A stretch of 64,000 nt of DNA from Bacteroidota bacterium (GTDB taxonomy: Bacteria; Bacteroidota; Bacteroidia; UKL13-3), in contig JAIXSO010000068.1 in the NCBI GenBank assembly GCA_027484685.1, positions 1-64,000 on the forward strand, written 5' to 3'. How positions within the stretch are numbered: position 1 is the stretch's first letter; each line of letters begins with the position of its first letter. The translations under genes were made by a program, and so were the position numbers. The notes beneath the pieces were generated by a model, which searched no databases, had not been told where the DNA came from, and saw nothing but the letters and a program-made list of their open reading frames with translations. Shown here one piece after another: positions 1 through 64,000 of this stretch.

Positions 1-953
1 AACAATGCTACGGGATAAAATTACTGAAATTTTTGTAAAAGTGGATGATTTCTGCAATAATTTTGAATTAGAGTACAAAAAACTTGAGTTGCCATCATCA
101 GATGACGTAAGGACAAGGAATAGAAAATCAGGACTTTGCGACTCGGAAATAATAACAATTTTGATTGCTTTTCATGGTGGTCAGTTTCGTAATTTTAAAC
201 ACTTCTACCTTAATTATATTTGTGCGCATTTGAAGGATGATTTTCCTGGAGTTCTATCGTATAATCGATTCATTGAACTAAGCCATAAAAGCGCAATACC
301 ATTCATGGCCTTTCTTCATTATTGCTGTAGAGGAGAATGTACTGGAATTAGTTTTATTGATTCAACAGTTCTAAGGGTTTGTCATAATAAACGTATCAAA
401 AGAAACAAAACTTTTAAAGGAATTGCCGAAGTTGGTAAGTCAACAATGGGTTGGTTCTTTGGATTTAAACTTCATTTGATTATTAATGACAAGGGTGAAA
501 TACTTTCATTTTATTTAACTAAAGGAAACGTAGATGATAGAGATGCGAAAGCAATAACCAATATGACACAAGAAATTTTTGGAAAACTATTTGGCGATAA
601 AGGCTATATATCAAAGGCATTAAGCGATTTACTATTTGGGAATGGCATTCAATTAATTACTGCTGTTAGAAGAAATATGAAAAGTAAAGCTTTAAGTAAT
701 GAAGAAAAAATATTGCTTCGCAAACGTTCTGTTATAGAAACTGTTAATGATGAATTGAAGAATATTTGCCAAGTTGAACACACAAGACATCGCTCAATTA
801 GTGGCTTTTTATTAAATATCATGGGCGCTATTGCTGCCTATTCTTTTTTTCCTAAAAAGCCATCTATCAGAAAAGATGTAGAAGAAACAAATCCTGAAAT
901 GTTAATGTTGTTTGATCAACAACTTTCATTAGTGGCTTAAACCGAACTCAGGT
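1..953 (+). mobile_element. IS982-family insertion sequence, left end outside the window; right end probably at ...AAACCGAACTCAGGT
   Basis: Transposase ORF 5-940 is followed at once by accgaactcaggt, then by sequence coding for an unrelated truncated protein. Confidence 0.75.
5..940 (+). CDS. IS982 family transposase
   Basis: DDE-type motifs (FIDSTVLRVCHNKRIKRNKTFKGIAEVGKSTMGWFFGFKLHLIINDKGEI, LFGDKGYIS, RSVIETVNDELK) typical of IS982 transposases. Confidence 0.9.
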   Translation: MLRDKITEIFVKVDDFCNNFELEYKKLELPSSDDVRTRNRKSGLCDSEIITILIAFHGGQFRNFKHFYLNYICAHLKDDFPGVLSYNRFIELSHKSAIPFMAFLHYCCRGECTGISFIDSTVLRVCHNKRIKRNKTFKGIAEVGKSTMGWFFGFKLHLIINDKGEILSFYLTKGNVDDRDAKAITNMTQEIFGKLFGDKGYISKALSDLLFGNGIQLITAVRRNMKSKALSNEEKILLRKRSVIETVNDELKNICQVEHTRHRSISGFLLNIMGAIAAYSFFPKKPSIRKDVEETNPEMLMLFDQQLSLVA

Positions 954-957
954 TACT

Positions 958-1458
958 ATGTTTAATATTGGTAATAATGCCAATTATGGTTTAGGTATTT
1001 TTCGTTTCAACCGTTTATTTAATGGTCGTACTGCTTATTCGCATGGAGGAACATTTTTTGGTTATATTAATGAAAACATAGTAGATACTACCTCTGGAAT
1101 TTCTATTGCAGTGCTTACCAATCAAGATAGTGTGAACAATAATGGGCTATTAAATTTGGTTATTTCTTCACTTCATAAAGTAACATTAAACATGCCAGCA
1201 ACTTCAGTAAATGAGTTGCCTGATTTAGATGCAATAAAAGTATTTCCAAATCCAGCCAATAATCAATTAAATATTTTTGCAAGTGAACACTTAAATATCA
1301 ATGGCATTTCTATTTATGATAATAAAGGAAAGTTAGTTTATGAAAATGTTGGTAATAACGATCAATTAACTATTGAGCAACTTCCAGAAGGTTTATATTT
1401 TCTAAATCTCCACTATCAAGATTATATAATTAGAAAAAAATTTGTTATAAGCAGGTAA
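958..1458 (+). pseudogene. 3' fragment of a serine hydrolase (beta-lactamase-like) with T9SS C-terminal sorting domain, 5' part cut off by the IS element
   Basis: NYGLGIFRF..YSHGGTFFGY..ISIAVLTNQDS resembles the C-terminal end of a beta-lactamase-family hydrolase; VFPNPANNQLNIF...GLYFLNL sorting domain; no N-terminal catalytic part present. Confidence 0.7.
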
Positions 1459-1470
1459 TTAGCTAAAACA

Positions 1471-1503
1471 AAAAATCCCGTTCAGGCTTGAACGGGATTT
1501 TTT
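1471..1503. terminator. Rho-independent terminator (bidirectional hairpin)
   Basis: AAAAATCCCGTTCAggctTGAACGGGATTTTT, between convergent genes. Confidence 0.85.
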
Positions 1504-1510
1504 AGTATTG

Positions 1511-1924
1511 TTATTTGGCTTTTCTAAATAAATATCGGGTAATAAAAATACCGTTACTTGTTGAGCCATTACTCATGTTTGTTTGTGCTCCTGAAGTTAC
1601 TTCGGTTAATTCCCAACCAGTATTGGTCCATTCATTTATTTTGTCAACTATCGCTCTGTCGTTATTGGCAATGTTACCAAAATTAATCCCTACTAAACTA
1701 TAAAAATTCAATAAATCTTTTTCAACCAAAGTACCTTTTTCATCGGTTGTTAAAATTCTTGAACGCCCCATACCACCTGAAATGATTGACTCAACAGTGG
1801 AAAATTGTTTGTATTCATAAACTGTTGAATTTGATTGTTTTGTTGAGTTTTTAAATGAAAGTCCTGCAAAGATTGCCACGGCAATAATGGTTGCTGGAAG
1901 TAAGTTTTTTAGAATGTTTTTCAT
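1511..1924 (-). CDS. Hypothetical secreted/anchored protein, C-terminal part DUF4177-like
   Basis: N-terminal hydrophobic segment; INEWTNTGWELTEVTS... Confidence 0.5.
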   Translation of the reverse strand: MKNILKNLLPATIIAVAIFAGLSFKNSTKQSNSTVYEYKQFSTVESIISGGMGRSRILTTDEKGTLVEKDLLNFYSLVGINFGNIANNDRAIVDKINEWTNTGWELTEVTSGAQTNMSNGSTSNGIFITRYLFRKAK

Positions 1925-1969
1925 GTATATTTTTCTTATGTTTGAAAAACAAATAAAAGAAAAAATTAA

Positions 1970-2413
1970 ATGAAAAAACTAATATTATTTGCATTGCTTA
2001 CCTTAAATATATGTTATGCAGTTAAAGCCCAATTTGTAAACCTTAAAATAAGTAAATTGAAGATTGTTTTATCAAAAAAGGATACCTTGTTGGGAAACGA
2101 CAATCAAGTAATTTTAAAAAATAATAGAAGCAAAGAAGAGGTAGAACTTTATAATAATAATGGATTAGTGGTAAAAGCCACCTACAAAGTTAGTACAAAT
2201 AATGGTGTAAGAAGAAGTAATTTGAAGAAGTCTGCTGTTAATGTGGATGTAAATTATATTTTTATTTATAAAGGTAAAAAGAATAAAATTAAAACTGAAC
2301 GCATATTTTACTTAGATGATGACAAGAAATTTGAAGAAGAACAAACAGCTGTTTTTAAAGAAGGAATCAACAATAAGTTGATTAATATAACGTATGAGTG
2401 CATATTGGAATAA
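1970..2413 (+). CDS. Hypothetical secreted protein
   Basis: Intact ORF with signal peptide MKKLILFALLTLNICYAVKAQ. Confidence 0.55.
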   Translation: MKKLILFALLTLNICYAVKAQFVNLKISKLKIVLSKKDTLLGNDNQVILKNNRSKEEVELYNNNGLVVKATYKVSTNNGVRRSNLKKSAVNVDVNYIFIYKGKKNKIKTERIFYLDDDKKFEEEQTAVFKEGINNKLINITYECILE

Positions 2414-2417
2414 AACA

Positions 2418-2450
2418 AAAAATCCCGTTCAACTTTGAATGGGATTTTTT
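2418..2450. terminator. Rho-independent terminator (bidirectional)
   Basis: AAAAAATCCCGTTCAActtTGAATGGGATTTTTTG between convergent genes. Confidence 0.85.
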
Positions 2451-2454
2451 GTTT

Positions 2455-3027
2455 TTATAATTGAGCGATTTGTTTCAATTTGTTTAAGAAATATACTGCA
2501 CTTGAGCAATTCGGATGCTTGGCGGCTAATTCAATATCAAATCCTAAGGTATTCATTTTTCTAGCTAATAATGGCTTGGAACCATAACCTCTTTCATTTC
2601 TGAATTGAATTGCTAATCTTTTTATTTCTTCAAAAGGGCTACTAATTTCTTCTGGATTATAGCAATAGAAATCGTCTGACTCAATAGCTTTTCTAATACA
2701 ACTTGTTTCAGCTAAGAACCAAGCTTCAAATGCTTTTTTCGAAATGACTACCTCATCAATATCTGATAAATCTAATTGTGATTTTTTTGTTGTAAAATCA
2801 GGTAATTCATCTAAATCTGTAAGGATGATTATTTTGTTTGCTCCAGCATCTTTTAAAATGGCTTTTTTGATGTTGAATAAGGAAGTAGAATTAAGTTGAC
2901 CACCTTTACCATCAATAACTGAAACTAGTTGAATATTCAAATTTTGGAGCAATAACTGAAAGCTTTGGTTGTATTTTAAAAAGGTTGTTTCAGTATCGCC
3001 TTCAGCAATTATACCCAATTTTACCAA
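2455..3027 (-). CDS. Toprim-fold (DUF4276/OLD-like) nuclease-type protein, partner of the upstream ATPase
   Basis: KLGIIAEGDTETTFLKY (Toprim acidic motif), IIILTDLDE (DxD motif), VVISKKAFEAWFLAE; start overlaps the end of the ATPase gene by 7 nt. Confidence 0.7.
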   Translation of the reverse strand: MVKLGIIAEGDTETTFLKYNQSFQLLLQNLNIQLVSVIDGKGGQLNSTSLFNIKKAILKDAGANKIIILTDLDELPDFTTKKSQLDLSDIDEVVISKKAFEAWFLAETSCIRKAIESDDFYCYNPEEISSPFEEIKRLAIQFRNERGYGSKPLLARKMNTLGFDIELAAKHPNCSSAVYFLNKLKQIAQL

Positions 3028-4040
3028 GGTATTCCGCCTCCTAGCGAATTAGATAACCAAGCTTCGTCCATTGGTAAACCATGATTATCAAAATTAGTCA
3101 ACTGTTTTATTTGAGTTGCTCCATCCACTTTATCTACCAAAATTAATTCTTTGGTGGTTAATTGATTTACGATTGTTTGTGAATGGGTGTTTATCCAAAT
3201 ATAATGACCTTCTTCTTCACATTTTTGCCTGAATAAATTTACCAATTCTTTTTGCACTTTCGGGTTCAAACCATTTTCAGGTTCTTCAATACACAAAAAC
3301 TGTGGTTCATCGCTTTGGTAAACTGCGGTGAGTAATGCTAAAATATTATAAGTTACGTCAGATAACAAATTTTTGGTATAAGGTTTTTTAGTTCCTTTTT
3401 CATAAATGATTAAGCTATCTGTTCCACTTAATGGTTCGCTTACTATTTCTATTTTGTCAAAACCAGGAACTAATAAATCAAGCCATTCACAAATATCATC
3501 TCTTTTGTTTTTGTCTTTTAAAACACGTTTAAGTACTTTTTCAAGGTTGGTTGCTTTAGTATTTAATCTTAAATTATCATCAGTAAAATCAAAAACTTTT
3601 TTTATTGTGTTAATAGAAATTCTGCTAAAATCACTTTGCATAATATTCACATCTTTACCATGCAAATTGTTTTTCACTAAGTAATTATTATATTCTTCAA
3701 GGTTGCCAATATTTTTAGCAGTAAATAAGAATTCTTCTTCTGATCTTCTATCTAAATTGTAAATATACTCAGAACCTGCTCCAGTTATTGGAAGGATAAA
3801 CTTTATACTTATTATGTCAGAATCAGTTATTTTACATCTAATTTCATCTTCATTGCCAAACAATCTTTTGGAATAAATAAAATCAATATATTTAGAAATA
3901 TATGCTAACTCCAATGCTTCAAAAATATTAGATTTTCCAGCCCCATTTGAACCAGCAAAAACTGTAAAAGGATTGGGTTCAATTATTTTCAAATCAACCA
4001 GCGATTTATAGTTTTGTATATGTAATTCTTTAAGTTTCAT
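3021..4040 (-). CDS. AAA15/AAA21-type (RecF/SMC/OLD-like) ATPase
   Basis: Walker A GSNGAGKSN, Walker B FLCIEEPENGLNP, H-loop-like INTHSQ. Confidence 0.88.
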   Translation of the reverse strand: MKLKELHIQNYKSLVDLKIIEPNPFTVFAGSNGAGKSNIFEALELAYISKYIDFIYSKRLFGNEDEIRCKITDSDIISIKFILPITGAGSEYIYNLDRRSEEEFLFTAKNIGNLEEYNNYLVKNNLHGKDVNIMQSDFSRISINTIKKVFDFTDDNLRLNTKATNLEKVLKRVLKDKNKRDDICEWLDLLVPGFDKIEIVSEPLSGTDSLIIYEKGTKKPYTKNLLSDVTYNILALLTAVYQSDEPQFLCIEEPENGLNPKVQKELVNLFRQKCEEEGHYIWINTHSQTIVNQLTTKELILVDKVDGATQIKQLTNFDNHGLPMDEAWLSNSLGGGIPW

Positions 4041-4074
4041 TTTTTTAATGAGGTATCTAAAATAAAAAGGTCTA

Positions 4075-4272
4075 TTAATTTTTGTCTATACCAGCTTGTT
4101 TTAAAATAGCTAAAAATGTTCCTTTTTTCATGTCTTTTCCTCCATGAACAGGAACAATAATTGTAATATTTGTTTGTGGATTGTAATATAAATGATGTGA
4201 ACCTTTTGCCCTTTTGAAATAAAATCCGTTGGCTTCCAAAAGCTTAATTAAATACTTTGGCGAAAGGTTCAT
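4075..4272 (-). CDS. hicA: HicA family toxin (mRNA interferase)
   Basis: LIKLLEANGFYFKRAKGSHHLYYNPQTNITIIVPVHGGKDMKKGTFLAILKQAGI is a canonical HicA/YcfA fold sequence. Confidence 0.9.
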   Translation of the reverse strand: MNLSPKYLIKLLEANGFYFKRAKGSHHLYYNPQTNITIIVPVHGGKDMKKGTFLAILKQAGIDKN

Positions 4273-4499
4273 ACCACTTCTAAATTTAATGAATACTCTA
4301 AGGTATTGGTATCATCAGGGATTAATTCATTCCTGTCTTTTAATTCTTCAATATATAATTCAATAGCTTCTTTAACCATTGAGATGGCTTCATCTACATT
4401 TTCTCCATAGCTAATGCATCCAGGGAGCGCGGGAACAATTGCGGTATAACCGCCTTCCTCTTCTTTATGTAAGTGTATTTTATAAGTAAACATAATCAC
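4269..4499 (-). CDS. hicB: HicB family antitoxin
   Basis: KEEEGGYTAIVPALPGCISYGENVDEAISMVKEAIELYIEEL is canonical HicB; overlaps hicA by 4 nt. Confidence 0.9.
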   Translation of the reverse strand: MIMFTYKIHLHKEEEGGYTAIVPALPGCISYGENVDEAISMVKEAIELYIEELKDRNELIPDDTNTLEYSLNLEVV

Positions 4500-4530
4500 T
4501 TTTTGTTAAACAAATATAGTAATTCAATCT

Positions 4531-4566
4531 AAAAAAAATCCCATTCAAAGTTGAATGGGATTTTTA
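4531..4566. terminator. Rho-independent terminator hairpin between hutU and the hicB operon
   Basis: AAAAAAAATCCCATTCAAagtTGAATGGGATTTTTA. Confidence 0.8.
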
Positions 4567-4580
4567 TTTAAATCATAAAA

Positions 4581-6266
4581 CTAATATCCAGGTTTATCCT
4601 CTTTGTCTTTCAATCTTTCTTTGATGTCTAAGCGATGTTTTCTGGCTGTATCAATGGCAATGTCGTAACCAGCATCTGCATGACGAATAACTCCCATTGC
4701 AGGGTCGTTGTGTAATACACGTTTTAACCTTCGTGCTGCATCTTCAGTTCCATCTGCAACAATCACCATTCCTGCATGAATGCTATAGCCCATTCCTACG
4801 CCTCCACCATGATGGATTGAAACCCAACTAGCACCACCAGCAGTATTGATCAACGAATTTAATATTGGCCAATCTGCCACAGCATCACTTCCATCTTTCA
4901 TGGCTTCTGTTTCTCTGTTTGGCGAAGCCACCGAACCTGTATCTAAATGATCTCTACCAATAACGATTGGTCCTTTTACTTTTCCGGTTCTTACCAATTC
5001 GTTAAAAGCCAAAGCAGCTTTTTCTCTATCTCCTTGTCCTATCCAGCAAATACGTGCAGGTAAACCTTGGAAAGCAATGCGTTCTTGAGCCATATCCAAC
5101 CAACGGTGCAATGAAGTATTTTCAGGAAATAAATCTTTCATTACTTGATCGGTTACATAAATATCGTTAGGATCTCCACTTAAAGCCACCCAACGGAAAG
5201 GGCCTTTTCCTTCGCAAAACAAAGGACGAATATAAGCAGGCACAAAACCAGGAAACGAAAACGCATTTTCTACATGGCGTTGGTCTTTTGCTTGTCCGCG
5301 CAAGTTATTACCGTAATCAAAAACAATAGCACCTTTTTGCTGTAACTCAATCATTAATTTTACATGGTGTGCCATGGTATCTAACGATTTTTCTACATAT
5401 TTATCTGGCTCAACTTTACGCATATGGTCGGCCACTTCCTCTGCTATTCCTTCTGGGTAATATCCGTTTAATGGATCGTGAGCAGAAGTTTGGTCGGTCA
5501 ATAAATCAGGAGTAATATTACGTTCTATTAAACGTTCCAATAAATCAATCACATTACAAAGTACGCCAATTGAAAGGCGTTTGCCTTCGGCTTTGGCTTT
5601 TAAAGCCATGTCAATAGCTTGGTCAATATCACGGCTCATAACATCTAAATAACGCGTTTCGATACGTTTTTTAATGCGCCATTCTACCATTTCGGCAGCT
5701 AAACAAACACCATCGCACATGGTTACAGAAAGCGGTTGAGCACCACCCATACCACCCAAGCCAGCAGTTACAGTTAAAGTTCCTTTTAAAGTACCTCCAA
5801 AATGTTGGCGAGCAGCTTCGGCAAAGGTTTCGTAAGTTCCTTGTACAATTCCTTGCGAGCCAATGTAAATCCAACTTCCGGCTGTCATTTGGCCATACAT
5901 CATTAAGCCTTTTTTATCTAACTCGTGAAAAGTTTCCCAATTTGCCCATTTAGGCACTAACATAGAGTTTGAAATTAAAACCCTTGGGGCATCTTTATGC
6001 GTAGGCAAAATGCCAACGGGCTTGCCACTTTGAATTAAAAGGGTTTCGTCTTCCTCTAAATCTTGTAAAGCTTTTACTATTAAATCAAAACTTTCCCAAT
6101 TGCGTGCAGCTTTTCCTATTCCACCATATACCACTAAATCGTCTGGCTTTTCGGCCACATCTGGGTCTAAGTTGTTATAAAGCATGCGCAAAGCAGCCTC
6201 TTGAACCCAACCTTTGCAACTTAATGTATTGCCTGTGGCAGCGTGTAAATCTGTATGTTTTGTCAT
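4581..6266 (-). CDS. hutU: Urocanate hydratase
   Basis: Full-length ORF with urocanase motifs ([47 protein letters not shown]). Confidence 0.97.
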
Positions 6267-6447
6267 TTTATAATTAGTATTTTATAGTAAAAAGTAATTT
6301 TCAAAAGTATTGTTTTACAACAATAAAAAATGCTACAATAAATAAAATCAGTTATTCCATTTTTTTAGGAATAAATCAATCGGTAAAATTACTGTAAGCA
6401 CTTTTTTATTTGTTTCTTTGTAAGCTATTGATTGCTAAATTTTTTAA

Positions 6448-7863
6448 ATGAAAGTGTTTGTATTCAGATTGTTATTTTTATTTCTACTTACTGTTTTTGC
6501 ATGCAAAACGGTAAAAATAACACCACCTAAACCTCAGCCATTTAGCAACGTGGAACCAGCCAAGCCTAATTCAATTATTGGTTTACCTATTAATATATTT
6601 ACCGAAGGTATTGCTAAATCAATTAACAAAAAATTTATTGGTATACTTTATAAAGATACCAGTTTTGCTGACAATGAGAACGATAAGGTTAAATACGATA
6701 TTATAAAAAGAGCTGATATTAAAGTTATTACTGCAAATAATGCTTTAGAAATTCATGCGCCATTACATATTAATTTTACCTATTTATTCAAGTTTTTTGG
6801 GGTTGATAAAACCATCAGTAATTCGTTAAACTTAACCGTAAAATTTACTACCACTCCAATGATTGATAGAGATTGGAATTTGGTTTTAAATAGCAAAGGC
6901 AAAATTGTGTGGGACGATTTGCCCGTTATTAATTTAGGAATTACTAAACTCGATTTGCCAAACATTTTTGGGACTTTAATAAAAGGTTTTGTAAATAAAA
7001 TGGCTTTAAAAATTGATAAAGAATTTCCCAAAGCGGTTAATATTAATAATTTGGTAAGCAATGCTTGGAAAAGCTTGGCTGAACCTATTTTGCTTGATTC
7101 GGCCAATAAAGTTTGGTTAATAACCAAGCCTAAAAATTTATTTGTAACGCCCATTGTTTACACTCCTAATAAAATGCAAATAAAGTTAGGTTTATCGAGC
7201 GTGGTTGAATTGGTTTCTGGTGTAAAACCTGTTATTGATTCATTTTCAGACAAACTACCTCCACTTAGACAAGTTTCGGATTTTAAAGAATTTACCAAAC
7301 TAAATTTAAGTGCTTCTGTAACGTATCAGCAAATGAATGAAGGTTTAGCTAAGCACTTTTTAAACAATCCATTTAGTTTAGAAACGTTTGACTATAAAGT
7401 AAATGTGTTAGATGCCCAAGTATTTAATTATGGCAATAAAGTGTTGTTGGCTTTAAAAATTGATGGAAAAGTAAGGAAAGGTTTTATTGGCAAAAAAGTA
7501 AAAGGAATAATTTACGCCACAGGAGTGCCCATTTACAATCCTAAAAATAAATCAATTGAAATAAAACAGTTTGATTTTGAATTAAAAACCCGCGATGTAC
7601 TTGTAAAAGCTGCAACTTGGCTGCTTAACTCTAAAGAGTTTAAACAAAATATTGAAAACAATTTAGTTTATTCCATTGCCGATCAATTGAACGAAGCAAG
7701 GCTTAATGCCAATGATGCTGTGAACACCAAAATGCTTGATATGATTGACATAAAAGGTCACATAAAAAGTTTAGAACCCGCTGATATTTATGTAACACCT
7801 ACAGCCTTGGTTATTAATATAATTTCAGAAGGAAATATAGAAATTAACTTAAACGGTTTTTAA
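6448..7863 (+). CDS. DUF4403 family lipoprotein
   Basis: Lipobox VFACK; overall DUF4403-like sequence. Confidence 0.7.
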   Translation: MKVFVFRLLFLFLLTVFACKTVKITPPKPQPFSNVEPAKPNSIIGLPINIFTEGIAKSINKKFIGILYKDTSFADNENDKVKYDIIKRADIKVITANNALEIHAPLHINFTYLFKFFGVDKTISNSLNLTVKFTTTPMIDRDWNLVLNSKGKIVWDDLPVINLGITKLDLPNIFGTLIKGFVNKMALKIDKEFPKAVNINNLVSNAWKSLAEPILLDSANKVWLITKPKNLFVTPIVYTPNKMQIKLGLSSVVELVSGVKPVIDSFSDKLPPLRQVSDFKEFTKLNLSASVTYQQMNEGLAKHFLNNPFSLETFDYKVNVLDAQVFNYGNKVLLALKIDGKVRKGFIGKKVKGIIYATGVPIYNPKNKSIEIKQFDFELKTRDVLVKAATWLLNSKEFKQNIENNLVYSIADQLNEARLNANDAVNTKMLDMIDIKGHIKSLEPADIYVTPTALVINIISEGNIEINLNGF

Positions 7864-7951
7864 ATTTTAAGTTTTGATTATCAGGCCAATAGATTTTATT
7901 TGTTATTGGTAAACAACTTTTTGTGCATTTTAGTAACTTACTGAATTATCA

Positions 7952-8500
7952 ATGCACATCCACCAACCTATACAAAGTAAGCAACAAGTCTTTATGGATT
8001 TGTATAAATCTGCTCACGAGCGGTTGTATAGATTTGTGCAAACGCTTGTTTGGGATAAAGAAGAGGCCAAAGATATTGTTAACGAAACGGCATTGATTGC
8101 TTTTGAAAAGTTTGAGGATATTAAAGACAAAGATTTTTTTGTTGCTTATCTTTTTAGTATAGCAAGTAATTTATGTAAGAAGCATTATAAAATAAAAAAG
8201 ATCAAGGCAGTTTTTGAGTGGACAAAAGCTGATAACAACAAAGCTTGGCAAAATGCAGAAGTAAATGTAAACACCTTTGAACTGAATAAATTGTTGGAGT
8301 ATTTAAGCTTTGAACAGCGCAGGGCATTACTTCTTTTCGAACTTTCAGGTTTTAGTTATGACGAAATAAGCAAAATTGAAAAGTGTAGTTTGTCAGCCGT
8401 TAAAAGCAGGATTTTTTCTGCCAAAAAGGTGCTTAAAAAAATTCTAGATAAAGAAGATTTTCAGCTTCAAAATAACTTATTTAAATCTATTGTAGCTTAA
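7952..8500 (+). CDS. ECF-type RNA polymerase sigma factor
   Basis: Sigma region 2 (AHERLYRFVQTLVWDKEEAKDIVNET) and region 4 (LLLFELSGFSYDEISKIEKCSLSAVKSRIFSAKKVL). Confidence 0.9.
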   Translation: MHIHQPIQSKQQVFMDLYKSAHERLYRFVQTLVWDKEEAKDIVNETALIAFEKFEDIKDKDFFVAYLFSIASNLCKKHYKIKKIKAVFEWTKADNNKAWQNAEVNVNTFELNKLLEYLSFEQRRALLLFELSGFSYDEISKIEKCSLSAVKSRIFSAKKVLKKILDKEDFQLQNNLFKSIVA

Positions 8501-8502
8501 TT

Positions 8503-9006
8503 ATGGATAACGAAAAACATTTAAAAAATATAATAGCATCACATCAAAATCAACCAATTGATTTTGACGTGGATGAGGTGGATGCCTTTTTATCAAAAAG
8601 TATAAATAAACCAAAAAGAAAGGTAAACAAAAATGCCATTGTGGTATTCAGTTTTTTGCTTCTTGGGGCTGGCCTATATTTAATTAAATATAAAAAACCA
8701 GTTACACATAAACCTGTTCTTTCTAAAGCCATCATCTTAAAGGAGAAAGAGGATTTAAAACCAAAGCAAGAGCCAACCTTGGTTAGAAAATTAGTTACTA
8801 AAAAACAAAAAAGTATCTACAAACGGAATAGCTCAAAGGCTAAAAAATTGGATGATAAACAAGACCTAGTTGATGTAAATAATAACCTTGCAATTAATGA
8901 AGTTAATATAGATTATTCTGTTTACAACAATATATCTGAGATAAATAACATTAATGATTACAACAATATCAATTTTATAGCCAATGCTAAAATCCATAAA
9001 TTTTAG
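8503..9006 (+). CDS. Small single-pass membrane protein, putative anti-sigma-like partner
   Basis: Starts 2 nt after the sigma gene stop; one TM helix (AIVVFSFLLLGAGLYLI). Confidence 0.5.
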   Translation: MDNEKHLKNIIASHQNQPIDFDVDEVDAFLSKSINKPKRKVNKNAIVVFSFLLLGAGLYLIKYKKPVTHKPVLSKAIILKEKEDLKPKQEPTLVRKLVTKKQKSIYKRNSSKAKKLDDKQDLVDVNNNLAINEVNIDYSVYNNISEINNINDYNNINFIANAKIHKF

Positions 9007-9013
9007 AAGGAAC

Positions 9014-10297
9014 ATGAATTTAAAACTCTTAATCAATCTTTTTAGTCTTTTATCTTTGATGGTATTAGAAACTAAGGCTCAGAAAACAGAATCACTAATT
9101 CAAAATATTTTTACAACGCAAACCCATAAGATTCGTTCAATAAATTATAATGACACGGATTATTCTGACCTTAGGACTTTGCAAAATGTGATTGGAAGTG
9201 CAAGAGTAATTATGTTGGGAGAACAAGATCATGGTGATGCAGCAACATTTCAAGCTAAAACTAGATTGGTTAAATTCCTGCATAAAGAATGTGGTTTTGA
9301 AGTTCTTGCCTTCGAAAGCGATTTTTACAGTATAAATTCAATCAACTTCACCACTCAAGAGATAATTCCTAATATCAAGTCATTATATGGCAGGAGAAAT
9401 ATATATCCAACATGGACGGAATGTAAGCAAAACGAAGATTTATTCGAATACTTGGCTCAAAATTATAATGGAATAAGTCCCTTAAAAATTACTGGTTTTG
9501 ATTGCAGACATACTGGAGGTTATGCAAAGGACAATTATGTTAGACAATTAGATAGTATTATAAAAACAAGCAATCTACCTTTTCGAAACTCCTTGTTTTA
9601 TGCTGATTTCATTCAAATACTGACAGATTTAATAAACAAAGAATATAGAAGTAAAGTATCAGCTAGCAATCAATTTAAGTTTATTCAATGTGTAGACACT
9701 TTAATAGTTCAAAGGAATCAATTGAATAGAAACCTTAATGACTTTTGGAATCAAGAACTAAAAAACTTAAAAATATTTGCGCAAAACTCATGGCAGTATA
9801 AAGAGTTGCTCAATGGGTACTCCTCCAATATCCGTGATGAGCAGATGAGTGATAATCTACTATGGCTTTTAAATTTTCAATATCCTGGTAAAAAAGTAAT
9901 TGTATGGTCTCACAATTTTCATATATCGAACAATATAAACCAGACTAGCGCAAATAAGAAAAGACAGATGGTTACGATGGGCGGTTTAATGAAGGAAAAA
10001 ATGGGTGATAGTCTTTATATACTAGGATTTGATTCATATCAAGGTTTTGCAGGATCTTTAGGAAGTAAGACATTTAAAATAAAGTCACCATCAAAAGAGA
10101 GTATTGAATACTATATTAACCAAAATAATTTTGACTTTGCTTTTATAAACCTCGTTGATAAAAGCATTGACAAAAACGTTGATTATAAAATGAAGGCATT
10201 TCTGCATAAAGAAATAAATGGCAAATGGCTAAAGGTTTTTGACGGAATATTCTACATTAAAAACATGTATCCTTGCAACTACAACAGTCCTAATTAA
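9014..10297 (+). CDS. Erythromycin esterase-like protein, secreted
   Basis: MLGEQDHGDAATFQAKTRLVKFLHKECGFEVLAFESDFY and WSHNFHIS motifs; start moved to ATG 9014, which opens with a signal peptide. Confidence 0.85.
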   Translation: MNLKLLINLFSLLSLMVLETKAQKTESLIQNIFTTQTHKIRSINYNDTDYSDLRTLQNVIGSARVIMLGEQDHGDAATFQAKTRLVKFLHKECGFEVLAFESDFYSINSINFTTQEIIPNIKSLYGRRNIYPTWTECKQNEDLFEYLAQNYNGISPLKITGFDCRHTGGYAKDNYVRQLDSIIKTSNLPFRNSLFYADFIQILTDLINKEYRSKVSASNQFKFIQCVDTLIVQRNQLNRNLNDFWNQELKNLKIFAQNSWQYKELLNGYSSNIRDEQMSDNLLWLLNFQYPGKKVIVWSHNFHISNNINQTSANKKRQMVTMGGLMKEKMGDSLYILGFDSYQGFAGSLGSKTFKIKSPSKESIEYYINQNNFDFAFINLVDKSIDKNVDYKMKAFLHKEINGKWLKVFDGIFYIKNMYPCNYNSPN

Positions 10298-10513
10298 AAA
10301 GATATGGAAAGAACTTTCAATAATACGCATTTGGTGAAATGGAGGCTATCATCTCGCATTGTAAGTTTCTACTTTTGTTATAAATTCCTGTTGGTTGCCA
10401 ATTTGGTTTTCCAAATTCTCCCGTAGTGCCAAGGGTGGAAACGTTAGCAGTAATGGTATTATTACAAAACATAGCTCTAACAAAAACTAAAGAAATAAGA
10501 GAGATAAAAAAAT

Positions 10514-11212
10514 ATGCTAGAAAAAGTATCTATGACAATTGTATATGCTCCTTTCGTGCTATTTGTAGTTGGTTTAGTTTTTTACATATTAAATGTTATA
10601 AAGCATTATCAACAAGACAAATTATCAGAGTTAAAACTATCCAAAGAGAAATTTTACGACTTTGTAGTTTTAGTTTTGAGGTGGTATTTAGCTTATTATA
10701 TGCTTGATTATGGCTGGGGTAAAATGATAGGTGAACAGTTTGGGAATAGAAGTGTTGAGATTTTAAATACACCGTTGAAAGATGTAGATAAATTCAATTT
10801 AGCTTGGCATCTCTTTAGCCTAGACAAGACATTTGATATAGTTATTGGCATAATGCAAATTATAGGAGCAGTTTTGATTGTAATTAACAGGACGGTTTTG
10901 GTTGGCGCGTTATTATTGCTACCTATCTTGGGTCAAATATTTTTAGTTGATTTTGCATTTACCGCAAATATGTTTGGAGCTGCATTGCCAATCCGACTAG
11001 TTTGTATGATAGTTTCAGATCTTCTAATTCTTGTTTACCATAAGGACAGAATGATTTTAGTTTGGAACAACCTAACAAAAGGGACAACTACCAAATTCAA
11101 ATACAAGTGGTGGGTTTTTGCTTTACTTCCTCTATTTGGGTTGCTTACCGACTTTGGATTTGCGACCCTAACTTATCCAATTAAATTATTAATTAACCAA
11201 TTGACAAAATAA
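10514..11212 (+). CDS. DoxX-like integral membrane protein
   Basis: Multiple TM segments; YMLDYGWGKMIGEQF motif. Confidence 0.6.
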   Translation: MLEKVSMTIVYAPFVLFVVGLVFYILNVIKHYQQDKLSELKLSKEKFYDFVVLVLRWYLAYYMLDYGWGKMIGEQFGNRSVEILNTPLKDVDKFNLAWHLFSLDKTFDIVIGIMQIIGAVLIVINRTVLVGALLLLPILGQIFLVDFAFTANMFGAALPIRLVCMIVSDLLILVYHKDRMILVWNNLTKGTTTKFKYKWWVFALLPLFGLLTDFGFATLTYPIKLLINQLTK

Positions 11213-11299
11213 AATGGGAACAGACTACAAAACTACCACCATCAAATGCACTTACAATAAATTGGCGGTTCAGTGCTTAAATGATTCCAAAAGTTTTAG

Positions 11300-11328
11300 A
11301 GATGGTGCTTCGAAATCGCCATCTTTTT
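11300..11328 (+). terminator. Rho-independent terminator
   Basis: AGATGGTGcttcgaaatCGCCATCTTTTTG. Confidence 0.6.
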
Positions 11329-11371
11329 GTAGCCATGAAACGATTTAATGAAAAACTAAATTTAAAAATAT

Positions 11372-11914
11372 ATGAAAAAAACAGCTTTAGGAATTATTCT
11401 GCTCACGGTGGCATTATTTTCTGTTTTTTCTTTTACCATACCCGATGGATGGTTTGTTACAGGAAATAAGTATCGTTTATACGATATTGGAACAGCAGTG
11501 GCCGAAGGTAAAGATGGTAAAAATTGCGCTACCATTCAGTCGAAAGAGAAAAAAATTAGAGGTTTTGCTACGTTAATGCAGACTGCTTCAGCAACTAAAT
11601 ATTTAGGTAAGCGTTTAAAAATGTCGGGATATTTAAAAGTACAAGATGTGAAAAAATATGCAGGTTTTTGGCTTCGCCTTGACTCCTACAATGAAAAAAG
11701 CAAATATAAAATGTTGGGTTTCGATAATATGAGTAATAGGAAAATTAATGGCAATATTGGTTGGACTAAATATGAAATTGTGTTAGATGTACCCGCAGAA
11801 ACCTCCAAAATAGCTTATGGGGCTTTGTTAGCTGGCACAGGTAAAATTTGGTTTGACGATATTACTTTCGAAATTGTAGATGAAACTGTTCCCACTACTA
11901 ATCAAATGAAATAA
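11372..11914 (+). CDS. Secreted jelly-roll-like protein, paralogue of the next gene
   Basis: Signal peptide; GKNCATIQSKEKKIRGFATLMQ shared with 11917-12474. Confidence 0.6.
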   Translation: MKKTALGIILLTVALFSVFSFTIPDGWFVTGNKYRLYDIGTAVAEGKDGKNCATIQSKEKKIRGFATLMQTASATKYLGKRLKMSGYLKVQDVKKYAGFWLRLDSYNEKSKYKMLGFDNMSNRKINGNIGWTKYEIVLDVPAETSKIAYGALLAGTGKIWFDDITFEIVDETVPTTNQMK

Positions 11915-11916
11915 TT

Positions 11917-12474
11917 ATGAAAAAGAATATTATAAAATTAAGTTTAGCAAGTTTAGTTGCTATTTTGTTTTCGTTTACCCTTCCTGAAGGCTGGATAGTT
12001 GCAGGAAGTAAACCTAAAAGTTATGATATGGGCATTGCACCAAATGAAGGAAGAGATGGTAAAAATTGTGCTACCATTCAATCAAAAGATAAGAAAATTG
12101 AAGGTTTTGGTACTTTAATGCAAATGATTGGTGCTGAAAAATACAAAGGAAAAAGAGTGAGGTTAAGTGCTTATGTTAAAACGCAAGATGTGGTAGCTTG
12201 GTGTGGCCTTTGGATGAGGGGCGATGGACTCAATAAAGAATTATTGGCGTTTGACAATATGGGAAATAGACCAATTAAAGGCAATACTGATTGGAAACTT
12301 TATGAAGTGGTTTTGGATATTCCAGAAAATACCAATAAAATTGCTTTTGGTACCTTGCTTGATGGAACAGGTAAAGTTTGGATTGATGATTATAACATGG
12401 AAATAGTAGAAAAAACAGTTCCTACCACTGGCAATTATTCAAGTAGTCCCAAAAATTTAAGTTTTGACGAATAA
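11917..12474 (+). CDS. Secreted jelly-roll-like protein, paralogue of the previous gene
   Basis: Same domain: GKNCATIQSKDKKIEGFGTLMQ...GLWMRGD...VWIDDYNMEIV. Confidence 0.6.
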   Translation: MKKNIIKLSLASLVAILFSFTLPEGWIVAGSKPKSYDMGIAPNEGRDGKNCATIQSKDKKIEGFGTLMQMIGAEKYKGKRVRLSAYVKTQDVVAWCGLWMRGDGLNKELLAFDNMGNRPIKGNTDWKLYEVVLDIPENTNKIAFGTLLDGTGKVWIDDYNMEIVEKTVPTTGNYSSSPKNLSFDE

Positions 12475-12485
12475 AGTTGACCACA

Positions 12486-12522
12486 CAAAAAAACCTGCAT
12501 TTATTAAAATGCAGGTTTTTTT
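12486..12522. terminator. Rho-independent terminator (bidirectional)
   Basis: AAAAAAACCTGCATTTattaAAATGCAGGTTTTTTT between convergent genes. Confidence 0.85.
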
Positions 12523-12539
12523 ATTGAATGATATTGAGG

Positions 12540-14462
12540 TTAAGCGTTTACTGCATTTTCAAGCAACATTTTCTTAACTTGTATTCTAATTGATTTGGCA
12601 TCAAAACCACATTCAGCATAAAGTTCAGGTTGTTCGCCATGTTCAGTAATTTTATCTGGCATGCCTAGCATTTTAACAGATGCATGGTAATTGTTTTCAG
12701 CCATAAATTCTAAAATAGCACTACCAGCTCCACCAACTATGGTTCCATCTTCTACAGTGATAACTTTACTATATTTTCCAAAAACCTCATGCAACATTTC
12801 TGCATCAATTGGTTTTACAAAACGTAAATCGTAATGGGCTACATTAATACCTTCTTCAGTTAATTTTTCAATGGCTTCCGCAGCTAAATTTCCTGCTGTT
12901 CCAAATGATACAATGGCAACATCATCACCATCTTTTAACTTACGGCCTTTACCAATTGGTAATTCTTGCAATGGCGTTTTCCAATGTGGAGTGGTGCCAT
13001 TTCCGCGTGGATAACGTATAGAAAATGGTCCTGCATTTTTATCTAACGAAGCGGTATACATTAAGTTACGTAATTCTTCCTCGTTCATTGGTGCAGAAAC
13101 TACCATATTTGGTACACAACGCATGTAAGGAATATCAATCATTCCATGGTGTGTTTGTCCATCGGCACCAGCTAAACCTGCTCTATCCATGCAAAAAACT
13201 ACATGTAAGTTTTGTAGAGCTACATCGTGCACCACTTGGTCGTAAGCGCGCTGCATAAACGATGAATAAATATTACAAAAAGGAACCAAACCTTGAGTAG
13301 CTAATCCTGCCGAAAATGTTACCGCATGTTGCTCTGCAATTCCCACATCGAAAGCTCTGTCAGGCATAGCTTTCATCATAATATTTAACGATGAACCCGA
13401 AGGCATAGCAGGTGTAATACCCACTATTTTTTTATTTTCTTCAGCTAGTTCTACCAAAGTATTTCCAAATACATCTTGGTATTTTGGTGGTTGTGGTTTT
13501 TCTGAAACTGTTTTAAAAATTTCGCCTGTAACTTTATCAAACAAACCTGGAGCATGCCATTTGGTTTGGTCTTTTTCGGCTAGGGCGTAACCTTTTCCTT
13601 TAACTGTTACGCAATGCAATAATTTGGGTCCAGGAATCTTTTTTAAATCTTCTAAAACTTTAACCAAATGGTTTACATCGTGTCCATCTACTGGGCCAAA
13701 ATACCTGAATCTTAACGATTCAAACATATTGCTTTGGCGCAATAAACCAGATTTTAAAGTATCGTGAATTTTTGAAATTACATCGCTCGAAAACTTGCCA
13801 ACTTTATCTAATTTATTTAAAGCTTTCCAAACATCATCCTTAAATTTATTGTATGTTGGACTGGTAGTAATATCAGTTAAATATTCTTTTAAAGCGCCTA
13901 CATTGGGGTCAATGCTCATGCAATTGTCATTTAAAATTACAATGATATTGCTGTTTTCAACTCCTGCATGGTTTAAACCTTCAAATGCCAAACCCGCTGT
14001 CATGGCACCATCACCAATTATGGCAATATGTTGTCTATCTAATTCGCCTTTTAAGCGGGAAGCTACAGCCATACCTAAAGCAGCCGAAATTGAAGTTGAT
14101 GAATGGCCTACGCCAAATGTATCATATTCACTTTCAGCGCGTTTTGGAAAACCTGAAATACCTTTGTAAACCCTGTTGGTATAAAATTTATCTCTTCTAC
14201 CAGTTAAAATTTTGTGCCCATAAGCTTGGTGTCCTACGTCCCAAACCAATTGGTCGTAAGGAGTGTTAAAAGCGTAATGTAAAGCTACCGAAAGCTCCAC
14301 TACGCCTAAACTTGCACCAAAGTGCCCACCATAAACTGAAACAGTATCAATAATATACTGACGTAAATCTGCACAAACATTAACTAAATCAGCCTCATCT
14401 ACTTTACGTAAATCAGCTGGAAACTTAATGGGGTCTAAATATTGTCCGGCTTTTATTTCCAT
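12540..14462 (-). CDS. dxs: 1-deoxy-D-xylulose-5-phosphate synthase
   Basis: TPP-binding GDGAMTAGLAFEGLNHAG and DRAGLAGADGQTHHG motifs, full length. Confidence 0.97.
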   Translation of the reverse strand: MEIKAGQYLDPIKFPADLRKVDEADLVNVCADLRQYIIDTVSVYGGHFGASLGVVELSVALHYAFNTPYDQLVWDVGHQAYGHKILTGRRDKFYTNRVYKGISGFPKRAESEYDTFGVGHSSTSISAALGMAVASRLKGELDRQHIAIIGDGAMTAGLAFEGLNHAGVENSNIIVILNDNCMSIDPNVGALKEYLTDITTSPTYNKFKDDVWKALNKLDKVGKFSSDVISKIHDTLKSGLLRQSNMFESLRFRYFGPVDGHDVNHLVKVLEDLKKIPGPKLLHCVTVKGKGYALAEKDQTKWHAPGLFDKVTGEIFKTVSEKPQPPKYQDVFGNTLVELAEENKKIVGITPAMPSGSSLNIMMKAMPDRAFDVGIAEQHAVTFSAGLATQGLVPFCNIYSSFMQRAYDQVVHDVALQNLHVVFCMDRAGLAGADGQTHHGMIDIPYMRCVPNMVVSAPMNEEELRNLMYTASLDKNAGPFSIRYPRGNGTTPHWKTPLQELPIGKGRKLKDGDDVAIVSFGTAGNLAAEAIEKLTEEGINVAHYDLRFVKPIDAEMLHEVFGKYSKVITVEDGTIVGGAGSAILEFMAENNYHASVKMLGMPDKITEHGEQPELYAECGFDAKSIRIQVKKMLLENAVNA

Positions 14463-14568
14463 GTTGAATTAACAAACGATACTTTTTAAAATTTGTTTGC
14501 TATTATTTTTAAAATAATTATAAAAGCGCAAATTAATTGTTTATCGCAAATTTTAAAACTGCTTTATA

Positions 14569-15294
14569 TTACTCTATTACCAGTTTTTGAGTATGTGAAT
14601 AATTGCTGTTTTTAAAGTTAATTAAATGCAATCCTTTAGGTAAATCAGCTACATCAATAGTGCCATTGTTAACTTGTAAAGTTTTAGTTATTAATACTTT
14701 ACCAGCCAAATCTGTAATGGTAACTATTGTGTTTTTTTCAATTAAGTTTTGAGTTTCAATTTGCAAAACATTTTTAACAGGATTAGGGTAAAAAGTAAAT
14801 TTAGGTGCAGGTGCAATATTTTGAACGCTGCTTTTACCGCCATTAATATAAAAATCAATGGTGCTTGAATCCAAACGCTCTAATTGAAAACCCAAACCTT
14901 GAATGGTAAACCATGATCGTACATAAACCTTAATTTCGTAGAATTTAAAATTGTTTGAATCAGCTTTACCTGAAAGTAATGCACAGCCTTTTTCTCCACC
15001 TTTCCAAGTGCAGTTTGAAATATTGCAAGCCCAAGTAAATCCAGGAGGTACATTTTTAATGGTTTCGGCCCTAGCTGAATCTATGGTGGCATTATAAGTT
15101 TGACCAGAGTAAACAACCGAAGTGTCTTTAGGCGTTTTAAAAGAAATAATAGTTGAGTAATTTACTCCTACATTTCCATCGGGTAGGCGACTTGGATTGA
15201 TTCCATCTGTATTCCAGTTTGGATCAGGGGTGCATTGCGCATACGATACAAATGCAGCAATTGAAAGCATAATAAGTAGAGAGATTTTTTTCAT
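14569..15294 (-). CDS. T9SS type A sorting domain-containing secreted protein
   Basis: Signal peptide; FTFYPNPVKNVLQIE...ITDLAGKV...LPKGLHLINF. Confidence 0.8.
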   Translation of the reverse strand: MKKISLLIMLSIAAFVSYAQCTPDPNWNTDGINPSRLPDGNVGVNYSTIISFKTPKDTSVVYSGQTYNATIDSARAETIKNVPPGFTWACNISNCTWKGGEKGCALLSGKADSNNFKFYEIKVYVRSWFTIQGLGFQLERLDSSTIDFYINGGKSSVQNIAPAPKFTFYPNPVKNVLQIETQNLIEKNTIVTITDLAGKVLITKTLQVNNGTIDVADLPKGLHLINFKNSNYSHTQKLVIE

Positions 15295-15309
15295 ATTGGT
15301 ATTTATTAA

Positions 15310-16584
15310 TTAGTTCAAATGTATATAAGCTTTTGAAATATATTGAATTATTTTTTGAGTGGCGCCCACATTTTCTAAAATTATTTGCTGTGCCTTAACT
15401 CCCATTGCTTTTCTAAATTCAATATTTTCGGTTAATTTTTTAAATGCTTTGTTAAATTCTTGTTGGTTTTGAACAGAAATAGCCGCCTCTTGGTCTCTAA
15501 AAGCTATTGCTTCAGGAAAATAGGCTATTTCATTTCCAAAAATAATAGCATTTCCAAAAGTAGCTGCTTCTAAAATATTGTGCAATCCTTTGGGTTTAAA
15601 ACCTCCGCCAACAAACGAAATATCAGCATATTTGTAAATTTTACTCAACATGCCTATATTGTCAATTACAAGTGATTGGTAATTAGCAATATTAGTTGCA
15701 TTGGCTTGGCTGTATCGTATAATTTTTTCAGGAAATGTTTTTTCAATTTCTTGTAATCGTTCTTCGTTTATAAAATGTGGTGCAATTATTAATTTGTACG
15801 AAAGGGTAGGGTTGGTGCTGAAAAAATTGGCCAGCATTTCTTCTTCTAATTGGTAGCTACTACCTATTACAATCAATAATTTATCACCTTTAAATTGTGC
15901 TATTAAAGGTAAATTTTCTGTTTGTTGCAAAGCATTATAAACCCTATCAAATCTGGTGTCTCCAGTTGTTTGCACATTAGTAATTTTAATGGTTTTGAGT
16001 AATTGGGTACTGTTTTCGTTTTGCGTAAAAATAAAATCGAAATTGCTCAATAATTTATGGTAAAAATGTGAGTATGGTTTAAAATAAATTTGCTTACTAT
16101 TAAAACTCGCATCTATTAAAAATACTGGTATATTGTTGTTTTTTAAAACATTTAAATAGTGAAACCAAAAATCGTATTTTACCCAAAATGCCATAACAGG
16201 ATTGAACAACCGAAACAAAGCTTGAGCATTTTTTTTCGAATCTTTGGGTAAATAAAAAATATAATCGGCTAGGGTGTCATTTTTTCTAGGCTCGTAACCT
16301 GATGGTGAAAAAATGGTAATTATAAATCTATGGTTGGGATAAAGTGACTTTAATTGCTCTATTACAGGTCTGGCTTGCTCAAACTCGCCAAGCGAGGCCA
16401 CATGAAACCAAATACTTTTTCTTGAATCGTTTTGTAAAGTTTGGGTAATGCGGGCTATTAAATTTTTGCGGCCATCAATAAATAGCTTGGCTCTATTATT
16501 AAACAAAGCGGCAAATTTTAGCATGGCAAAATAACCATTATTGCCTATGGTATAAAGCCAATAACCTAAATAATACCACATCAT
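15310..16584 (-). CDS. waaA: 3-deoxy-D-manno-octulosonic acid transferase
   Basis: WFHVASLGEFEQARPVIE, GDTRFDRV, SFVGGGFKPKGLHNILEAATFG motifs. Confidence 0.93.
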   Translation of the reverse strand: MMWYYLGYWLYTIGNNGYFAMLKFAALFNNRAKLFIDGRKNLIARITQTLQNDSRKSIWFHVASLGEFEQARPVIEQLKSLYPNHRFIITIFSPSGYEPRKNDTLADYIFYLPKDSKKNAQALFRLFNPVMAFWVKYDFWFHYLNVLKNNNIPVFLIDASFNSKQIYFKPYSHFYHKLLSNFDFIFTQNENSTQLLKTIKITNVQTTGDTRFDRVYNALQQTENLPLIAQFKGDKLLIVIGSSYQLEEEMLANFFSTNPTLSYKLIIAPHFINEERLQEIEKTFPEKIIRYSQANATNIANYQSLVIDNIGMLSKIYKYADISFVGGGFKPKGLHNILEAATFGNAIIFGNEIAYFPEAIAFRDQEAAISVQNQQEFNKAFKKLTENIEFRKAMGVKAQQIILENVGATQKIIQYISKAYIHLN

Positions 16585-16587
16585 TTT

Positions 16588-17361
16588 TTATTTCGATTCA
16601 AAATTAAACTCTTCGTTTTTGCTACTTAAGTAAATTGGAATCATCCATGCAAAACGAAATGCAGTAATATTATCTTGCTTACTACCCATGTCAAATTGCT
16701 GAGTATCGTAATTAAATTCTCTTAAGTTTTTGGTATAAGCTTGTATAAAATCTACGCCAAAATAAAAATTTACTAACCTGCTTTCCGATTGGTAATAATA
16801 ACCAATAAATTGATTGGTAGCCATACCCCCATGTAATCTATCATAGCCACGTTGGTTGGTTTCGTTAAGCTGAGCTACCGAACTTTGTGGAATATTGAAA
16901 TACAAATAATGCATTAAGTAACCTGCACCTGCTTGAATAATAAATCCATGGTTTTTATTAAAACGAGCCACTGGAAATATTTTACCAACTTTGGCAAAAG
17001 TATTAAAACCGCGCATGGTTAAATCTACCGTAGCTGGAGTTCCATTATTGGAGTTAAAAGTGTAGCCATTACTATTGGTTAAATAAAATAAATTAGCGCC
17101 ACCTTGTTTTAAATCGCTCGATAACATAAAACTTCCTTCTGCACTAAAAAGCCAATTGGTTTTACTTTTATAGTTAACTCCAAACCCCAAACCTGAACTA
17201 GTTCCATACATTTTTGACCAATCGCCACTTGCAGTTTGACCGTTGTAAATAAACTGAAAGTTAAATATTCTATTGCTGTATAAATCGTCTTTTTTTTGTG
17301 CAAAAAGCTGATTACTCATAAAAACTATAACAAAAACTGAAATTAGTTTGGTGTATTTCAT
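16588..17361 (-). CDS. Putative outer-membrane beta-barrel protein
   Basis: Signal peptide from Met at 17361 (MKYTKLISVFVIVF..AQ); aromatic/Gly-rich alternating pattern. Confidence 0.55.
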   Translation of the reverse strand: MKYTKLISVFVIVFMSNQLFAQKKDDLYSNRIFNFQFIYNGQTASGDWSKMYGTSSGLGFGVNYKSKTNWLFSAEGSFMLSSDLKQGGANLFYLTNSNGYTFNSNNGTPATVDLTMRGFNTFAKVGKIFPVARFNKNHGFIIQAGAGYLMHYLYFNIPQSSVAQLNETNQRGYDRLHGGMATNQFIGYYYQSESRLVNFYFGVDFIQAYTKNLREFNYDTQQFDMGSKQDNITAFRFAWMIPIYLSSKNEEFNFESK

Positions 17362-17420
17362 ATGGATTGCGAATATATTTTTAAAAAATGAACAGCCTAT
17401 TTTTAAATGAAATATTTGGG

Positions 17421-17954
17421 TCAAATTGCTTTTAGGTAAAACTCCATTTGTTTTGCCAAATAATATACATCCTTATTATTGCCTGTATCTATAGTCATGT
17501 CAAATATTTGGGTGGCAAGGTTCATTTGAGCTCCTAATTGATATTTGGCATTACTCATTACCGACAAACCTTGAAGCGAAATATTTTCATCATGGTAAAT
17601 ATTAAAAAGTATATCAAACTGAATATTTGGGAATTGTCCAATTTTATCAGCATTTGGTAGGTTAAAAAATGAAAGTTTTTCTTTCCAATAATATTCGCTA
17701 TTAATTTGAGGCATGCGTTTAGCAGGTAGTTCTTTAGCATTAACAAACCCCATTAGTATTACTTTTTTACCTTCGTTTCTAAGGTCGGTAGCAAATTGTT
17801 GGGCTTTATTTTCGTTTTGAACATCATCGGCATTGTATATTATTCCAATTTCTTTGGCTTTATCAAAAGGCATAAATGCGTGCTTACCTTTTTTTGCCTT
17901 CATCATGCTTTTTAAAACTATGTTTCCAAAGAAGTTTTTTATGTTATCTAACAT
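17421..17954 (-). CDS. Conserved Bacteroidota hypothetical protein (DUF6913-like)
   Basis: Intact ORF between FAD-reductase and OMP genes. Confidence 0.55.
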   Translation of the reverse strand: MLDNIKNFFGNIVLKSMMKAKKGKHAFMPFDKAKEIGIIYNADDVQNENKAQQFATDLRNEGKKVILMGFVNAKELPAKRMPQINSEYYWKEKLSFFNLPNADKIGQFPNIQFDILFNIYHDENISLQGLSVMSNAKYQLGAQMNLATQIFDMTIDTGNNKDVYYLAKQMEFYLKAI

Positions 17955-17968
17955 TTGTAATTGTTTGA

Positions 17969-19213
17969 TTAATCGTTAATTAGCAATTTGGCATAAAACA
18001 ATGGATTACGCAATTTTGCTCGTAAATCTAGGTCTTCAAACATACAACTAATGGTTTCGCGTAAGGCCTTATTTTTGTTAGCTTTGTTTACCACAAAATT
18101 AAATAACCATGGGTATTTACATAACTTTTGCATGGTATGGCTTAGTTTTAATTCATCCCATTGTCTGTCGTAAAAGGCAGTATCGTATTGTTGGTTAAAG
18201 CCAGCACTAAAGTTATTTTGAGTTATACAATTTTGAATGTGTGCAGCAGCCAACATACCGCTATACATGGCATTTCCAATTCCCTCGCCAGTAAAAGGAT
18301 CAATTAAACTTGCAGCATCGCCAGTAAGTAAAAAATTATCACCACTAATTACACGTTTTTTGCTGCCTAAAGGCAACCCCCAACCTTGAATTTTACCCAC
18401 TAAATTAGCATTGGCAAAACGGTGTTTTATTTTAGGATTATTGGCAATGGCGCGCAACATGTCTTCTTTTAAATTTACTTTTTTAGCACTAACCGATGAA
18501 CTTAACATGCCTGCACCTATATTAGCTTGACCATTTGGTAATGGAAAAATCCAAAAATAACCAGGCAACAATTCTTCTAAAAAATGGAGTTCAATAAAAT
18601 TTTGAGCATGTAATTCGGTAACACCTTCGTAATAAGCCCTAATTCCAGCGCAGTAATGGTCGTTTTCTTTTTTTATGTTCGATAGTTTTTTGGCTACAAT
18701 AGAGCGGTCGCCTTCAGCACCAATTAACATTTTTACATCTTTAATTTCAAATTCTTCCGTATGGTTTTTAAGTTGAAGGTTTATACCATTATTTGTTTTT
18801 TCAACATTTATAAGTTCGGTTCCATCAAATACTTGCGCATAATTTCGGTCTAATCTGTTAAATAAACTGGCATCAAAATCAATGCGTTTACTAATAAAAC
18901 CGGGCGCATGCGTTTCTTTACTAATATCGTTTTTAAACGGAATATCAATTGATTTACCGTTAGGAGCCACAAATTTTACACCCCAACTTGGCAAAAACTG
19001 ATTGCTGTTTTGGTTGTAATCATAAATCATTTGCTCGTTAAGCTGTTTCATTACATACACCACTTTTCCGCTCAAGGCATCGCCACAAACTTTATCGCGC
19101 GGAAACAAAGCCTTATCAATAATGGTATGTGGAATTTTATTTTTAGCTAAAAAAAGCGATGTGCTGCAACCTGCTGGTCCTGCGCCTATAATTACTATAT
19201 CAGTTGGTTTCAT
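17969..19213 (-). CDS. Geranylgeranyl-reductase-family FAD-dependent oxidoreductase
   Basis: GAGPAGCSTSLFLAKN Rossmann motif, DKVCGDALSG, LLTGDAASLIDPFTGEGIGNAM. Confidence 0.88.
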   Translation of the reverse strand: MKPTDIVIIGAGPAGCSTSLFLAKNKIPHTIIDKALFPRDKVCGDALSGKVVYVMKQLNEQMIYDYNQNSNQFLPSWGVKFVAPNGKSIDIPFKNDISKETHAPGFISKRIDFDASLFNRLDRNYAQVFDGTELINVEKTNNGINLQLKNHTEEFEIKDVKMLIGAEGDRSIVAKKLSNIKKENDHYCAGIRAYYEGVTELHAQNFIELHFLEELLPGYFWIFPLPNGQANIGAGMLSSSVSAKKVNLKEDMLRAIANNPKIKHRFANANLVGKIQGWGLPLGSKKRVISGDNFLLTGDAASLIDPFTGEGIGNAMYSGMLAAAHIQNCITQNNFSAGFNQQYDTAFYDRQWDELKLSHTMQKLCKYPWLFNFVVNKANKNKALRETISCMFEDLDLRAKLRNPLFYAKLLIND

Positions 19214-19281
19214 TTAGTGGGTGCAATTTAAATAAAAGCCGCATTTAATTGCTGTAAAAAAATATTGCAGTTGTAAAATGC

Positions 19282-19400
19282 AAAAAGAGGTTGTCTTTTT
19301 GAAACAACCTCTTTTTTATTTGTCACATTGAGCGTAGTCGAAATGTTTTGAAAACCTTATCATTAAGTTCTCGACTTCGCTCGAATTGACAGCATTTTAA
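19282..19400. repeat. Dispersed MITE-like/palindromic repeat, copy 1
   Basis: AAGAGGTTGTctttttgaAACAACCTCTT followed by TGTCACATTGAGCGTAGTCGAAATG...AGTTCTCGACTTCGCTCGAATTGACA; related to 31060-31217 and 49611-49769. Confidence 0.75.
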
Positions 19401-19442
19401 GGCATTATATTAAGCCTTAACTATATTACTACTTTTTAGTTA

Positions 19443-19826
19443 TTAAAATGGTAAATCGTCCGAAGCGCTATCATCGCTGCTAAACGACATATTTGCAGGT
19501 GCTTCAAAGTTATTTTGAGGCGCACTTGGTTGGAAATTATTTTGCGGAGCACTATTGCTAGCACCTGAAGCACTTACTTTCCAAGCATTTAGGTTGGTAT
19601 AATATCTTCCGTTATATTCTCTGCTTTCAGCATCAAAACTTACTACTACTTCTTGTCCAACTACTACTGGGTTTTGGTCAATTTTAGCTCCCATTAAACT
19701 AAATAATACTTTTTTAGGGTATTGATCGCCTGTTTCTATAACAAACTCTTGTTTGCGCCATTGGCCATTTTTACCTTCGCCAGTAACTAATGGCATGGTT
19801 AAAATTACTTTTCCTTTCAAATCCAT
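19443..19826 (-). CDS. DUF3127 domain-containing protein (SSB-like)
   Basis: GQWRKQEFVIETGDQYPKKVLFSLMG...GREYTNLNAW-type sequence, acidic tail DDSASDDLPF. Confidence 0.85.
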   Translation of the reverse strand: MDLKGKVILTMPLVTGEGKNGQWRKQEFVIETGDQYPKKVLFSLMGAKIDQNPVVVGQEVVVSFDAESREYNGRYYTNLNAWKVSASGASNSAPQNNFQPSAPQNNFEAPANMSFSSDDSASDDLPF

Positions 19827-19992
19827 ATGGCAAATAAAATACTTTATTTTTTATATTAAAGCGGTGTGTAAAAGTTTTTTTTAATGTTATTGGTTAAACT
19901 ATCTAGAATTACTTGAACCGATTTTGTGATTTGTCAATTTGTTAATTGTTCAATATATTTGGAAATATTAGGAACTTAATTGTTCAAAATTT

Positions 19993-20901
19993 ATGAAAGC
20001 ATATTTTAAATTTCTAATACTGTCAATTATTTTAATTTTAAGTGGGTTCGCTGCTTTTGCAAAAATCGTGGTTCAAGGTTATACCAAAGATGAAAGTTTA
20101 AATGTATTGCCATACGTTAGTTTTATTTGCCACAATAAATTTATTGGTATGTCGAATGAAAAGGGACATTATAATTTTCAAATACACGACTCATTAAAGT
20201 TTGATACTATTCAATGCAAATACTTAGGTTTTAAAACTAGCTATAAAATGGTTTTAGATTTTGTTAGTAATAATGAGCAAACTATTGTTTTGAATAGAAC
20301 ATCTAAAATTTTAAATGATGTAATAGTGAAATCAAAACCTAGTTATACTTTTGGTAAAGTAAAGTTTTTAGGTGCAAGAACAAAAAAGGCAAAAGGAAAT
20401 TATTATATGACAACAGGTTGTATAGTTGGCCTACATATTAAAAACGAAATTCCTAAAATTTCATTTCTAAAAAAAGCCCACTTCTACATAAGAAGCGTTG
20501 GTTTTCCTGATACAAAATTTAGAGTTAGGGTATACAGTGCCAATGAAAATGGAATGCCCGAAAAAGAATTATTAGATAGCAATTATTATGGGCAAGGATC
20601 TGCAATTGGTGAGGATTGGGTTTCCGTTGATTTGAGTTCAGCGGCTATTCAATTTCCCCAAAATGGTTTAATTATTGCCATGGAATGGTTGCCTCTTGCT
20701 GAAGATAAAGTTACCAAAATAAAATATGGATTGAGCGAAATTGAATTCCAAGGTCAGTGTTTAGGTGGCACTTACGAGTTCGATGAAAGCTATTCGTTAT
20801 ATTATAAAAATCAATGGCAAAAGGCTTTTATTCCTAAAGATGTTAAATTGTTCCAAATTTTGAACCCTATGATTAAAGCAGAATTTGATGTTGTAAAATA
20901 A
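19993..20901 (+). CDS. Carboxypeptidase-regulatory-like domain protein
   Basis: Signal peptide; IVVQGYTKDESLNVLPYVSFICHNKFIGMSNEKGHYNF. Confidence 0.65.
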   Translation: MKAYFKFLILSIILILSGFAAFAKIVVQGYTKDESLNVLPYVSFICHNKFIGMSNEKGHYNFQIHDSLKFDTIQCKYLGFKTSYKMVLDFVSNNEQTIVLNRTSKILNDVIVKSKPSYTFGKVKFLGARTKKAKGNYYMTTGCIVGLHIKNEIPKISFLKKAHFYIRSVGFPDTKFRVRVYSANENGMPEKELLDSNYYGQGSAIGEDWVSVDLSSAAIQFPQNGLIIAMEWLPLAEDKVTKIKYGLSEIEFQGQCLGGTYEFDESYSLYYKNQWQKAFIPKDVKLFQILNPMIKAEFDVVK

Positions 20902-20902
20902 C

Positions 20903-20973
20903 TAACCAATTCCTTCCAAACTAAACACAGGCAATCCGCAAGTTTTATCTTGGCAAATGTATATGGTGGTTTT
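20903..20973 (-). repeat. Duplicated copy of the 3' end of the downstream DUF255 gene
   Basis: 71 nt matching 21134-21204 with two mismatches by eye, 231 bp apart, same orientation. Confidence 0.9.
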
Positions 20974-21132
20974 AGGTAAATGGGGTTGAGGTAACGTTTT
21001 GCGCCTTCCGCTGATGGCGATTGCGGTAGACAAAAGCAAAGTTCGCAAAAATAAGTTTCGGTTTTAAATAAAATCTTTGCGTTCATTGCGAAAAACCTTA
21101 GTGACCTTTGCGGTAAAAAAGTAAAAAATTTT

Positions 21133-23142
21133 TTAACCAATTCCTTCCAAACTAAACACAGGCAATCCGCAAGTTTTGTCTTGGCAAATGTAAATGGTGG
21201 TTTTGTTTTCTATGGGTAATTTATCTTTTACCAATGGAATAACTGATTGTTCCGCTGCCAATACAAAAAGGGTATTGGGTAAATAGTTTTGGTTTAATTG
21301 CGCAAAATAATTTTTGGCTTCGGGTCCAGCTATTACTATTTGTTTTACACCTTGTATTTTATTTAAACTCAACTGCATCCAATTGGTATAACTGCTGGTA
21401 GTTTTGGCAAATTTTTGTTGCACCAAAAGCAGCATGTCATCCACCATTTTTTCGTAATGGTTATTGCCAAAATAAAAACTCAAGGCTTGCAAACAATGGC
21501 CAAATATACTGTTGGCGCTTGGTATTACATCATCGGTTAAATCTAACTTGCGTGCTATCAAAGCAGCATCGGTATTCGATTTAAAGTAAAACAATTTCTT
21601 TTCTTCGCTATAAAAATAAGCAATGCTTAATTCCATTAACTCATTGGCTTTTATTAAATATTTTTCATCAAAACTAATTTGGTAAAAATCAATCAGCGCT
21701 TTGGTTAAACAAGCATAATCTTCGGCAAAACCTGGAATACTAATTTTACCATTTTTATAAATTCGGTATACTATTTTATCTACCGACAGGTGTTGTAAAA
21801 TGCTATCCAATGCCTTTTGTGCTGTGGTGTAAAATGCATTTTCTCCAAATGCTTTAAAGGCTTCGCAATAACCCGAAATCATCAATGCATTCCAGCTTGT
21901 AATTACTTTATCATCAAGTCCTGGTTTAGTTTTTTTATTGCGTTCGGTAAGCAATAAGGCATTACATTTTTCTATAATTTGTTCTATTTCAATTATGGTT
22001 TTACCCGTTAGTTTCTCTAACTCTTCGTGGTTACGTGTTTTGTATAAAATATTAGCACCATGTTCCCAATTTCCATAAGCATCTACCGAATAATAAATGC
22101 TAAACAAAGGTTCATCATCGCCTAAAATACTTACTAATTCTTGGCGAGTCCATATATAGTATTTTCCTTCTACCCCTTCACTATCGGCATCTAAAGCCGA
22201 GTAAAATAAACCTGTTTCGTGGGTTAGTTCATGCTGTAAAAATTGGTGTGTTTTGTAAACAATGTCTTTGTAAAGGTTATTTTTAGTTAATTGATAAGCG
22301 TTGGCATATAAACCCACAAGCTGACCATTATCGTAAAGCATTTTTTCAAAATGAGGTGTTTTCCAATATAAATCGGTGCTGTAGCGCGCAAATCCTCCTT
22401 CTATTTGATCAAAAATACCACCATTTGCCATGCCATCTAGTGTTTTGGTAACAGCATCTAAATACAATGGATGATTGCTTTGCTTGTAATATTGTAAATA
22501 AAACGACCAATTATTAGGCATAGGGAATTTGGGCGCCCAATTATAACCACCATAAATTAAATCGAAGTTTTTGCTCCAATTTTCAACTGCTTTATCAATG
22601 GTTTCAAGCTTTATTTCTGTGTTTTCTACAGGTATAATATGGTCTAGTTTATTAATGCCACTGGTTAGTTCAGCTGCATATTGAAAAGCTTCTTCTTTTC
22701 TATCTCTATAAAAATCGGCAATGGATTGCAATGTTTTTTTCCATTGCTCAATAGGAAAATAAGTACCACCATGCAGGGGTCTGCCATCGGGCAAAGCAAA
22801 ACAGTTTAACGGCCATCCACCTCTGCCTGTTAGCAATTGCACTGCATCCATGTAAATTTGGTCAATATCGGGGCGTTCCTCTCTATCTACTTTTATGCAA
22901 ATAAAGTGTTGGTTCATCAGTTCGGCCACTTCTTCGTTTTCAAAACTTTCGTGTTCCATTACATGGCACCAATGGCAAGCCGAATAACCTATGCTTACCA
23001 ATATCATTTTGTCTTCGTTTTTAGCCCTTTGCAGCGTTTCTTCGCTCCACTCTACCCAATTTACTGGATTGTGTGCATGCTGCAATAAATAAGGGCTTGA
23101 AGCATGAATTAAAGCATTGGTGTATTTTGGTGATGTGGTCAT
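21133..23142 (-). CDS. Thioredoxin-domain protein, DUF255/YyaL (SSP411) family
   Basis: [53 protein letters not shown]. Confidence 0.95.
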
Positions 23143-23392
23143 GAGGTTTTGATTATTGTTATTTTCTTTAAACGCTTACCAATTGATTACATTGGCAAAA
23201 CATTATAAAGATGCTGAATTGTTTATTTGAAATTGCTTTTGCAAATAAATACAATTACTAGTTATAAATGGTTTGTTGTTCTTAAATAAAATTTCGCCTA
23301 AAAAAGTTGTATTGGGCCTTTATAAAGAACTTAATTTTCTATGCTTTGCAACCAAATGAACAATAAATTTTACATATTAAAAAACGTTACTT

Positions 23393-24598
23393 ATGAAAAA
23401 AATATTATTAATAATTTTGGTTATTCCATTTACTGCTAGTGCGCAATTCCCCCCTAAATTAATCTTTAATTACAATGACCCAAACAATTTGAATATGCTA
23501 TTAGATTCAAATTATGTTCCTGGAGAGTATTATTCAGTTAAAAATTATTCTCTCGATGCAAATAAAATTGATTTTAATCTTAACAATCAATATGATATTG
23601 AAACCAATAATTATTTGCTTACCAAGAGCATTCAAACATACCATAATATAAATTCAAGTTTTAAGTACGATCAATATAGTTCTGCCTATTTTTACACGAA
23701 TGGGAAAATAAGCACTAGAAATTATTATAGAAAATCTATAGATTCTATAAATCCTGAGCTAAGATCTATTGATAGTTTTATATATAAAAACGATTTGATA
23801 ACTTTAATTAAAACCAATCGATTGGGTGACACAACCACTTTTAGTTCTGAAGGTACTGAATATGTTTACGATTTGGTTGGTAGATTAGTTGAAAGCAAAC
23901 CTTACAATTACAAACCAATTCCTAATTATGTAGTTTCAGGCTATTTGTTAGCTGACAGTTTTAACGTAAATAACAAACCTCAATTGGTTAAAAATTATCA
24001 AGTTTCAGATACAATATCTAAAGTAGTCCAAAGTTCTGTAATAAATTATGACTCATTTGGTAGAGTTACAACTATTGTTTTTTATAGTAATCCTTTCCAA
24101 AATTTCCCTCCAATTAAAATGGATAGTTTAGTGCACTATTATCAAGAGAAAAATGTTTATCCGGATTCTTCTATTTTATATAATATTGCTAATTCAAGGT
24201 TAAGCTTTAGCTATAAAACTGTTTATAATTATTTGCCAAATGGAAAAATATCAGAAATATTGGGTTTTAATTACTCCAATGGTGTTCCTACCTTAACTTC
24301 AAAAAGTGTTTATACAAAATCGTTTCCCACTTCAATAAAAAAAGTAAATGAACAACCATTTAAAGTTATATTGTTTCCCAACCCTGCTACCTCCCAATTA
24401 AGCATTACAAGCGGTAGCAATATCAAAACAGTATTGGTATATAATGTAACAGGTAAGTTGGTAAAAGAACTAAAATATGAAAATGATAATTTAAAAGATG
24501 TTTCTTTCGCTATTGATGAATTAGCAAAAGGTATGTATATGGTACAAATAATAGATGAATTAGATGCTAAACTAACAAGTAAGTTTATGAAGGAATGA
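23393..24598 (+). CDS. T9SS type A sorting domain-containing secreted protein
   Basis: Signal peptide; LFPNPATSQLSITSGSNIKTVLVYNVTGKLV...GMYMVQIID. Confidence 0.8.
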   Translation: MKKILLIILVIPFTASAQFPPKLIFNYNDPNNLNMLLDSNYVPGEYYSVKNYSLDANKIDFNLNNQYDIETNNYLLTKSIQTYHNINSSFKYDQYSSAYFYTNGKISTRNYYRKSIDSINPELRSIDSFIYKNDLITLIKTNRLGDTTTFSSEGTEYVYDLVGRLVESKPYNYKPIPNYVVSGYLLADSFNVNNKPQLVKNYQVSDTISKVVQSSVINYDSFGRVTTIVFYSNPFQNFPPIKMDSLVHYYQEKNVYPDSSILYNIANSRLSFSYKTVYNYLPNGKISEILGFNYSNGVPTLTSKSVYTKSFPTSIKKVNEQPFKVILFPNPATSQLSITSGSNIKTVLVYNVTGKLVKELKYENDNLKDVSFAIDELAKGMYMVQIIDELDAKLTSKFMKE

Positions 24599-24660
24599 TT
24601 TTAACCTCCTTCAGACGCTTAAAAGCCTTTGCTTTACATAGGCGTAAGACAGATTGAAAG
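24599..24660. repeat. Dispersed palindromic repeat, copy A
   Basis: TTTTAACCTCCTTCAGACGCTTAAAAGCC...AGGCGTAAGACAGAT, similar to 27267-27325. Confidence 0.6.
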
Positions 24661-24672
24661 GATGTTTTACGA

Positions 24673-24852
24673 TTGGTGAGTAACGAGCTATCAGCAACCA
24701 ACGGTGGACAAATTACTGAATCTTCTTCATTAAACGATGCAAACGGTTCAGTTATATTTAGTCCAGAATACTTTAATACTGGTTTATATATAGTTCTATT
24801 TAGTATTGATGGTACAATTGTTGACCACAAGTTACTTAATTTTGTAAAATAA
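24673..24852 (+). pseudogene. Remnant of a T9SS-type C-terminal domain without an N-terminal part
   Basis: Plus-strand reading: ..TNGGQITESSSLNDANGSVIFSPEYFNTGLYIVLFSIDGTIVDHKLLNFVK*. Confidence 0.55.
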
Positions 24853-24861
24853 TAAATCCAA

Positions 24862-24900
24862 AAATAAAGGGAAGCTTTGTTAATTTGCTTCCCTTTATTT
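24862..24900 (+). terminator. Rho-independent terminator
   Basis: AAATAAAGGGAAGCtttgttaatttGCTTCCCTTTATTT. Confidence 0.8.
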
Positions 24901-24914
24901 ATAAAGTAATTTTT

Positions 24915-26482
24915 ATGGTAGTTTCTTTTAAAACTTATTTGCTTTTCATATTTTCATTTAGTTTAATGTATTGTTCTGCTTTTGCACAGGATTTACAGTT
25001 AATAAACAAATCTCAAAATTATGAAAGAGGTAGAATAGGTAGGCTATTGGCCGATTCGGCAAACGACAACTTTTTTTATAGTTTATCTTATCATGATAAT
25101 TTAGATGATAATAAAAATTTAGATACCAATATTAATAGTGGTTTTGGTTACTTCAGACTTTCTAAATTAGATAAAAAGTTAAATATAATTAAATCAGTAC
25201 ATGTATTAAAAAATAATTGCCCAGTAACGACAACTATTGAAAAATTTAGAGAAAAAAAAATGTTTATGGCATCTGTAATTGATTCGTTTTATAAAATTGA
25301 TATTTGGTATAATATTCCTTGCAATAAAACCTATATTTTTTACTTTAACCAAGAACTTGGTTTAGATAGTTTTTTACTTAAATTACCTAATAGGGAAAAT
25401 GTGGTAAATAATTATATAATTACCAACGATAGTATTGTTAGCATTTACAAAAACAATGTAATTGAAAATAGTCAATTATATATTTTATTTAGCGATACTC
25501 TAGGAAATTACCTTTCGCATAAAAAAATAAATTTAGGCGATACCAATATTATTTATGTTAATACTTCAAGGATTATAAAAGATGGTAAAGGTGGTTATAT
25601 AATAGCAGCGTCAAGAGATAGTTTGGGTTGGGGGAAAAAAAATATTTATTTGGATTAGATGCACTTGGAAACAAAACTTGGGAATACATAGAACCTACAC
25701 TCTATGGCAGATCTGAAATTAATGAAATTATTTTACAAAATGATGAAACCATCCTTTGTTGTGGATATAGAGGAGAGTATGCCTATCTGGGTAAATTTAG
25801 TATTGATGGAAAGAAAATTTGGGAGAAACTATATTATATTGGTAAAGGAGAAATTGATAATGGAAGACCTTCTGCATTTGCCGATATGTTAATTAAAGAC
25901 AACTTCCTTTATTTGTCAGGTTATGGATACGATAAAATTTTTATTGATCAAGAATTTACAGATGCAAGTTCGCTAGTAAAAATGGACTTAACCGGTAAAC
26001 CAATTTGGGCTAAGAGGTATGCCAATTACTATTATTATAATATTATCAATTCGATGATTGTATTAAAGGATAGATTTATTTTAGGTGGTTTTTGTATAGA
26101 TAGCACAATTAAATCACCGCTAGGAGTGCCATGGTATGTAAGTTGTGATACTAATTTTAGTTCTGTTGCACCTTGGAGCTCAACCACTGAAATACGAACT
26201 TATTCTTATGAGAATCCAACAGGTTATAAAGAATTTCTCATACAACCCGTTGTTATTTACCCAAACCCTGCCACCTCTCAATTAAACATAACAAGTTATA
26301 GTAATATAAAAACAGTATTGGTATATAATTTAACAGGTCAGTTGGTAAAAGAACTAAACTATGAAAATGATAATTTAAAAAATGCTACTTTAGCCATTGA
26401 TAATTTAGCACAAGGCATGTATATGGTACAAATAATTGATGAATTAGATGCTAAGGTAATAGGTAAGTTTATGAAGGAATAA
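24915..26482 (+). pseudogene. Secreted T9SS protein split by a frameshift (ORFs 24885-25658 and 25628-26482)
   Basis: ORF1 ends ..DSLGWGKKNIYLD*; the -1 frame continues KKYLFGLDALGNKTWEY; junction is GGGGGAAAAAAAA at 25630-25642; first ORF has a signal peptide, second has the T9SS domain. Confidence 0.75.
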
Positions 26483-26570
26483 TATTATAAAAACAGCAAA
26501 ATTTTTTATTATTGGTGCAATGAAACCATATCACTAAGCTTATATTATACTAAAAAATAGAATCATATTC

Positions 26571-27266
26571 ATGAAAAAATCAATTTTAACATCAATTACT
26601 GTATTATCTTTTATAATTACCCAGGCTCAAATTAATAAGGGGGCGAAAGCGTTGGGGTTTAACCTAGCTGCTACCTATAATATTGATAAATCAAGTTCTC
26701 CAGGCTCATTTAATTCGTCAAATATTGAATTAACCAAAACTAATAAAGTTTTTGCAGCTCAGCCGTTTTATGAATTTTTTGTTGGAAAAAATTTAAGTTT
26801 TGGAATTGGATTTAATTATGGTATTGTTTTGTCGAATGAAAAACTTTCAATTGGTACTAATTTTAATTCATTAGATAATAGTTTAAATACGTATGGTTTA
26901 CAATTTCAATTTAAAAAATATTGGTTTGCTACCAATCGAATTGCATTTACTCTTACTCCTGCTCTTACTTCCAGTTATAATGAAAGTTCTTATGTTCAAT
27001 CTAATAATATTGGTTTTAATGAATACAAAGGGAATTCAGATTTTTGGACATTTAGTTTTGGTGGTAGTTTGGGCGCAGCTTATTTTATCAAACCAAACAT
27101 AATGATAGAAGGGCAAACCAATTTTTTTAGTTATTCAATAAGGCCTGAAGATGCAAAAACTAGCAGTTCAAATAATTTAACCATTTCTGTTATACCAACT
27201 AATTTAGCTGTAGGGGTTAAATTTATTTTTGGAAATAAAGCAAGTAATAATACAATTGAAAATTAA
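26571..27266 (+). CDS. Outer-membrane beta-barrel protein
   Basis: Signal peptide and OmpW/porin-like alternating pattern ending NLAVGVKFIFG. Confidence 0.65.
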   Translation: MKKSILTSITVLSFIITQAQINKGAKALGFNLAATYNIDKSSSPGSFNSSNIELTKTNKVFAAQPFYEFFVGKNLSFGIGFNYGIVLSNEKLSIGTNFNSLDNSLNTYGLQFQFKKYWFATNRIAFTLTPALTSSYNESSYVQSNNIGFNEYKGNSDFWTFSFGGSLGAAYFIKPNIMIEGQTNFFSYSIRPEDAKTSSSNNLTISVIPTNLAVGVKFIFGNKASNNTIEN

Positions 27267-27325
27267 CTTTTAACTTCCGTCAGACGCTTAAAAAGCCAAT
27301 GCGTTGCCAAGGCGTCAGACGGATG
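27267..27325. repeat. Dispersed palindromic repeat, copy B
   Basis: CTTTTAACTTCCGTCAGACGCTTAAAAAGCC...GGCGTCAGACGG, near-palindromic ends CCGTCAGACGC/GCGTCAGACGG. Confidence 0.6.
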
Positions 27326-27346
27326 ATTACTAAAGGCCAATAAACT

Positions 27347-27386
27347 AAAAAATCCCAATTGCAAATCAATACAATTGGGATTTTTT
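27347..27386. terminator. Rho-independent terminator
   Basis: AAAAAATCCCAATTGcaaatcaatACAATTGGGATTTTTT. Confidence 0.85.
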
Positions 27387-27409
27387 ATAACGTATAAATT
27401 GAATAAAAT

Positions 27410-28273
27410 TTATCCTAAATAAGCTTTTAAGATTTTGCTTTTTGATGATTTACGTAATCTGCGTAAAGCTTTTTCTTTAATTTGGCGTACACGTTCGCGG
27501 GTTAAACCAATTTTTTCGCTAATATCTTCTAAAGTATGTGCTGGTCCACCATCTAAACCATAGTAAAACTTCAACACATCTTTTTCTTTTTCGCTCAAAG
27601 TTGAAATAACACGGTTAATTTCTTTTTGTAACGATTCGTTGATTAATTGAACATCAGGTCTTGGTTCATCGTTGCTATCTAAAATACCCAATAAAGTATT
27701 GTCTTCGCCTTCGGTTAATGGTGCATCAATAGATAAATGACGACCAGTACTACGCAAAGCATTTTCAACTTCTAAAATTGGAATATCCATTGATAGCGCA
27801 ATTTCTTCTACAGTTGGTTCGCGCTCTAATTCTTGTTCTAATTTAGCAGCAGCATTACCAATACGGCCAATTGAACCTACTTTGTTTAATGGTAAACGTA
27901 CTATACGACTTTGGTCGGCTAAAGCTTGTAAAATGGATTGACGAATCCACCATACTGCGTAAGAAATGAATTTAAAACCACGGGTTTCATCAAATCTTTT
28001 TGCAGCTTTTATTAATCCTAAATTTCCTTCGTTAATTAAGTCACCAAGGGTTAAACCTTGGTTTTGGTATTGTTTTGATACTGAAACAACAAAACGTAAA
28101 TTTGCATTTACCAAACGCTCTAAAGCTACTTGATCGCCTTCTCTGATTCTACGTGCAAGTTCTACTTCTTCTTGAGCGTCAATCATTGAAACTTTGCTTA
28201 TCTCGTTAAGATATTTATCTAACGATTTACTTTCACGATTGGTAAATTGTTTACTGATTTTTAACTGCCTCAT
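27410..28273 (-). CDS. rpoD: Primary sigma-70 family RNA polymerase sigma factor
   Basis: Region 2 ([57 protein letters not shown]) and region 4 motifs; Bacteroidota-typical length. Confidence 0.93.
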
Positions 28274-28518
28274 GGCTATTTATATTCCCTCTCTACTTTA
28301 TTTATGTTTGAAAATTGACTTGCAAATGTCGTATAATTTTACAGCCTTTTAGTCATTTTACATAATAAATTTTAACTGTTTTTTGTAAAATTGTTGTTAG
28401 TTGTTGATATTTAGTGGATTATAATTTATTAAATTTTGTTACCCATTTTTTCATGCCAAAATTGATTTTTATTACTTAGCTGTAAATTAGGTAAATAACA
28501 TTTTACTACCATGCACAA

Positions 28519-28555
28519 CAAAAAAGCGCCTTTCCTGCATAAGAAAGGCGCTTGT
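28519..28555. terminator. Hairpin terminator
   Basis: AAAAAAGCGCCTTTCctgcataAGAAAGGCGCTTGTT. Confidence 0.7.
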
Positions 28556-28577
28556 TACTAGATAGTTTTGAATAGCT

Positions 28578-30923
28578 TTAGTATTTATTTTTCAAAACCT
28601 TTTGGGTAAATATTTGATTGTTAATGTTTAATTTTATGAAATAAATACCGTTAGCCAAAGGTGCATTCAAATTCAAATTATTTATTCCATTTTTACAAAT
28701 AAATGGCTGGCTGTAAACTTCTTGTCCTAAAATATTTTGAATACTTACAGTTCCTGAATTATTGGTTAAACTTTCAAATGAAATATTGATTTCTTCGGCA
28801 AATGGATTAGGATAAACAGCCATATTTTGAGTAAGTTTTGTATCATTTATTGATGTATTCCAAATATCTAATATAGTGCTAAAAGTATCGGTACAAGTAG
28901 ATTTGAAAGCAATTAAGCTCACATTTATTTTACCAACGGTTTTAAAACTGAATCCAAATGGATCTTGGTTATTATTAGAACTGCTGCCAAATCTCCATCT
29001 TACAAAATCATGTCCAGTTGATTTGTTTTCAAAATAAAATGAATCTGCATTAATTCTGGTAATATTACCTAATGCAGTTGGGCTTTCGTTTACAATGTAA
29101 TTTTGCGATATAGAATCAATTGGTGCATTGGTTGAATCTAACACAAATAATTTTACCGTGTATGTGCCTGCTTTGGTAAAGGTGTAAGTGGGGTTAGCTT
29201 CGGCTACTTCAGCAGAGCCATCGCCAAAATTCCATTTAAAGCCATTTGCAAACTGAGAGTTATTTTTAAAATTAATGGTATAAGGAACGCAGCCAGTTGT
29301 GGCACCTCCACTAAACGAAGCAAATGGTTTATTGCCTAAAGTAAAAGTAACTGAACTATCTGCATTGAGGGTAATGTTAGAAATAGTAATATTTGAAGCT
29401 ACTCTTACACCCGTAGAAGTTGGATGTAAATCGGATGAAGGATTGGTAAAATTATTGAAATTTCTATTATTTGAACTGCCAGGATATAAATCGCCTGCAT
29501 CGCCTCTATTGGTTCCGCGCTCTAAATTACGTAGTCCATCGGCTTGCATTAAGCCAACTCCATAACGTGCAGTATCGTTGTTTACATTGTTACCGCTGCC
29601 ACCTGAAAGTAATCTTGCTGTATTGGTGTTTATATGCCAAATGGCCAAACCTCTACCTGGTAAAAAGCGGTCATTTCCACGTAACTGACGGTTTTCTAGT
29701 AAGAAAAATTCGTTGGTTCTGGTAGTATTAATTCGGTAGCTAAAATTGCTATCAACTAAAGGTTTAGGAATGGTATATGTTCCATTTTGCGAAATTAAAG
29801 TGGGTGTGTGCCATTCTAATGCCATACGGCTCCAGGCATCAAACATACACGGGGTTTTTTCTCCATTTAACCAAGGTCCACCGGCCATATTGGTATAGTT
29901 ACCTGAACCTTCGCCTTTGCTTTGGGTACTGTATAAATCGGGTAAATCTAAAATATGTCCAAACTCGTGTGTCATTACACCAATTCCCACTGTGCTGTAA
30001 GCACCGCTGTTGTATCTTTTTTCAGGAAAAAAGCAGAAAGATCCTATTCCAATGCCATCATTTGTAATTAAGTTTCCCCAATAAGTACTTCTAAAACTCC
30101 AAATATAATTATTGGCATTAGGTGCACTTTGTTCCTCTGCTCCAATACCAGCGTGTAATAAAACCAATCCATCAACTTCACCATCATTATCGTTATCGTA
30201 AATCGAAAAATCAACACCTGCTGAGTCGGCAGCTACTACTGCATCTCTCACTAAATCTTGCGTATTAGCACTGTAATTTGGGTTGCTTCTGCCATAATTA
30301 ATATAGTTCATATCGGCCATATACCAACCATATACATCACTATTTAAAGTTAATTGTCCAAATGAAGTTCTTAAATAATAATCTTTAAAACTACCGGTTC
30401 CTGTATAATTGGTTTGGTTAAATAAATTTTCAACCACACTTTTTTGGACTGTAGCACGTAAATCAGGATATTCAATTAAAAGCACACAAACTTTATGCGT
30501 GCCTTTGGTTGGAAAACCTTGTGGGCCAGCTTTTTTTAGAGTGGTGTTTTCTAGTTTAGTAAGTTGCGAAAAAGTTTCGGCTAAAATAGCTTGTTGGGTT
30601 TTGCTGTAGCGTAAGTGTTTTGCAAAACTGTTTTTACCAGCAAATGTTGTTGCATTGGTGGCTTTAATTCCGCTTGGACTCAAGTTTCCATTGGCATCAA
30701 TATAGGCATATTCAAAAATGCCATTTCCATTTACCAAAACAGTGTAACCTTCTAGTGTTTCTAAATAACTTTCTTGCTCATTTCCATAAGCCACCAATGT
30801 TATTTTTGAACCATCGTTTTGTGTGATGGTATTGGCTTCGGGCGATACAGGACAATTACTGCGTTGTGCAAATACTTGTAAACCGATAAAATAAGAAATA
30901 CTTAGTAAAATTATTCTCTTCAT
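28578..30923 (-). CDS. M6 family metalloprotease with PKD and T9SS sorting domains
   Basis: Zn motif GVMTHEFGHILDLPDLY; PKD-like FKWNFGDGSAEV..; VYPNPFAEEINISFE C-terminal domain. Confidence 0.92.
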   Translation of the reverse strand: MKRIILLSISYFIGLQVFAQRSNCPVSPEANTITQNDGSKITLVAYGNEQESYLETLEGYTVLVNGNGIFEYAYIDANGNLSPSGIKATNATTFAGKNSFAKHLRYSKTQQAILAETFSQLTKLENTTLKKAGPQGFPTKGTHKVCVLLIEYPDLRATVQKSVVENLFNQTNYTGTGSFKDYYLRTSFGQLTLNSDVYGWYMADMNYINYGRSNPNYSANTQDLVRDAVVAADSAGVDFSIYDNDNDGEVDGLVLLHAGIGAEEQSAPNANNYIWSFRSTYWGNLITNDGIGIGSFCFFPEKRYNSGAYSTVGIGVMTHEFGHILDLPDLYSTQSKGEGSGNYTNMAGGPWLNGEKTPCMFDAWSRMALEWHTPTLISQNGTYTIPKPLVDSNFSYRINTTRTNEFFLLENRQLRGNDRFLPGRGLAIWHINTNTARLLSGGSGNNVNNDTARYGVGLMQADGLRNLERGTNRGDAGDLYPGSSNNRNFNNFTNPSSDLHPTSTGVRVASNITISNITLNADSSVTFTLGNKPFASFSGGATTGCVPYTINFKNNSQFANGFKWNFGDGSAEVAEANPTYTFTKAGTYTVKLFVLDSTNAPIDSISQNYIVNESPTALGNITRINADSFYFENKSTGHDFVRWRFGSSSNNNQDPFGFSFKTVGKINVSLIAFKSTCTDTFSTILDIWNTSINDTKLTQNMAVYPNPFAEEINISFESLTNNSGTVSIQNILGQEVYSQPFICKNGINNLNLNAPLANGIYFIKLNINNQIFTQKVLKNKY

Positions 30924-31059
30924 TTTTTAATATTTTAATTATGCAAAATAGCAATCAAAATATTTAAAAAAAATAATTGAAAATAATATGACCAAATTCA
31001 AATAATTGAATGGTTACTAATTCGAAGTTCTGTTAGCTAAATATTTAGAAAAAGTAAGG

Positions 31060-31217
31060 GGCTATTTAAAATGCCTTTAGATGCTCGCCAGTTCGAGTGA
31101 GGTCAAATAGTTATTATACGACTACTAAACAAACGAATTCAAAATGTTTGTTATGACAAATCGGAATAATTTAATATTAAAAAAAAGAAGAGGTTGTCTC
31201 AAAAGGACAACCTCTTA
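31060..31217. repeat. Dispersed MITE-like repeat, copy 2 (inverted orientation)
   Basis: GGGCTATTTAAAATGCC...GCTCGCCAGTTCGAGTGAGG...AAGAGGTTGTCTCAAAAGGACAACCTCTT. Confidence 0.7.
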
Positions 31218-31260
31218 CACAAAACAATTATTTTAGTTTAAATTGGTAGTTCAGATTTTA

Positions 31261-34200
31261 TTATTCCTTTATAAATTTATTTATTATTTCTCCCTTATTT
31301 GATTTAAGTTTTAATAAATAAATACCTTGTTTGAAGCTAGATATGTCAATATCAGTTTCTGTAACACCATCTTCGTATTTCTTTTCATAAATTAGTTTAC
31401 CCATTAAATCATATATTATAATGTTGCTAATTTTCCCCTGTAACTCTTTGGAGGTAATATTTAGCTTGTCTTTTGCAGGATTTGGATATATTTCAATGCC
31501 CTCATTTTGTGTATTTATACCATTATTATTAACTGCTGTTGAATGTGTTTTTTGTAATCCAATATTGAAATTTGGATTAGGTTTATGCACATAACAAGGA
31601 TAGTAAAATTTTAATGAATCGGTAGTTACTGTTTTATTTGCTAATGCAATCTCTCCGTTTATATAACATTTCCACTCATTTACTAGTTTTATATTATTTG
31701 TATCTGTACTCCAAATCAATATACTATCTAATTTTTGAAGAGCTATACTATTTTGTTCAGCCAATTTATACAGTAAAACTTTATCAAAACTTATTCTGAA
31801 CTTCCAATTCATCCATGTGCTATCTGCCACACTATTATTTATTAGAGTGTTTTGTAAGTTTATAGTATTTGTAATATAATTATTTACGGTAATGTTGGGA
31901 GATACAGAAATGAGTTTTTTATTAACCATTAAAGCCAAGCAATGTAAAATTTTAACATAACTGTTTCTTTTTATTATCCTTTCATTTCTAGTTAAGTTTA
32001 AATTATTCGATTTTACAATATCACTAAATTCTGTAAGAATATCAAAATAGTTTTTCAAACTATCGTTGCTATTAAATTTAGTTATTGTTGAGCTAAAAGC
32101 CTGTGCAAAAGTCCTATTAGTAAAGCGATTTGTATTCAATATAATGCTTGTGTCTGATGAAGAATTTAACTGATTTCCAATATTTGAGCCTGTTTTACCT
32201 AAGCCAACTCCTCCGCCTCCGCCATCAGAATTAAATCCACAATAGGCATCTCTCATATTTATATATGATTGGTTAGCACTATTAATTGGATTATTATCAG
32301 TAATTGATACATTTCCATAACAAGGTATATCAAAAGTGTAAATATTATTATTAATTCTCCACTCGTTAAAATTAGCAAGAATACTATTGTTAACTATTGG
32401 TTGAGCACATGAAAGGCTGTTGATTCCATAAGTTGGCATAGATTCGTGGTCTGCATTATAGGCTGAATATCCTTCATCTAAATATACCGTTCCATTAGTT
32501 GATAATAACGACCATGTTTGTCCTTTAAAAATATTATAACCAGTACCTAATGGTACCGAACTAGATAAAAGTGCATTTTCAATATAAACTTCGTCAACAT
32601 AACTATTTAAAAAGTTATTACACTTTAGGTCTAACCAAACATTGTAAGCCCTTAAGTTAAAATCGTAGCCCATTATGGTAGATTTTTCAATTTTAAAATA
32701 ACTGTTTGTGCCTCCTGTAAAATTTATGCCAGTACCGTAGTTTGCTAAAGTACTACGATAAGCTTGAATATTACTAATATAGTTAAATCCTTCGCTTGCT
32801 TGTGCTACTACAAGAGTTGAACAGCGTTCACTTCCCCCATTTGTCCAATTAAAACTACCACCAATAGTTTTTAAAGCCAAGCCGCAATCGTAAAAACGGA
32901 CATTATTTAAATTAAGTTCTGAACTTGCCGAAATAGCCATATAACTAGTAATAGCTGTTTCAGCATTATCTATTCTAACGCCATTTATATTTTGACCTTG
33001 AGGATTTCCATTTAATTGAATACCTTTATGTTTTTGGGTAGATGCAGCAGTTTTATTAAAGTTACTGTTAGTAATATTTACCCCTTGTGCTAAAATATTT
33101 AAACCTGATTGATTTACAAATTCGCACTTGGCATCTTCTATTTTAAAGTTGGAAAGGGTTGAAGGTATTTGTAGAACCCCACCTTCTACCAATAGGCCAA
33201 TTATATTGTTACTATTACCTTTTATATAAATGGTATTGTTACCTAATGAGTTTATAACAGGTCCAGAAGCAGATTTTATAAAATGAACATAACCATTACC
33301 ACTTGTAGCAAAGGTGGCATTTTGTTCCATTTTTAATTCTCCTTCTATTACCAAAGCACCATTGGCATCTATTAAATTTACTATGGCTCCATTTTCTATA
33401 ATTAATTGTGCACCTTTTTGAATAATTAATTTACTGTTGGCATGTATTTTTAGCTCTCCTCCATTTCTAATTCTTAAAGAACTTCCAGCAGTTATATATA
33501 CCAAGGCCTTATTATTATTGGGTATATTATTGTTATCTCCAATTATAAATTTACCACCTGTATTAACTGTAACATTGGCATTATTACAATCACTAGTATA
33601 AATGCTTAAAGTTGTATTTGCGTCCGGCATCAAATCATTTACTGTTGAATAAAAATTTTTATAATTACCATTTACTTGAAAAACACCATTGTTATTTATA
33701 GTTATAGAATTCAATTTTCGTTGGTAAAAAGTAGCCATATTAAATGTGTTCCCATTGCTATTGGGTAAAGTACTTGCCAAATTGTACTCATTTTTTACCA
33801 ATTGGTCAAGCATCCATGCAGTGTTATCGTTATCTGGATAAACATGAGGTTCATTTACTCCTTGACCAGTTGTGTTAATTTTAGCATAATAGGCCTCAAA
33901 AGGTGTTTGGATTTGAAAAGTATTCATTTGTGGGATATTACCATTTACATCATAGAAATAATCAGTAGTTACACTTGGGTAGATAGCTAATGAACTAATG
34001 GTAGGAATAAAACAAGTTCTGCCACCATTGGTTTTATTGCTTACATCTGGTGTATACCCATCTTCACGTAATTTTTTATCTACTTTGTCAGCAAAATCAC
34101 CTACTCCTTTATGCGAGCCACCTGGTGCACCATCTAAATTGGCGCAATTACCTCCTGGGCAATTATAACTTTCAGTTACTCTCCAAGTTCTTAACCTGTA

Positions 34201-35940
34201 AATAGTATTCCAATTTGGAAACCATTCAGATTTAGAAAAAGCACCATTAAACACATGACCATTACCAACAGATTGCGATTTTACATTAAACTGGCCCCTA
34301 ATTGCACCTGCTGCATTGTACCTAACATCACAAATATTAGTGGCATGTCCAAACCCTTGTCCATTCGTTGTTATACTTCCATTAAGCATGGCAATTTTTC
34401 TAGGCTTTTCAGGAAATCCATATTGATTTAACGAACTAACTAAATTGTTTCTGTAACAATCTGGATTAAGCCAAGCACCATTTATTGTATAGCCTCTATG
34501 CCTTAATAGCATTTGCAATGCTGCTGGCGAGTTTACCTGATTTAAAGCATCTTCTGCTTCTGAATTAAAGTTGGCAAAAAAACCAATTCCTGCTTGCAAA
34601 CCAATAGGAATATTTGCACCATTATGCGGTGCATCAAATGAAGTCCAAAGCCTTACACAATGTGGCATATTGTTTTGTTCCATATATGCTAGTGCAAATC
34701 TACTTATTAATCCACCCATACTGGTTCCAACTAATACCATTTCTTCATTTCCTACTTTTTTTTGTTTTATTTCTTCTAATATTTTTATTAAAGCATAAGC
34801 ATTTTTTTGAACATAATCGCCTCCATTTTCAAAGTCTACTAAAATAACATCATATTCGTAAGGTGCAGACAAAAGTGTTAATAATAATGTAGGCATATAA
34901 GTTATATTAGGATAATCGTTTTTACCTGTTCTTCCATTAATACCCCCGCTACTAAATACATCCCAACCAAAATCACCGTAACGCTTAAAAGGTAAATCGT
35001 CTAACATTTTTGGATCAAATCCTTCTACAAATATTATAGGTTTTCTAATTTTATTATCTGCCCTAGCGTATGAATATTTTACATAATAGCGGGCTTTAGC
35101 GAATCTTCCTGTATTTATAGTGGCACAATTTGGCTTGTCATAACCTATATTACTTATAATTTCTGAAACATAATCTGCTTCTGTTATCGGGGTTCTGGCT
35201 TTTTTACCTAAACTAAACTTAGTAAGTACAAATGTATTGTTGGTAAAACTTATTTTTATTTCACCATTTATTATTTGGGCTTCACTTATGTTGTATTCTA
35301 TGGGTTGTTCGTTATAAATTGTTACAAAACCGTTACCTAAGTTTATTTCAATTTTACTTATTTCTAAACCTGAATTGTTATAAACTAAATTTTGGTTTAG
35401 TATAAATTTTATATTGTCCGCAGTGGTGCTTTCCATCAATACGCCTGCGGCATATAGGTTAAACTCTCTATAAGGATTCGGACTATAAGGATTGGTTTCT
35501 ACTAATTGACTATCGTTGTTAAATCCAATCCATCCGCTATCTATTGCTTCTGGTAAAAACTCATTGTATTTACTTAGAATTATAGTTAAAGGATGATAAT
35601 TATTAACTATATAATAGTTAGCAATGCTATCTATTTTGCTAAGTTCTACTGAAGCATTTTTGTCGCCTTGTAGATAGGCATTTTCTTGTTGCCAAATTAA
35701 TTGACGTAATTTACCGGCTGTGGCAGTATCAGCACCACTATTTCCGGTAAAGTTATAAACGTTTAGGTCAGCATTTGCTTTGTCGTAAAGATAGCCCGTA
35801 TTTATTCGGGTGCTACTTTTAAGTGGCGCAAACTGATGATGAATTTTTTGCCTAAATGTTACAGAATCCTGTGCATTGGCAAAAAAATTGAGCGCAAGTA
35901 TACACATACCTGCAAATACAAGTTTAATTTTTAATTTCAT
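31261..35940 (-). CDS. Large secreted multidomain protein: alpha/beta-hydrolase (lipase/PGAP1-like), probable beta-helix region and T9SS sorting domain
   Basis: Signal peptide; nucleophile elbow MVLVGTSMGGLISRFALAYME; repeated beta-helix-like central region; IYPNPAKDKLNITS C-terminal domain. Confidence 0.8.
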   Translation of the reverse strand: MKLKIKLVFAGMCILALNFFANAQDSVTFRQKIHHQFAPLKSSTRINTGYLYDKANADLNVYNFTGNSGADTATAGKLRQLIWQQENAYLQGDKNASVELSKIDSIANYYIVNNYHPLTIILSKYNEFLPEAIDSGWIGFNNDSQLVETNPYSPNPYREFNLYAAGVLMESTTADNIKFILNQNLVYNNSGLEISKIEINLGNGFVTIYNEQPIEYNISEAQIINGEIKISFTNNTFVLTKFSLGKKARTPITEADYVSEIISNIGYDKPNCATINTGRFAKARYYVKYSYARADNKIRKPIIFVEGFDPKMLDDLPFKRYGDFGWDVFSSGGINGRTGKNDYPNITYMPTLLLTLLSAPYEYDVILVDFENGGDYVQKNAYALIKILEEIKQKKVGNEEMVLVGTSMGGLISRFALAYMEQNNMPHCVRLWTSFDAPHNGANIPIGLQAGIGFFANFNSEAEDALNQVNSPAALQMLLRHRGYTINGAWLNPDCYRNNLVSSLNQYGFPEKPRKIAMLNGSITTNGQGFGHATNICDVRYNAAGAIRGQFNVKSQSVGNGHVFNGAFSKSEWFPNWNTIYRLRTWRVTESYNCPGGNCANLDGAPGGSHKGVGDFADKVDKKLREDGYTPDVSNKTNGGRTCFIPTISSLAIYPSVTTDYFYDVNGNIPQMNTFQIQTPFEAYYAKINTTGQGVNEPHVYPDNDNTAWMLDQLVKNEYNLASTLPNSNGNTFNMATFYQRKLNSITINNNGVFQVNGNYKNFYSTVNDLMPDANTTLSIYTSDCNNANVTVNTGGKFIIGDNNNIPNNNKALVYITAGSSLRIRNGGELKIHANSKLIIQKGAQLIIENGAIVNLIDANGALVIEGELKMEQNATFATSGNGYVHFIKSASGPVINSLGNNTIYIKGNSNNIIGLLVEGGVLQIPSTLSNFKIEDAKCEFVNQSGLNILAQGVNITNSNFNKTAASTQKHKGIQLNGNPQGQNINGVRIDNAETAITSYMAISASSELNLNNVRFYDCGLALKTIGGSFNWTNGGSERCSTLVVAQASEGFNYISNIQAYRSTLANYGTGINFTGGTNSYFKIEKSTIMGYDFNLRAYNVWLDLKCNNFLNSYVDEVYIENALLSSSVPLGTGYNIFKGQTWSLLSTNGTVYLDEGYSAYNADHESMPTYGINSLSCAQPIVNNSILANFNEWRINNNIYTFDIPCYGNVSITDNNPINSANQSYINMRDAYCGFNSDGGGGGVGLGKTGSNIGNQLNSSSDTSIILNTNRFTNRTFAQAFSSTITKFNSNDSLKNYFDILTEFSDIVKSNNLNLTRNERIIKRNSYVKILHCLALMVNKKLISVSPNITVNNYITNTINLQNTLINNSVADSTWMNWKFRISFDKVLLYKLAEQNSIALQKLDSILIWSTDTNNIKLVNEWKCYINGEIALANKTVTTDSLKFYYPCYVHKPNPNFNIGLQKTHSTAVNNNGINTQNEGIEIYPNPAKDKLNITSKELQGKISNIIIYDLMGKLIYEKKYEDGVTETDIDISSFKQGIYLLKLKSNKGEIINKFIKE

Positions 35941-35957
35941 AATTTAAAATTTATTGG

Positions 35958-36581
35958 TTAATAATTGATGGTTATTGAAATCGTGTCATGAGGTATGAAT
36001 TTTGCTTCTATTATTAGATTTTGGACTTCTACTTTTGTTGGATTTGTTAATAGTCTATTGAGTTGGTATCCTAATCCTTTTGCATTCGCCTCGCATTTTA
36101 AGCCGTAATATGTTGTATCGAGATCTAAATTGGCTGGTTGAGAAATTGAAGGAAAAATTGAATTTGCTTGAGAGGCGTAAACAATAACATCCGTCCATTT
36201 CTTTTCTTTGTTCATCAATCTCACATTCACAAAAGCTTCAGGTACAAGTTCTATGGTTTGGCTTTGTTTATATACATTGTCTTGTATATCGAATTCTTTG
36301 GAGTCAAAATAAGTGGCTTTTTTTGCACGTAGTAGTATAGCATCGGTTCGGTTAAAGTTAAAGTTTCCTTGGCTATCGGTTAGCTGTTCGCCAACTAACT
36401 TGTATGTAGGGTTAAAAAAATCGCCTTCGGTTTTATAAAGTGTAACATATACATTTGCAAGTGGTTGTTTGGTTACTGCATCTATTACTTTTCCTTTAGC
36501 AATTGGCCGTGGATTGTTGTTTTCTTTTTCACAACTTAGCGACAAGCTAATTATCGCAATGAATAAAATTTTCAATTTCAT
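35958..36581 (-). CDS. Lipoprotein with carboxypeptidase-regulatory-like domain
   Basis: Lipobox SLSLSCEK; GKVIDAVTKQPLANVYVTLYKT. Confidence 0.65.
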   Translation of the reverse strand: MKLKILFIAIISLSLSCEKENNNPRPIAKGKVIDAVTKQPLANVYVTLYKTEGDFFNPTYKLVGEQLTDSQGNFNFNRTDAILLRAKKATYFDSKEFDIQDNVYKQSQTIELVPEAFVNVRLMNKEKKWTDVIVYASQANSIFPSISQPANLDLDTTYYGLKCEANAKGLGYQLNRLLTNPTKVEVQNLIIEAKFIPHDTISITINY

Positions 36582-36585
36582 AATT

Positions 36586-37188
36586 TTATTTGTAATTGAT
36601 TGTTATACTATGTAAAGCTAGCGTGTCTAGCGTTTTTATTTCGGATAATGTTGTTAATTCAGCATTTTTTAAAGCTTTTTCCAATGAATTTTGTGTGCTA
36701 GCAAATTCAAAACTGCTTTTACTGCTTATACTACCCATTCCATCAGATTTGGAATAGTAAGTTAAATTAACAAATGTTTTAAAAGAATTGTAATTGCCAA
36801 TTCCAAATGCTAAAGTATCATTTAAGTTTATAACATAAAGCACATTTTCTTTAAAAAAATAGTTGTTTTCTGGATAACCTTCTACACTCATCATATTGCT
36901 TGTTTTAAAAGTAATTTTTGGTATAATTTCTCCTTTTTCTACACTTTCAATTATATTTCTGAATTCATCAAAATAGGTTGGTTGAAATGGATTAGGACTT
37001 AATAATTTTTCATTGTTATAAACTTCAAAATTTCTTGTTTGGATATCTGTTTGAAAAGTATAAGGAAATTTAAATTCAACTTTGTTTTGTTCTTCTTTTT
37101 TGCAATTACTAATTGTTAAAAGCAAAGAAAAAAGTATAACTAAATTAGAAATGGTTTTAATTGCAAAATTGTGGGTGTAATTTTTCAT
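36586..37188 (-). CDS. Hypothetical lipoprotein
   Basis: Lipobox-like LLTISNCKK; 4 nt from the next gene. Confidence 0.5.
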   Translation of the reverse strand: MKNYTHNFAIKTISNLVILFSLLLTISNCKKEEQNKVEFKFPYTFQTDIQTRNFEVYNNEKLLSPNPFQPTYFDEFRNIIESVEKGEIIPKITFKTSNMMSVEGYPENNYFFKENVLYVINLNDTLAFGIGNYNSFKTFVNLTYYSKSDGMGSISSKSSFEFASTQNSLEKALKNAELTTLSEIKTLDTLALHSITINYK

Positions 37189-37279
37189 AATTTTTGATTT
37201 TTTATTATTTCAAATATTGGTTTAAATAGGCTTAATTTTTTATTCTTTTTCAATAATTTTCAGTAAATTAAACACATGA

Positions 37280-37379
37280 TTTATTGTTTTTGTATAAAAT
37301 TATCAATTAGTGGTTATTGGTTTATTGTTTTTGTATAATTTTTAATTAAAATTGTTTTGAATTTATACAAAAACAATAA
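37280..37379 (+). promoter_or_regulatory. Repeated 17-18 nt motif (two direct copies, one inverted) in the leader of the regulator gene
   Basis: TTTATTGTTTTTGTATAA at 37280-37297 and 37321-37338; inverse TTATACAAAAACAATAA at 37363-37379 touching the ATG. Confidence 0.8.
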
Positions 37380-38356
37380 TGAATAATTTATTACTTCAAC
37401 AAAACTTGTTTCAACTCATAAAATCAAAATTGAATAAGGAAGCTAATTTGGCTAAAGTAATAGCTGAAACGCTAAATGTAAGTATAGATGCAGCTTATAA
37501 AAAAATAAAGGGCGAACGCCTGATAGATATGAGCGAATTACAAGTATTATTAGCTGAGTTTAAAATACCCATAGCCGATATTGATACTGCAAATACCTAC
37601 AATAGGGTTTGGTTTAACTTTAAACCAATTAATGGCATTGACTTTACCTTCAAAGATTATTTAAAACAAATGGTAAATAATTTAAATTGGCTAATAAACA
37701 GTAATGTAAACTACATTATTTATTCGGCTAAAGAGGTACCTATGTTTTATAATTTTATGTTTCCAGAATTAGGTTGTTTTAAATCGTTTGTGTGGCAAAA
37801 AAGTATATTAAATTTACCTAACCTAAACGCACATCAATTTGATATTTATGACCTTGATAATGAAATAATAGAATTAGGCAGTACCATATACCAACTGTAT
37901 AATAAAATTAGGAGTAAAGAAATTTGGAATTTTGAAACAGTTAATTGTACCCTCAAACAAATTGAATATTATAAACTAAGTGGTTTATTTGCCAATGAAG
38001 ATAGTTTGAAGATGGTTACAAATCAGTATAAACAATTGATTAATCATATTGAATTACAAACCCGAAGAAGCAAGAAAATTAATTTAATTAGCAAACAAGA
38101 AGAAGCTCTTTTTGACCTATATCATAACGAACTTATTTTGGGTGACAATACTGTACTTATTCAGTTTGAAAACTCACAAATGGCATTTATTACACCTAAT
38201 GCTGTTAATTCATTTACCAGTAATCATTTAGAGGTTACCAATTATATAAATTCAAATTTAAAAACTGTGTTGGATGCTTCTATAAGAATGAACAGGCAAA
38301 ACGATAAAGTGATAACCCCTTTTTTTGAAAAGATTAAACTAAATCTCACCATTTAA
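37379..38356 (+). CDS. Putative transcriptional regulator with N-terminal helix-turn-helix-like region
   Basis: NLAKVIAETLNVSIDAAYKKIKGERLIDMSELQVLLAEFKI resembles a Cro/C1-like HTH. Confidence 0.55.
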   Translation: MNNLLLQQNLFQLIKSKLNKEANLAKVIAETLNVSIDAAYKKIKGERLIDMSELQVLLAEFKIPIADIDTANTYNRVWFNFKPINGIDFTFKDYLKQMVNNLNWLINSNVNYIIYSAKEVPMFYNFMFPELGCFKSFVWQKSILNLPNLNAHQFDIYDLDNEIIELGSTIYQLYNKIRSKEIWNFETVNCTLKQIEYYKLSGLFANEDSLKMVTNQYKQLINHIELQTRRSKKINLISKQEEALFDLYHNELILGDNTVLIQFENSQMAFITPNAVNSFTSNHLEVTNYINSNLKTVLDASIRMNRQNDKVITPFFEKIKLNLTI

Positions 38357-38378
38357 TATTGTCAAGAATTTTAATATT

Positions 38379-38564
38379 TCATTTCTTAAACCCATAAGGA
38401 CAATGTTTGCAGCCGCTATTGCAGCAATAGCCACGTAGTTTATGGTATAGTTCGGTAAATACCATATAACCATTTTCATTGTAATAAAAATGAGTGCCTT
38501 CTTTTAAATCACTCCTTTTGGGAATATTACTTTTGGTAATTAATGTTTTAATTTTCGATTCCAT
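38379..38564 (-). CDS. Small Cys-rich protein (DUF5522-like)
   Basis: YMVFTELYHKLRGYCCNSGCKHCPYGF. Confidence 0.75.
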   Translation of the reverse strand: MESKIKTLITKSNIPKRSDLKEGTHFYYNENGYMVFTELYHKLRGYCCNSGCKHCPYGFKK

Positions 38565-39604
38565 TAATTGTAGTAAAAATAAAAATCGCTGGTAATTTTT
38601 CCACCAATAAATTTACCTAATAATTGTCCATTGAAATCATAACGATAAACATCACTATTGGAGTTAAAATCCTTGGCATCGCTTACCATAATTTCATGGT
38701 ATTTTGGGTCAATGGCTAAGCCATAAAAAATGCGTTGTTGTTTATCTATGATTGGATTTGGTGGTAAAATACTATCATTAATTGACATTTTAAAAACTCC
38801 TTCATCAATCCAAAATAAGGTATTTCCTACAGCATTTATGCGCAGTTTATTGGCATTGGTTTGAGGCGTTTTTATTTCAAATTGTTTTGTAATTTGTTTG
38901 GTTTCTAAATCTATTTTTACAATAAAATGCTTTTTGTTACTGGCATTGGCATCACCACAAAGAACCCAAATATTATTAGCTGAATCTTTTAAAATGTTCT
39001 TTGGTGCAAAAGGTGTTTCAATGCTATCAATTATTTGGTCGGTATTTTCATCAATAATATTTATATAACTACCCCGCAGATTGGTAGCATAAGTTTTTCC
39101 ATTTATCGAAATCATTTCTTCTACCCAACCTGCTAAAGGTATTTTGCCAATTACTAGGTTGGTATTTAAGTCTATTACAAAAATATGGTTGTCATAAATA
39201 TCGCTTACATAAGCTTTATTGGTACTTGTTTTTATAATATATCTTGGAGAGCGCAAACCGGTAATGGTTCCAATACTTTTAAAAGTTTTTGGGTTAATAA
39301 TTTCAATTTTACTTGAATTATTTACAACCAAATATGCTTTGCCATTGATGATGTTCATAGATTGAAAAACATCGCCTAGTTTCCTATTATTAGCTTGAAA
39401 AAAAACATTGTCAAACTTTTGGTTTAAGCCTAAATCTAAAAAACTTAACTCGGCATTACCTTGCGTATAATTACCTTCATTAATTATAAAAACCCCACGT
39501 CCGCTAGAGTCGGGGAGTGCCTTAATTTGGGGCAAATCCGGTGCTTTATCACAACTGCTTATTGCAAACAAAGCAATGGTGAAAAGGATAAATATTTTTT
39601 TCAA
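38564..39604 (-). CDS. BtuG-like/YncE-type beta-propeller lipoprotein (putative surface cobalamin-binding protein)
   Basis: Lipobox FAISSCDK; repeated propeller motifs; downstream of a cobalamin riboswitch and a TonB receptor. Confidence 0.65.
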   Translation of the reverse strand: MKKIFILFTIALFAISSCDKAPDLPQIKALPDSSGRGVFIINEGNYTQGNAELSFLDLGLNQKFDNVFFQANNRKLGDVFQSMNIINGKAYLVVNNSSKIEIINPKTFKSIGTITGLRSPRYIIKTSTNKAYVSDIYDNHIFVIDLNTNLVIGKIPLAGWVEEMISINGKTYATNLRGSYINIIDENTDQIIDSIETPFAPKNILKDSANNIWVLCGDANASNKKHFIVKIDLETKQITKQFEIKTPQTNANKLRINAVGNTLFWIDEGVFKMSINDSILPPNPIIDKQQRIFYGLAIDPKYHEIMVSDAKDFNSNSDVYRYDFNGQLLGKFIGGKITSDFYFYYN

Positions 39605-39613
39605 AGTAATTAT

Positions 39614-40600
39614 TTAATTAACGCTAATTTTTTGATGATAAACTTTGTTTTGCTGCGCAATACTCAAGATATAAATTCCTGCTATTAATTGGTTGGTTTC
39701 AATTTCAATTTTTGCATTGGCTTGGCTTGTAAATAATGTTTGGCCTTGTAAATTACTTATGCTTACCTCTGCATTGTTTAAATTATTGATGATTAAATTT
39801 TCTCCATTATTTACAGGATTTGGAAACAAGGTAAACGGAAAATCTTTGGCTTGAAAAATATTGGTATTGTATAATTGATTGATAACACCCACTGCATCTA
39901 AATCAAAACCACTTGCTGCAAATGGTGTTGGCCATGGGTCAATAATTTTTCTGCCATTTTTATCGCGAGCAGGGTAAGCCGCATCTTTGTTCCCAACTAC
40001 ATCTATTAAGCGTACATGGGTAATTTTTCCAATATTGATAGATGATAAAGGCGCAAAAATATTGAGGTCGAAAGGAGTGCCATAACCGCCAATATACTTA
40101 CCTGCTAAACCATCAATTAAACTTACATCTGATCCTTCAAAATTTCCTTTTTGAATAGTAGAGTCTAACAAACATTGTGAAGGAAAACGTACATAATTTA
40201 TTCCATCGCTACTTACTTCTACAAATGCCATTTCAGTATGGCTTTCGCCTTTGGTATTGTTTACAATAAACCCATTTTCAAATACACAAAAATCAGGTCC
40301 TTCTTTGTCTGAAATTGGATTTTCAAATTGTAAAACTGCTATGCCTGAATCACCTAAACTTATTACTTGTCCATCGGCCGCTAAAGTTCCGTAAAACTCG
40401 CTACCAACGGTAGCTTTACCTAATGTAGTATCTAGGTAATTTTGCCAACCACGCGTAACTTTACAACTGGTAGCCCAACCTTTAATTATGCTGCTGTCCT
40501 TGCTTATAGCCTTGGTACTTCCAAAACCAACTTGTGGGTCAAACTGAGCAAATGCAAACTTGCATATAAGTATGGATAAAACTAATACTGTATTTTTCAT
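39614..40600 (-). CDS. T9SS cell-surface protein in the cobalamin locus
   Basis: Signal peptide; GPDFCVFENGF...AFVEVSSDGINYVRFPS; LFPNPVNNGENLIINN C-terminal domain. Confidence 0.7.
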   Translation of the reverse strand: MKNTVLVLSILICKFAFAQFDPQVGFGSTKAISKDSSIIKGWATSCKVTRGWQNYLDTTLGKATVGSEFYGTLAADGQVISLGDSGIAVLQFENPISDKEGPDFCVFENGFIVNNTKGESHTEMAFVEVSSDGINYVRFPSQCLLDSTIQKGNFEGSDVSLIDGLAGKYIGGYGTPFDLNIFAPLSSINIGKITHVRLIDVVGNKDAAYPARDKNGRKIIDPWPTPFAASGFDLDAVGVINQLYNTNIFQAKDFPFTLFPNPVNNGENLIINNLNNAEVSISNLQGQTLFTSQANAKIEIETNQLIAGIYILSIAQQNKVYHQKISVN

Positions 40601-40618
40601 TATATTTTATTTTTTGTT

Positions 40619-40698
40619 CGTCATTGCGAGGCACGAAGCAATCTGGCTGTGAGATTGCTATCCCACCTCATCGGAACAGGCTGTTCCTCGCAATGACG
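40619..40698. repeat. Dispersed imperfect palindrome
   Basis: CGTCATTGCGAGGCACGAAGCAATCTGGC...GGCTGTTCCTCGCAATGACG with complementary ends. Confidence 0.75.
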
Positions 40699-40750
40699 AG
40701 TATATCCTATCAACTGACAACTGCATCACGCAGGGCGTGAATCAACTAAC

Positions 40751-42385
40751 TTATTGTTTTACAAATTTACTATTTAAAACACCATTTTCGGTAATGATTT
40801 GTGCAATGTAAATACCATTTTCTAAACCACTAATATCTATATTTTTGGTAGTGCTTTGTAATACTGTTTTACCTTGTAAATTAATGATATGGATGGTACT
40901 AAAATCACCTTCATAATTTACATAAATATTTTCAGTACTTGGGTTTGGATAAATTTTTACAGCATTATTTTTAGCAATTTCGTTAACACTTGTAATTACA
41001 TCAAACTCAAAATTATCAATGCAGAAAAATGCAGGTGTATTCATTCCAAATTGTCCTACATCACTTGACTCCAATTTAAATGAAATGCTATCAACATAAC
41101 CCAATTTTGTTAAGTCAGCATAAGCCCAATTTTTTAAAATATAGTCTTTGCTATTATCTGAATTTCTAAAGTCTGCTAAATAAAAAATTACACTATCAAT
41201 AATTTTTTTATTACGTAAATATCCATGAATAATTACTCTAAAAAAATCAGAATCGTTACCAGATTGACCGCCAAATTTTTTACCAAATCCATCTCCTTTA
41301 AGCATACTGAAATAAGGGTATGTACCATTGTTAATCCAAATTCCTTTTGCAATAATTCCAGCATCTGCAATGCCTTTTCCTTGGGCAGTAATTAATGTGC
41401 TATTTCCATTACAAACAGCATAATTATTAGAATTAAATGCTCCTCTTCCATTTGCTGAACTAAATAAATTAGTAAAACCTTCAGTGGTTGAATCTGTTTC
41501 ATTTGAAATGGCAAATCCATCACTCCAATAGTTGTATGATGGAGTTACAGAATATTCACTGCCAAAGAAAGTGGTTCCACTATTATATTCTTCCGTAAAA
41601 ACTTTGCTTCCTCTGTTCCAATAATCTTGGCCAAAAGGTAAATTTAAGTTTTCGAAAGTAGCTGTATCGGCATTGGTTATTATATGATCTACACAAAAAA
41701 ATGCAGGTGTTTTTAGTCCAAATTGGTTGGTATCGCTGCTAGTTAAAGTAAATTTTAAACTATCTAAACCGCCTAAAGAAGTAAGGTTTACAAAGGTCCA
41801 ATCTTTTACTATATAATCTTGTGAATTATCGTTAAATCTATAATCAGCTAAGTAAAACTCTACTTTTTCTGTTTTTAAATTTCCGTTTTGGTATGCATTT
41901 ATTGTCAATTTAAACCAATCGCTATCATTGCCATTGCTGCCACCAAATTTTTTAGCAAAGGCATCACCATTTTTCATACTTAAGGCTGCGTAAGTGGTAT
42001 TGGTTACATATAAACCTGTTAATGTATTTTGGTTTATTTTTATAAATGTTTCGTTTTGCGAAACCGCATAGTTATTACTGTTATTAAATCCTTTATTGGC
42101 ATAACTTCCATATAAATTAGTAAAGCCTGCAGTGGTGGTGTCATTTACTTTTGAAAACGCCCAACCGCTGTTCCAATAGCCACCAAACGAAATGGCATAG
42201 CTGTTTGAAAAAGTACAAGAACCACTGGTAAAATTGCTGTTTACAGTTCCTGTATTCGGAATTTTTACACTGTTAGCACCTTGTAATTGAATGTCTTCAA
42301 AAGTGGCAGTTTGCGCTTGAGCGCTTAAGTTAAATAGGGCAGCAAAACTTAATATGCTTGCTATTTTTATAAATTTATTTTTCAT
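40751..42385 (-). CDS. Tandem double-DUF4465 protein with T9SS sorting domain
   Basis: Two related halves, each with KFGGxxGNDSDxFxxxIxxYxxxxxxxxxVxFYLADxRxxDNSxDYIxxxW and FxLxSSDxxQFGxxTPAFFCxD. Confidence 0.85.
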   Translation of the reverse strand: MKNKFIKIASILSFAALFNLSAQAQTATFEDIQLQGANSVKIPNTGTVNSNFTSGSCTFSNSYAISFGGYWNSGWAFSKVNDTTTAGFTNLYGSYANKGFNNSNNYAVSQNETFIKINQNTLTGLYVTNTTYAALSMKNGDAFAKKFGGSNGNDSDWFKLTINAYQNGNLKTEKVEFYLADYRFNDNSQDYIVKDWTFVNLTSLGGLDSLKFTLTSSDTNQFGLKTPAFFCVDHIITNADTATFENLNLPFGQDYWNRGSKVFTEEYNSGTTFFGSEYSVTPSYNYWSDGFAISNETDSTTEGFTNLFSSANGRGAFNSNNYAVCNGNSTLITAQGKGIADAGIIAKGIWINNGTYPYFSMLKGDGFGKKFGGQSGNDSDFFRVIIHGYLRNKKIIDSVIFYLADFRNSDNSKDYILKNWAYADLTKLGYVDSISFKLESSDVGQFGMNTPAFFCIDNFEFDVITSVNEIAKNNAVKIYPNPSTENIYVNYEGDFSTIHIINLQGKTVLQSTTKNIDISGLENGIYIAQIITENGVLNSKFVKQ

Positions 42386-42392
42386 AATAGTT

Positions 42393-44270
42393 TTATTTTT
42401 TAGTAATTGAGTATTGTAATGTGAGTTGAAAATTTCTTAAAGGCATTGGTCTATCTGGCATTACTTGATAACTTTTGTTCCAAATATTATTTATTCCAAA
42501 TTGAATATTTAAATCGTTTTGGTTACTGAAATTAATGGTTTTTGATAGTGACAAATTTCCTGTTTCAAAATCGTTGTTCCATTCGCTTAAATCACTTTTA
42601 GTAAAGCTTACACCGGTATAAGTATGATTGTATTTAATGGTTAAATTTTTGTAGTTATAAATTACATTGAACACATGTTTTATCCTTGGTGTAAATATCA
42701 ATTGTAATTCTGTTTTGGTATCAATGGCTTGTAAAAAACTACCAATATAGTTAAACTGAAACAAGTTGTTTTTATTGATATTCACAGCATTTTTAGCCAA
42801 TATTTCTATTCCCCTAGCATTCACATTTCCAATATTGATAGGCGAAAAAATAGCCGAGTTAATTGGAATCCATTGTATATAATTTTCGGTGGTTTTATAA
42901 AATAATGAAAGGGTATAATCAAACGCAAGTGCTTTGATTTTTTTGATGTGATTGATGGCCAAATCTGTTCCCCAACCATATTCTGATTGTAGGTTTAAAT
43001 TGCCACCGTTTTTCCAATATAAATCGTTAAAAGTAGGCAAGCGATAAGTTGCAGCTACATTCACTTTAAACAATGTATTTTTAAATAATTTTTGCTGTAA
43101 ATAATAGCTTGGCATAAAGGGAATAAAATCTGCGTTTACCAATTCTTTTCTTAAGCCAATTTGTTGTTGAGTTCTTTGGTTTTTACTGGTATTTTTAAAA
43201 TATAAAAATGCTGTTAATCTATTCTGATTTACCTGCTCGTTATAACCGTCAACATTGGCAAAAGCTAACCAGTTTATGATTCCCAAATGGATTGAATTAT
43301 TGGTGTTTATAGAATAATTTTTTTCAGCAGAAATATTGTAGGTATAACTCTTATTATTTGATGCACTTATATCGTTACTCTTAAAGTATATTTCATCATA
43401 AAAATAGGCCAATTTTATTTCGTTATTACTTCTTAAAGTTTTGTTTTGCCAAGTAATAGCAGTGCGTAAATTTTTATCTTTTTGAACAGCATCGTTATTG
43501 GCTGCATTGATGTTTGGAGCTATTTGTTTTTCGCTTTCGTTATACCAAATTAATCCTGTAAAATTGGTTTTATTGTTTTGGGTAAATGCCAATACTTGCT
43601 GAAAACCATTATTGGTTAAATGGGCATTTTTTTGATAAAAATTTTGGTTTTTATATTCATATTCAAAACTGTTATCACCAAAGCTATTAAACACTTTGGT
43701 ACTTGAAAATAGTTTCTTGTAATTAAAACTAATTTTAAAACCATTTTGAAAAATACCATAATCAAACGCACTTGTAAAAAGTTCAATTTTAGGTTTTTGA
43801 TGCGGAGCAATTTGGCTATTAATAAACAATAATCCAGCCATGGAACCACTTCCCCAAACTCCACCATTTCCTCCATATTGCAAGCTAATTTCATCGCTTA
43901 AAAAAACTGGAATACTGCTAAAATCAATTTGCCCATTCATGGGGTTTTGAATATTAATTCCGTTCCAAATTACAGGGGTATGGTAAGCGTTACTTCCTCT
44001 AAAACTTGCGGTAGCCAATCCGCCCGAACCATAATTGCGAATAAAAACAGGTGTGTTTTCTTGTAACACTTCTGCAATACTGCTTCCTTGCCTACTTTGT
44101 AACTCTAAAGGAGTTATGTTTTGAATTACGGTACTTTTATTAAGACTTTCTAGCCTTAAACTTTTAATAAATACTGTTTGTAATTTTTGGGCAGAATCAT
44201 TGCTTTCTGTTTGAGCAAAAGCCCAAAAGAACACGCAATTCATTACCAATGTACAGTAGTATTTTATCAT
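42393..44270 (-). CDS. btuB: TonB-dependent receptor, BtuB-like vitamin B12 transporter
   Basis: Plug-domain motifs (VLQENTPVFIRNYGSGGLATASFRGSNAYHTPVIWNGINIQNPMNG) and C-terminal barrel; cobalamin riboswitch upstream. Confidence 0.85.
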   Translation of the reverse strand: MIKYYCTLVMNCVFFWAFAQTESNDSAQKLQTVFIKSLRLESLNKSTVIQNITPLELQSRQGSSIAEVLQENTPVFIRNYGSGGLATASFRGSNAYHTPVIWNGINIQNPMNGQIDFSSIPVFLSDEISLQYGGNGGVWGSGSMAGLLFINSQIAPHQKPKIELFTSAFDYGIFQNGFKISFNYKKLFSSTKVFNSFGDNSFEYEYKNQNFYQKNAHLTNNGFQQVLAFTQNNKTNFTGLIWYNESEKQIAPNINAANNDAVQKDKNLRTAITWQNKTLRSNNEIKLAYFYDEIYFKSNDISASNNKSYTYNISAEKNYSINTNNSIHLGIINWLAFANVDGYNEQVNQNRLTAFLYFKNTSKNQRTQQQIGLRKELVNADFIPFMPSYYLQQKLFKNTLFKVNVAATYRLPTFNDLYWKNGGNLNLQSEYGWGTDLAINHIKKIKALAFDYTLSLFYKTTENYIQWIPINSAIFSPINIGNVNARGIEILAKNAVNINKNNLFQFNYIGSFLQAIDTKTELQLIFTPRIKHVFNVIYNYKNLTIKYNHTYTGVSFTKSDLSEWNNDFETGNLSLSKTINFSNQNDLNIQFGINNIWNKSYQVMPDRPMPLRNFQLTLQYSITKK

Positions 44271-44431
44271 TTTTTATAAAATTAAACTGTAGCAAACGGA
44301 AATTAATACATGCAACAAAGCATACATCAATTTATCGTTGAAGTAATGATGCCGAAAAAAGAAACTTTTTAAAGTTAAAATAAATCGAAACCACTGCAAG
44401 CCTTTATTCCCGAAAGCTACAATATGTTTTG

Positions 44432-44639
44432 CAATTGGCAGGTCTTCTGACTCGTATCACTTTTGTTTGGTCTTCCCGTTTCGCTTGGCGCAACAGTGAC
44501 AAAGATTTGAAACAAAAATTGACTTTAACTTTTTATGGTTAAAATATGATACTCACAGCAGCGGGTACTGTTCAGGTTTTTCACCTGATTCCCTTTTAAT
44601 TTTTGAAATAGCCAAACAGCTACTTTAAAAACCAAATGC
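44432..44639 (-). ncRNA. Cobalamin (AdoCbl) riboswitch
   Basis: Minus strand: GGGAATCAGGTGAAAAACCTGAACAGTACCCGCTGCTGTGAG...GTCACTGTTGCGCCAAGCGAAACGGGAAGACC...GAGTCAGAAGACCTGCC; P1-like GCATTTGG/CCAATTGC ends. Confidence 0.93.
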
Positions 44640-44694
44640 GCAGCAAATATAATTTGAATGTTTAAACGAACAAGTAAAAAATAAAATTTAGTAT

Positions 44695-45487
44695 AGTATC
44701 GCCTCTACGAGGCTTGTTTTTGTTTGCCTTATTTATAGTTACAATAGTGTCGCTTCTACGAAGCTAGTTTAAAAGGTAAATATGGCTTTAAAAAAGTTAA
44801 AAGTATAAATGCTATTGTATTTTTTTCTAAAAAGAATTGTATTGATGGTTTATCAAAGCAACGTAGTTGCGGAACTATTGTAAAAAACAGAAAAGGGAAT
44901 GCCACCAAGCCCCATCGGGGCGATACTTTTTGGGCTATAAACCAAGTAGATATTTTACTTATCATCTAAAAAAGTATCGCCTCTACGAGGCTTGTTTTTG
45001 TTTGACTTATATTTAGTTACAATAGTGTCGCTTCTACGAAGCTATTTTTAAAGGTGTATATGGCGTCACAAAAATTACCTATTTAAATACTTGTGTTTTT
45101 TGATTAAAACTATGTGTGTTTGATTGTTTATCAAAGCAACGTAGTTGCGGAACTATTGTAAAAAATAGAAAAGGGAATGCTACAAAGCCCCATCGGGGCG
45201 ACACTTTTTAGGTTATAAATTGGAATAAGTGTTTTTCATTGTTATCAACAAAAGTATCGCCTCTAGGAGGCTTGTTTTTGTTTGATTTGTTTATAGTTAC
45301 AATAGTGTCGCTTCTACGAAGCTAGTTTTAAAGGTTTATATGGCGTCACAAAAATTACCTATATAAATACTTGTGTTTTTTGATTTAAAACTATGTGTTT
45401 TTGATTGTTTATCAAAGCAACCTAGTTGCGAAACTATTGTAAAAAACAGAAAAGGGAATGCCACCAAGCCCCCATCGGGGCGACACT
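44695..45487. repeat. Three-unit array (44695-44927, 44973-45205, 45253-45487) of REP/BIME-like units, four mini-hairpins each
   Basis: GCCTC-TAC-GAGGC, GCTTC-TAC-GAAGC, GCAAC-GTA-GTTGC and GCCCC-ATC-GGGGC occur in the same order in every unit, with small variants in unit 3. Confidence 0.9.
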
Positions 45488-45489
45488 TT

Positions 45490-45951
45490 TTAAGTTATAA
45501 AGTCAAACAAATATTTTTCATCATATTCAATTTCAAATTTTTCTAAAAAATCTAAATACTCTTCTTTAAAACCACGTTTTTTATGATGTTCTTCTTGGTT
45601 TTTGATATAGTTATAAACAGCGTCAATCTGAGATTTCGCATAAGTAAAAGCACCATAACCTTGTTGCCATTCAAATTTACCGTTCACCAAATTATTATCA
45701 TTAATAAACTTAGATGAATTAGATTTTACATCCCTAACCAAATCTGATATTGCGAATTTAGGATTTAAGCCAACAAACAAATGAACATGGTCAGAATGAC
45801 CATTAACTATGATTGATTTATGTTCACATTCTTCAATTATACCAGACATGTATTTGAAAATTCGTTCTCTTAAATTTTTCTCCAATAAGTTCTGTCTTCC
45901 CTTTACTGGAAATACTATTTGAACATAAAGTTGGGTGTATGTATTTGGCAT
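45490..45951 (-). CDS. IS200/IS605-family (REP-associated, Y1/HUH) transposase
   Basis: HUH motif HVHLFVGL; YTQLYVQIVFPVKGRQNLL; YNYIKNQEEHHKK with catalytic Tyr region. Confidence 0.9.
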   Translation of the reverse strand: MPNTYTQLYVQIVFPVKGRQNLLEKNLRERIFKYMSGIIEECEHKSIIVNGHSDHVHLFVGLNPKFAISDLVRDVKSNSSKFINDNNLVNGKFEWQQGYGAFTYAKSQIDAVYNYIKNQEEHHKKRGFKEEYLDFLEKFEIEYDEKYLFDFIT

Positions 45952-46059
45952 AATAATACTTGTTTGAGCAAAAATGTGCTTTTCAAAATTAAAAGTAAAG
46001 TAGTTATTAACTAAATTTCATAATCTGCTAAAATTTGCGGTTTTTTGTAGTTACAAATT

Positions 46060-47910
46060 ATGTCAGATATCATCAAGCTTTTACCCGAACATGTAGCTAA
46101 TCAAATAGCAGCAGGCGAGGTAATTCAAAGGCCAGCAAGTATAGTTAAAGAGTTGTTAGATAACAGCATAGATGCTGGCGCTACACATATAAAACTAATT
46201 TTAAAAGATGCTGGAAAAGCTTTAGTTCAGGTTATTGACAATGGAAAAGGAATGAGTGAAACCGATGCACGTATGTGTTGGGAACGCCATGCTACCTCAA
46301 AAATTAAAACCATTGAAGATGTTTTTAAAATTAAAACCATGGGTTTTAGGGGTGAGGCATTGGCTTCTGTAGCCTCTGTAGCGCAAGTTGAACTTAAAAC
46401 CAAACGAAATGAAGATACCATTGGTACTTATATTTTAATTGAAGGTAGCAATATCTTAAAGCACGAAGCCATTTCGTGGCAAACAGGAACCAGTATTTCG
46501 GTAAAAAATTTATTCTTTAATATTCCAGCTCGCAGAAATTTTTTAAAGTCAAATCCTGTGGAGTTGCGTCATATTATTGATGAATTTACACGAGCAGCTT
46601 TGGCTAATCCGCATATTGGTTTTGAGCTATGGCATAACGATGACCAAATGCACAACCTAAAACCAGCCGATTTGGCTTTTAGAATAAGCGATTTGTTTGA
46701 CGATAAAAAACCAGATGATTTATTACTTTTTGAGGAACAAACTACCATTATCAATGCAAGTGGTTTTATTGGTAAACCTCAAATTGCTAAAAAAACCAGA
46801 GGCGACCAATACATTTTTGTAAATAACCGATTTATAAAAGATGCTTATTTGAATCACGCTATTGTAAGTGGTTTTGAAAACATCATTGCCAAAGATCAAT
46901 ATCCATTTTATTGTATCAATATAGAAATTGACCCAAGTAAGGTAGATGTAAATATTCACCCAACCAAAACAGAGGTAAAGTTTGAAGATGAGCGCAATAT
47001 TTACCAAATATTACGTGCAGTTACTCGCAAAGTGTTAGGCGAAAATTTTGAAACACCCACTTTAGATAAAAGCTATGAAGACAATCAGTTTTTAAACCGC
47101 GATTTGTATAACAACCAGGCAACGCATTTCAATAATATTCAAAGTAGCGAAACGCAGTTGGTAGGTAAAGTGAGTGGAGGTAAAAACGATTGGTTGAAAA
47201 ATGAATATGCCAGTACCCGCAATTTTAAAAAGCAACAAACTACCAATTGGGAAGATTTATTTAAAATAGCTGCACCTGATGTTCCATCTGAAATTCCTAA
47301 ATCGGAAAATAATGTTGCACAGCAAACCTTAATTGAGAATAATAAGCAAACCAGTCAGCAGTTTTTACAAATACAGCAAACTTATATTGCTACCCAAATT
47401 AAAAGTGGGTTGTTACTTATCAGTCAGCAGGCGGCACACGAACGTATTTTGTTCGAAAAATATTTGGCAGCTATTAAACAGCAGCCTATTGCTAGCCAAC
47501 AAAAATTATTTCCTAAAGCCATTACTTTAAATGCCATTGACGAAAGTATTTTATTAGAAATTTTGCCCGAAATAAAAACCTTAGGTTTTGATGTAAACGA
47601 ATTTGGTAAGGGTACTTTTGTGGTGAATGGCGTACCTGCCGAAATGCAATACAGCAATGAGCATGAGTTAATTTTAGATTTGATAAGTAATTATAAAAAT
47701 AACAAAAACTTAGCTGATAGCAAACATGAGTTAATTGCCAAGATTTTAGCCAAAAAGGCAGCAATTAAGGCTGGCACTGTGCTTGCAACCGATGAAATGA
47801 ACCGAATGGTAGATGAACTTTTTGCATGCAGCGAACCTAAATACTCGCCCGATGGAAAAGCTTGTTTACTTACTCTAAGCATGGCCGATTTGGCCAATAT
47901 GTTTAAATAA
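46060..47910 (+). CDS. mutL: DNA mismatch repair endonuclease MutL
   Basis: IKLLPEHVANQIAAGEVIQRPASIVKELLDNSIDAG; FRGEALASVASVAQ; QVxxVIHPTKTEVKF-type motif. Confidence 0.97.
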   Translation: MSDIIKLLPEHVANQIAAGEVIQRPASIVKELLDNSIDAGATHIKLILKDAGKALVQVIDNGKGMSETDARMCWERHATSKIKTIEDVFKIKTMGFRGEALASVASVAQVELKTKRNEDTIGTYILIEGSNILKHEAISWQTGTSISVKNLFFNIPARRNFLKSNPVELRHIIDEFTRAALANPHIGFELWHNDDQMHNLKPADLAFRISDLFDDKKPDDLLLFEEQTTIINASGFIGKPQIAKKTRGDQYIFVNNRFIKDAYLNHAIVSGFENIIAKDQYPFYCINIEIDPSKVDVNIHPTKTEVKFEDERNIYQILRAVTRKVLGENFETPTLDKSYEDNQFLNRDLYNNQATHFNNIQSSETQLVGKVSGGKNDWLKNEYASTRNFKKQQTTNWEDLFKIAAPDVPSEIPKSENNVAQQTLIENNKQTSQQFLQIQQTYIATQIKSGLLLISQQAAHERILFEKYLAAIKQQPIASQQKLFPKAITLNAIDESILLEILPEIKTLGFDVNEFGKGTFVVNGVPAEMQYSNEHELILDLISNYKNNKNLADSKHELIAKILAKKAAIKAGTVLATDEMNRMVDELFACSEPKYSPDGKACLLTLSMADLANMFK

Positions 47911-47922
47911 AATTTAAAAAAT

Positions 47923-48678
47923 ATGTATCAACAATATCGTCCGCCAAGTGCAAGTTTATTGCCTCCTGCAGTAAAAAATTTATTAATTATAAATGGTTTG
48001 TTTTTCTTGGCTACCTACGTTCTAAAAGATAGAGGAATTGTAAATTTAACTCAAACCTTTGGATTATACTTTCCACTAAGTGAAAATTTTAGGCCATATC
48101 AGTTTTTAACTTATATGTTTATGCATGCCGATTTAAACCATATATTTTTCAATATGCTTAGTTTATGGATGTTTGGTTCAACTATTGAAAATCTTTGGGG
48201 TTGGAAAAGATTCGGTATTTTTTATGGGGTAACTGCTTTTGGAGGCGCTTTGCTTTATTTAGCTGTAAAATATTTTCAAATTCATCAACTTCAATTGCAA
48301 TTGCCACCCGAGTTATTTTCAGCAATTGTAAATGGAGCAACATCAATTTCTGAACCAGAAGGTTCAGTTAATTTTAACAAAGCAATTGAACTTTACTCAT
48401 TAATAAATATTCCTGTAATTGGTGCTAGTGGTGCCGTTTATGGTGTTTTACTTGCTTTTGGAATGATGTTTCCAAATACCGAAATTATGATGCTTTTTTT
48501 GCCTATTCCTATTAAAGCTAAGTATTTAGTTTTTATTATGGGTGCGTTAGAATTGTTTTTGGGAATTAGTAATACTTCAGGAGATAATGTAGCTCATTTT
48601 GCACATTTAGGAGGCATGCTTTTTGGCTTTATATTGGTAAAGTTTTGGAATAAAACCAATCGTAAAACATTATATTAA
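47923..48678 (+). CDS. Rhomboid family intramembrane serine protease
   Basis: MHADLNHIFFNMLSLWMFG, GASGAVYGVLLAFGMMFP, HFAHLGGMLFGF. Confidence 0.93.
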   Translation: MYQQYRPPSASLLPPAVKNLLIINGLFFLATYVLKDRGIVNLTQTFGLYFPLSENFRPYQFLTYMFMHADLNHIFFNMLSLWMFGSTIENLWGWKRFGIFYGVTAFGGALLYLAVKYFQIHQLQLQLPPELFSAIVNGATSISEPEGSVNFNKAIELYSLINIPVIGASGAVYGVLLAFGMMFPNTEIMMLFLPIPIKAKYLVFIMGALELFLGISNTSGDNVAHFAHLGGMLFGFILVKFWNKTNRKTLY

Positions 48679-48706
48679 TATATTCGTTTTTTTATTAAAG
48701 TAATCT

Positions 48707-49594
48707 ATGTCTTTTTTCGATGATATAAAATATAAGCTTGCACAGAATAATGCAGTGGTAAAACTCATTGCGCTAAATGTGGCTGTATATTTAGTTTTTG
48801 CTATTGCTCATTTATTATTTTGGTTATTTCAAGCCACAGATATTTTGGATTCTGTTCAAAAACTTTTTGTGTTATATGCTGCTCCAATTAATTTTATTAC
48901 CCATCCATGGGGTTTGGTAACTTATATGTTTTTGCATTCTGGCTTTTTTCATATACTATTTAATATGTTATGGATGTATTGGCTAGGAATGTTGTTACAT
49001 GAATATTTGGGTAATGAGCGTGTGTATCAAATATATTTTTTGGGTGGTATTGGAGGAGGTTTATTATACCTACTTTTTTACAACGTTTTTCCTGTATTTA
49101 AAGATGCTTTACCTGATTCTTATGCCTTGGGAGCATCAGCTGGGGTTTTGGCTATGGTTACTGCTGCAGCCACTTTATTACCCCAATATACTGTTATGTT
49201 ATTTGGCGTTTTTGCTGTTCAGTTAAGGTATATTGCTATTTTTAGTGTTTTAATTGATTTGCTTAATATTCCAAGCAGTAATGCTGGTGGAAGAATTGCT
49301 CATTTAGGAGGTGCATTGGCTGGCTATTTATTTATTAAATATTTATATACCAATAATGCTTTTACCAATGCTTTACACTCGGTAAGTTCGTTCTTTGGTA
49401 ATATATTTAAACCTAAATCTAAACTTACTATTCATTACAAAGCCGATAGCAAGCCTAAAGCCAGTGCACCAAAATCTCACAAGCCAAACCAAGCCGATGT
49501 GGATGCTATTTTAGATAAAATTAGCCGAAGTGGTTATAGTAGTTTAACACAATCAGAAAAAGATATTCTTGCAAAGGCTAGTCAGGAAGATTAG
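48707..49594 (+). CDS. Rhomboid family intramembrane serine protease
   Basis: LHSGFFHILFNMLWMYWLG, GASAGVLAMVTA, RIAHLGGALAGYLF. Confidence 0.92.
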   Translation: MSFFDDIKYKLAQNNAVVKLIALNVAVYLVFAIAHLLFWLFQATDILDSVQKLFVLYAAPINFITHPWGLVTYMFLHSGFFHILFNMLWMYWLGMLLHEYLGNERVYQIYFLGGIGGGLLYLLFYNVFPVFKDALPDSYALGASAGVLAMVTAAATLLPQYTVMLFGVFAVQLRYIAIFSVLIDLLNIPSSNAGGRIAHLGGALAGYLFIKYLYTNNAFTNALHSVSSFFGNIFKPKSKLTIHYKADSKPKASAPKSHKPNQADVDAILDKISRSGYSSLTQSEKDILAKASQED

Positions 49595-49610
49595 CTTGAG
49601 TTAAGGTAAA

Positions 49611-49769
49611 CAAAAAAGAGGTTGTCTCAAAAGGGCAACCTCTTTTATTTTGTCACATTGAGCGGATACCGATAGCTATCGGTAGAAATGCTTTGAAAAC
49701 GTATGTATTAAGTTCTCGACTTCGCTCGAACTGACGAGCCTTTTAAGTCATTTGAGACAGCCTTTTTTG
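49611..49769. repeat. Dispersed MITE-like repeat, copy 3, containing a perfect palindrome TACCGATAGCTATCGGTA (49667-49684)
   Basis: Terminal inverted repeats AGAGGTTGTCTCAAA / TTTGAGACAGCCTTTTTT; internal TGTCACATTGAGCG...AGTTCTCGACTTCGCTCGAACTGACGAGCC. Confidence 0.8.
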
Positions 49770-49785
49770 TTTAAGCAATTTGGGT

Positions 49786-50778
49786 TTATTTTATCAAACC
49801 TTTTGCTACTAAATATTCTGCAATTTGAACAGTGTTAGTTGCAGCTCCTTTGCGTAAGTTATCAGCTACAATCCATAAGTTTAAAGTGTTTGGCTGGCTT
49901 TCGTCTCTTCTAATTCGGCCAACAAAAACTTCATCTTTTCCATCAGCAAATAATGGCATTGGGTATTCAAAATTGGCAATATCATTTTGTAAAACAACTC
50001 CTGAAGTTTTGGTTAATATATCGTGTACTTCTTGTAAATCGAAATCGTTTTCAAATTCAATATTTACGCTTTCGCTATGTCCGCCTGTAGTAGGAATTCT
50101 TACACAAGTAGCAGTAACTTTAATCGAATTATCGCCCATAATTTTTTTAGTTTCTTTCACCATTTTCATTTCTTCTTTGGTGTATCCGTTATCTAAAAAA
50201 ACATCTATTTGTGGAATGGCATTTTTATCAATTTGATATTTGTAAGCCATTTCACCAACTATGCCATTGCGTTCATTTTCCATTTGTTGCACCGCTTTTA
50301 CACCTGTACCTGTAACCGATTGATAAGTAGAAACCACCACACGTTTAATTTTATATTTGGCATGTAATGGATTTAAAACCAATACCATTTGTATGGTTGA
50401 ACAATTTGGATTGGCTATAATTTTATCGTTGCTAGTTAATACATGGGCATTTACTTCTGGAACTACTAATTTTTTGGTTTCATCCATGCGCCAAGCCGAT
50501 GAATTATCAATAACATAACAACCTACTTCAGCAAATTTTGGAGCCCATTCTAACGAAACACTTCCACCAGCCGAAAATAATGCTACATCTGGTTTGGCAT
50601 CTATGGCTTGTTGCATAGTATGTAAAGTGTATTCCTTATCCTTAAAAAGTATCTTTTTACCAGCAGATTTATCGGAAGCAACTGGAATAAACTCAGATAC
50701 CGGGAAATTTTTCTCGGTTAATACTTTTAACATAACAGAACCCACTAAGCCTGTGGCACCTACTACAGCAACTTTCAT
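49786..50778 (-). CDS. asd: Aspartate-semialdehyde dehydrogenase
   Basis: VGATGLVGSVMLKVL, IANPNCSTIQMVLVLNPLH, VSTYQSVTGTG. Confidence 0.96.
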   Translation of the reverse strand: MKVAVVGATGLVGSVMLKVLTEKNFPVSEFIPVASDKSAGKKILFKDKEYTLHTMQQAIDAKPDVALFSAGGSVSLEWAPKFAEVGCYVIDNSSAWRMDETKKLVVPEVNAHVLTSNDKIIANPNCSTIQMVLVLNPLHAKYKIKRVVVSTYQSVTGTGVKAVQQMENERNGIVGEMAYKYQIDKNAIPQIDVFLDNGYTKEEMKMVKETKKIMGDNSIKVTATCVRIPTTGGHSESVNIEFENDFDLQEVHDILTKTSGVVLQNDIANFEYPMPLFADGKDEVFVGRIRRDESQPNTLNLWIVADNLRKGAATNTVQIAEYLVAKGLIK

Positions 50779-50849
50779 ATTTTTTCTTTAGTAAATTAAT
50801 GTGAGGCTCAAAGGTAAATATTTTTAAGCTGTAATTGCATTTAGCTAAA

Positions 50850-51680
50850 CTACTTTTTATAAATAGTTACCTTGTTATCTTGAAAAGTATAAATAAGGTC
50901 CTTTGCTAAGTAAGACCATTTTATTTTATTTAAAATTTGAAAAACCGGGCGGTTAATGCCAATTTTTAATTCAATTGCGTTTATTTGATTATCAGAAGTT
51001 TGTAAAATATAGTTGCTGTTAAGTTGAAACGATGCTGTTTTACTGAATTTATATGTTTTTACATATGAGGCAAAAACATCGAATAACAAGGCCGTGCTAT
51101 CATTTGCTATCATAACCTGTTTGGTATTTTCTAATAAAGTAGTTGGCACAAAATCGGTTTTAATTATTTGTCTAATATTTCCACTGGTTTGTGTAACGGT
51201 TCCATCTTTACTCATTTTTTTTAGTTGCAAATCGCCCAAATCAAAAACCCAAATGCCATTGTCGTAACTGCGTGCAATGGCTGAAGCCTGAGTAATATCT
51301 TGTTTGGTTAAATCTAATTCACCTCGGTAAGCAAGGTTATTATCTAAAAATAAAACGCGATTTATTTCTTTGTAAAACACATAAATTTCCATTGGATTGC
51401 TAGCATCAATGCTGCTAATATTTCCATTGTAGTTATAATTTAAAGTAGCTAAAACTTTGCCTGATGTATTGTATTTATATAATTGATTGCTTGGAGATAC
51501 TATGTATAAATTGCCCAATTCATCTGCTTGAATAAACTTGGCATTTACCACAAACTCGTTTACTAATTGGGTGCTGTCTAATATGGTTTGTGCATTTATA
51601 TTGCTTGTAAATATCAAGGTAAAAACAACCATAGTTTTTACCGATAATGAAACAAAATAATATAATGCCTTAGTTTTCAT
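50850..51680 (-). CDS. Hypothetical secreted beta-propeller-like protein
   Basis: Signal peptide; repeated short beta motifs. Confidence 0.5.
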   Translation of the reverse strand: MKTKALYYFVSLSVKTMVVFTLIFTSNINAQTILDSTQLVNEFVVNAKFIQADELGNLYIVSPSNQLYKYNTSGKVLATLNYNYNGNISSIDASNPMEIYVFYKEINRVLFLDNNLAYRGELDLTKQDITQASAIARSYDNGIWVFDLGDLQLKKMSKDGTVTQTSGNIRQIIKTDFVPTTLLENTKQVMIANDSTALLFDVFASYVKTYKFSKTASFQLNSNYILQTSDNQINAIELKIGINRPVFQILNKIKWSYLAKDLIYTFQDNKVTIYKK

Positions 51681-52446
51681 TATTATAAATATAATTGGCC
51701 GAACTATCGGTAAAACTTTTTATAGTAACCTCATTTTCATCTAATTCTAAATAAGTATTGTAATCAATCCAATCGCCCAAATTGATATAATTTGATTGGT
51801 TATTTAACTTATAAATCATAGGTAAATGCCTATGCCCAAAAATAAAATAGTCAATATGCTCGTGTTTTAAAAAATTACGAGCATGTTGAATTAAAAATTC
51901 GTTTTCTCCATAAAATGCATGGTTATCACTATAAGTTTCTTCTTTACTTTTTTGGCTAAAATAATTAGCTAAACCAATTCCAATATTTGGGTGGAAAAAT
52001 GCAAATAAACGTTGAAAAAAGTAATTTCTGTAAACTGAAAGTATAAACTTAAACTTTTGTTGTTTAGGTCCTAAACCATCGCCATGGCCAATATATAATT
52101 TTTTGCCAGCAATGGTTTTAATAATGGGTTTGGCATATACTTTACAGCCAATTTCTTTTTCTAAATATCCAAATTGCCATAAATCGTGGTTACCATGAAA
52201 AACATGAACAGGAATGCCATCTTCAACAAACTCGGCCAATTTTGCTAAAAGTCTTACAAATCCTTTTGGAACCACAGTTTTGTACTCAAACCAAAAATCA
52301 AAAATATCGCCAACTATGTACAGTTCATTACAGTTTGGTTTTATACTATTTAAAAAAGAAACAATTCGTTTTTCGCGTACTGCACTTTCTTCAAAGCTAG
52401 GAATGCCTAAATGAAAATCGGAAACAAAGTAAGTTTTTTTCTGCAC
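51670..52446 (-). CDS. UDP-2,3-diacylglucosamine diphosphatase (LpxH-like metallophosphoesterase)
   Basis: SDFHLG, VGDIFDFWFEY, HGNHDLW, GHGDGLG, FGHRHLP. Confidence 0.88.
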   Translation of the reverse strand: MQKKTYFVSDFHLGIPSFEESAVREKRIVSFLNSIKPNCNELYIVGDIFDFWFEYKTVVPKGFVRLLAKLAEFVEDGIPVHVFHGNHDLWQFGYLEKEIGCKVYAKPIIKTIAGKKLYIGHGDGLGPKQQKFKFILSVYRNYFFQRLFAFFHPNIGIGLANYFSQKSKEETYSDNHAFYGENEFLIQHARNFLKHEHIDYFIFGHRHLPMIYKLNNQSNYINLGDWIDYNTYLELDENEVTIKSFTDSSANYIYNNEN

Positions 52447-52448
52447 TA

Positions 52449-53114
52449 TTAATCTCTTGAAATATCATCAACAATAAAAACAAAAACCTCAGTGGGGCCG
52501 TGAGCACCTACTACTAAAGTATTTTCAATATTGGTTGATCGGCTTGGGCCTGTTATATAACTTAAAAGCGAAGGTAAATTTTTTCCATAACGGTTGCGTA
52601 CCAATTGCATTCCATCTTTGGTTTCCATAACCAATTGCGAACGTTTGGCTACTACTATATGTACAGGAGGCCAAATGGTTAAAGTACGGCTATTGGCTGT
52701 TGAACTAACTAAAATAGTTCCTGTGCGGGCTATTAAAGCTTCGCAAGTGGTTATAGCTGCTTGAACTTTTTCTAGTTGTTCTTTTTTATGGCTAAAATTA
52801 ATGCCAGTGTCTTTAAGTGTATCTTGTAATTGATGTTCCCAACAAAAAAAATGTTTCCATTTTCGTTGCTCCAAAAGCGTAATAAGTTTATCTAAAAAAT
52901 CAAATTGGTTACTGCAATACACAAACTCGCCACTAAGCGAAGTAAATTGTTGAGCAAAAACCTCTAACAAGCTTAAATCGCTACTTGGCTGAACGTAAAT
53001 ATTACTGTCTAAATCAATATTGGTAAATTGATTTTTACTTTTAAAAGTAAGCGCTTGGCGTACTTTTTTTAATATTTTTTCTTTTGGTGTTACTTGTTGC
53101 TCCACTAAGCGCAA
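52449..53114 (-). CDS. LUD domain-containing protein (LutC/YkgG-like)
   Basis: ITTCEALIARTGTILVSS...RTLTIWPPVHIVVAKRSQLV...ITGPSRSTNIENTLVVGAHGPTE. Confidence 0.9.
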   Translation of the reverse strand: MRLVEQQVTPKEKILKKVRQALTFKSKNQFTNIDLDSNIYVQPSSDLSLLEVFAQQFTSLSGEFVYCSNQFDFLDKLITLLEQRKWKHFFCWEHQLQDTLKDTGINFSHKKEQLEKVQAAITTCEALIARTGTILVSSTANSRTLTIWPPVHIVVAKRSQLVMETKDGMQLVRNRYGKNLPSLLSYITGPSRSTNIENTLVVGAHGPTEVFVFIVDDISRD

Positions 53115-53167
53115 GGTAATACTTATTTTTAATAAAAAAACAACAGGAAAAATTTGGAATAAAAACT

Positions 53168-53279
53168 CCTGATTCTAGTGAAAATTAGAAATCAGAAACT
53201 CGAAATTCTAAAATAAGAAATACGAAACTCGAATTTTCCCTAAATCAAAAATCCTAAATCAGAGATCAAAAATCAGGCA
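53168..53279. repeat. Short imperfect A-rich repeat tract
   Basis: Alternating AAATCAGAAACTCGAAATTC / GAAATACGAAACTCGAA / AAATCAAAAATCCTAAATCAGAGATCAAAAATC. Confidence 0.6.
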
Positions 53280-54083
53280 TTATTTCCAAGCCTTTACTAT
53301 CAAACCTGTTCCGGTGCTATGTTTCATATTGGTATCTAAATAATTCAATATAAAACTGATAGGGAAAGTAATGATATAATAAAACGGTAAAATCAAAAAG
53401 AAAATTTTGCTGGTATTAAGCATCAACATTGGGTACTTCATACTCAATTTCCAAGCTATTTTACCCGGAGCACCATAACTATATAGTATTTCCATTTTTT
53501 CGAAACCTGCTTTTTTCAATTTTTCGGCCATTTCGGCTACTGGGTAACCATCGCGAACGTGCTCACCAATAAAGCTTTCGCCTGTTTCTTCGTGCACATC
53601 GCTTCCACCTTGGTCGCTTGGCGTGCTAATTAAAAGCATAGCGCCTGGTTTCATAGCTTGGTGGTAATTAGTAAATACGTCTACATCTTCTAAAATATGC
53701 TCCATTACGTCAACACAAAGAATTAAGTCGTATTTATTGGTAGCAAAAGGTTTTGTTAAATCGGCAAACTGAAATTTAGCATTGCTTAAACCTACTTTTC
53801 CAAAAAACTCATTACAATCAGCAATTTGTTTTTCCATTACATCTAATGAGTCAATGGTATATTTGTTTTTATGTTTTGCTAAAAAATAGCTGTATTGACC
53901 AAAACCTGAGCCTGCATCGCAAATCATAGCTTTAGGATTATTATTCAACCAAGTTTTTAACTCGCGGTGAATATGCCAACTGCGTAGCAAAAGTAAATCT
54001 AAAAGGCTGTAAAATATTTTACGTAAAATGGTGAATTTGTTAAATACAATTCCTAGGTCTTTTTTTATTGGATCGTAATTCAT
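53280..54083 (-). CDS. Class I SAM-dependent methyltransferase
   Basis: MICDAGSGFGQYSYFLAKH, DLILCVDVMEHILEDVDVF. Confidence 0.88.
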   Translation of the reverse strand: MNYDPIKKDLGIVFNKFTILRKIFYSLLDLLLLRSWHIHRELKTWLNNNPKAMICDAGSGFGQYSYFLAKHKNKYTIDSLDVMEKQIADCNEFFGKVGLSNAKFQFADLTKPFATNKYDLILCVDVMEHILEDVDVFTNYHQAMKPGAMLLISTPSDQGGSDVHEETGESFIGEHVRDGYPVAEMAEKLKKAGFEKMEILYSYGAPGKIAWKLSMKYPMLMLNTSKIFFLILPFYYIITFPISFILNYLDTNMKHSTGTGLIVKAWK

Positions 54084-54119
54084 TAGGCTAAAATGCTATG
54101 TATATTTTTATAATTAATT

Positions 54120-54482
54120 TTATTTTCCTTTTTTCTCGTCTTCTTCTTTTACTTTTTGCATTACTTTTTCCATATGGAAAACATAATCTAAACTTTCGTC
54201 AACAAAAAAAGTAAGTTCAGGAACAATACGCGCTTGGTTTTTAATTTTAGAAGCCAGTCTTCGTCTAATTTCTTTGTTGTTAAAGTTTATTAAATCAAGC
54301 AATTCTGTTTTATTGGCAGTATTTAAAAAACTTAAAAACACTTTTGCATAACCTAAATCGGGCGAAATTTCCACCTTACTTATGGTAATAAAAGCATTAT
54401 TAAACGAACCACTTTCTTTTAAAAATATATCAGCCAAATGCTGTTGTATAATGCCTGCAAACTTTTCTTGACGAATACCCAT
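54120..54482 (-). CDS. rbfA: 30S ribosome-binding factor RbfA
   Basis: QEKFAGIIQQHLADIF...ITISKVEISPDLGYAKVFLSF...PELTFFVDESLDYVFHME. Confidence 0.9.
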   Translation of the reverse strand: MGIRQEKFAGIIQQHLADIFLKESGSFNNAFITISKVEISPDLGYAKVFLSFLNTANKTELLDLINFNNKEIRRRLASKIKNQARIVPELTFFVDESLDYVFHMEKVMQKVKEEDEKKGK

Positions 54483-54565
54483 AACTAAAATAATAGCTAC
54501 AAATATAAGCAGCCAAATGTAAAATAGCTATTTTTACTAAATATTGGCATTTATATTCTATAAAA

Positions 54566-55216
54566 TTATAATTTTCTAACCAGCATTAATCCATCGCGCA
54601 GCGGTAAAAGAATATTTTCTACTCTGTTATCCGCAGTAATTTTTTGGTTTAAATGGTGTAAAATTTTGGTGTCTTTATCTTTCTCTAGCGCTTTTTCGTT
54701 TAATACTTTACCACTCCATAGCACATTGTCTAGCAAAATAAAGGCTCCCGAAGGAATTATTTCCATTACCAAATCATAATATCTTTCGTAATTGGGCTTG
54801 TCGGCATCAATAAAAACCAAATCAAAAGGGTGGTTTAAAGTTCTAATTATTTGGTAAGCATCGCCAATAATATGTCTAATTTTAGTATTCATGCCTGCTT
54901 TTTCAATGTATTCGTTCACCAAATCTTCGTTTTCGGGATTAACATCTACGGTAAATAGTTTTCCATTTTCTTGTAAACCTTCGGCAAGGCAAATGGCCGA
55001 ATAGCCAGTATAAGTTCCAATTTCTAAAATGTATTTAGGCTTAATCATACAGCTAATCATGCTTAAAAAGCGACCTTGAAAATGTCCACTAATCATGCGG
55101 GGTTGCAAAATATTGGCATTGGTATGGCGGTTTAAATTTTTTAAAACATCATTTTCTTGGCTTGAGTGATTATTGCAATACATTTGTAAATCTTCTGGAA
55201 TTAATTCAAAACTCAT
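54566..55216 (-). CDS. O-methyltransferase (SAM-dependent, COMT-like)
   Basis: ILEIGTYTGYSAICLAEGL, DLVFIDADKPNYERYYDLVM, LLDNVLWSGKV. Confidence 0.93.
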   Translation of the reverse strand: MSFELIPEDLQMYCNNHSSQENDVLKNLNRHTNANILQPRMISGHFQGRFLSMISCMIKPKYILEIGTYTGYSAICLAEGLQENGKLFTVDVNPENEDLVNEYIEKAGMNTKIRHIIGDAYQIIRTLNHPFDLVFIDADKPNYERYYDLVMEIIPSGAFILLDNVLWSGKVLNEKALEKDKDTKILHHLNQKITADNRVENILLPLRDGLMLVRKL

Positions 55217-55401
55217 AAAGCAAAAGTAATATTTTGCTTGAAATAGGCTAAAATACTAACATTAGTCACTTTCAATTTTGAGGCTAAGCAATATTTACAT
55301 TTTTATTGTCAAAATACAGTCATAAGGGCTATTTTTGAGATACGTCATAAGGTTTATTACGTAACTGTATCGACTTTCGCAAACTCGAAAGAAATAAAAT
55401 C

Positions 55402-56694
55402 ATGAATAAAAAACTTTTTACAATTCTATTTTTAGCTTTTATCGCTAATTCTGTGTTTTCGCAAACAACTAATGTTGATTCAGTTAGTATGACAATTGGA
55501 ACTTCGGTTGATGTTTTCTATAATTTAAGTACAGGAAAAAAAGATACTGTATCGAACAGAAATTGGCATTTAGCATTTGCAGTACGCAATGCCCAACCAC
55601 CTTTAAGAACCATGCAAGCATCTACAGTTTTAATTAATGAAGGACGTGGAGTTTCATTATACGAATCAAACCAATCATTTGCTAATTGGAGCACTTTTGA
55701 TACTACAGGGTGGAAAACTTGGCCAACTACTTTTAACAGTGATTCTACTTGGGATATTGGAGCATTTAACAAAAACAGAAATCTTACAAATCCATTTGAC
55801 TACGGTTGGGGAACTTACGATATGACTTCGCGTGATGTAACAGGTTCAAAAGTTTTTTTAATTGCAATTGATGGCGCTAATCCTGGTGCTCCTTCAAATA
55901 ACTTTAGAAAAGTATCTATTCAAAAAATTGCTTACGATTCAATGTGGGTATTTACCATTAGTAAGTTAGATGGAACTGATAGCAATACCGTAACCATTAA
56001 GAAAAAAGATTTTGCAGGTAAATTATTTGCTTATTACAACATGAATACCAATACAGTAATTGACAGAGAGCCAATTCCTGCAAAAGATTGGAATTTATTA
56101 TTTACCCGTTACAAATCATTGGTAACTTTAGGCCCAACTACAATTATGTATCCAGTAATGGGTGTATTACAAAATAATAATACAATGGCTTACAAAGTGC
56201 AAGGTGATAGTGCAAACAGCTTTAGGTATGATACGTTACAATTTGTTTCAAAAATTAGAACAATTGATTGGGATTGGAAAGTAATTACTACAGCTCCAGG
56301 TGCTTGGCCAGTAAAGGATTCATTGGTTTATTTTACACGTGTTGCTAATAAAATTAACAAAATTAAATTTACAAGCTACTATGCAGGGCAAGACAGACAA
56401 AGCATTGTATTTAATAAAACTGATTACGCTGGTTTAAGTGTAAACGAAGCTGTTAAAAATAAATTGGAAGTGAGTGTATATCCAAATCCTGCTAGCGAAA
56501 ATATTTTCGTATTTTTAAATTCAAATGTAAAACAAGCACAAGTAACGATTAGTAATTTAAGTGGTAAAGCTTTAATTAGCACTGAAATTACTGCTAATGA
56601 TAAAGTGGATGTAAGTGGCTTACCAATGGGTATGTACTTATTAACTATTGCTACCAATAATGGAAGCGAAACAGTTAAATTTATTAAACAATAA
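55402..56694 (+). CDS. HmuY-like (haem-binding) protein with T9SS sorting domain
   Basis: VFYNLSTGKKDTVSNRNWHLAFAV...FAGKLFAYYNMNTNTVIDREPIPAKDWNLLFTRYKS; VYPNPASENIFVF C-terminal domain. Confidence 0.8.
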   Translation: MNKKLFTILFLAFIANSVFSQTTNVDSVSMTIGTSVDVFYNLSTGKKDTVSNRNWHLAFAVRNAQPPLRTMQASTVLINEGRGVSLYESNQSFANWSTFDTTGWKTWPTTFNSDSTWDIGAFNKNRNLTNPFDYGWGTYDMTSRDVTGSKVFLIAIDGANPGAPSNNFRKVSIQKIAYDSMWVFTISKLDGTDSNTVTIKKKDFAGKLFAYYNMNTNTVIDREPIPAKDWNLLFTRYKSLVTLGPTTIMYPVMGVLQNNNTMAYKVQGDSANSFRYDTLQFVSKIRTIDWDWKVITTAPGAWPVKDSLVYFTRVANKINKIKFTSYYAGQDRQSIVFNKTDYAGLSVNEAVKNKLEVSVYPNPASENIFVFLNSNVKQAQVTISNLSGKALISTEITANDKVDVSGLPMGMYLLTIATNNGSETVKFIKQ

Positions 56695-56714
56695 TTTTAT
56701 TTTAAAGTAAAACA

Positions 56715-58793
56715 TTGAAAAACATCACCAACATATTATTTAAAACCATAAACATGGCAATTTTTACCATGTTTATGGTTGGTGGTGTTTTTAATTTAAA
56801 TGCTCAAAACCAAGATACTACTAAAAGTAAAGGTTTAAACGAAATAATTATTACTGGACAAATAGGAGAGTGTACACAAAAAAACTCAGTACTAAAGGTA
56901 AAAGTAATTGATATTAAGCGCATTAACTTACAGGGCGCTTATAATTTGCCATCGCTTTTGGCAAACGAATTAAATGTAAGAATTAATTATGACCCAATGC
57001 TTGGCAATAGCATAAGCTTACAAGGTATTTCTGGTCAAAATATTAAGATAATGATAGATGGAGTGCCAGTAATTGGCCGTGAAGGAGGAAATATTGATTT
57101 GACACAAATTAACTTATCGAGTGTAGAGCGAATAGAAATGGTGGAAGGGCCGATGGGTGTTAATTATGGTTCAGATGCTATGGGTGGAGTTATTAATATC
57201 ATTACCAAAAAAACTGTAAAAAACCATACACGCCTTAGTGCAGGCAGCTATGCAGAGTCAATTGGTCAGTATAATTTTGATTTGCAGGCATCTACTGGAT
57301 TTAAAAAATTTGGTATCCAAACCAATTTTCAACGTAACTTTTTCGAAGGGTTTAATAATGAAAATTCATTACGCTTTAAAACTTGGAAACCAAGAACACA
57401 ATATTTGGCGGATTTAAACTTATCGTATTTTATAAAAAATGGAACTATTCGTTTAAACAATAGTTTTTTTGATGAAAAAGTTTCAAATAAAGGCGAGCCA
57501 AATATTAACTCGTTTGAAGCTACTGCTTTAGATGAATATTATTATACAAGAAGATTAGGAAGTAGTTTATTTTTTGATAAAAAATTCAATAATAATTGGA
57601 ATTTAAATATAGTAGCTACTTACCAAAGTTATAGAAGAATTAGAAGGTCAATTACAAACGACCTTTTTAATAGAATAGAAAAATTAGTTGAGGATGCGGA
57701 AATGCAAGACACCAATAATTTTAACTTATACATGAGTCGTGGTATATTAACAAACCGCGGTGGGGCAAATAAAAAATGGAGTTATCAAATTGGTTACGAA
57801 ATAAATATTGATGAAGTAACGGGTTCAAAAATTAGTAATGGGTATGCCTCAATTGGCGATTATGGTTTATTTGGTGGAGCTGAAATAAAGGTAAATAAAC
57901 AATTAGTGGTGAGGCCTGCAGCACGTATTATTTATAACACACAATTTGCTGCACCAATAATTCCATCGTTAAATATTAAGTACGATTTTAATACCAATTG
58001 GTCGGCTAGAGCATCGTATGCGCGAGGTTTTAGGGCTCCATCGTTAAAGGAATTGCATTTAGCTTTTGTGGACCCACAGCATAATGTTTTAGGAAATGAA
58101 AATTTAAAGGCTGAAACCGGTCATAATCTTCAATTGGTATTTACTCGCTCTAGTAAAATTTACAAAAACTATAATTTAACCATTGAACCTATGTTGTTTT
58201 ATAACAATATTTCTAACATGATTGATTTGGTTAGGTTAAATACTACCGCCATATCTGCCCAATATAATAATATTGCCAATTTTGAAAATGTTGGTTTTAA
58301 TTTTAATACTGGAGTGGTTAGCAATACAGTAACTTTACAGTTAGGTTATGCATTTAGTGCCCGTCAAAATTCTATTTTGGCACAATCCAATTCAAATACT
58401 TATTTTTATACCAATGAATTTAGAGTAAATAGCAGCTACACTTTTACCAAAGCAGAAGCTACTATTAGTGTGTTTTATAAGTTTAATGGGGCTATGCAAT
58501 ATTACCAATACAATTTAAATGATAACAATATTGTACTTGGTAGTATCAACCAATTTGATTTATTAGACATTACAGTAAATAAATATTTTATAAAACGTAA
58601 AGTGAATATAACCTTAGGCTCAAAAAATGTGCTGAATACTATTAATGTGAATGCTAATTTAATTAGCGGTCCTCATGCATCAAATAGTAACAGTGCTTTA
58701 ATAGCCATGGGAAGAACTTATTTTATATCGCTTAAATTTAACCTCGATTTCGTTACATCACACAAAAGTGATAAAGAAATTATAGTTAACTAA
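56715..58793 (+). CDS. TonB-dependent receptor (HmuR-like)
   Basis: Plug motifs (LPSLLANELNVRINYDPMLGNSISLQGISGQNIKIMIDGVPVIGREGGNIDLTQIN) and barrel; between two HmuY-like genes. Confidence 0.88.
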   Translation: MKNITNILFKTINMAIFTMFMVGGVFNLNAQNQDTTKSKGLNEIIITGQIGECTQKNSVLKVKVIDIKRINLQGAYNLPSLLANELNVRINYDPMLGNSISLQGISGQNIKIMIDGVPVIGREGGNIDLTQINLSSVERIEMVEGPMGVNYGSDAMGGVINIITKKTVKNHTRLSAGSYAESIGQYNFDLQASTGFKKFGIQTNFQRNFFEGFNNENSLRFKTWKPRTQYLADLNLSYFIKNGTIRLNNSFFDEKVSNKGEPNINSFEATALDEYYYTRRLGSSLFFDKKFNNNWNLNIVATYQSYRRIRRSITNDLFNRIEKLVEDAEMQDTNNFNLYMSRGILTNRGGANKKWSYQIGYEINIDEVTGSKISNGYASIGDYGLFGGAEIKVNKQLVVRPAARIIYNTQFAAPIIPSLNIKYDFNTNWSARASYARGFRAPSLKELHLAFVDPQHNVLGNENLKAETGHNLQLVFTRSSKIYKNYNLTIEPMLFYNNISNMIDLVRLNTTAISAQYNNIANFENVGFNFNTGVVSNTVTLQLGYAFSARQNSILAQSNSNTYFYTNEFRVNSSYTFTKAEATISVFYKFNGAMQYYQYNLNDNNIVLGSINQFDLLDITVNKYFIKRKVNITLGSKNVLNTINVNANLISGPHASNSNSALIAMGRTYFISLKFNLDFVTSHKSDKEIIVN

Positions 58794-58810
58794 ATAATAA
58801 AAAATTAAAC

Positions 58811-59794
58811 GTGAATATTAACAAACTAGCATATTTTCTTTTAGCAATAACTTTTGTAATTGCTTCATGCGAGAAGGATGAACCTACAATAAAACTTCCT
58901 GCGCGTGGCAATACATCATTTATTGTTATTGATAGTTTAGGCAAAGACTTTGAGAAGCAAGCATTTTTTAACTTAAAAGATAGCCAAGTTACTTTGGTTA
59001 ATATCAATAGTTGGGATTTAGCCTTTGAAGCTTCGCCATTTGGCTATAATATTACCATTAATGGTGGAATGGACATGTATGCTGCCAAGGTTAATTCACG
59101 TAAATTTATTAAAAGTTCAAAACCCGATACTTTTAATTATAAATGGGATTCGCCTTGTGGTTGTTACGACTCGTTAGCTATTAACCGTTGGCTTGATGAA
59201 GATAAAATATTTATTTTAGATAGAGGTGGTTATTATAAAACAGACAGGTATTTTCAAATTAAGTTTACTGATGTGAACGCAAATAATTATAAATTTGAAT
59301 ATGCTACACTTGATAATCCTTATGCTGTAACAAGTGTTATTTTGGCAAAAGATTACACCAAACAAAATGTATACTATAGTTTTACCACACCAACCACTTA
59401 TATTAATTTTGAGCCTAAAAAAGAAGATTGGGACTTTTGTTTTTTAAAGTACCGTTATGTGTTTTATGAAAATAACCCAATAGTAAAATATGTGGTGAGA
59501 GGTATTTTTATTAATACTACAAAAAATGCTGTAGCTATTGATAGTACAATTAGCTTTGAAAATATAACACCTTCGTTTGCTCAAAATAACTTGCATTATT
59601 CAAACATGCGCGATGTAATGGGTTACGATTGGAAAGTGTATAATTTTACGACCGGTCAGTATGTGGCGCGAACTAAGGTTAATTATATCATCAGAGATTA
59701 CCGTTCGCACGAAACATATAAATTACGTTTCTTAGATTTTAACAATAATGGCATAAAAGGTACACCCAAGTTTGAGTATCTATTATTAAAATAG
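58811..59794 (+). CDS. HmuY family lipoprotein
   Basis: Lipobox VIASCEK; INSWDLAFEASPFGYNITINGG; DWDFCFLKYRYVF. Confidence 0.85.
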   Translation: MNINKLAYFLLAITFVIASCEKDEPTIKLPARGNTSFIVIDSLGKDFEKQAFFNLKDSQVTLVNINSWDLAFEASPFGYNITINGGMDMYAAKVNSRKFIKSSKPDTFNYKWDSPCGCYDSLAINRWLDEDKIFILDRGGYYKTDRYFQIKFTDVNANNYKFEYATLDNPYAVTSVILAKDYTKQNVYYSFTTPTTYINFEPKKEDWDFCFLKYRYVFYENNPIVKYVVRGIFINTTKNAVAIDSTISFENITPSFAQNNLHYSNMRDVMGYDWKVYNFTTGQYVARTKVNYIIRDYRSHETYKLRFLDFNNNGIKGTPKFEYLLLK

Positions 59795-59800
59795 CTTCAA

Positions 59801-60619
59801 TTATCTTTTATAGTTGTTTATCGCATTTCTTACATTTCCGTGGGTTTTTAGCAATTGTTTGGCTTTGGTTTCACTAATTTTTAGTTCGTCCATAATCATT
59901 TTGGTACCACGGTCAATAAGCTTATTATTACTTAATTGCATATCCACCATTTTGTTGCCTTTTATGCGCCCTAGTTTTATCATTAAGCTGGTGCTAATCA
60001 TGTTCAAAACAAGTTTTTGAGCAGTACCAGCTTTCATACGCGTGCTTCCTGTTACAAATTCTGGTCCAACTACTACTTCTATTGGAAATTGCGCTTCTTG
60101 TGCTATTACGCTTCCTTTATTGCAAACTATACAAGCCGTTTTGTTTCCATTTTTATTGGCTTTTTGCAATGCGCCTAACACATAAGGAGTAGAACCACTT
60201 GCTGCAATACCAATTATGAAATCGTTTTTGGTAATATTATATTCTGTTAAATCTTTCCAACCTTGTTTGGTGTCGTCTTCAGCAAATTCTACCGCTTTTC
60301 TGATAGCCTGGTCTCCACCTGCCATAATTCCTACCACCAATCCATGAGGAACACCAAATGTTGGAGGACACTCACTAGCATCTACTATACCCAATCTGCC
60401 GCTAGTGCCTGCACCAAGGTAAAATAACCTGCCACCATTTTTCATTTCCTTGTATGCCTCGTTTACCACTTTTTTTATTTTGGGTAATACTTTTTTTATG
60501 GACAACGGAACTGTTTGATCTTGTTCGTTTATACTTTTTAGCAGCTCATCGGTGCTCATTTTTTCTAAGTTATTGTATAACGAACTTTGTTCGGTAGTTC
60601 TGGTGGTTTTATTTGTCAT
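59801..60619 (-). CDS. murQ: N-acetylmuramic acid 6-phosphate etherase
   Basis: GRLFYLGAGTSGRLGIVDASECPPTFG, IGIAASGSTPYVLGAL, GSTRMKAGTAQKLVLNM. Confidence 0.96.
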   Translation of the reverse strand: MTNKTTRTTEQSSLYNNLEKMSTDELLKSINEQDQTVPLSIKKVLPKIKKVVNEAYKEMKNGGRLFYLGAGTSGRLGIVDASECPPTFGVPHGLVVGIMAGGDQAIRKAVEFAEDDTKQGWKDLTEYNITKNDFIIGIAASGSTPYVLGALQKANKNGNKTACIVCNKGSVIAQEAQFPIEVVVGPEFVTGSTRMKAGTAQKLVLNMISTSLMIKLGRIKGNKMVDMQLSNNKLIDRGTKMIMDELKISETKAKQLLKTHGNVRNAINNYKR

Positions 60620-60693
60620 TATTTAAAAAATTAAAACTTTAAAAGGCAAAAATGCTTTCTATATTTGCGCAGCAAATTAAATAAAATTATTAC

Positions 60694-62289
60694 ATGAATA
60701 ACAGTTCGCATAAATGGCAACCCTTTATATATTCAATTTTTATAGTACTAGGTATTGGTATTGGCATTATTTTACGGCCAACAAGTGCTACTAGATTTAT
60801 AGGTGCGCAAAATAAGTTTAACGAGTTGATGGGTATTATTCAAAGCGAGTATGTGGACACTGTGAATATGGAAGATATAGAGTCGCAGGCATTTAATGAT
60901 TTGTTAAATAAACTTGACCCTCACTCTGTTTATATTCCTGCTAAAGATTTGCAAGCAGCTAACGAACCTTTAGATGGCAATTTTGAAGGAATTGGCGTTG
61001 AGTTTAATATTGTGAACGATACCATTATGGTGGTTTCTGCTATTAGTGGTGGCCCTTCAGCCGATTTAGGAATACAAAGTGGTGATAGAATTATAAAAGC
61101 AGATACTACTAATTTGGCAGGTGTAAAAATTACCAACGACCAAGTTGTAAAATCGTTAAGAGGCAAAAAAGGAAGCAATGTGTTGGTGACTATTTTTAGG
61201 CCATCTACCAAACAAAAAATTGAATACAATATTACCAGAAATACCATTCCTATTTACAGTGTAGATGCAAGTTTTATGTTAGATAATAAAACGGGTTATA
61301 TTAAAATTAGCCGATTTGGAGCCACTACTCACGAGGAATTTATAGAGGCCATTAACAAACTTAAAAAGCAAAACATGCAAAGCTTGGTGCTTGATTTAAG
61401 AGGCAATCCGGGTGGATATTTAAAAGCTGCAACCGATATTGTGGATGAACTTTTAGATGATGGCAAAATGATAGTGTATACCGAAGGTAGGGCAAAACCT
61501 CGCCAAAGTTATAAAACGGAAAAATCAGGCATTTTTGAAGAAGGAAAATTGGCTGTATTAATTGATGAAGGTTCGGCAAGTGCTAGCGAAATTGTGAGTG
61601 GAGCTATTCAAGATTGGGATAGAGGTTTAGTGGTTGGCCGCAGAAGTTTTGGAAAAGGATTGGTACAAGAACCTTTTGAATTAAGCGATGGAAGTGCCAT
61701 AAGATTAACCATAGCGAGGTATTATACACCAAGCGGACGTTGCATACAAAAAAAATACAGCGAAGGTTACGATAAATATGAAGAGGATTTATTAAACCGC
61801 TTTGAAAATGGTGAGCTAGAAGATGAAGAAAAAATAATTATAAACGATACCACCAAATATTTTACTAAAATAAAAAATCGTGTGGTTTATAGTGGTGGCG
61901 GTATTTCGCCCGATTTCAAGGTAATAATTGATACTTCGTTTAACTCTAAATTTTTAACACATATAGCTGCAGCAGGTTTGTTAAACAAAGCTAGTTACCA
62001 GTACGTGGATGCTAATAGAACTAAATTAAAAAGTTATGCCTCGTTAGAGCAATTTATTACAAAATTCGAGGTGGGAAATGATTTGATACAACAGTTAATA
62101 ACCTTGGCCGAAGCCGAAAAAATAGCCAAACCAACTGCATTAGAATTAGCTCGTTCTGAAACATTTATTAAACAACAGTTGAAAGCATTAATTGCTCGAC
62201 AAATATGGCGCGATGGTGGTTATTTTAAAGTAAATAGCCAAAAAGATAGAACCATTCAAAAAGCAATTTTAGAATTAGAGAAACTGTAA
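60694..62289 (+). CDS. S41 family C-terminal processing peptidase
   Basis: PDZ region; LVLDLRGNPGGYLKAATDIVDELL; DEGSASASEIVSGAIQDWDRGLVVGRRSFGKGLVQ. Confidence 0.95.
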   Translation: MNNSSHKWQPFIYSIFIVLGIGIGIILRPTSATRFIGAQNKFNELMGIIQSEYVDTVNMEDIESQAFNDLLNKLDPHSVYIPAKDLQAANEPLDGNFEGIGVEFNIVNDTIMVVSAISGGPSADLGIQSGDRIIKADTTNLAGVKITNDQVVKSLRGKKGSNVLVTIFRPSTKQKIEYNITRNTIPIYSVDASFMLDNKTGYIKISRFGATTHEEFIEAINKLKKQNMQSLVLDLRGNPGGYLKAATDIVDELLDDGKMIVYTEGRAKPRQSYKTEKSGIFEEGKLAVLIDEGSASASEIVSGAIQDWDRGLVVGRRSFGKGLVQEPFELSDGSAIRLTIARYYTPSGRCIQKKYSEGYDKYEEDLLNRFENGELEDEEKIIINDTTKYFTKIKNRVVYSGGGISPDFKVIIDTSFNSKFLTHIAAAGLLNKASYQYVDANRTKLKSYASLEQFITKFEVGNDLIQQLITLAEAEKIAKPTALELARSETFIKQQLKALIARQIWRDGGYFKVNSQKDRTIQKAILELEKL

Positions 62290-62326
62290 ATAATAGATAG
62301 TTTTATTGCTTATAGAAGTAATAAAA

Positions 62327-62713
62327 CTATTTTTTAAATTTATAATTTAAAATTAGCCAAGCTATTAAACAACCAATGGTATTTGCTACCATATCTAAAT
62401 AATCGAAAGAGCGGTTTGGGAAAACAGTGGCTTGCAATATTTCTATAATTATTCCAAACGCGGTGCCTATTAAAAATGCAGGAAATATGATTTGAAAATT
62501 GGTTGCAGTTATGTTGTTTTTTCTGGTTGCAATAGCAATTAAATAAGTTTCTGTTCCAAACAAAATAAAGTGAACTATTTTATCAATTCTAATTAAACTA
62601 GAAAACTCGAAATGAGGTAAATTATTACCATTAGTGCCACATAAACAGGTAACTATAAATGCCCATAAATAGGCATATTTGTAGGTTTTTAAATGCTTAA
62701 AAATCATGCTCAA
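62327..62713 (-). CDS. VanZ family protein
   Basis: RIDKIVHFILFG...FLIGTAFGIIIEILQ..FPNRSFDYLDMVANTIGCLI. Confidence 0.85.
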   Translation of the reverse strand: MSMIFKHLKTYKYAYLWAFIVTCLCGTNGNNLPHFEFSSLIRIDKIVHFILFGTETYLIAIATRKNNITATNFQIIFPAFLIGTAFGIIIEILQATVFPNRSFDYLDMVANTIGCLIAWLILNYKFKK

Positions 62714-62768
62714 ATATAATTGTTTTATTGAAATAAATAGGCCTGTTTTAAGTAATGTTAAACATAAT

Positions 62769-62790
62769 GTTAAGTAATTAATTACTTAAC
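62769..62790. promoter_or_regulatory. 22-bp perfect palindrome in a divergent intergenic region
   Basis: GTTAAGTAATTAATTACTTAAC. Confidence 0.6.
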
Positions 62791-62844
62791 AATTACATTA
62801 TTTTGAAACCATGAAAATAGCGGAAGTTTGTAAAACTTTTTACC

Positions 62845-63690
62845 ATGAGTAAACGTAAAATTAAACTAGCTGTTATTTCCGATATTCATCTCGGAACTTA
62901 TGGCTGCCAAGCCAAAGCTGTAAACAAATATCTAAAGTCAATTGACCCCGAAATTTTAGTATTAAATGGCGATATAATCGATATTTGGCAATTTAGTAAA
63001 CATTATTGGCCTCAAAGCCACATGAAAGTGGTTCAACGTATTTTTAAAATGTTAAGTAACGGCACAAAAATTTACTATTTAACAGGCAATCATGATGAAA
63101 TGTTGCGTAGATTTACTGATTTTAACTTAGGTAATTTGCAGGTTTTAAATAAGTTGGTTTTAGAACTTGACGGTAAAAAAGCTTGGTTTTTTCATGGCGA
63201 TGTATTTGATATTAGTATGAAACACAGCAAATGGTTAGCTAAACTTGGTGGAGTAGGTTACGATTTATTAATTGTTTTAAACAGCATGGTTAATTTTGTT
63301 TCTGAAAAAATATTAGGTCGCGGACGACTTTCATTTTCAAAAAAAGTAAAACAAGGAGTAAAAAGTGCTATTAAATTTATTGACGATTTTGAAGAAACTA
63401 CCATTCAGTTGGCATTGCAAAAAAAATACGATTATGTAGTTTGTGGTCATATTCATCAGCCAAGTATTAAAACTGTAACTACCGATTTGGGAACGGTAAC
63501 ATATTTAAACAGTGGTGATTGGGTGGAGAATTTAACAGCATTAGAGTACAATGCTGGTATGTGGAAATTGCATCATTATATAGTGGAACCCGAAACTGAG
63601 GAAGAAAAATTGGAACAACAAATGGAAGAATTAGAAAGCAATTCGCTCTTAAATGTTTCTGAGTTGTTTAATAATATTGTAAGTAAATAA
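62845..63690 (+). CDS. UDP-2,3-diacylglucosamine diphosphatase family (LpxH-like) metallophosphoesterase
   Basis: ISDIHLGTYG, NGDIIDIWQFS, LTGNHDEMLR, FFHGDVFD, CGHIHQP. Confidence 0.88.
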   Translation: MSKRKIKLAVISDIHLGTYGCQAKAVNKYLKSIDPEILVLNGDIIDIWQFSKHYWPQSHMKVVQRIFKMLSNGTKIYYLTGNHDEMLRRFTDFNLGNLQVLNKLVLELDGKKAWFFHGDVFDISMKHSKWLAKLGGVGYDLLIVLNSMVNFVSEKILGRGRLSFSKKVKQGVKSAIKFIDDFEETTIQLALQKKYDYVVCGHIHQPSIKTVTTDLGTVTYLNSGDWVENLTALEYNAGMWKLHHYIVEPETEEEKLEQQMEELESNSLLNVSELFNNIVSK

Positions 63691-63694
63691 AAAC

Positions 63695-63967
63695 TTAGCA
63701 GCCACACGTTCTTAATTTTCGGGTGCTTCCATCAGGAAATACTATTTCGAATGCTTTTTGTTGCTCATTAAATCGGGTGGAGTATTTTAACACACCTTTT
63801 CGCCACACTTCTTTTAACACTAATTTACCATCATTGGCATAAAAAAACCAGAAGCCATTTTTTTTGTCATTTTTTAGCTTACCTTTCATTTTTATGACAC
63901 CATTTTCATAATATTCTTTTACTTTTTGCGTTTGCTTTTGGGCTGTTGATAATTTAAAACAAAGCAT
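63695..63967 (-). CDS. MORN-repeat-like small protein, possibly extending past the window
   Basis: EYYENGVIKMKGKLKNDKKNGFWFFYANDGKLV. Confidence 0.55.
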   Translation of the reverse strand: MLCFKLSTAQKQTQKVKEYYENGVIKMKGKLKNDKKNGFWFFYANDGKLVLKEVWRKGVLKYSTRFNEQQKAFEIVFPDGSTRKLRTCGC

Positions 63968-64000
63968 AAAAAATGTAATAAGAATGAAATGTTTGATAAT

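Follow-up and report, generated by a model that had tools for sequence, protein, structure and literature searches.

Control of a helix-turn-helix (HTH) regulator over its own gene through several phased operators is already known, the lambda CI repressor and the C proteins being described cases. In the lambda and P22 CI-Cro systems three graded imperfect dyads (OR1–OR3) are occupied by dimers that make cooperative contacts, and graded multi-site arrays upstream of the promoter are also known at self-activating regulators. To our knowledge, few transcription factors of the phylum Bacteroidota have a known binding site. The locus considered here lies in a window of 64,000 nucleotides (the whole stretch of DNA that was analysed) and consists of a Cro/C1-type regulator gene, a divergent lipoprotein operon and, between the two, a row of short related motifs (Table 1). 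The pattern of these motifs, read from sequence, makes it highly probable that they are phased DNA operators for autoregulation of the adjacent gene, probably by repression, with cooperative binding of the regulator.

Table 1. Features of the regulator locus (positions in the window; centres relative to the regulator ATG; L051, nearest homolog of the regulator)
Feature	Position	Strand	Remarks
Second divergent gene, putative lipoprotein, carboxypeptidase-regulatory-like domain	35958–36581	−	
Divergent putative lipoprotein gene, 200 aa	36586–37188	−	first of the divergent operon
Conserved block around TTTCAAATATTG	37211–37222	−	10/12 kept in L051
Probable weak fourth site, TTATTCTTTTTCAATAA	37240–37256	+	centre −131; 15/17 kept in L051
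Putative operator copy 1, TTATTGTTTTTGTATAA	37281–37297	+	centre −90; 16/17 kept in L051
Putative operator copy 2, TTATTGTTTTTGTATAA	37322–37338	+	centre −49; 16/17 kept in L051
Candidate −7 box, TTGTTTTG, 7/8 of TAnnTTTG	37352–37359	+	−27, between copies 2 and 3; weak match
Putative operator copy 3, TTATTGTTTTTGTATAA, inverted	37363–37379	−	centre −8; 17/17 kept in L051
Regulator gene, 325 aa, N-terminal Cro/C1 (XRE)-type HTH	37379–38356	+	

A preliminary description of this DNA had reported a motif present twice in direct orientation, 41 nt apart, and once inverted onto the first base of the ATG, and our coordinates agree with it. The 18-mer TTTATTGTTTTTGTATAA is found at 37280–37297 and 37321–37338, both on the forward strand and 41 nt apart from start to start, and its inverted copy at 37363–37380 matches at 17/18 positions, while all three copies contain the 17-mer TTATTGTTTTTGTATAA without mismatch, the inverted one ending at 37379, the A of the ATG. 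The fourth site lies 41 bp upstream of copy 1, on the side of the divergent gene, and the centre-to-centre spacing across the four sites is 41/41/41 bp, the inverted copy included; both points are additions to the preliminary description. Several related dyads thus adjoin the regulator's own gene at this locus. In the genome of 4,525,610 bp there are three exact matches to TTATTGTTTTTGTATAA, all of them in this leader, against 0.034 copies expected genome-wide under a second-order Markov model derived from a sample of the genome; when the leader was shuffled 300 times with its dinucleotides preserved, three copies never arose and two arose once. Each 17-mer is laid out as 6-bp half-sites flanking a T-rich 5-bp centre (TTATTG-TTTTT-GTATAA). 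The dyads are imperfect, with 4/8 half-site positions symmetric, random 17-mers averaging 2.2.

The array is conserved together with the regulator in other species. The nearest homolog, a 64% identical protein from the same genus (L002 = L051; contig CAISTO010000020.1, uncultured Bacteroidetes bacterium), has its sites centred at −131, −90, −49 and −9 from the ATG, that is, at 41/41/40 bp, so that helical phasing is seen in both leaders. When the two leaders are aligned, 49/51 positions are kept in the copies and 60/111 in the spacers (p = 2e-8). Two more distant homologs of about 30% identity, L032 and L035, which belong to another genus of the same family, have two sites 40 bp apart, one of them inverted, with the centres at −116 and −76, in the order inverted-then-direct and distant from the ATG. 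Loss of the motif in relatives had been named in the preliminary description as an outcome that would speak against a regulatory role, and the motif proved to be conserved. The overlap with the start codon fared less uniformly: it holds only loosely in L051, whose copy stops one base short of the ATG, and L032 and L035 lack it.

The regulator belongs to an apparently uncharacterised family that is spread across the class, with relatives present in 143 of the 389 genomes sampled over it; in the open-access literature we found no paper describing the family or its operator, although others may exist. For 128 homologs we examined the 200 nt that precede the gene start. When one mismatch was tolerated in 12 positions, the 17-bp dyad TTTGCA-N5-TGCAAA was present upstream of 52/128 genes, in 30 cases in its perfect form, compared with 0.7 in shuffled upstream regions, 2/128 inside the same genes and 0 downstream of them. 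After removal of similar upstream regions the dyad remained in 39/108, and by our count the matches cover 17 taxonomic families of the class; in about half of the family members a recognisable dyad is absent. Second sites within 60 bp fall at 28–32 bp (20 cases), 38–41 bp (6) and 49–53 bp (7), and never at 33–37 or 42–48 bp, the null expectation being about 0.15 per spacing; the four remaining ones are at 22, 23, 25 and 57 bp. The three preferred ranges roughly match three, four and five turns of B-DNA, and the 41 bp of the window is in the four-turn group. Upstream of L017, L038 and L218 there are two or three dyads, some pairs about five turns apart, a pattern in the sequence which suggests that three-site arrays may also occur elsewhere in the family.

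The motif of the window appears from these alignments to be a clade-specific counterpart of the family dyad. Two or more TTATTGTT cores were found upstream of 4/128 homologs, namely the window gene (L001), L002, L032 and L035, in which the paired sites are 40–41 bp apart, and exclusively the same four carry a DAAYKK recognition helix, the others having mostly DSAYRR. All four form one clade with long branches (SH-aLRT 99), and the change of the helix and of the operator should therefore be counted as one event and not as a repeated correlation; the proposed link between helix and operator comes from these four members, which are two pairs of relatives. The genome of the window also encodes a paralog, L026 (G000:C36, gene from about 72038), which has the DSAYRR helix and carries the site TTTGCATATTTTGCAAA upstream, at 71982–71998, so the two paralogs differ in their putative operators. 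Taken broadly, these observations would describe an undescribed, class-wide family of self-controlling HTH regulators whose rule is 17-bp dyads placed whole turns apart, and in which the clade of the window rewrote the operator as well as the helix that reads it (TTTGCA to TTATTG; DSAYRR to DAAYKK) and became insulated from its same-genome paralog, a natural and traceable change of protein–DNA specificity after duplication. We consider the chances of this wider picture to be about even.

In the protein of the window the HTH occupies residues about 1–66, with the recognition helix at 36–44 (IDAAYKKIK), and the C-terminal ~250 aa match no known families. When 45 aligned family members were compared with Pfam, BetR was matched in 36/45 and HTH_3 in 22/45 (E up to 0.1), the best-scoring member reaching E 2.5e-7 for BetR; the window protein itself missed the gathering cut-off of BetR (PF08667), with 13.5 vs 21.6 bits. 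The family sequence profile matched PDB 3op9 (E 4e-4). An AF2 model of residues 1–71 (mean pLDDT 78) places helices at 2–17, 21–32, 36–44 and 51–60, and its best-ranked structure matches, weak as their E-values are, come for the most part from XRE repressors and from controller proteins of restriction systems. Sequence profiles and model are consistent in predicting a Cro/C1 (XRE) HTH of some five helices, the third being the recognition helix. The model of the whole protein is of low confidence (mean pLDDT 46). Some single proteins gave weak matches to VanR-A or TusC models, which lay far under the cut-off and were disregarded.

The copies are taken to be DNA sites because of their helical spacing, their uniqueness, their conservation against diverged spacers and the rule seen in the family, and the adjacent protein is taken as their likely binder because of the family-wide association and of the matching change in helix and site. 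Dimers of Cro/C1-type HTH proteins would bind imperfect 17-bp dyads of this kind, and with three strong sites and one weak site spaced by 41 bp, about four turns, they may be expected to sit on almost the same side of the helix, where they can touch each other. The array would cover both the promoter and the start codon of the regulator gene, and would most likely repress its transcription, while the fourth site may extend the control to the divergent lipoprotein operon. The sequences themselves show the array with its spacing, conservation and uniqueness, the dyads of the family with their helical spacing, and the operator change in the clade whose recognition helix has changed; binding of this protein to the copies, repression, cooperativity and the promoter position are what we infer.

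Repression is suggested by position. The main −7 box of the phylum is TAnnTTTG and the SM5 promoter motif of Flavobacterium psychrophilum is TAnnTTGY (PMC9723704, PMC6847099). Among boxes outside a motif copy, the best −7 candidate before the regulator gene is TTGTTTTG, and that of L051 is TAAATTGC at −33, also a weak match; with either as the −7 element the transcription start would fall in or just before copy 3. Through this copy the start context of the gene is also rich in A, positions −3 and −6 included, and an A at −3 is favourable for initiation in Flavobacterium johnsoniae (PMC6847099). In several homologs a TAnnTTGC box, which resembles the SM5 motif, lies 21–24 nt after the dyad, which would bring the −33 region under the dyad. 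In the upstream regions of the genome TAnnTTGC occurs 23 times vs 4 in the reversed control, and TAnnTTTG 74 vs 38; the enrichment of the former before genes resembles the SM5 class of F. psychrophilum. Training a promoter profile of 14 columns with 215 upstream regions gave a poor separation (150 real vs 86 reversed), and a scan for sigma-70-type promoters, a method unsuited to this phylum, gave no more matches than shuffled sequences.

The operators might also serve activation of the regulator's own gene, or a mixed control that depends on occupancy, as in lambda CI and the C proteins. This would be a variant of the operator explanation, and we regard it as unlikely while still giving it some weight: the graded upstream sites resemble those at self-activating regulators, and any promoter situated between copies 2 and 3 would have site 4 and copy 1 well upstream of it. 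Copy 3, however, would extend over the start codon and the probable start of transcription, which is a repressing position, and the dyads of the homologs overlap the likely −33 region.

The preliminary description had offered two explanations of the array, operator sites for autoregulation and an RNA switch with alternative pairing partners. The first is strongly supported by the conservation in the ortholog, the class-wide architecture and the joint change of operator and helix. In the second, a transcript starting upstream of copy 1 would hide the start codon by pairing of copies 2 and 3, with copy 1 as the competing partner. We verified the pairing that it requires: copies 2 and 3 can form a hairpin of 17 bp with a 24-nt loop (37339–37362), which is found on paper over the start region in both species, with RNA z-scores of −4.3 (window, folded from copy 2) and −4.1 (L051), and initiation in Bacteroidetes is sensitive to structure over the start codon (PMC6847099). 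In spite of this, such a switch now seems quite improbable. The two changes in copies 1 and 2 of L051 have no compensation in copy 3, few as the sequences are, and an exact spacing of 41 bp with diverged spacers would be needless for RNA. The distant L032 and L035 do not have this layout, their sites being inverted-then-direct and far from the ATG, and the operators of the family are single dyads at variable distance from the gene and with helical spacing. Copies 2 and 3 enclose the candidate −7 boxes, and 5′ UTRs in a flavobacterium have a median length of 24 nt (PMC9723704); with a start downstream of copy 2 the hairpin could not form in the transcript. A comparison with Rfam gave no match up to E = 1.

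The operator explanation leaves the question of which genes are served. No further exact copies were found in the same genome, a match with one mismatch at C10 lying within a coding stretch, and across 66 genomes paired cores at the spacing of the window resembled background, save at the four regulator loci. The role of the array thus seems confined to this intergenic region, with the regulator gene and perhaps also the divergent operon as its targets. The first divergent genes of the window and of L051 are not similar, but that of L051 is a homolog of the second divergent gene of the window (E 8e-11), and the pairing of regulator and lipoprotein is thus kept. The divergent operon may have its −7 region (AATATTTG, − strand) in the conserved block around TTTCAAATATTG. 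The strand that carries the divergent lipoprotein genes also encodes, downstream of them (31261–35940), a putative secreted protein of 1559 aa, whose C-terminal tail resembles type IX secretion signals. On the other side, a small DUF5522 protein (E 8.7e-22) is encoded at 38379–38564 (−), convergent with the regulator; this gene was not seen beside the L051 ortholog.

With an intergenic region common to both genes, the fourth site on the divergent side and lipoprotein genes divergent in both species, the sites might be bound by a different regulator, for example one acting on the lipoprotein operon. We hold this to be highly improbable, since L032 and L035 keep the type of site despite another upstream neighbour, the dyads go with the regulator family class-wide, and the site type tracks the recognition helix of the regulator. 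Chance repeats or remnants of a mobile repeat can be practically dismissed although the region is strongly AT-rich and the near-motif TTATTGTTTTGGTATAT is a dispersed repeat in the same genome, for 0.034 exact copies are expected in the whole genome, the sites are equally spaced, and the preservation of the copies in another species with diverged spacers already refutes this explanation. The near-motif itself is present about nine times in the genome (contigs C9, C24, C28 and C61) and seems to belong to an intergenic repeat scattered through it (L056, L063).

Operators for autoregulation being of a known kind, the more interesting part of these results is the rule in the family and the traceable change of specificity. 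Sequence alone yields a candidate operator for a family of this breadth and a prediction of which residues would read which bases; one genome offers a pair of paralogs with different candidate operators, and the spacing by whole turns is a rule open to direct test.

Among the described systems, RNA switches and attenuators that sequester the start codon share with this locus a stable hairpin that could cover the start codon and a competing upstream copy; unlike them, the leader has no Rfam match, no compensatory changes and probably no transcript over the array, and its layout is lost in distant relatives. The N-terminal HTH is akin to BetR and to HTH_3 (PF01381), as the matches within the family indicate, but the window protein stays under the BetR cut-off and its C-terminal part is without a family match. 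The C proteins, such as C.Esp1396I, are small XRE HTH regulators that likewise have tandem sites before their own gene, and they rank high among the structures matched by the HTH model, though with weak E-values. They are, however, of about 80 aa, with adjoining operators and in company with restriction genes, whereas the window protein has 325 aa and no adjoining restriction genes. In lambda and P22 the spacing is about 24 bp, against 41 bp or about four turns in the window, the family ranging from about three to five; we saw no phage genes near the locus, and the C-terminal ~250 aa have no counterpart among known families. The CI-Cro arrangement is nevertheless shared in plan: a gene for a Cro/C1-type HTH protein adjoins several short dyads, imperfect in symmetry and set between divergent genes, there are three sites with a graded match, and binding as dimers with cooperative contacts is presumed in the window as well.
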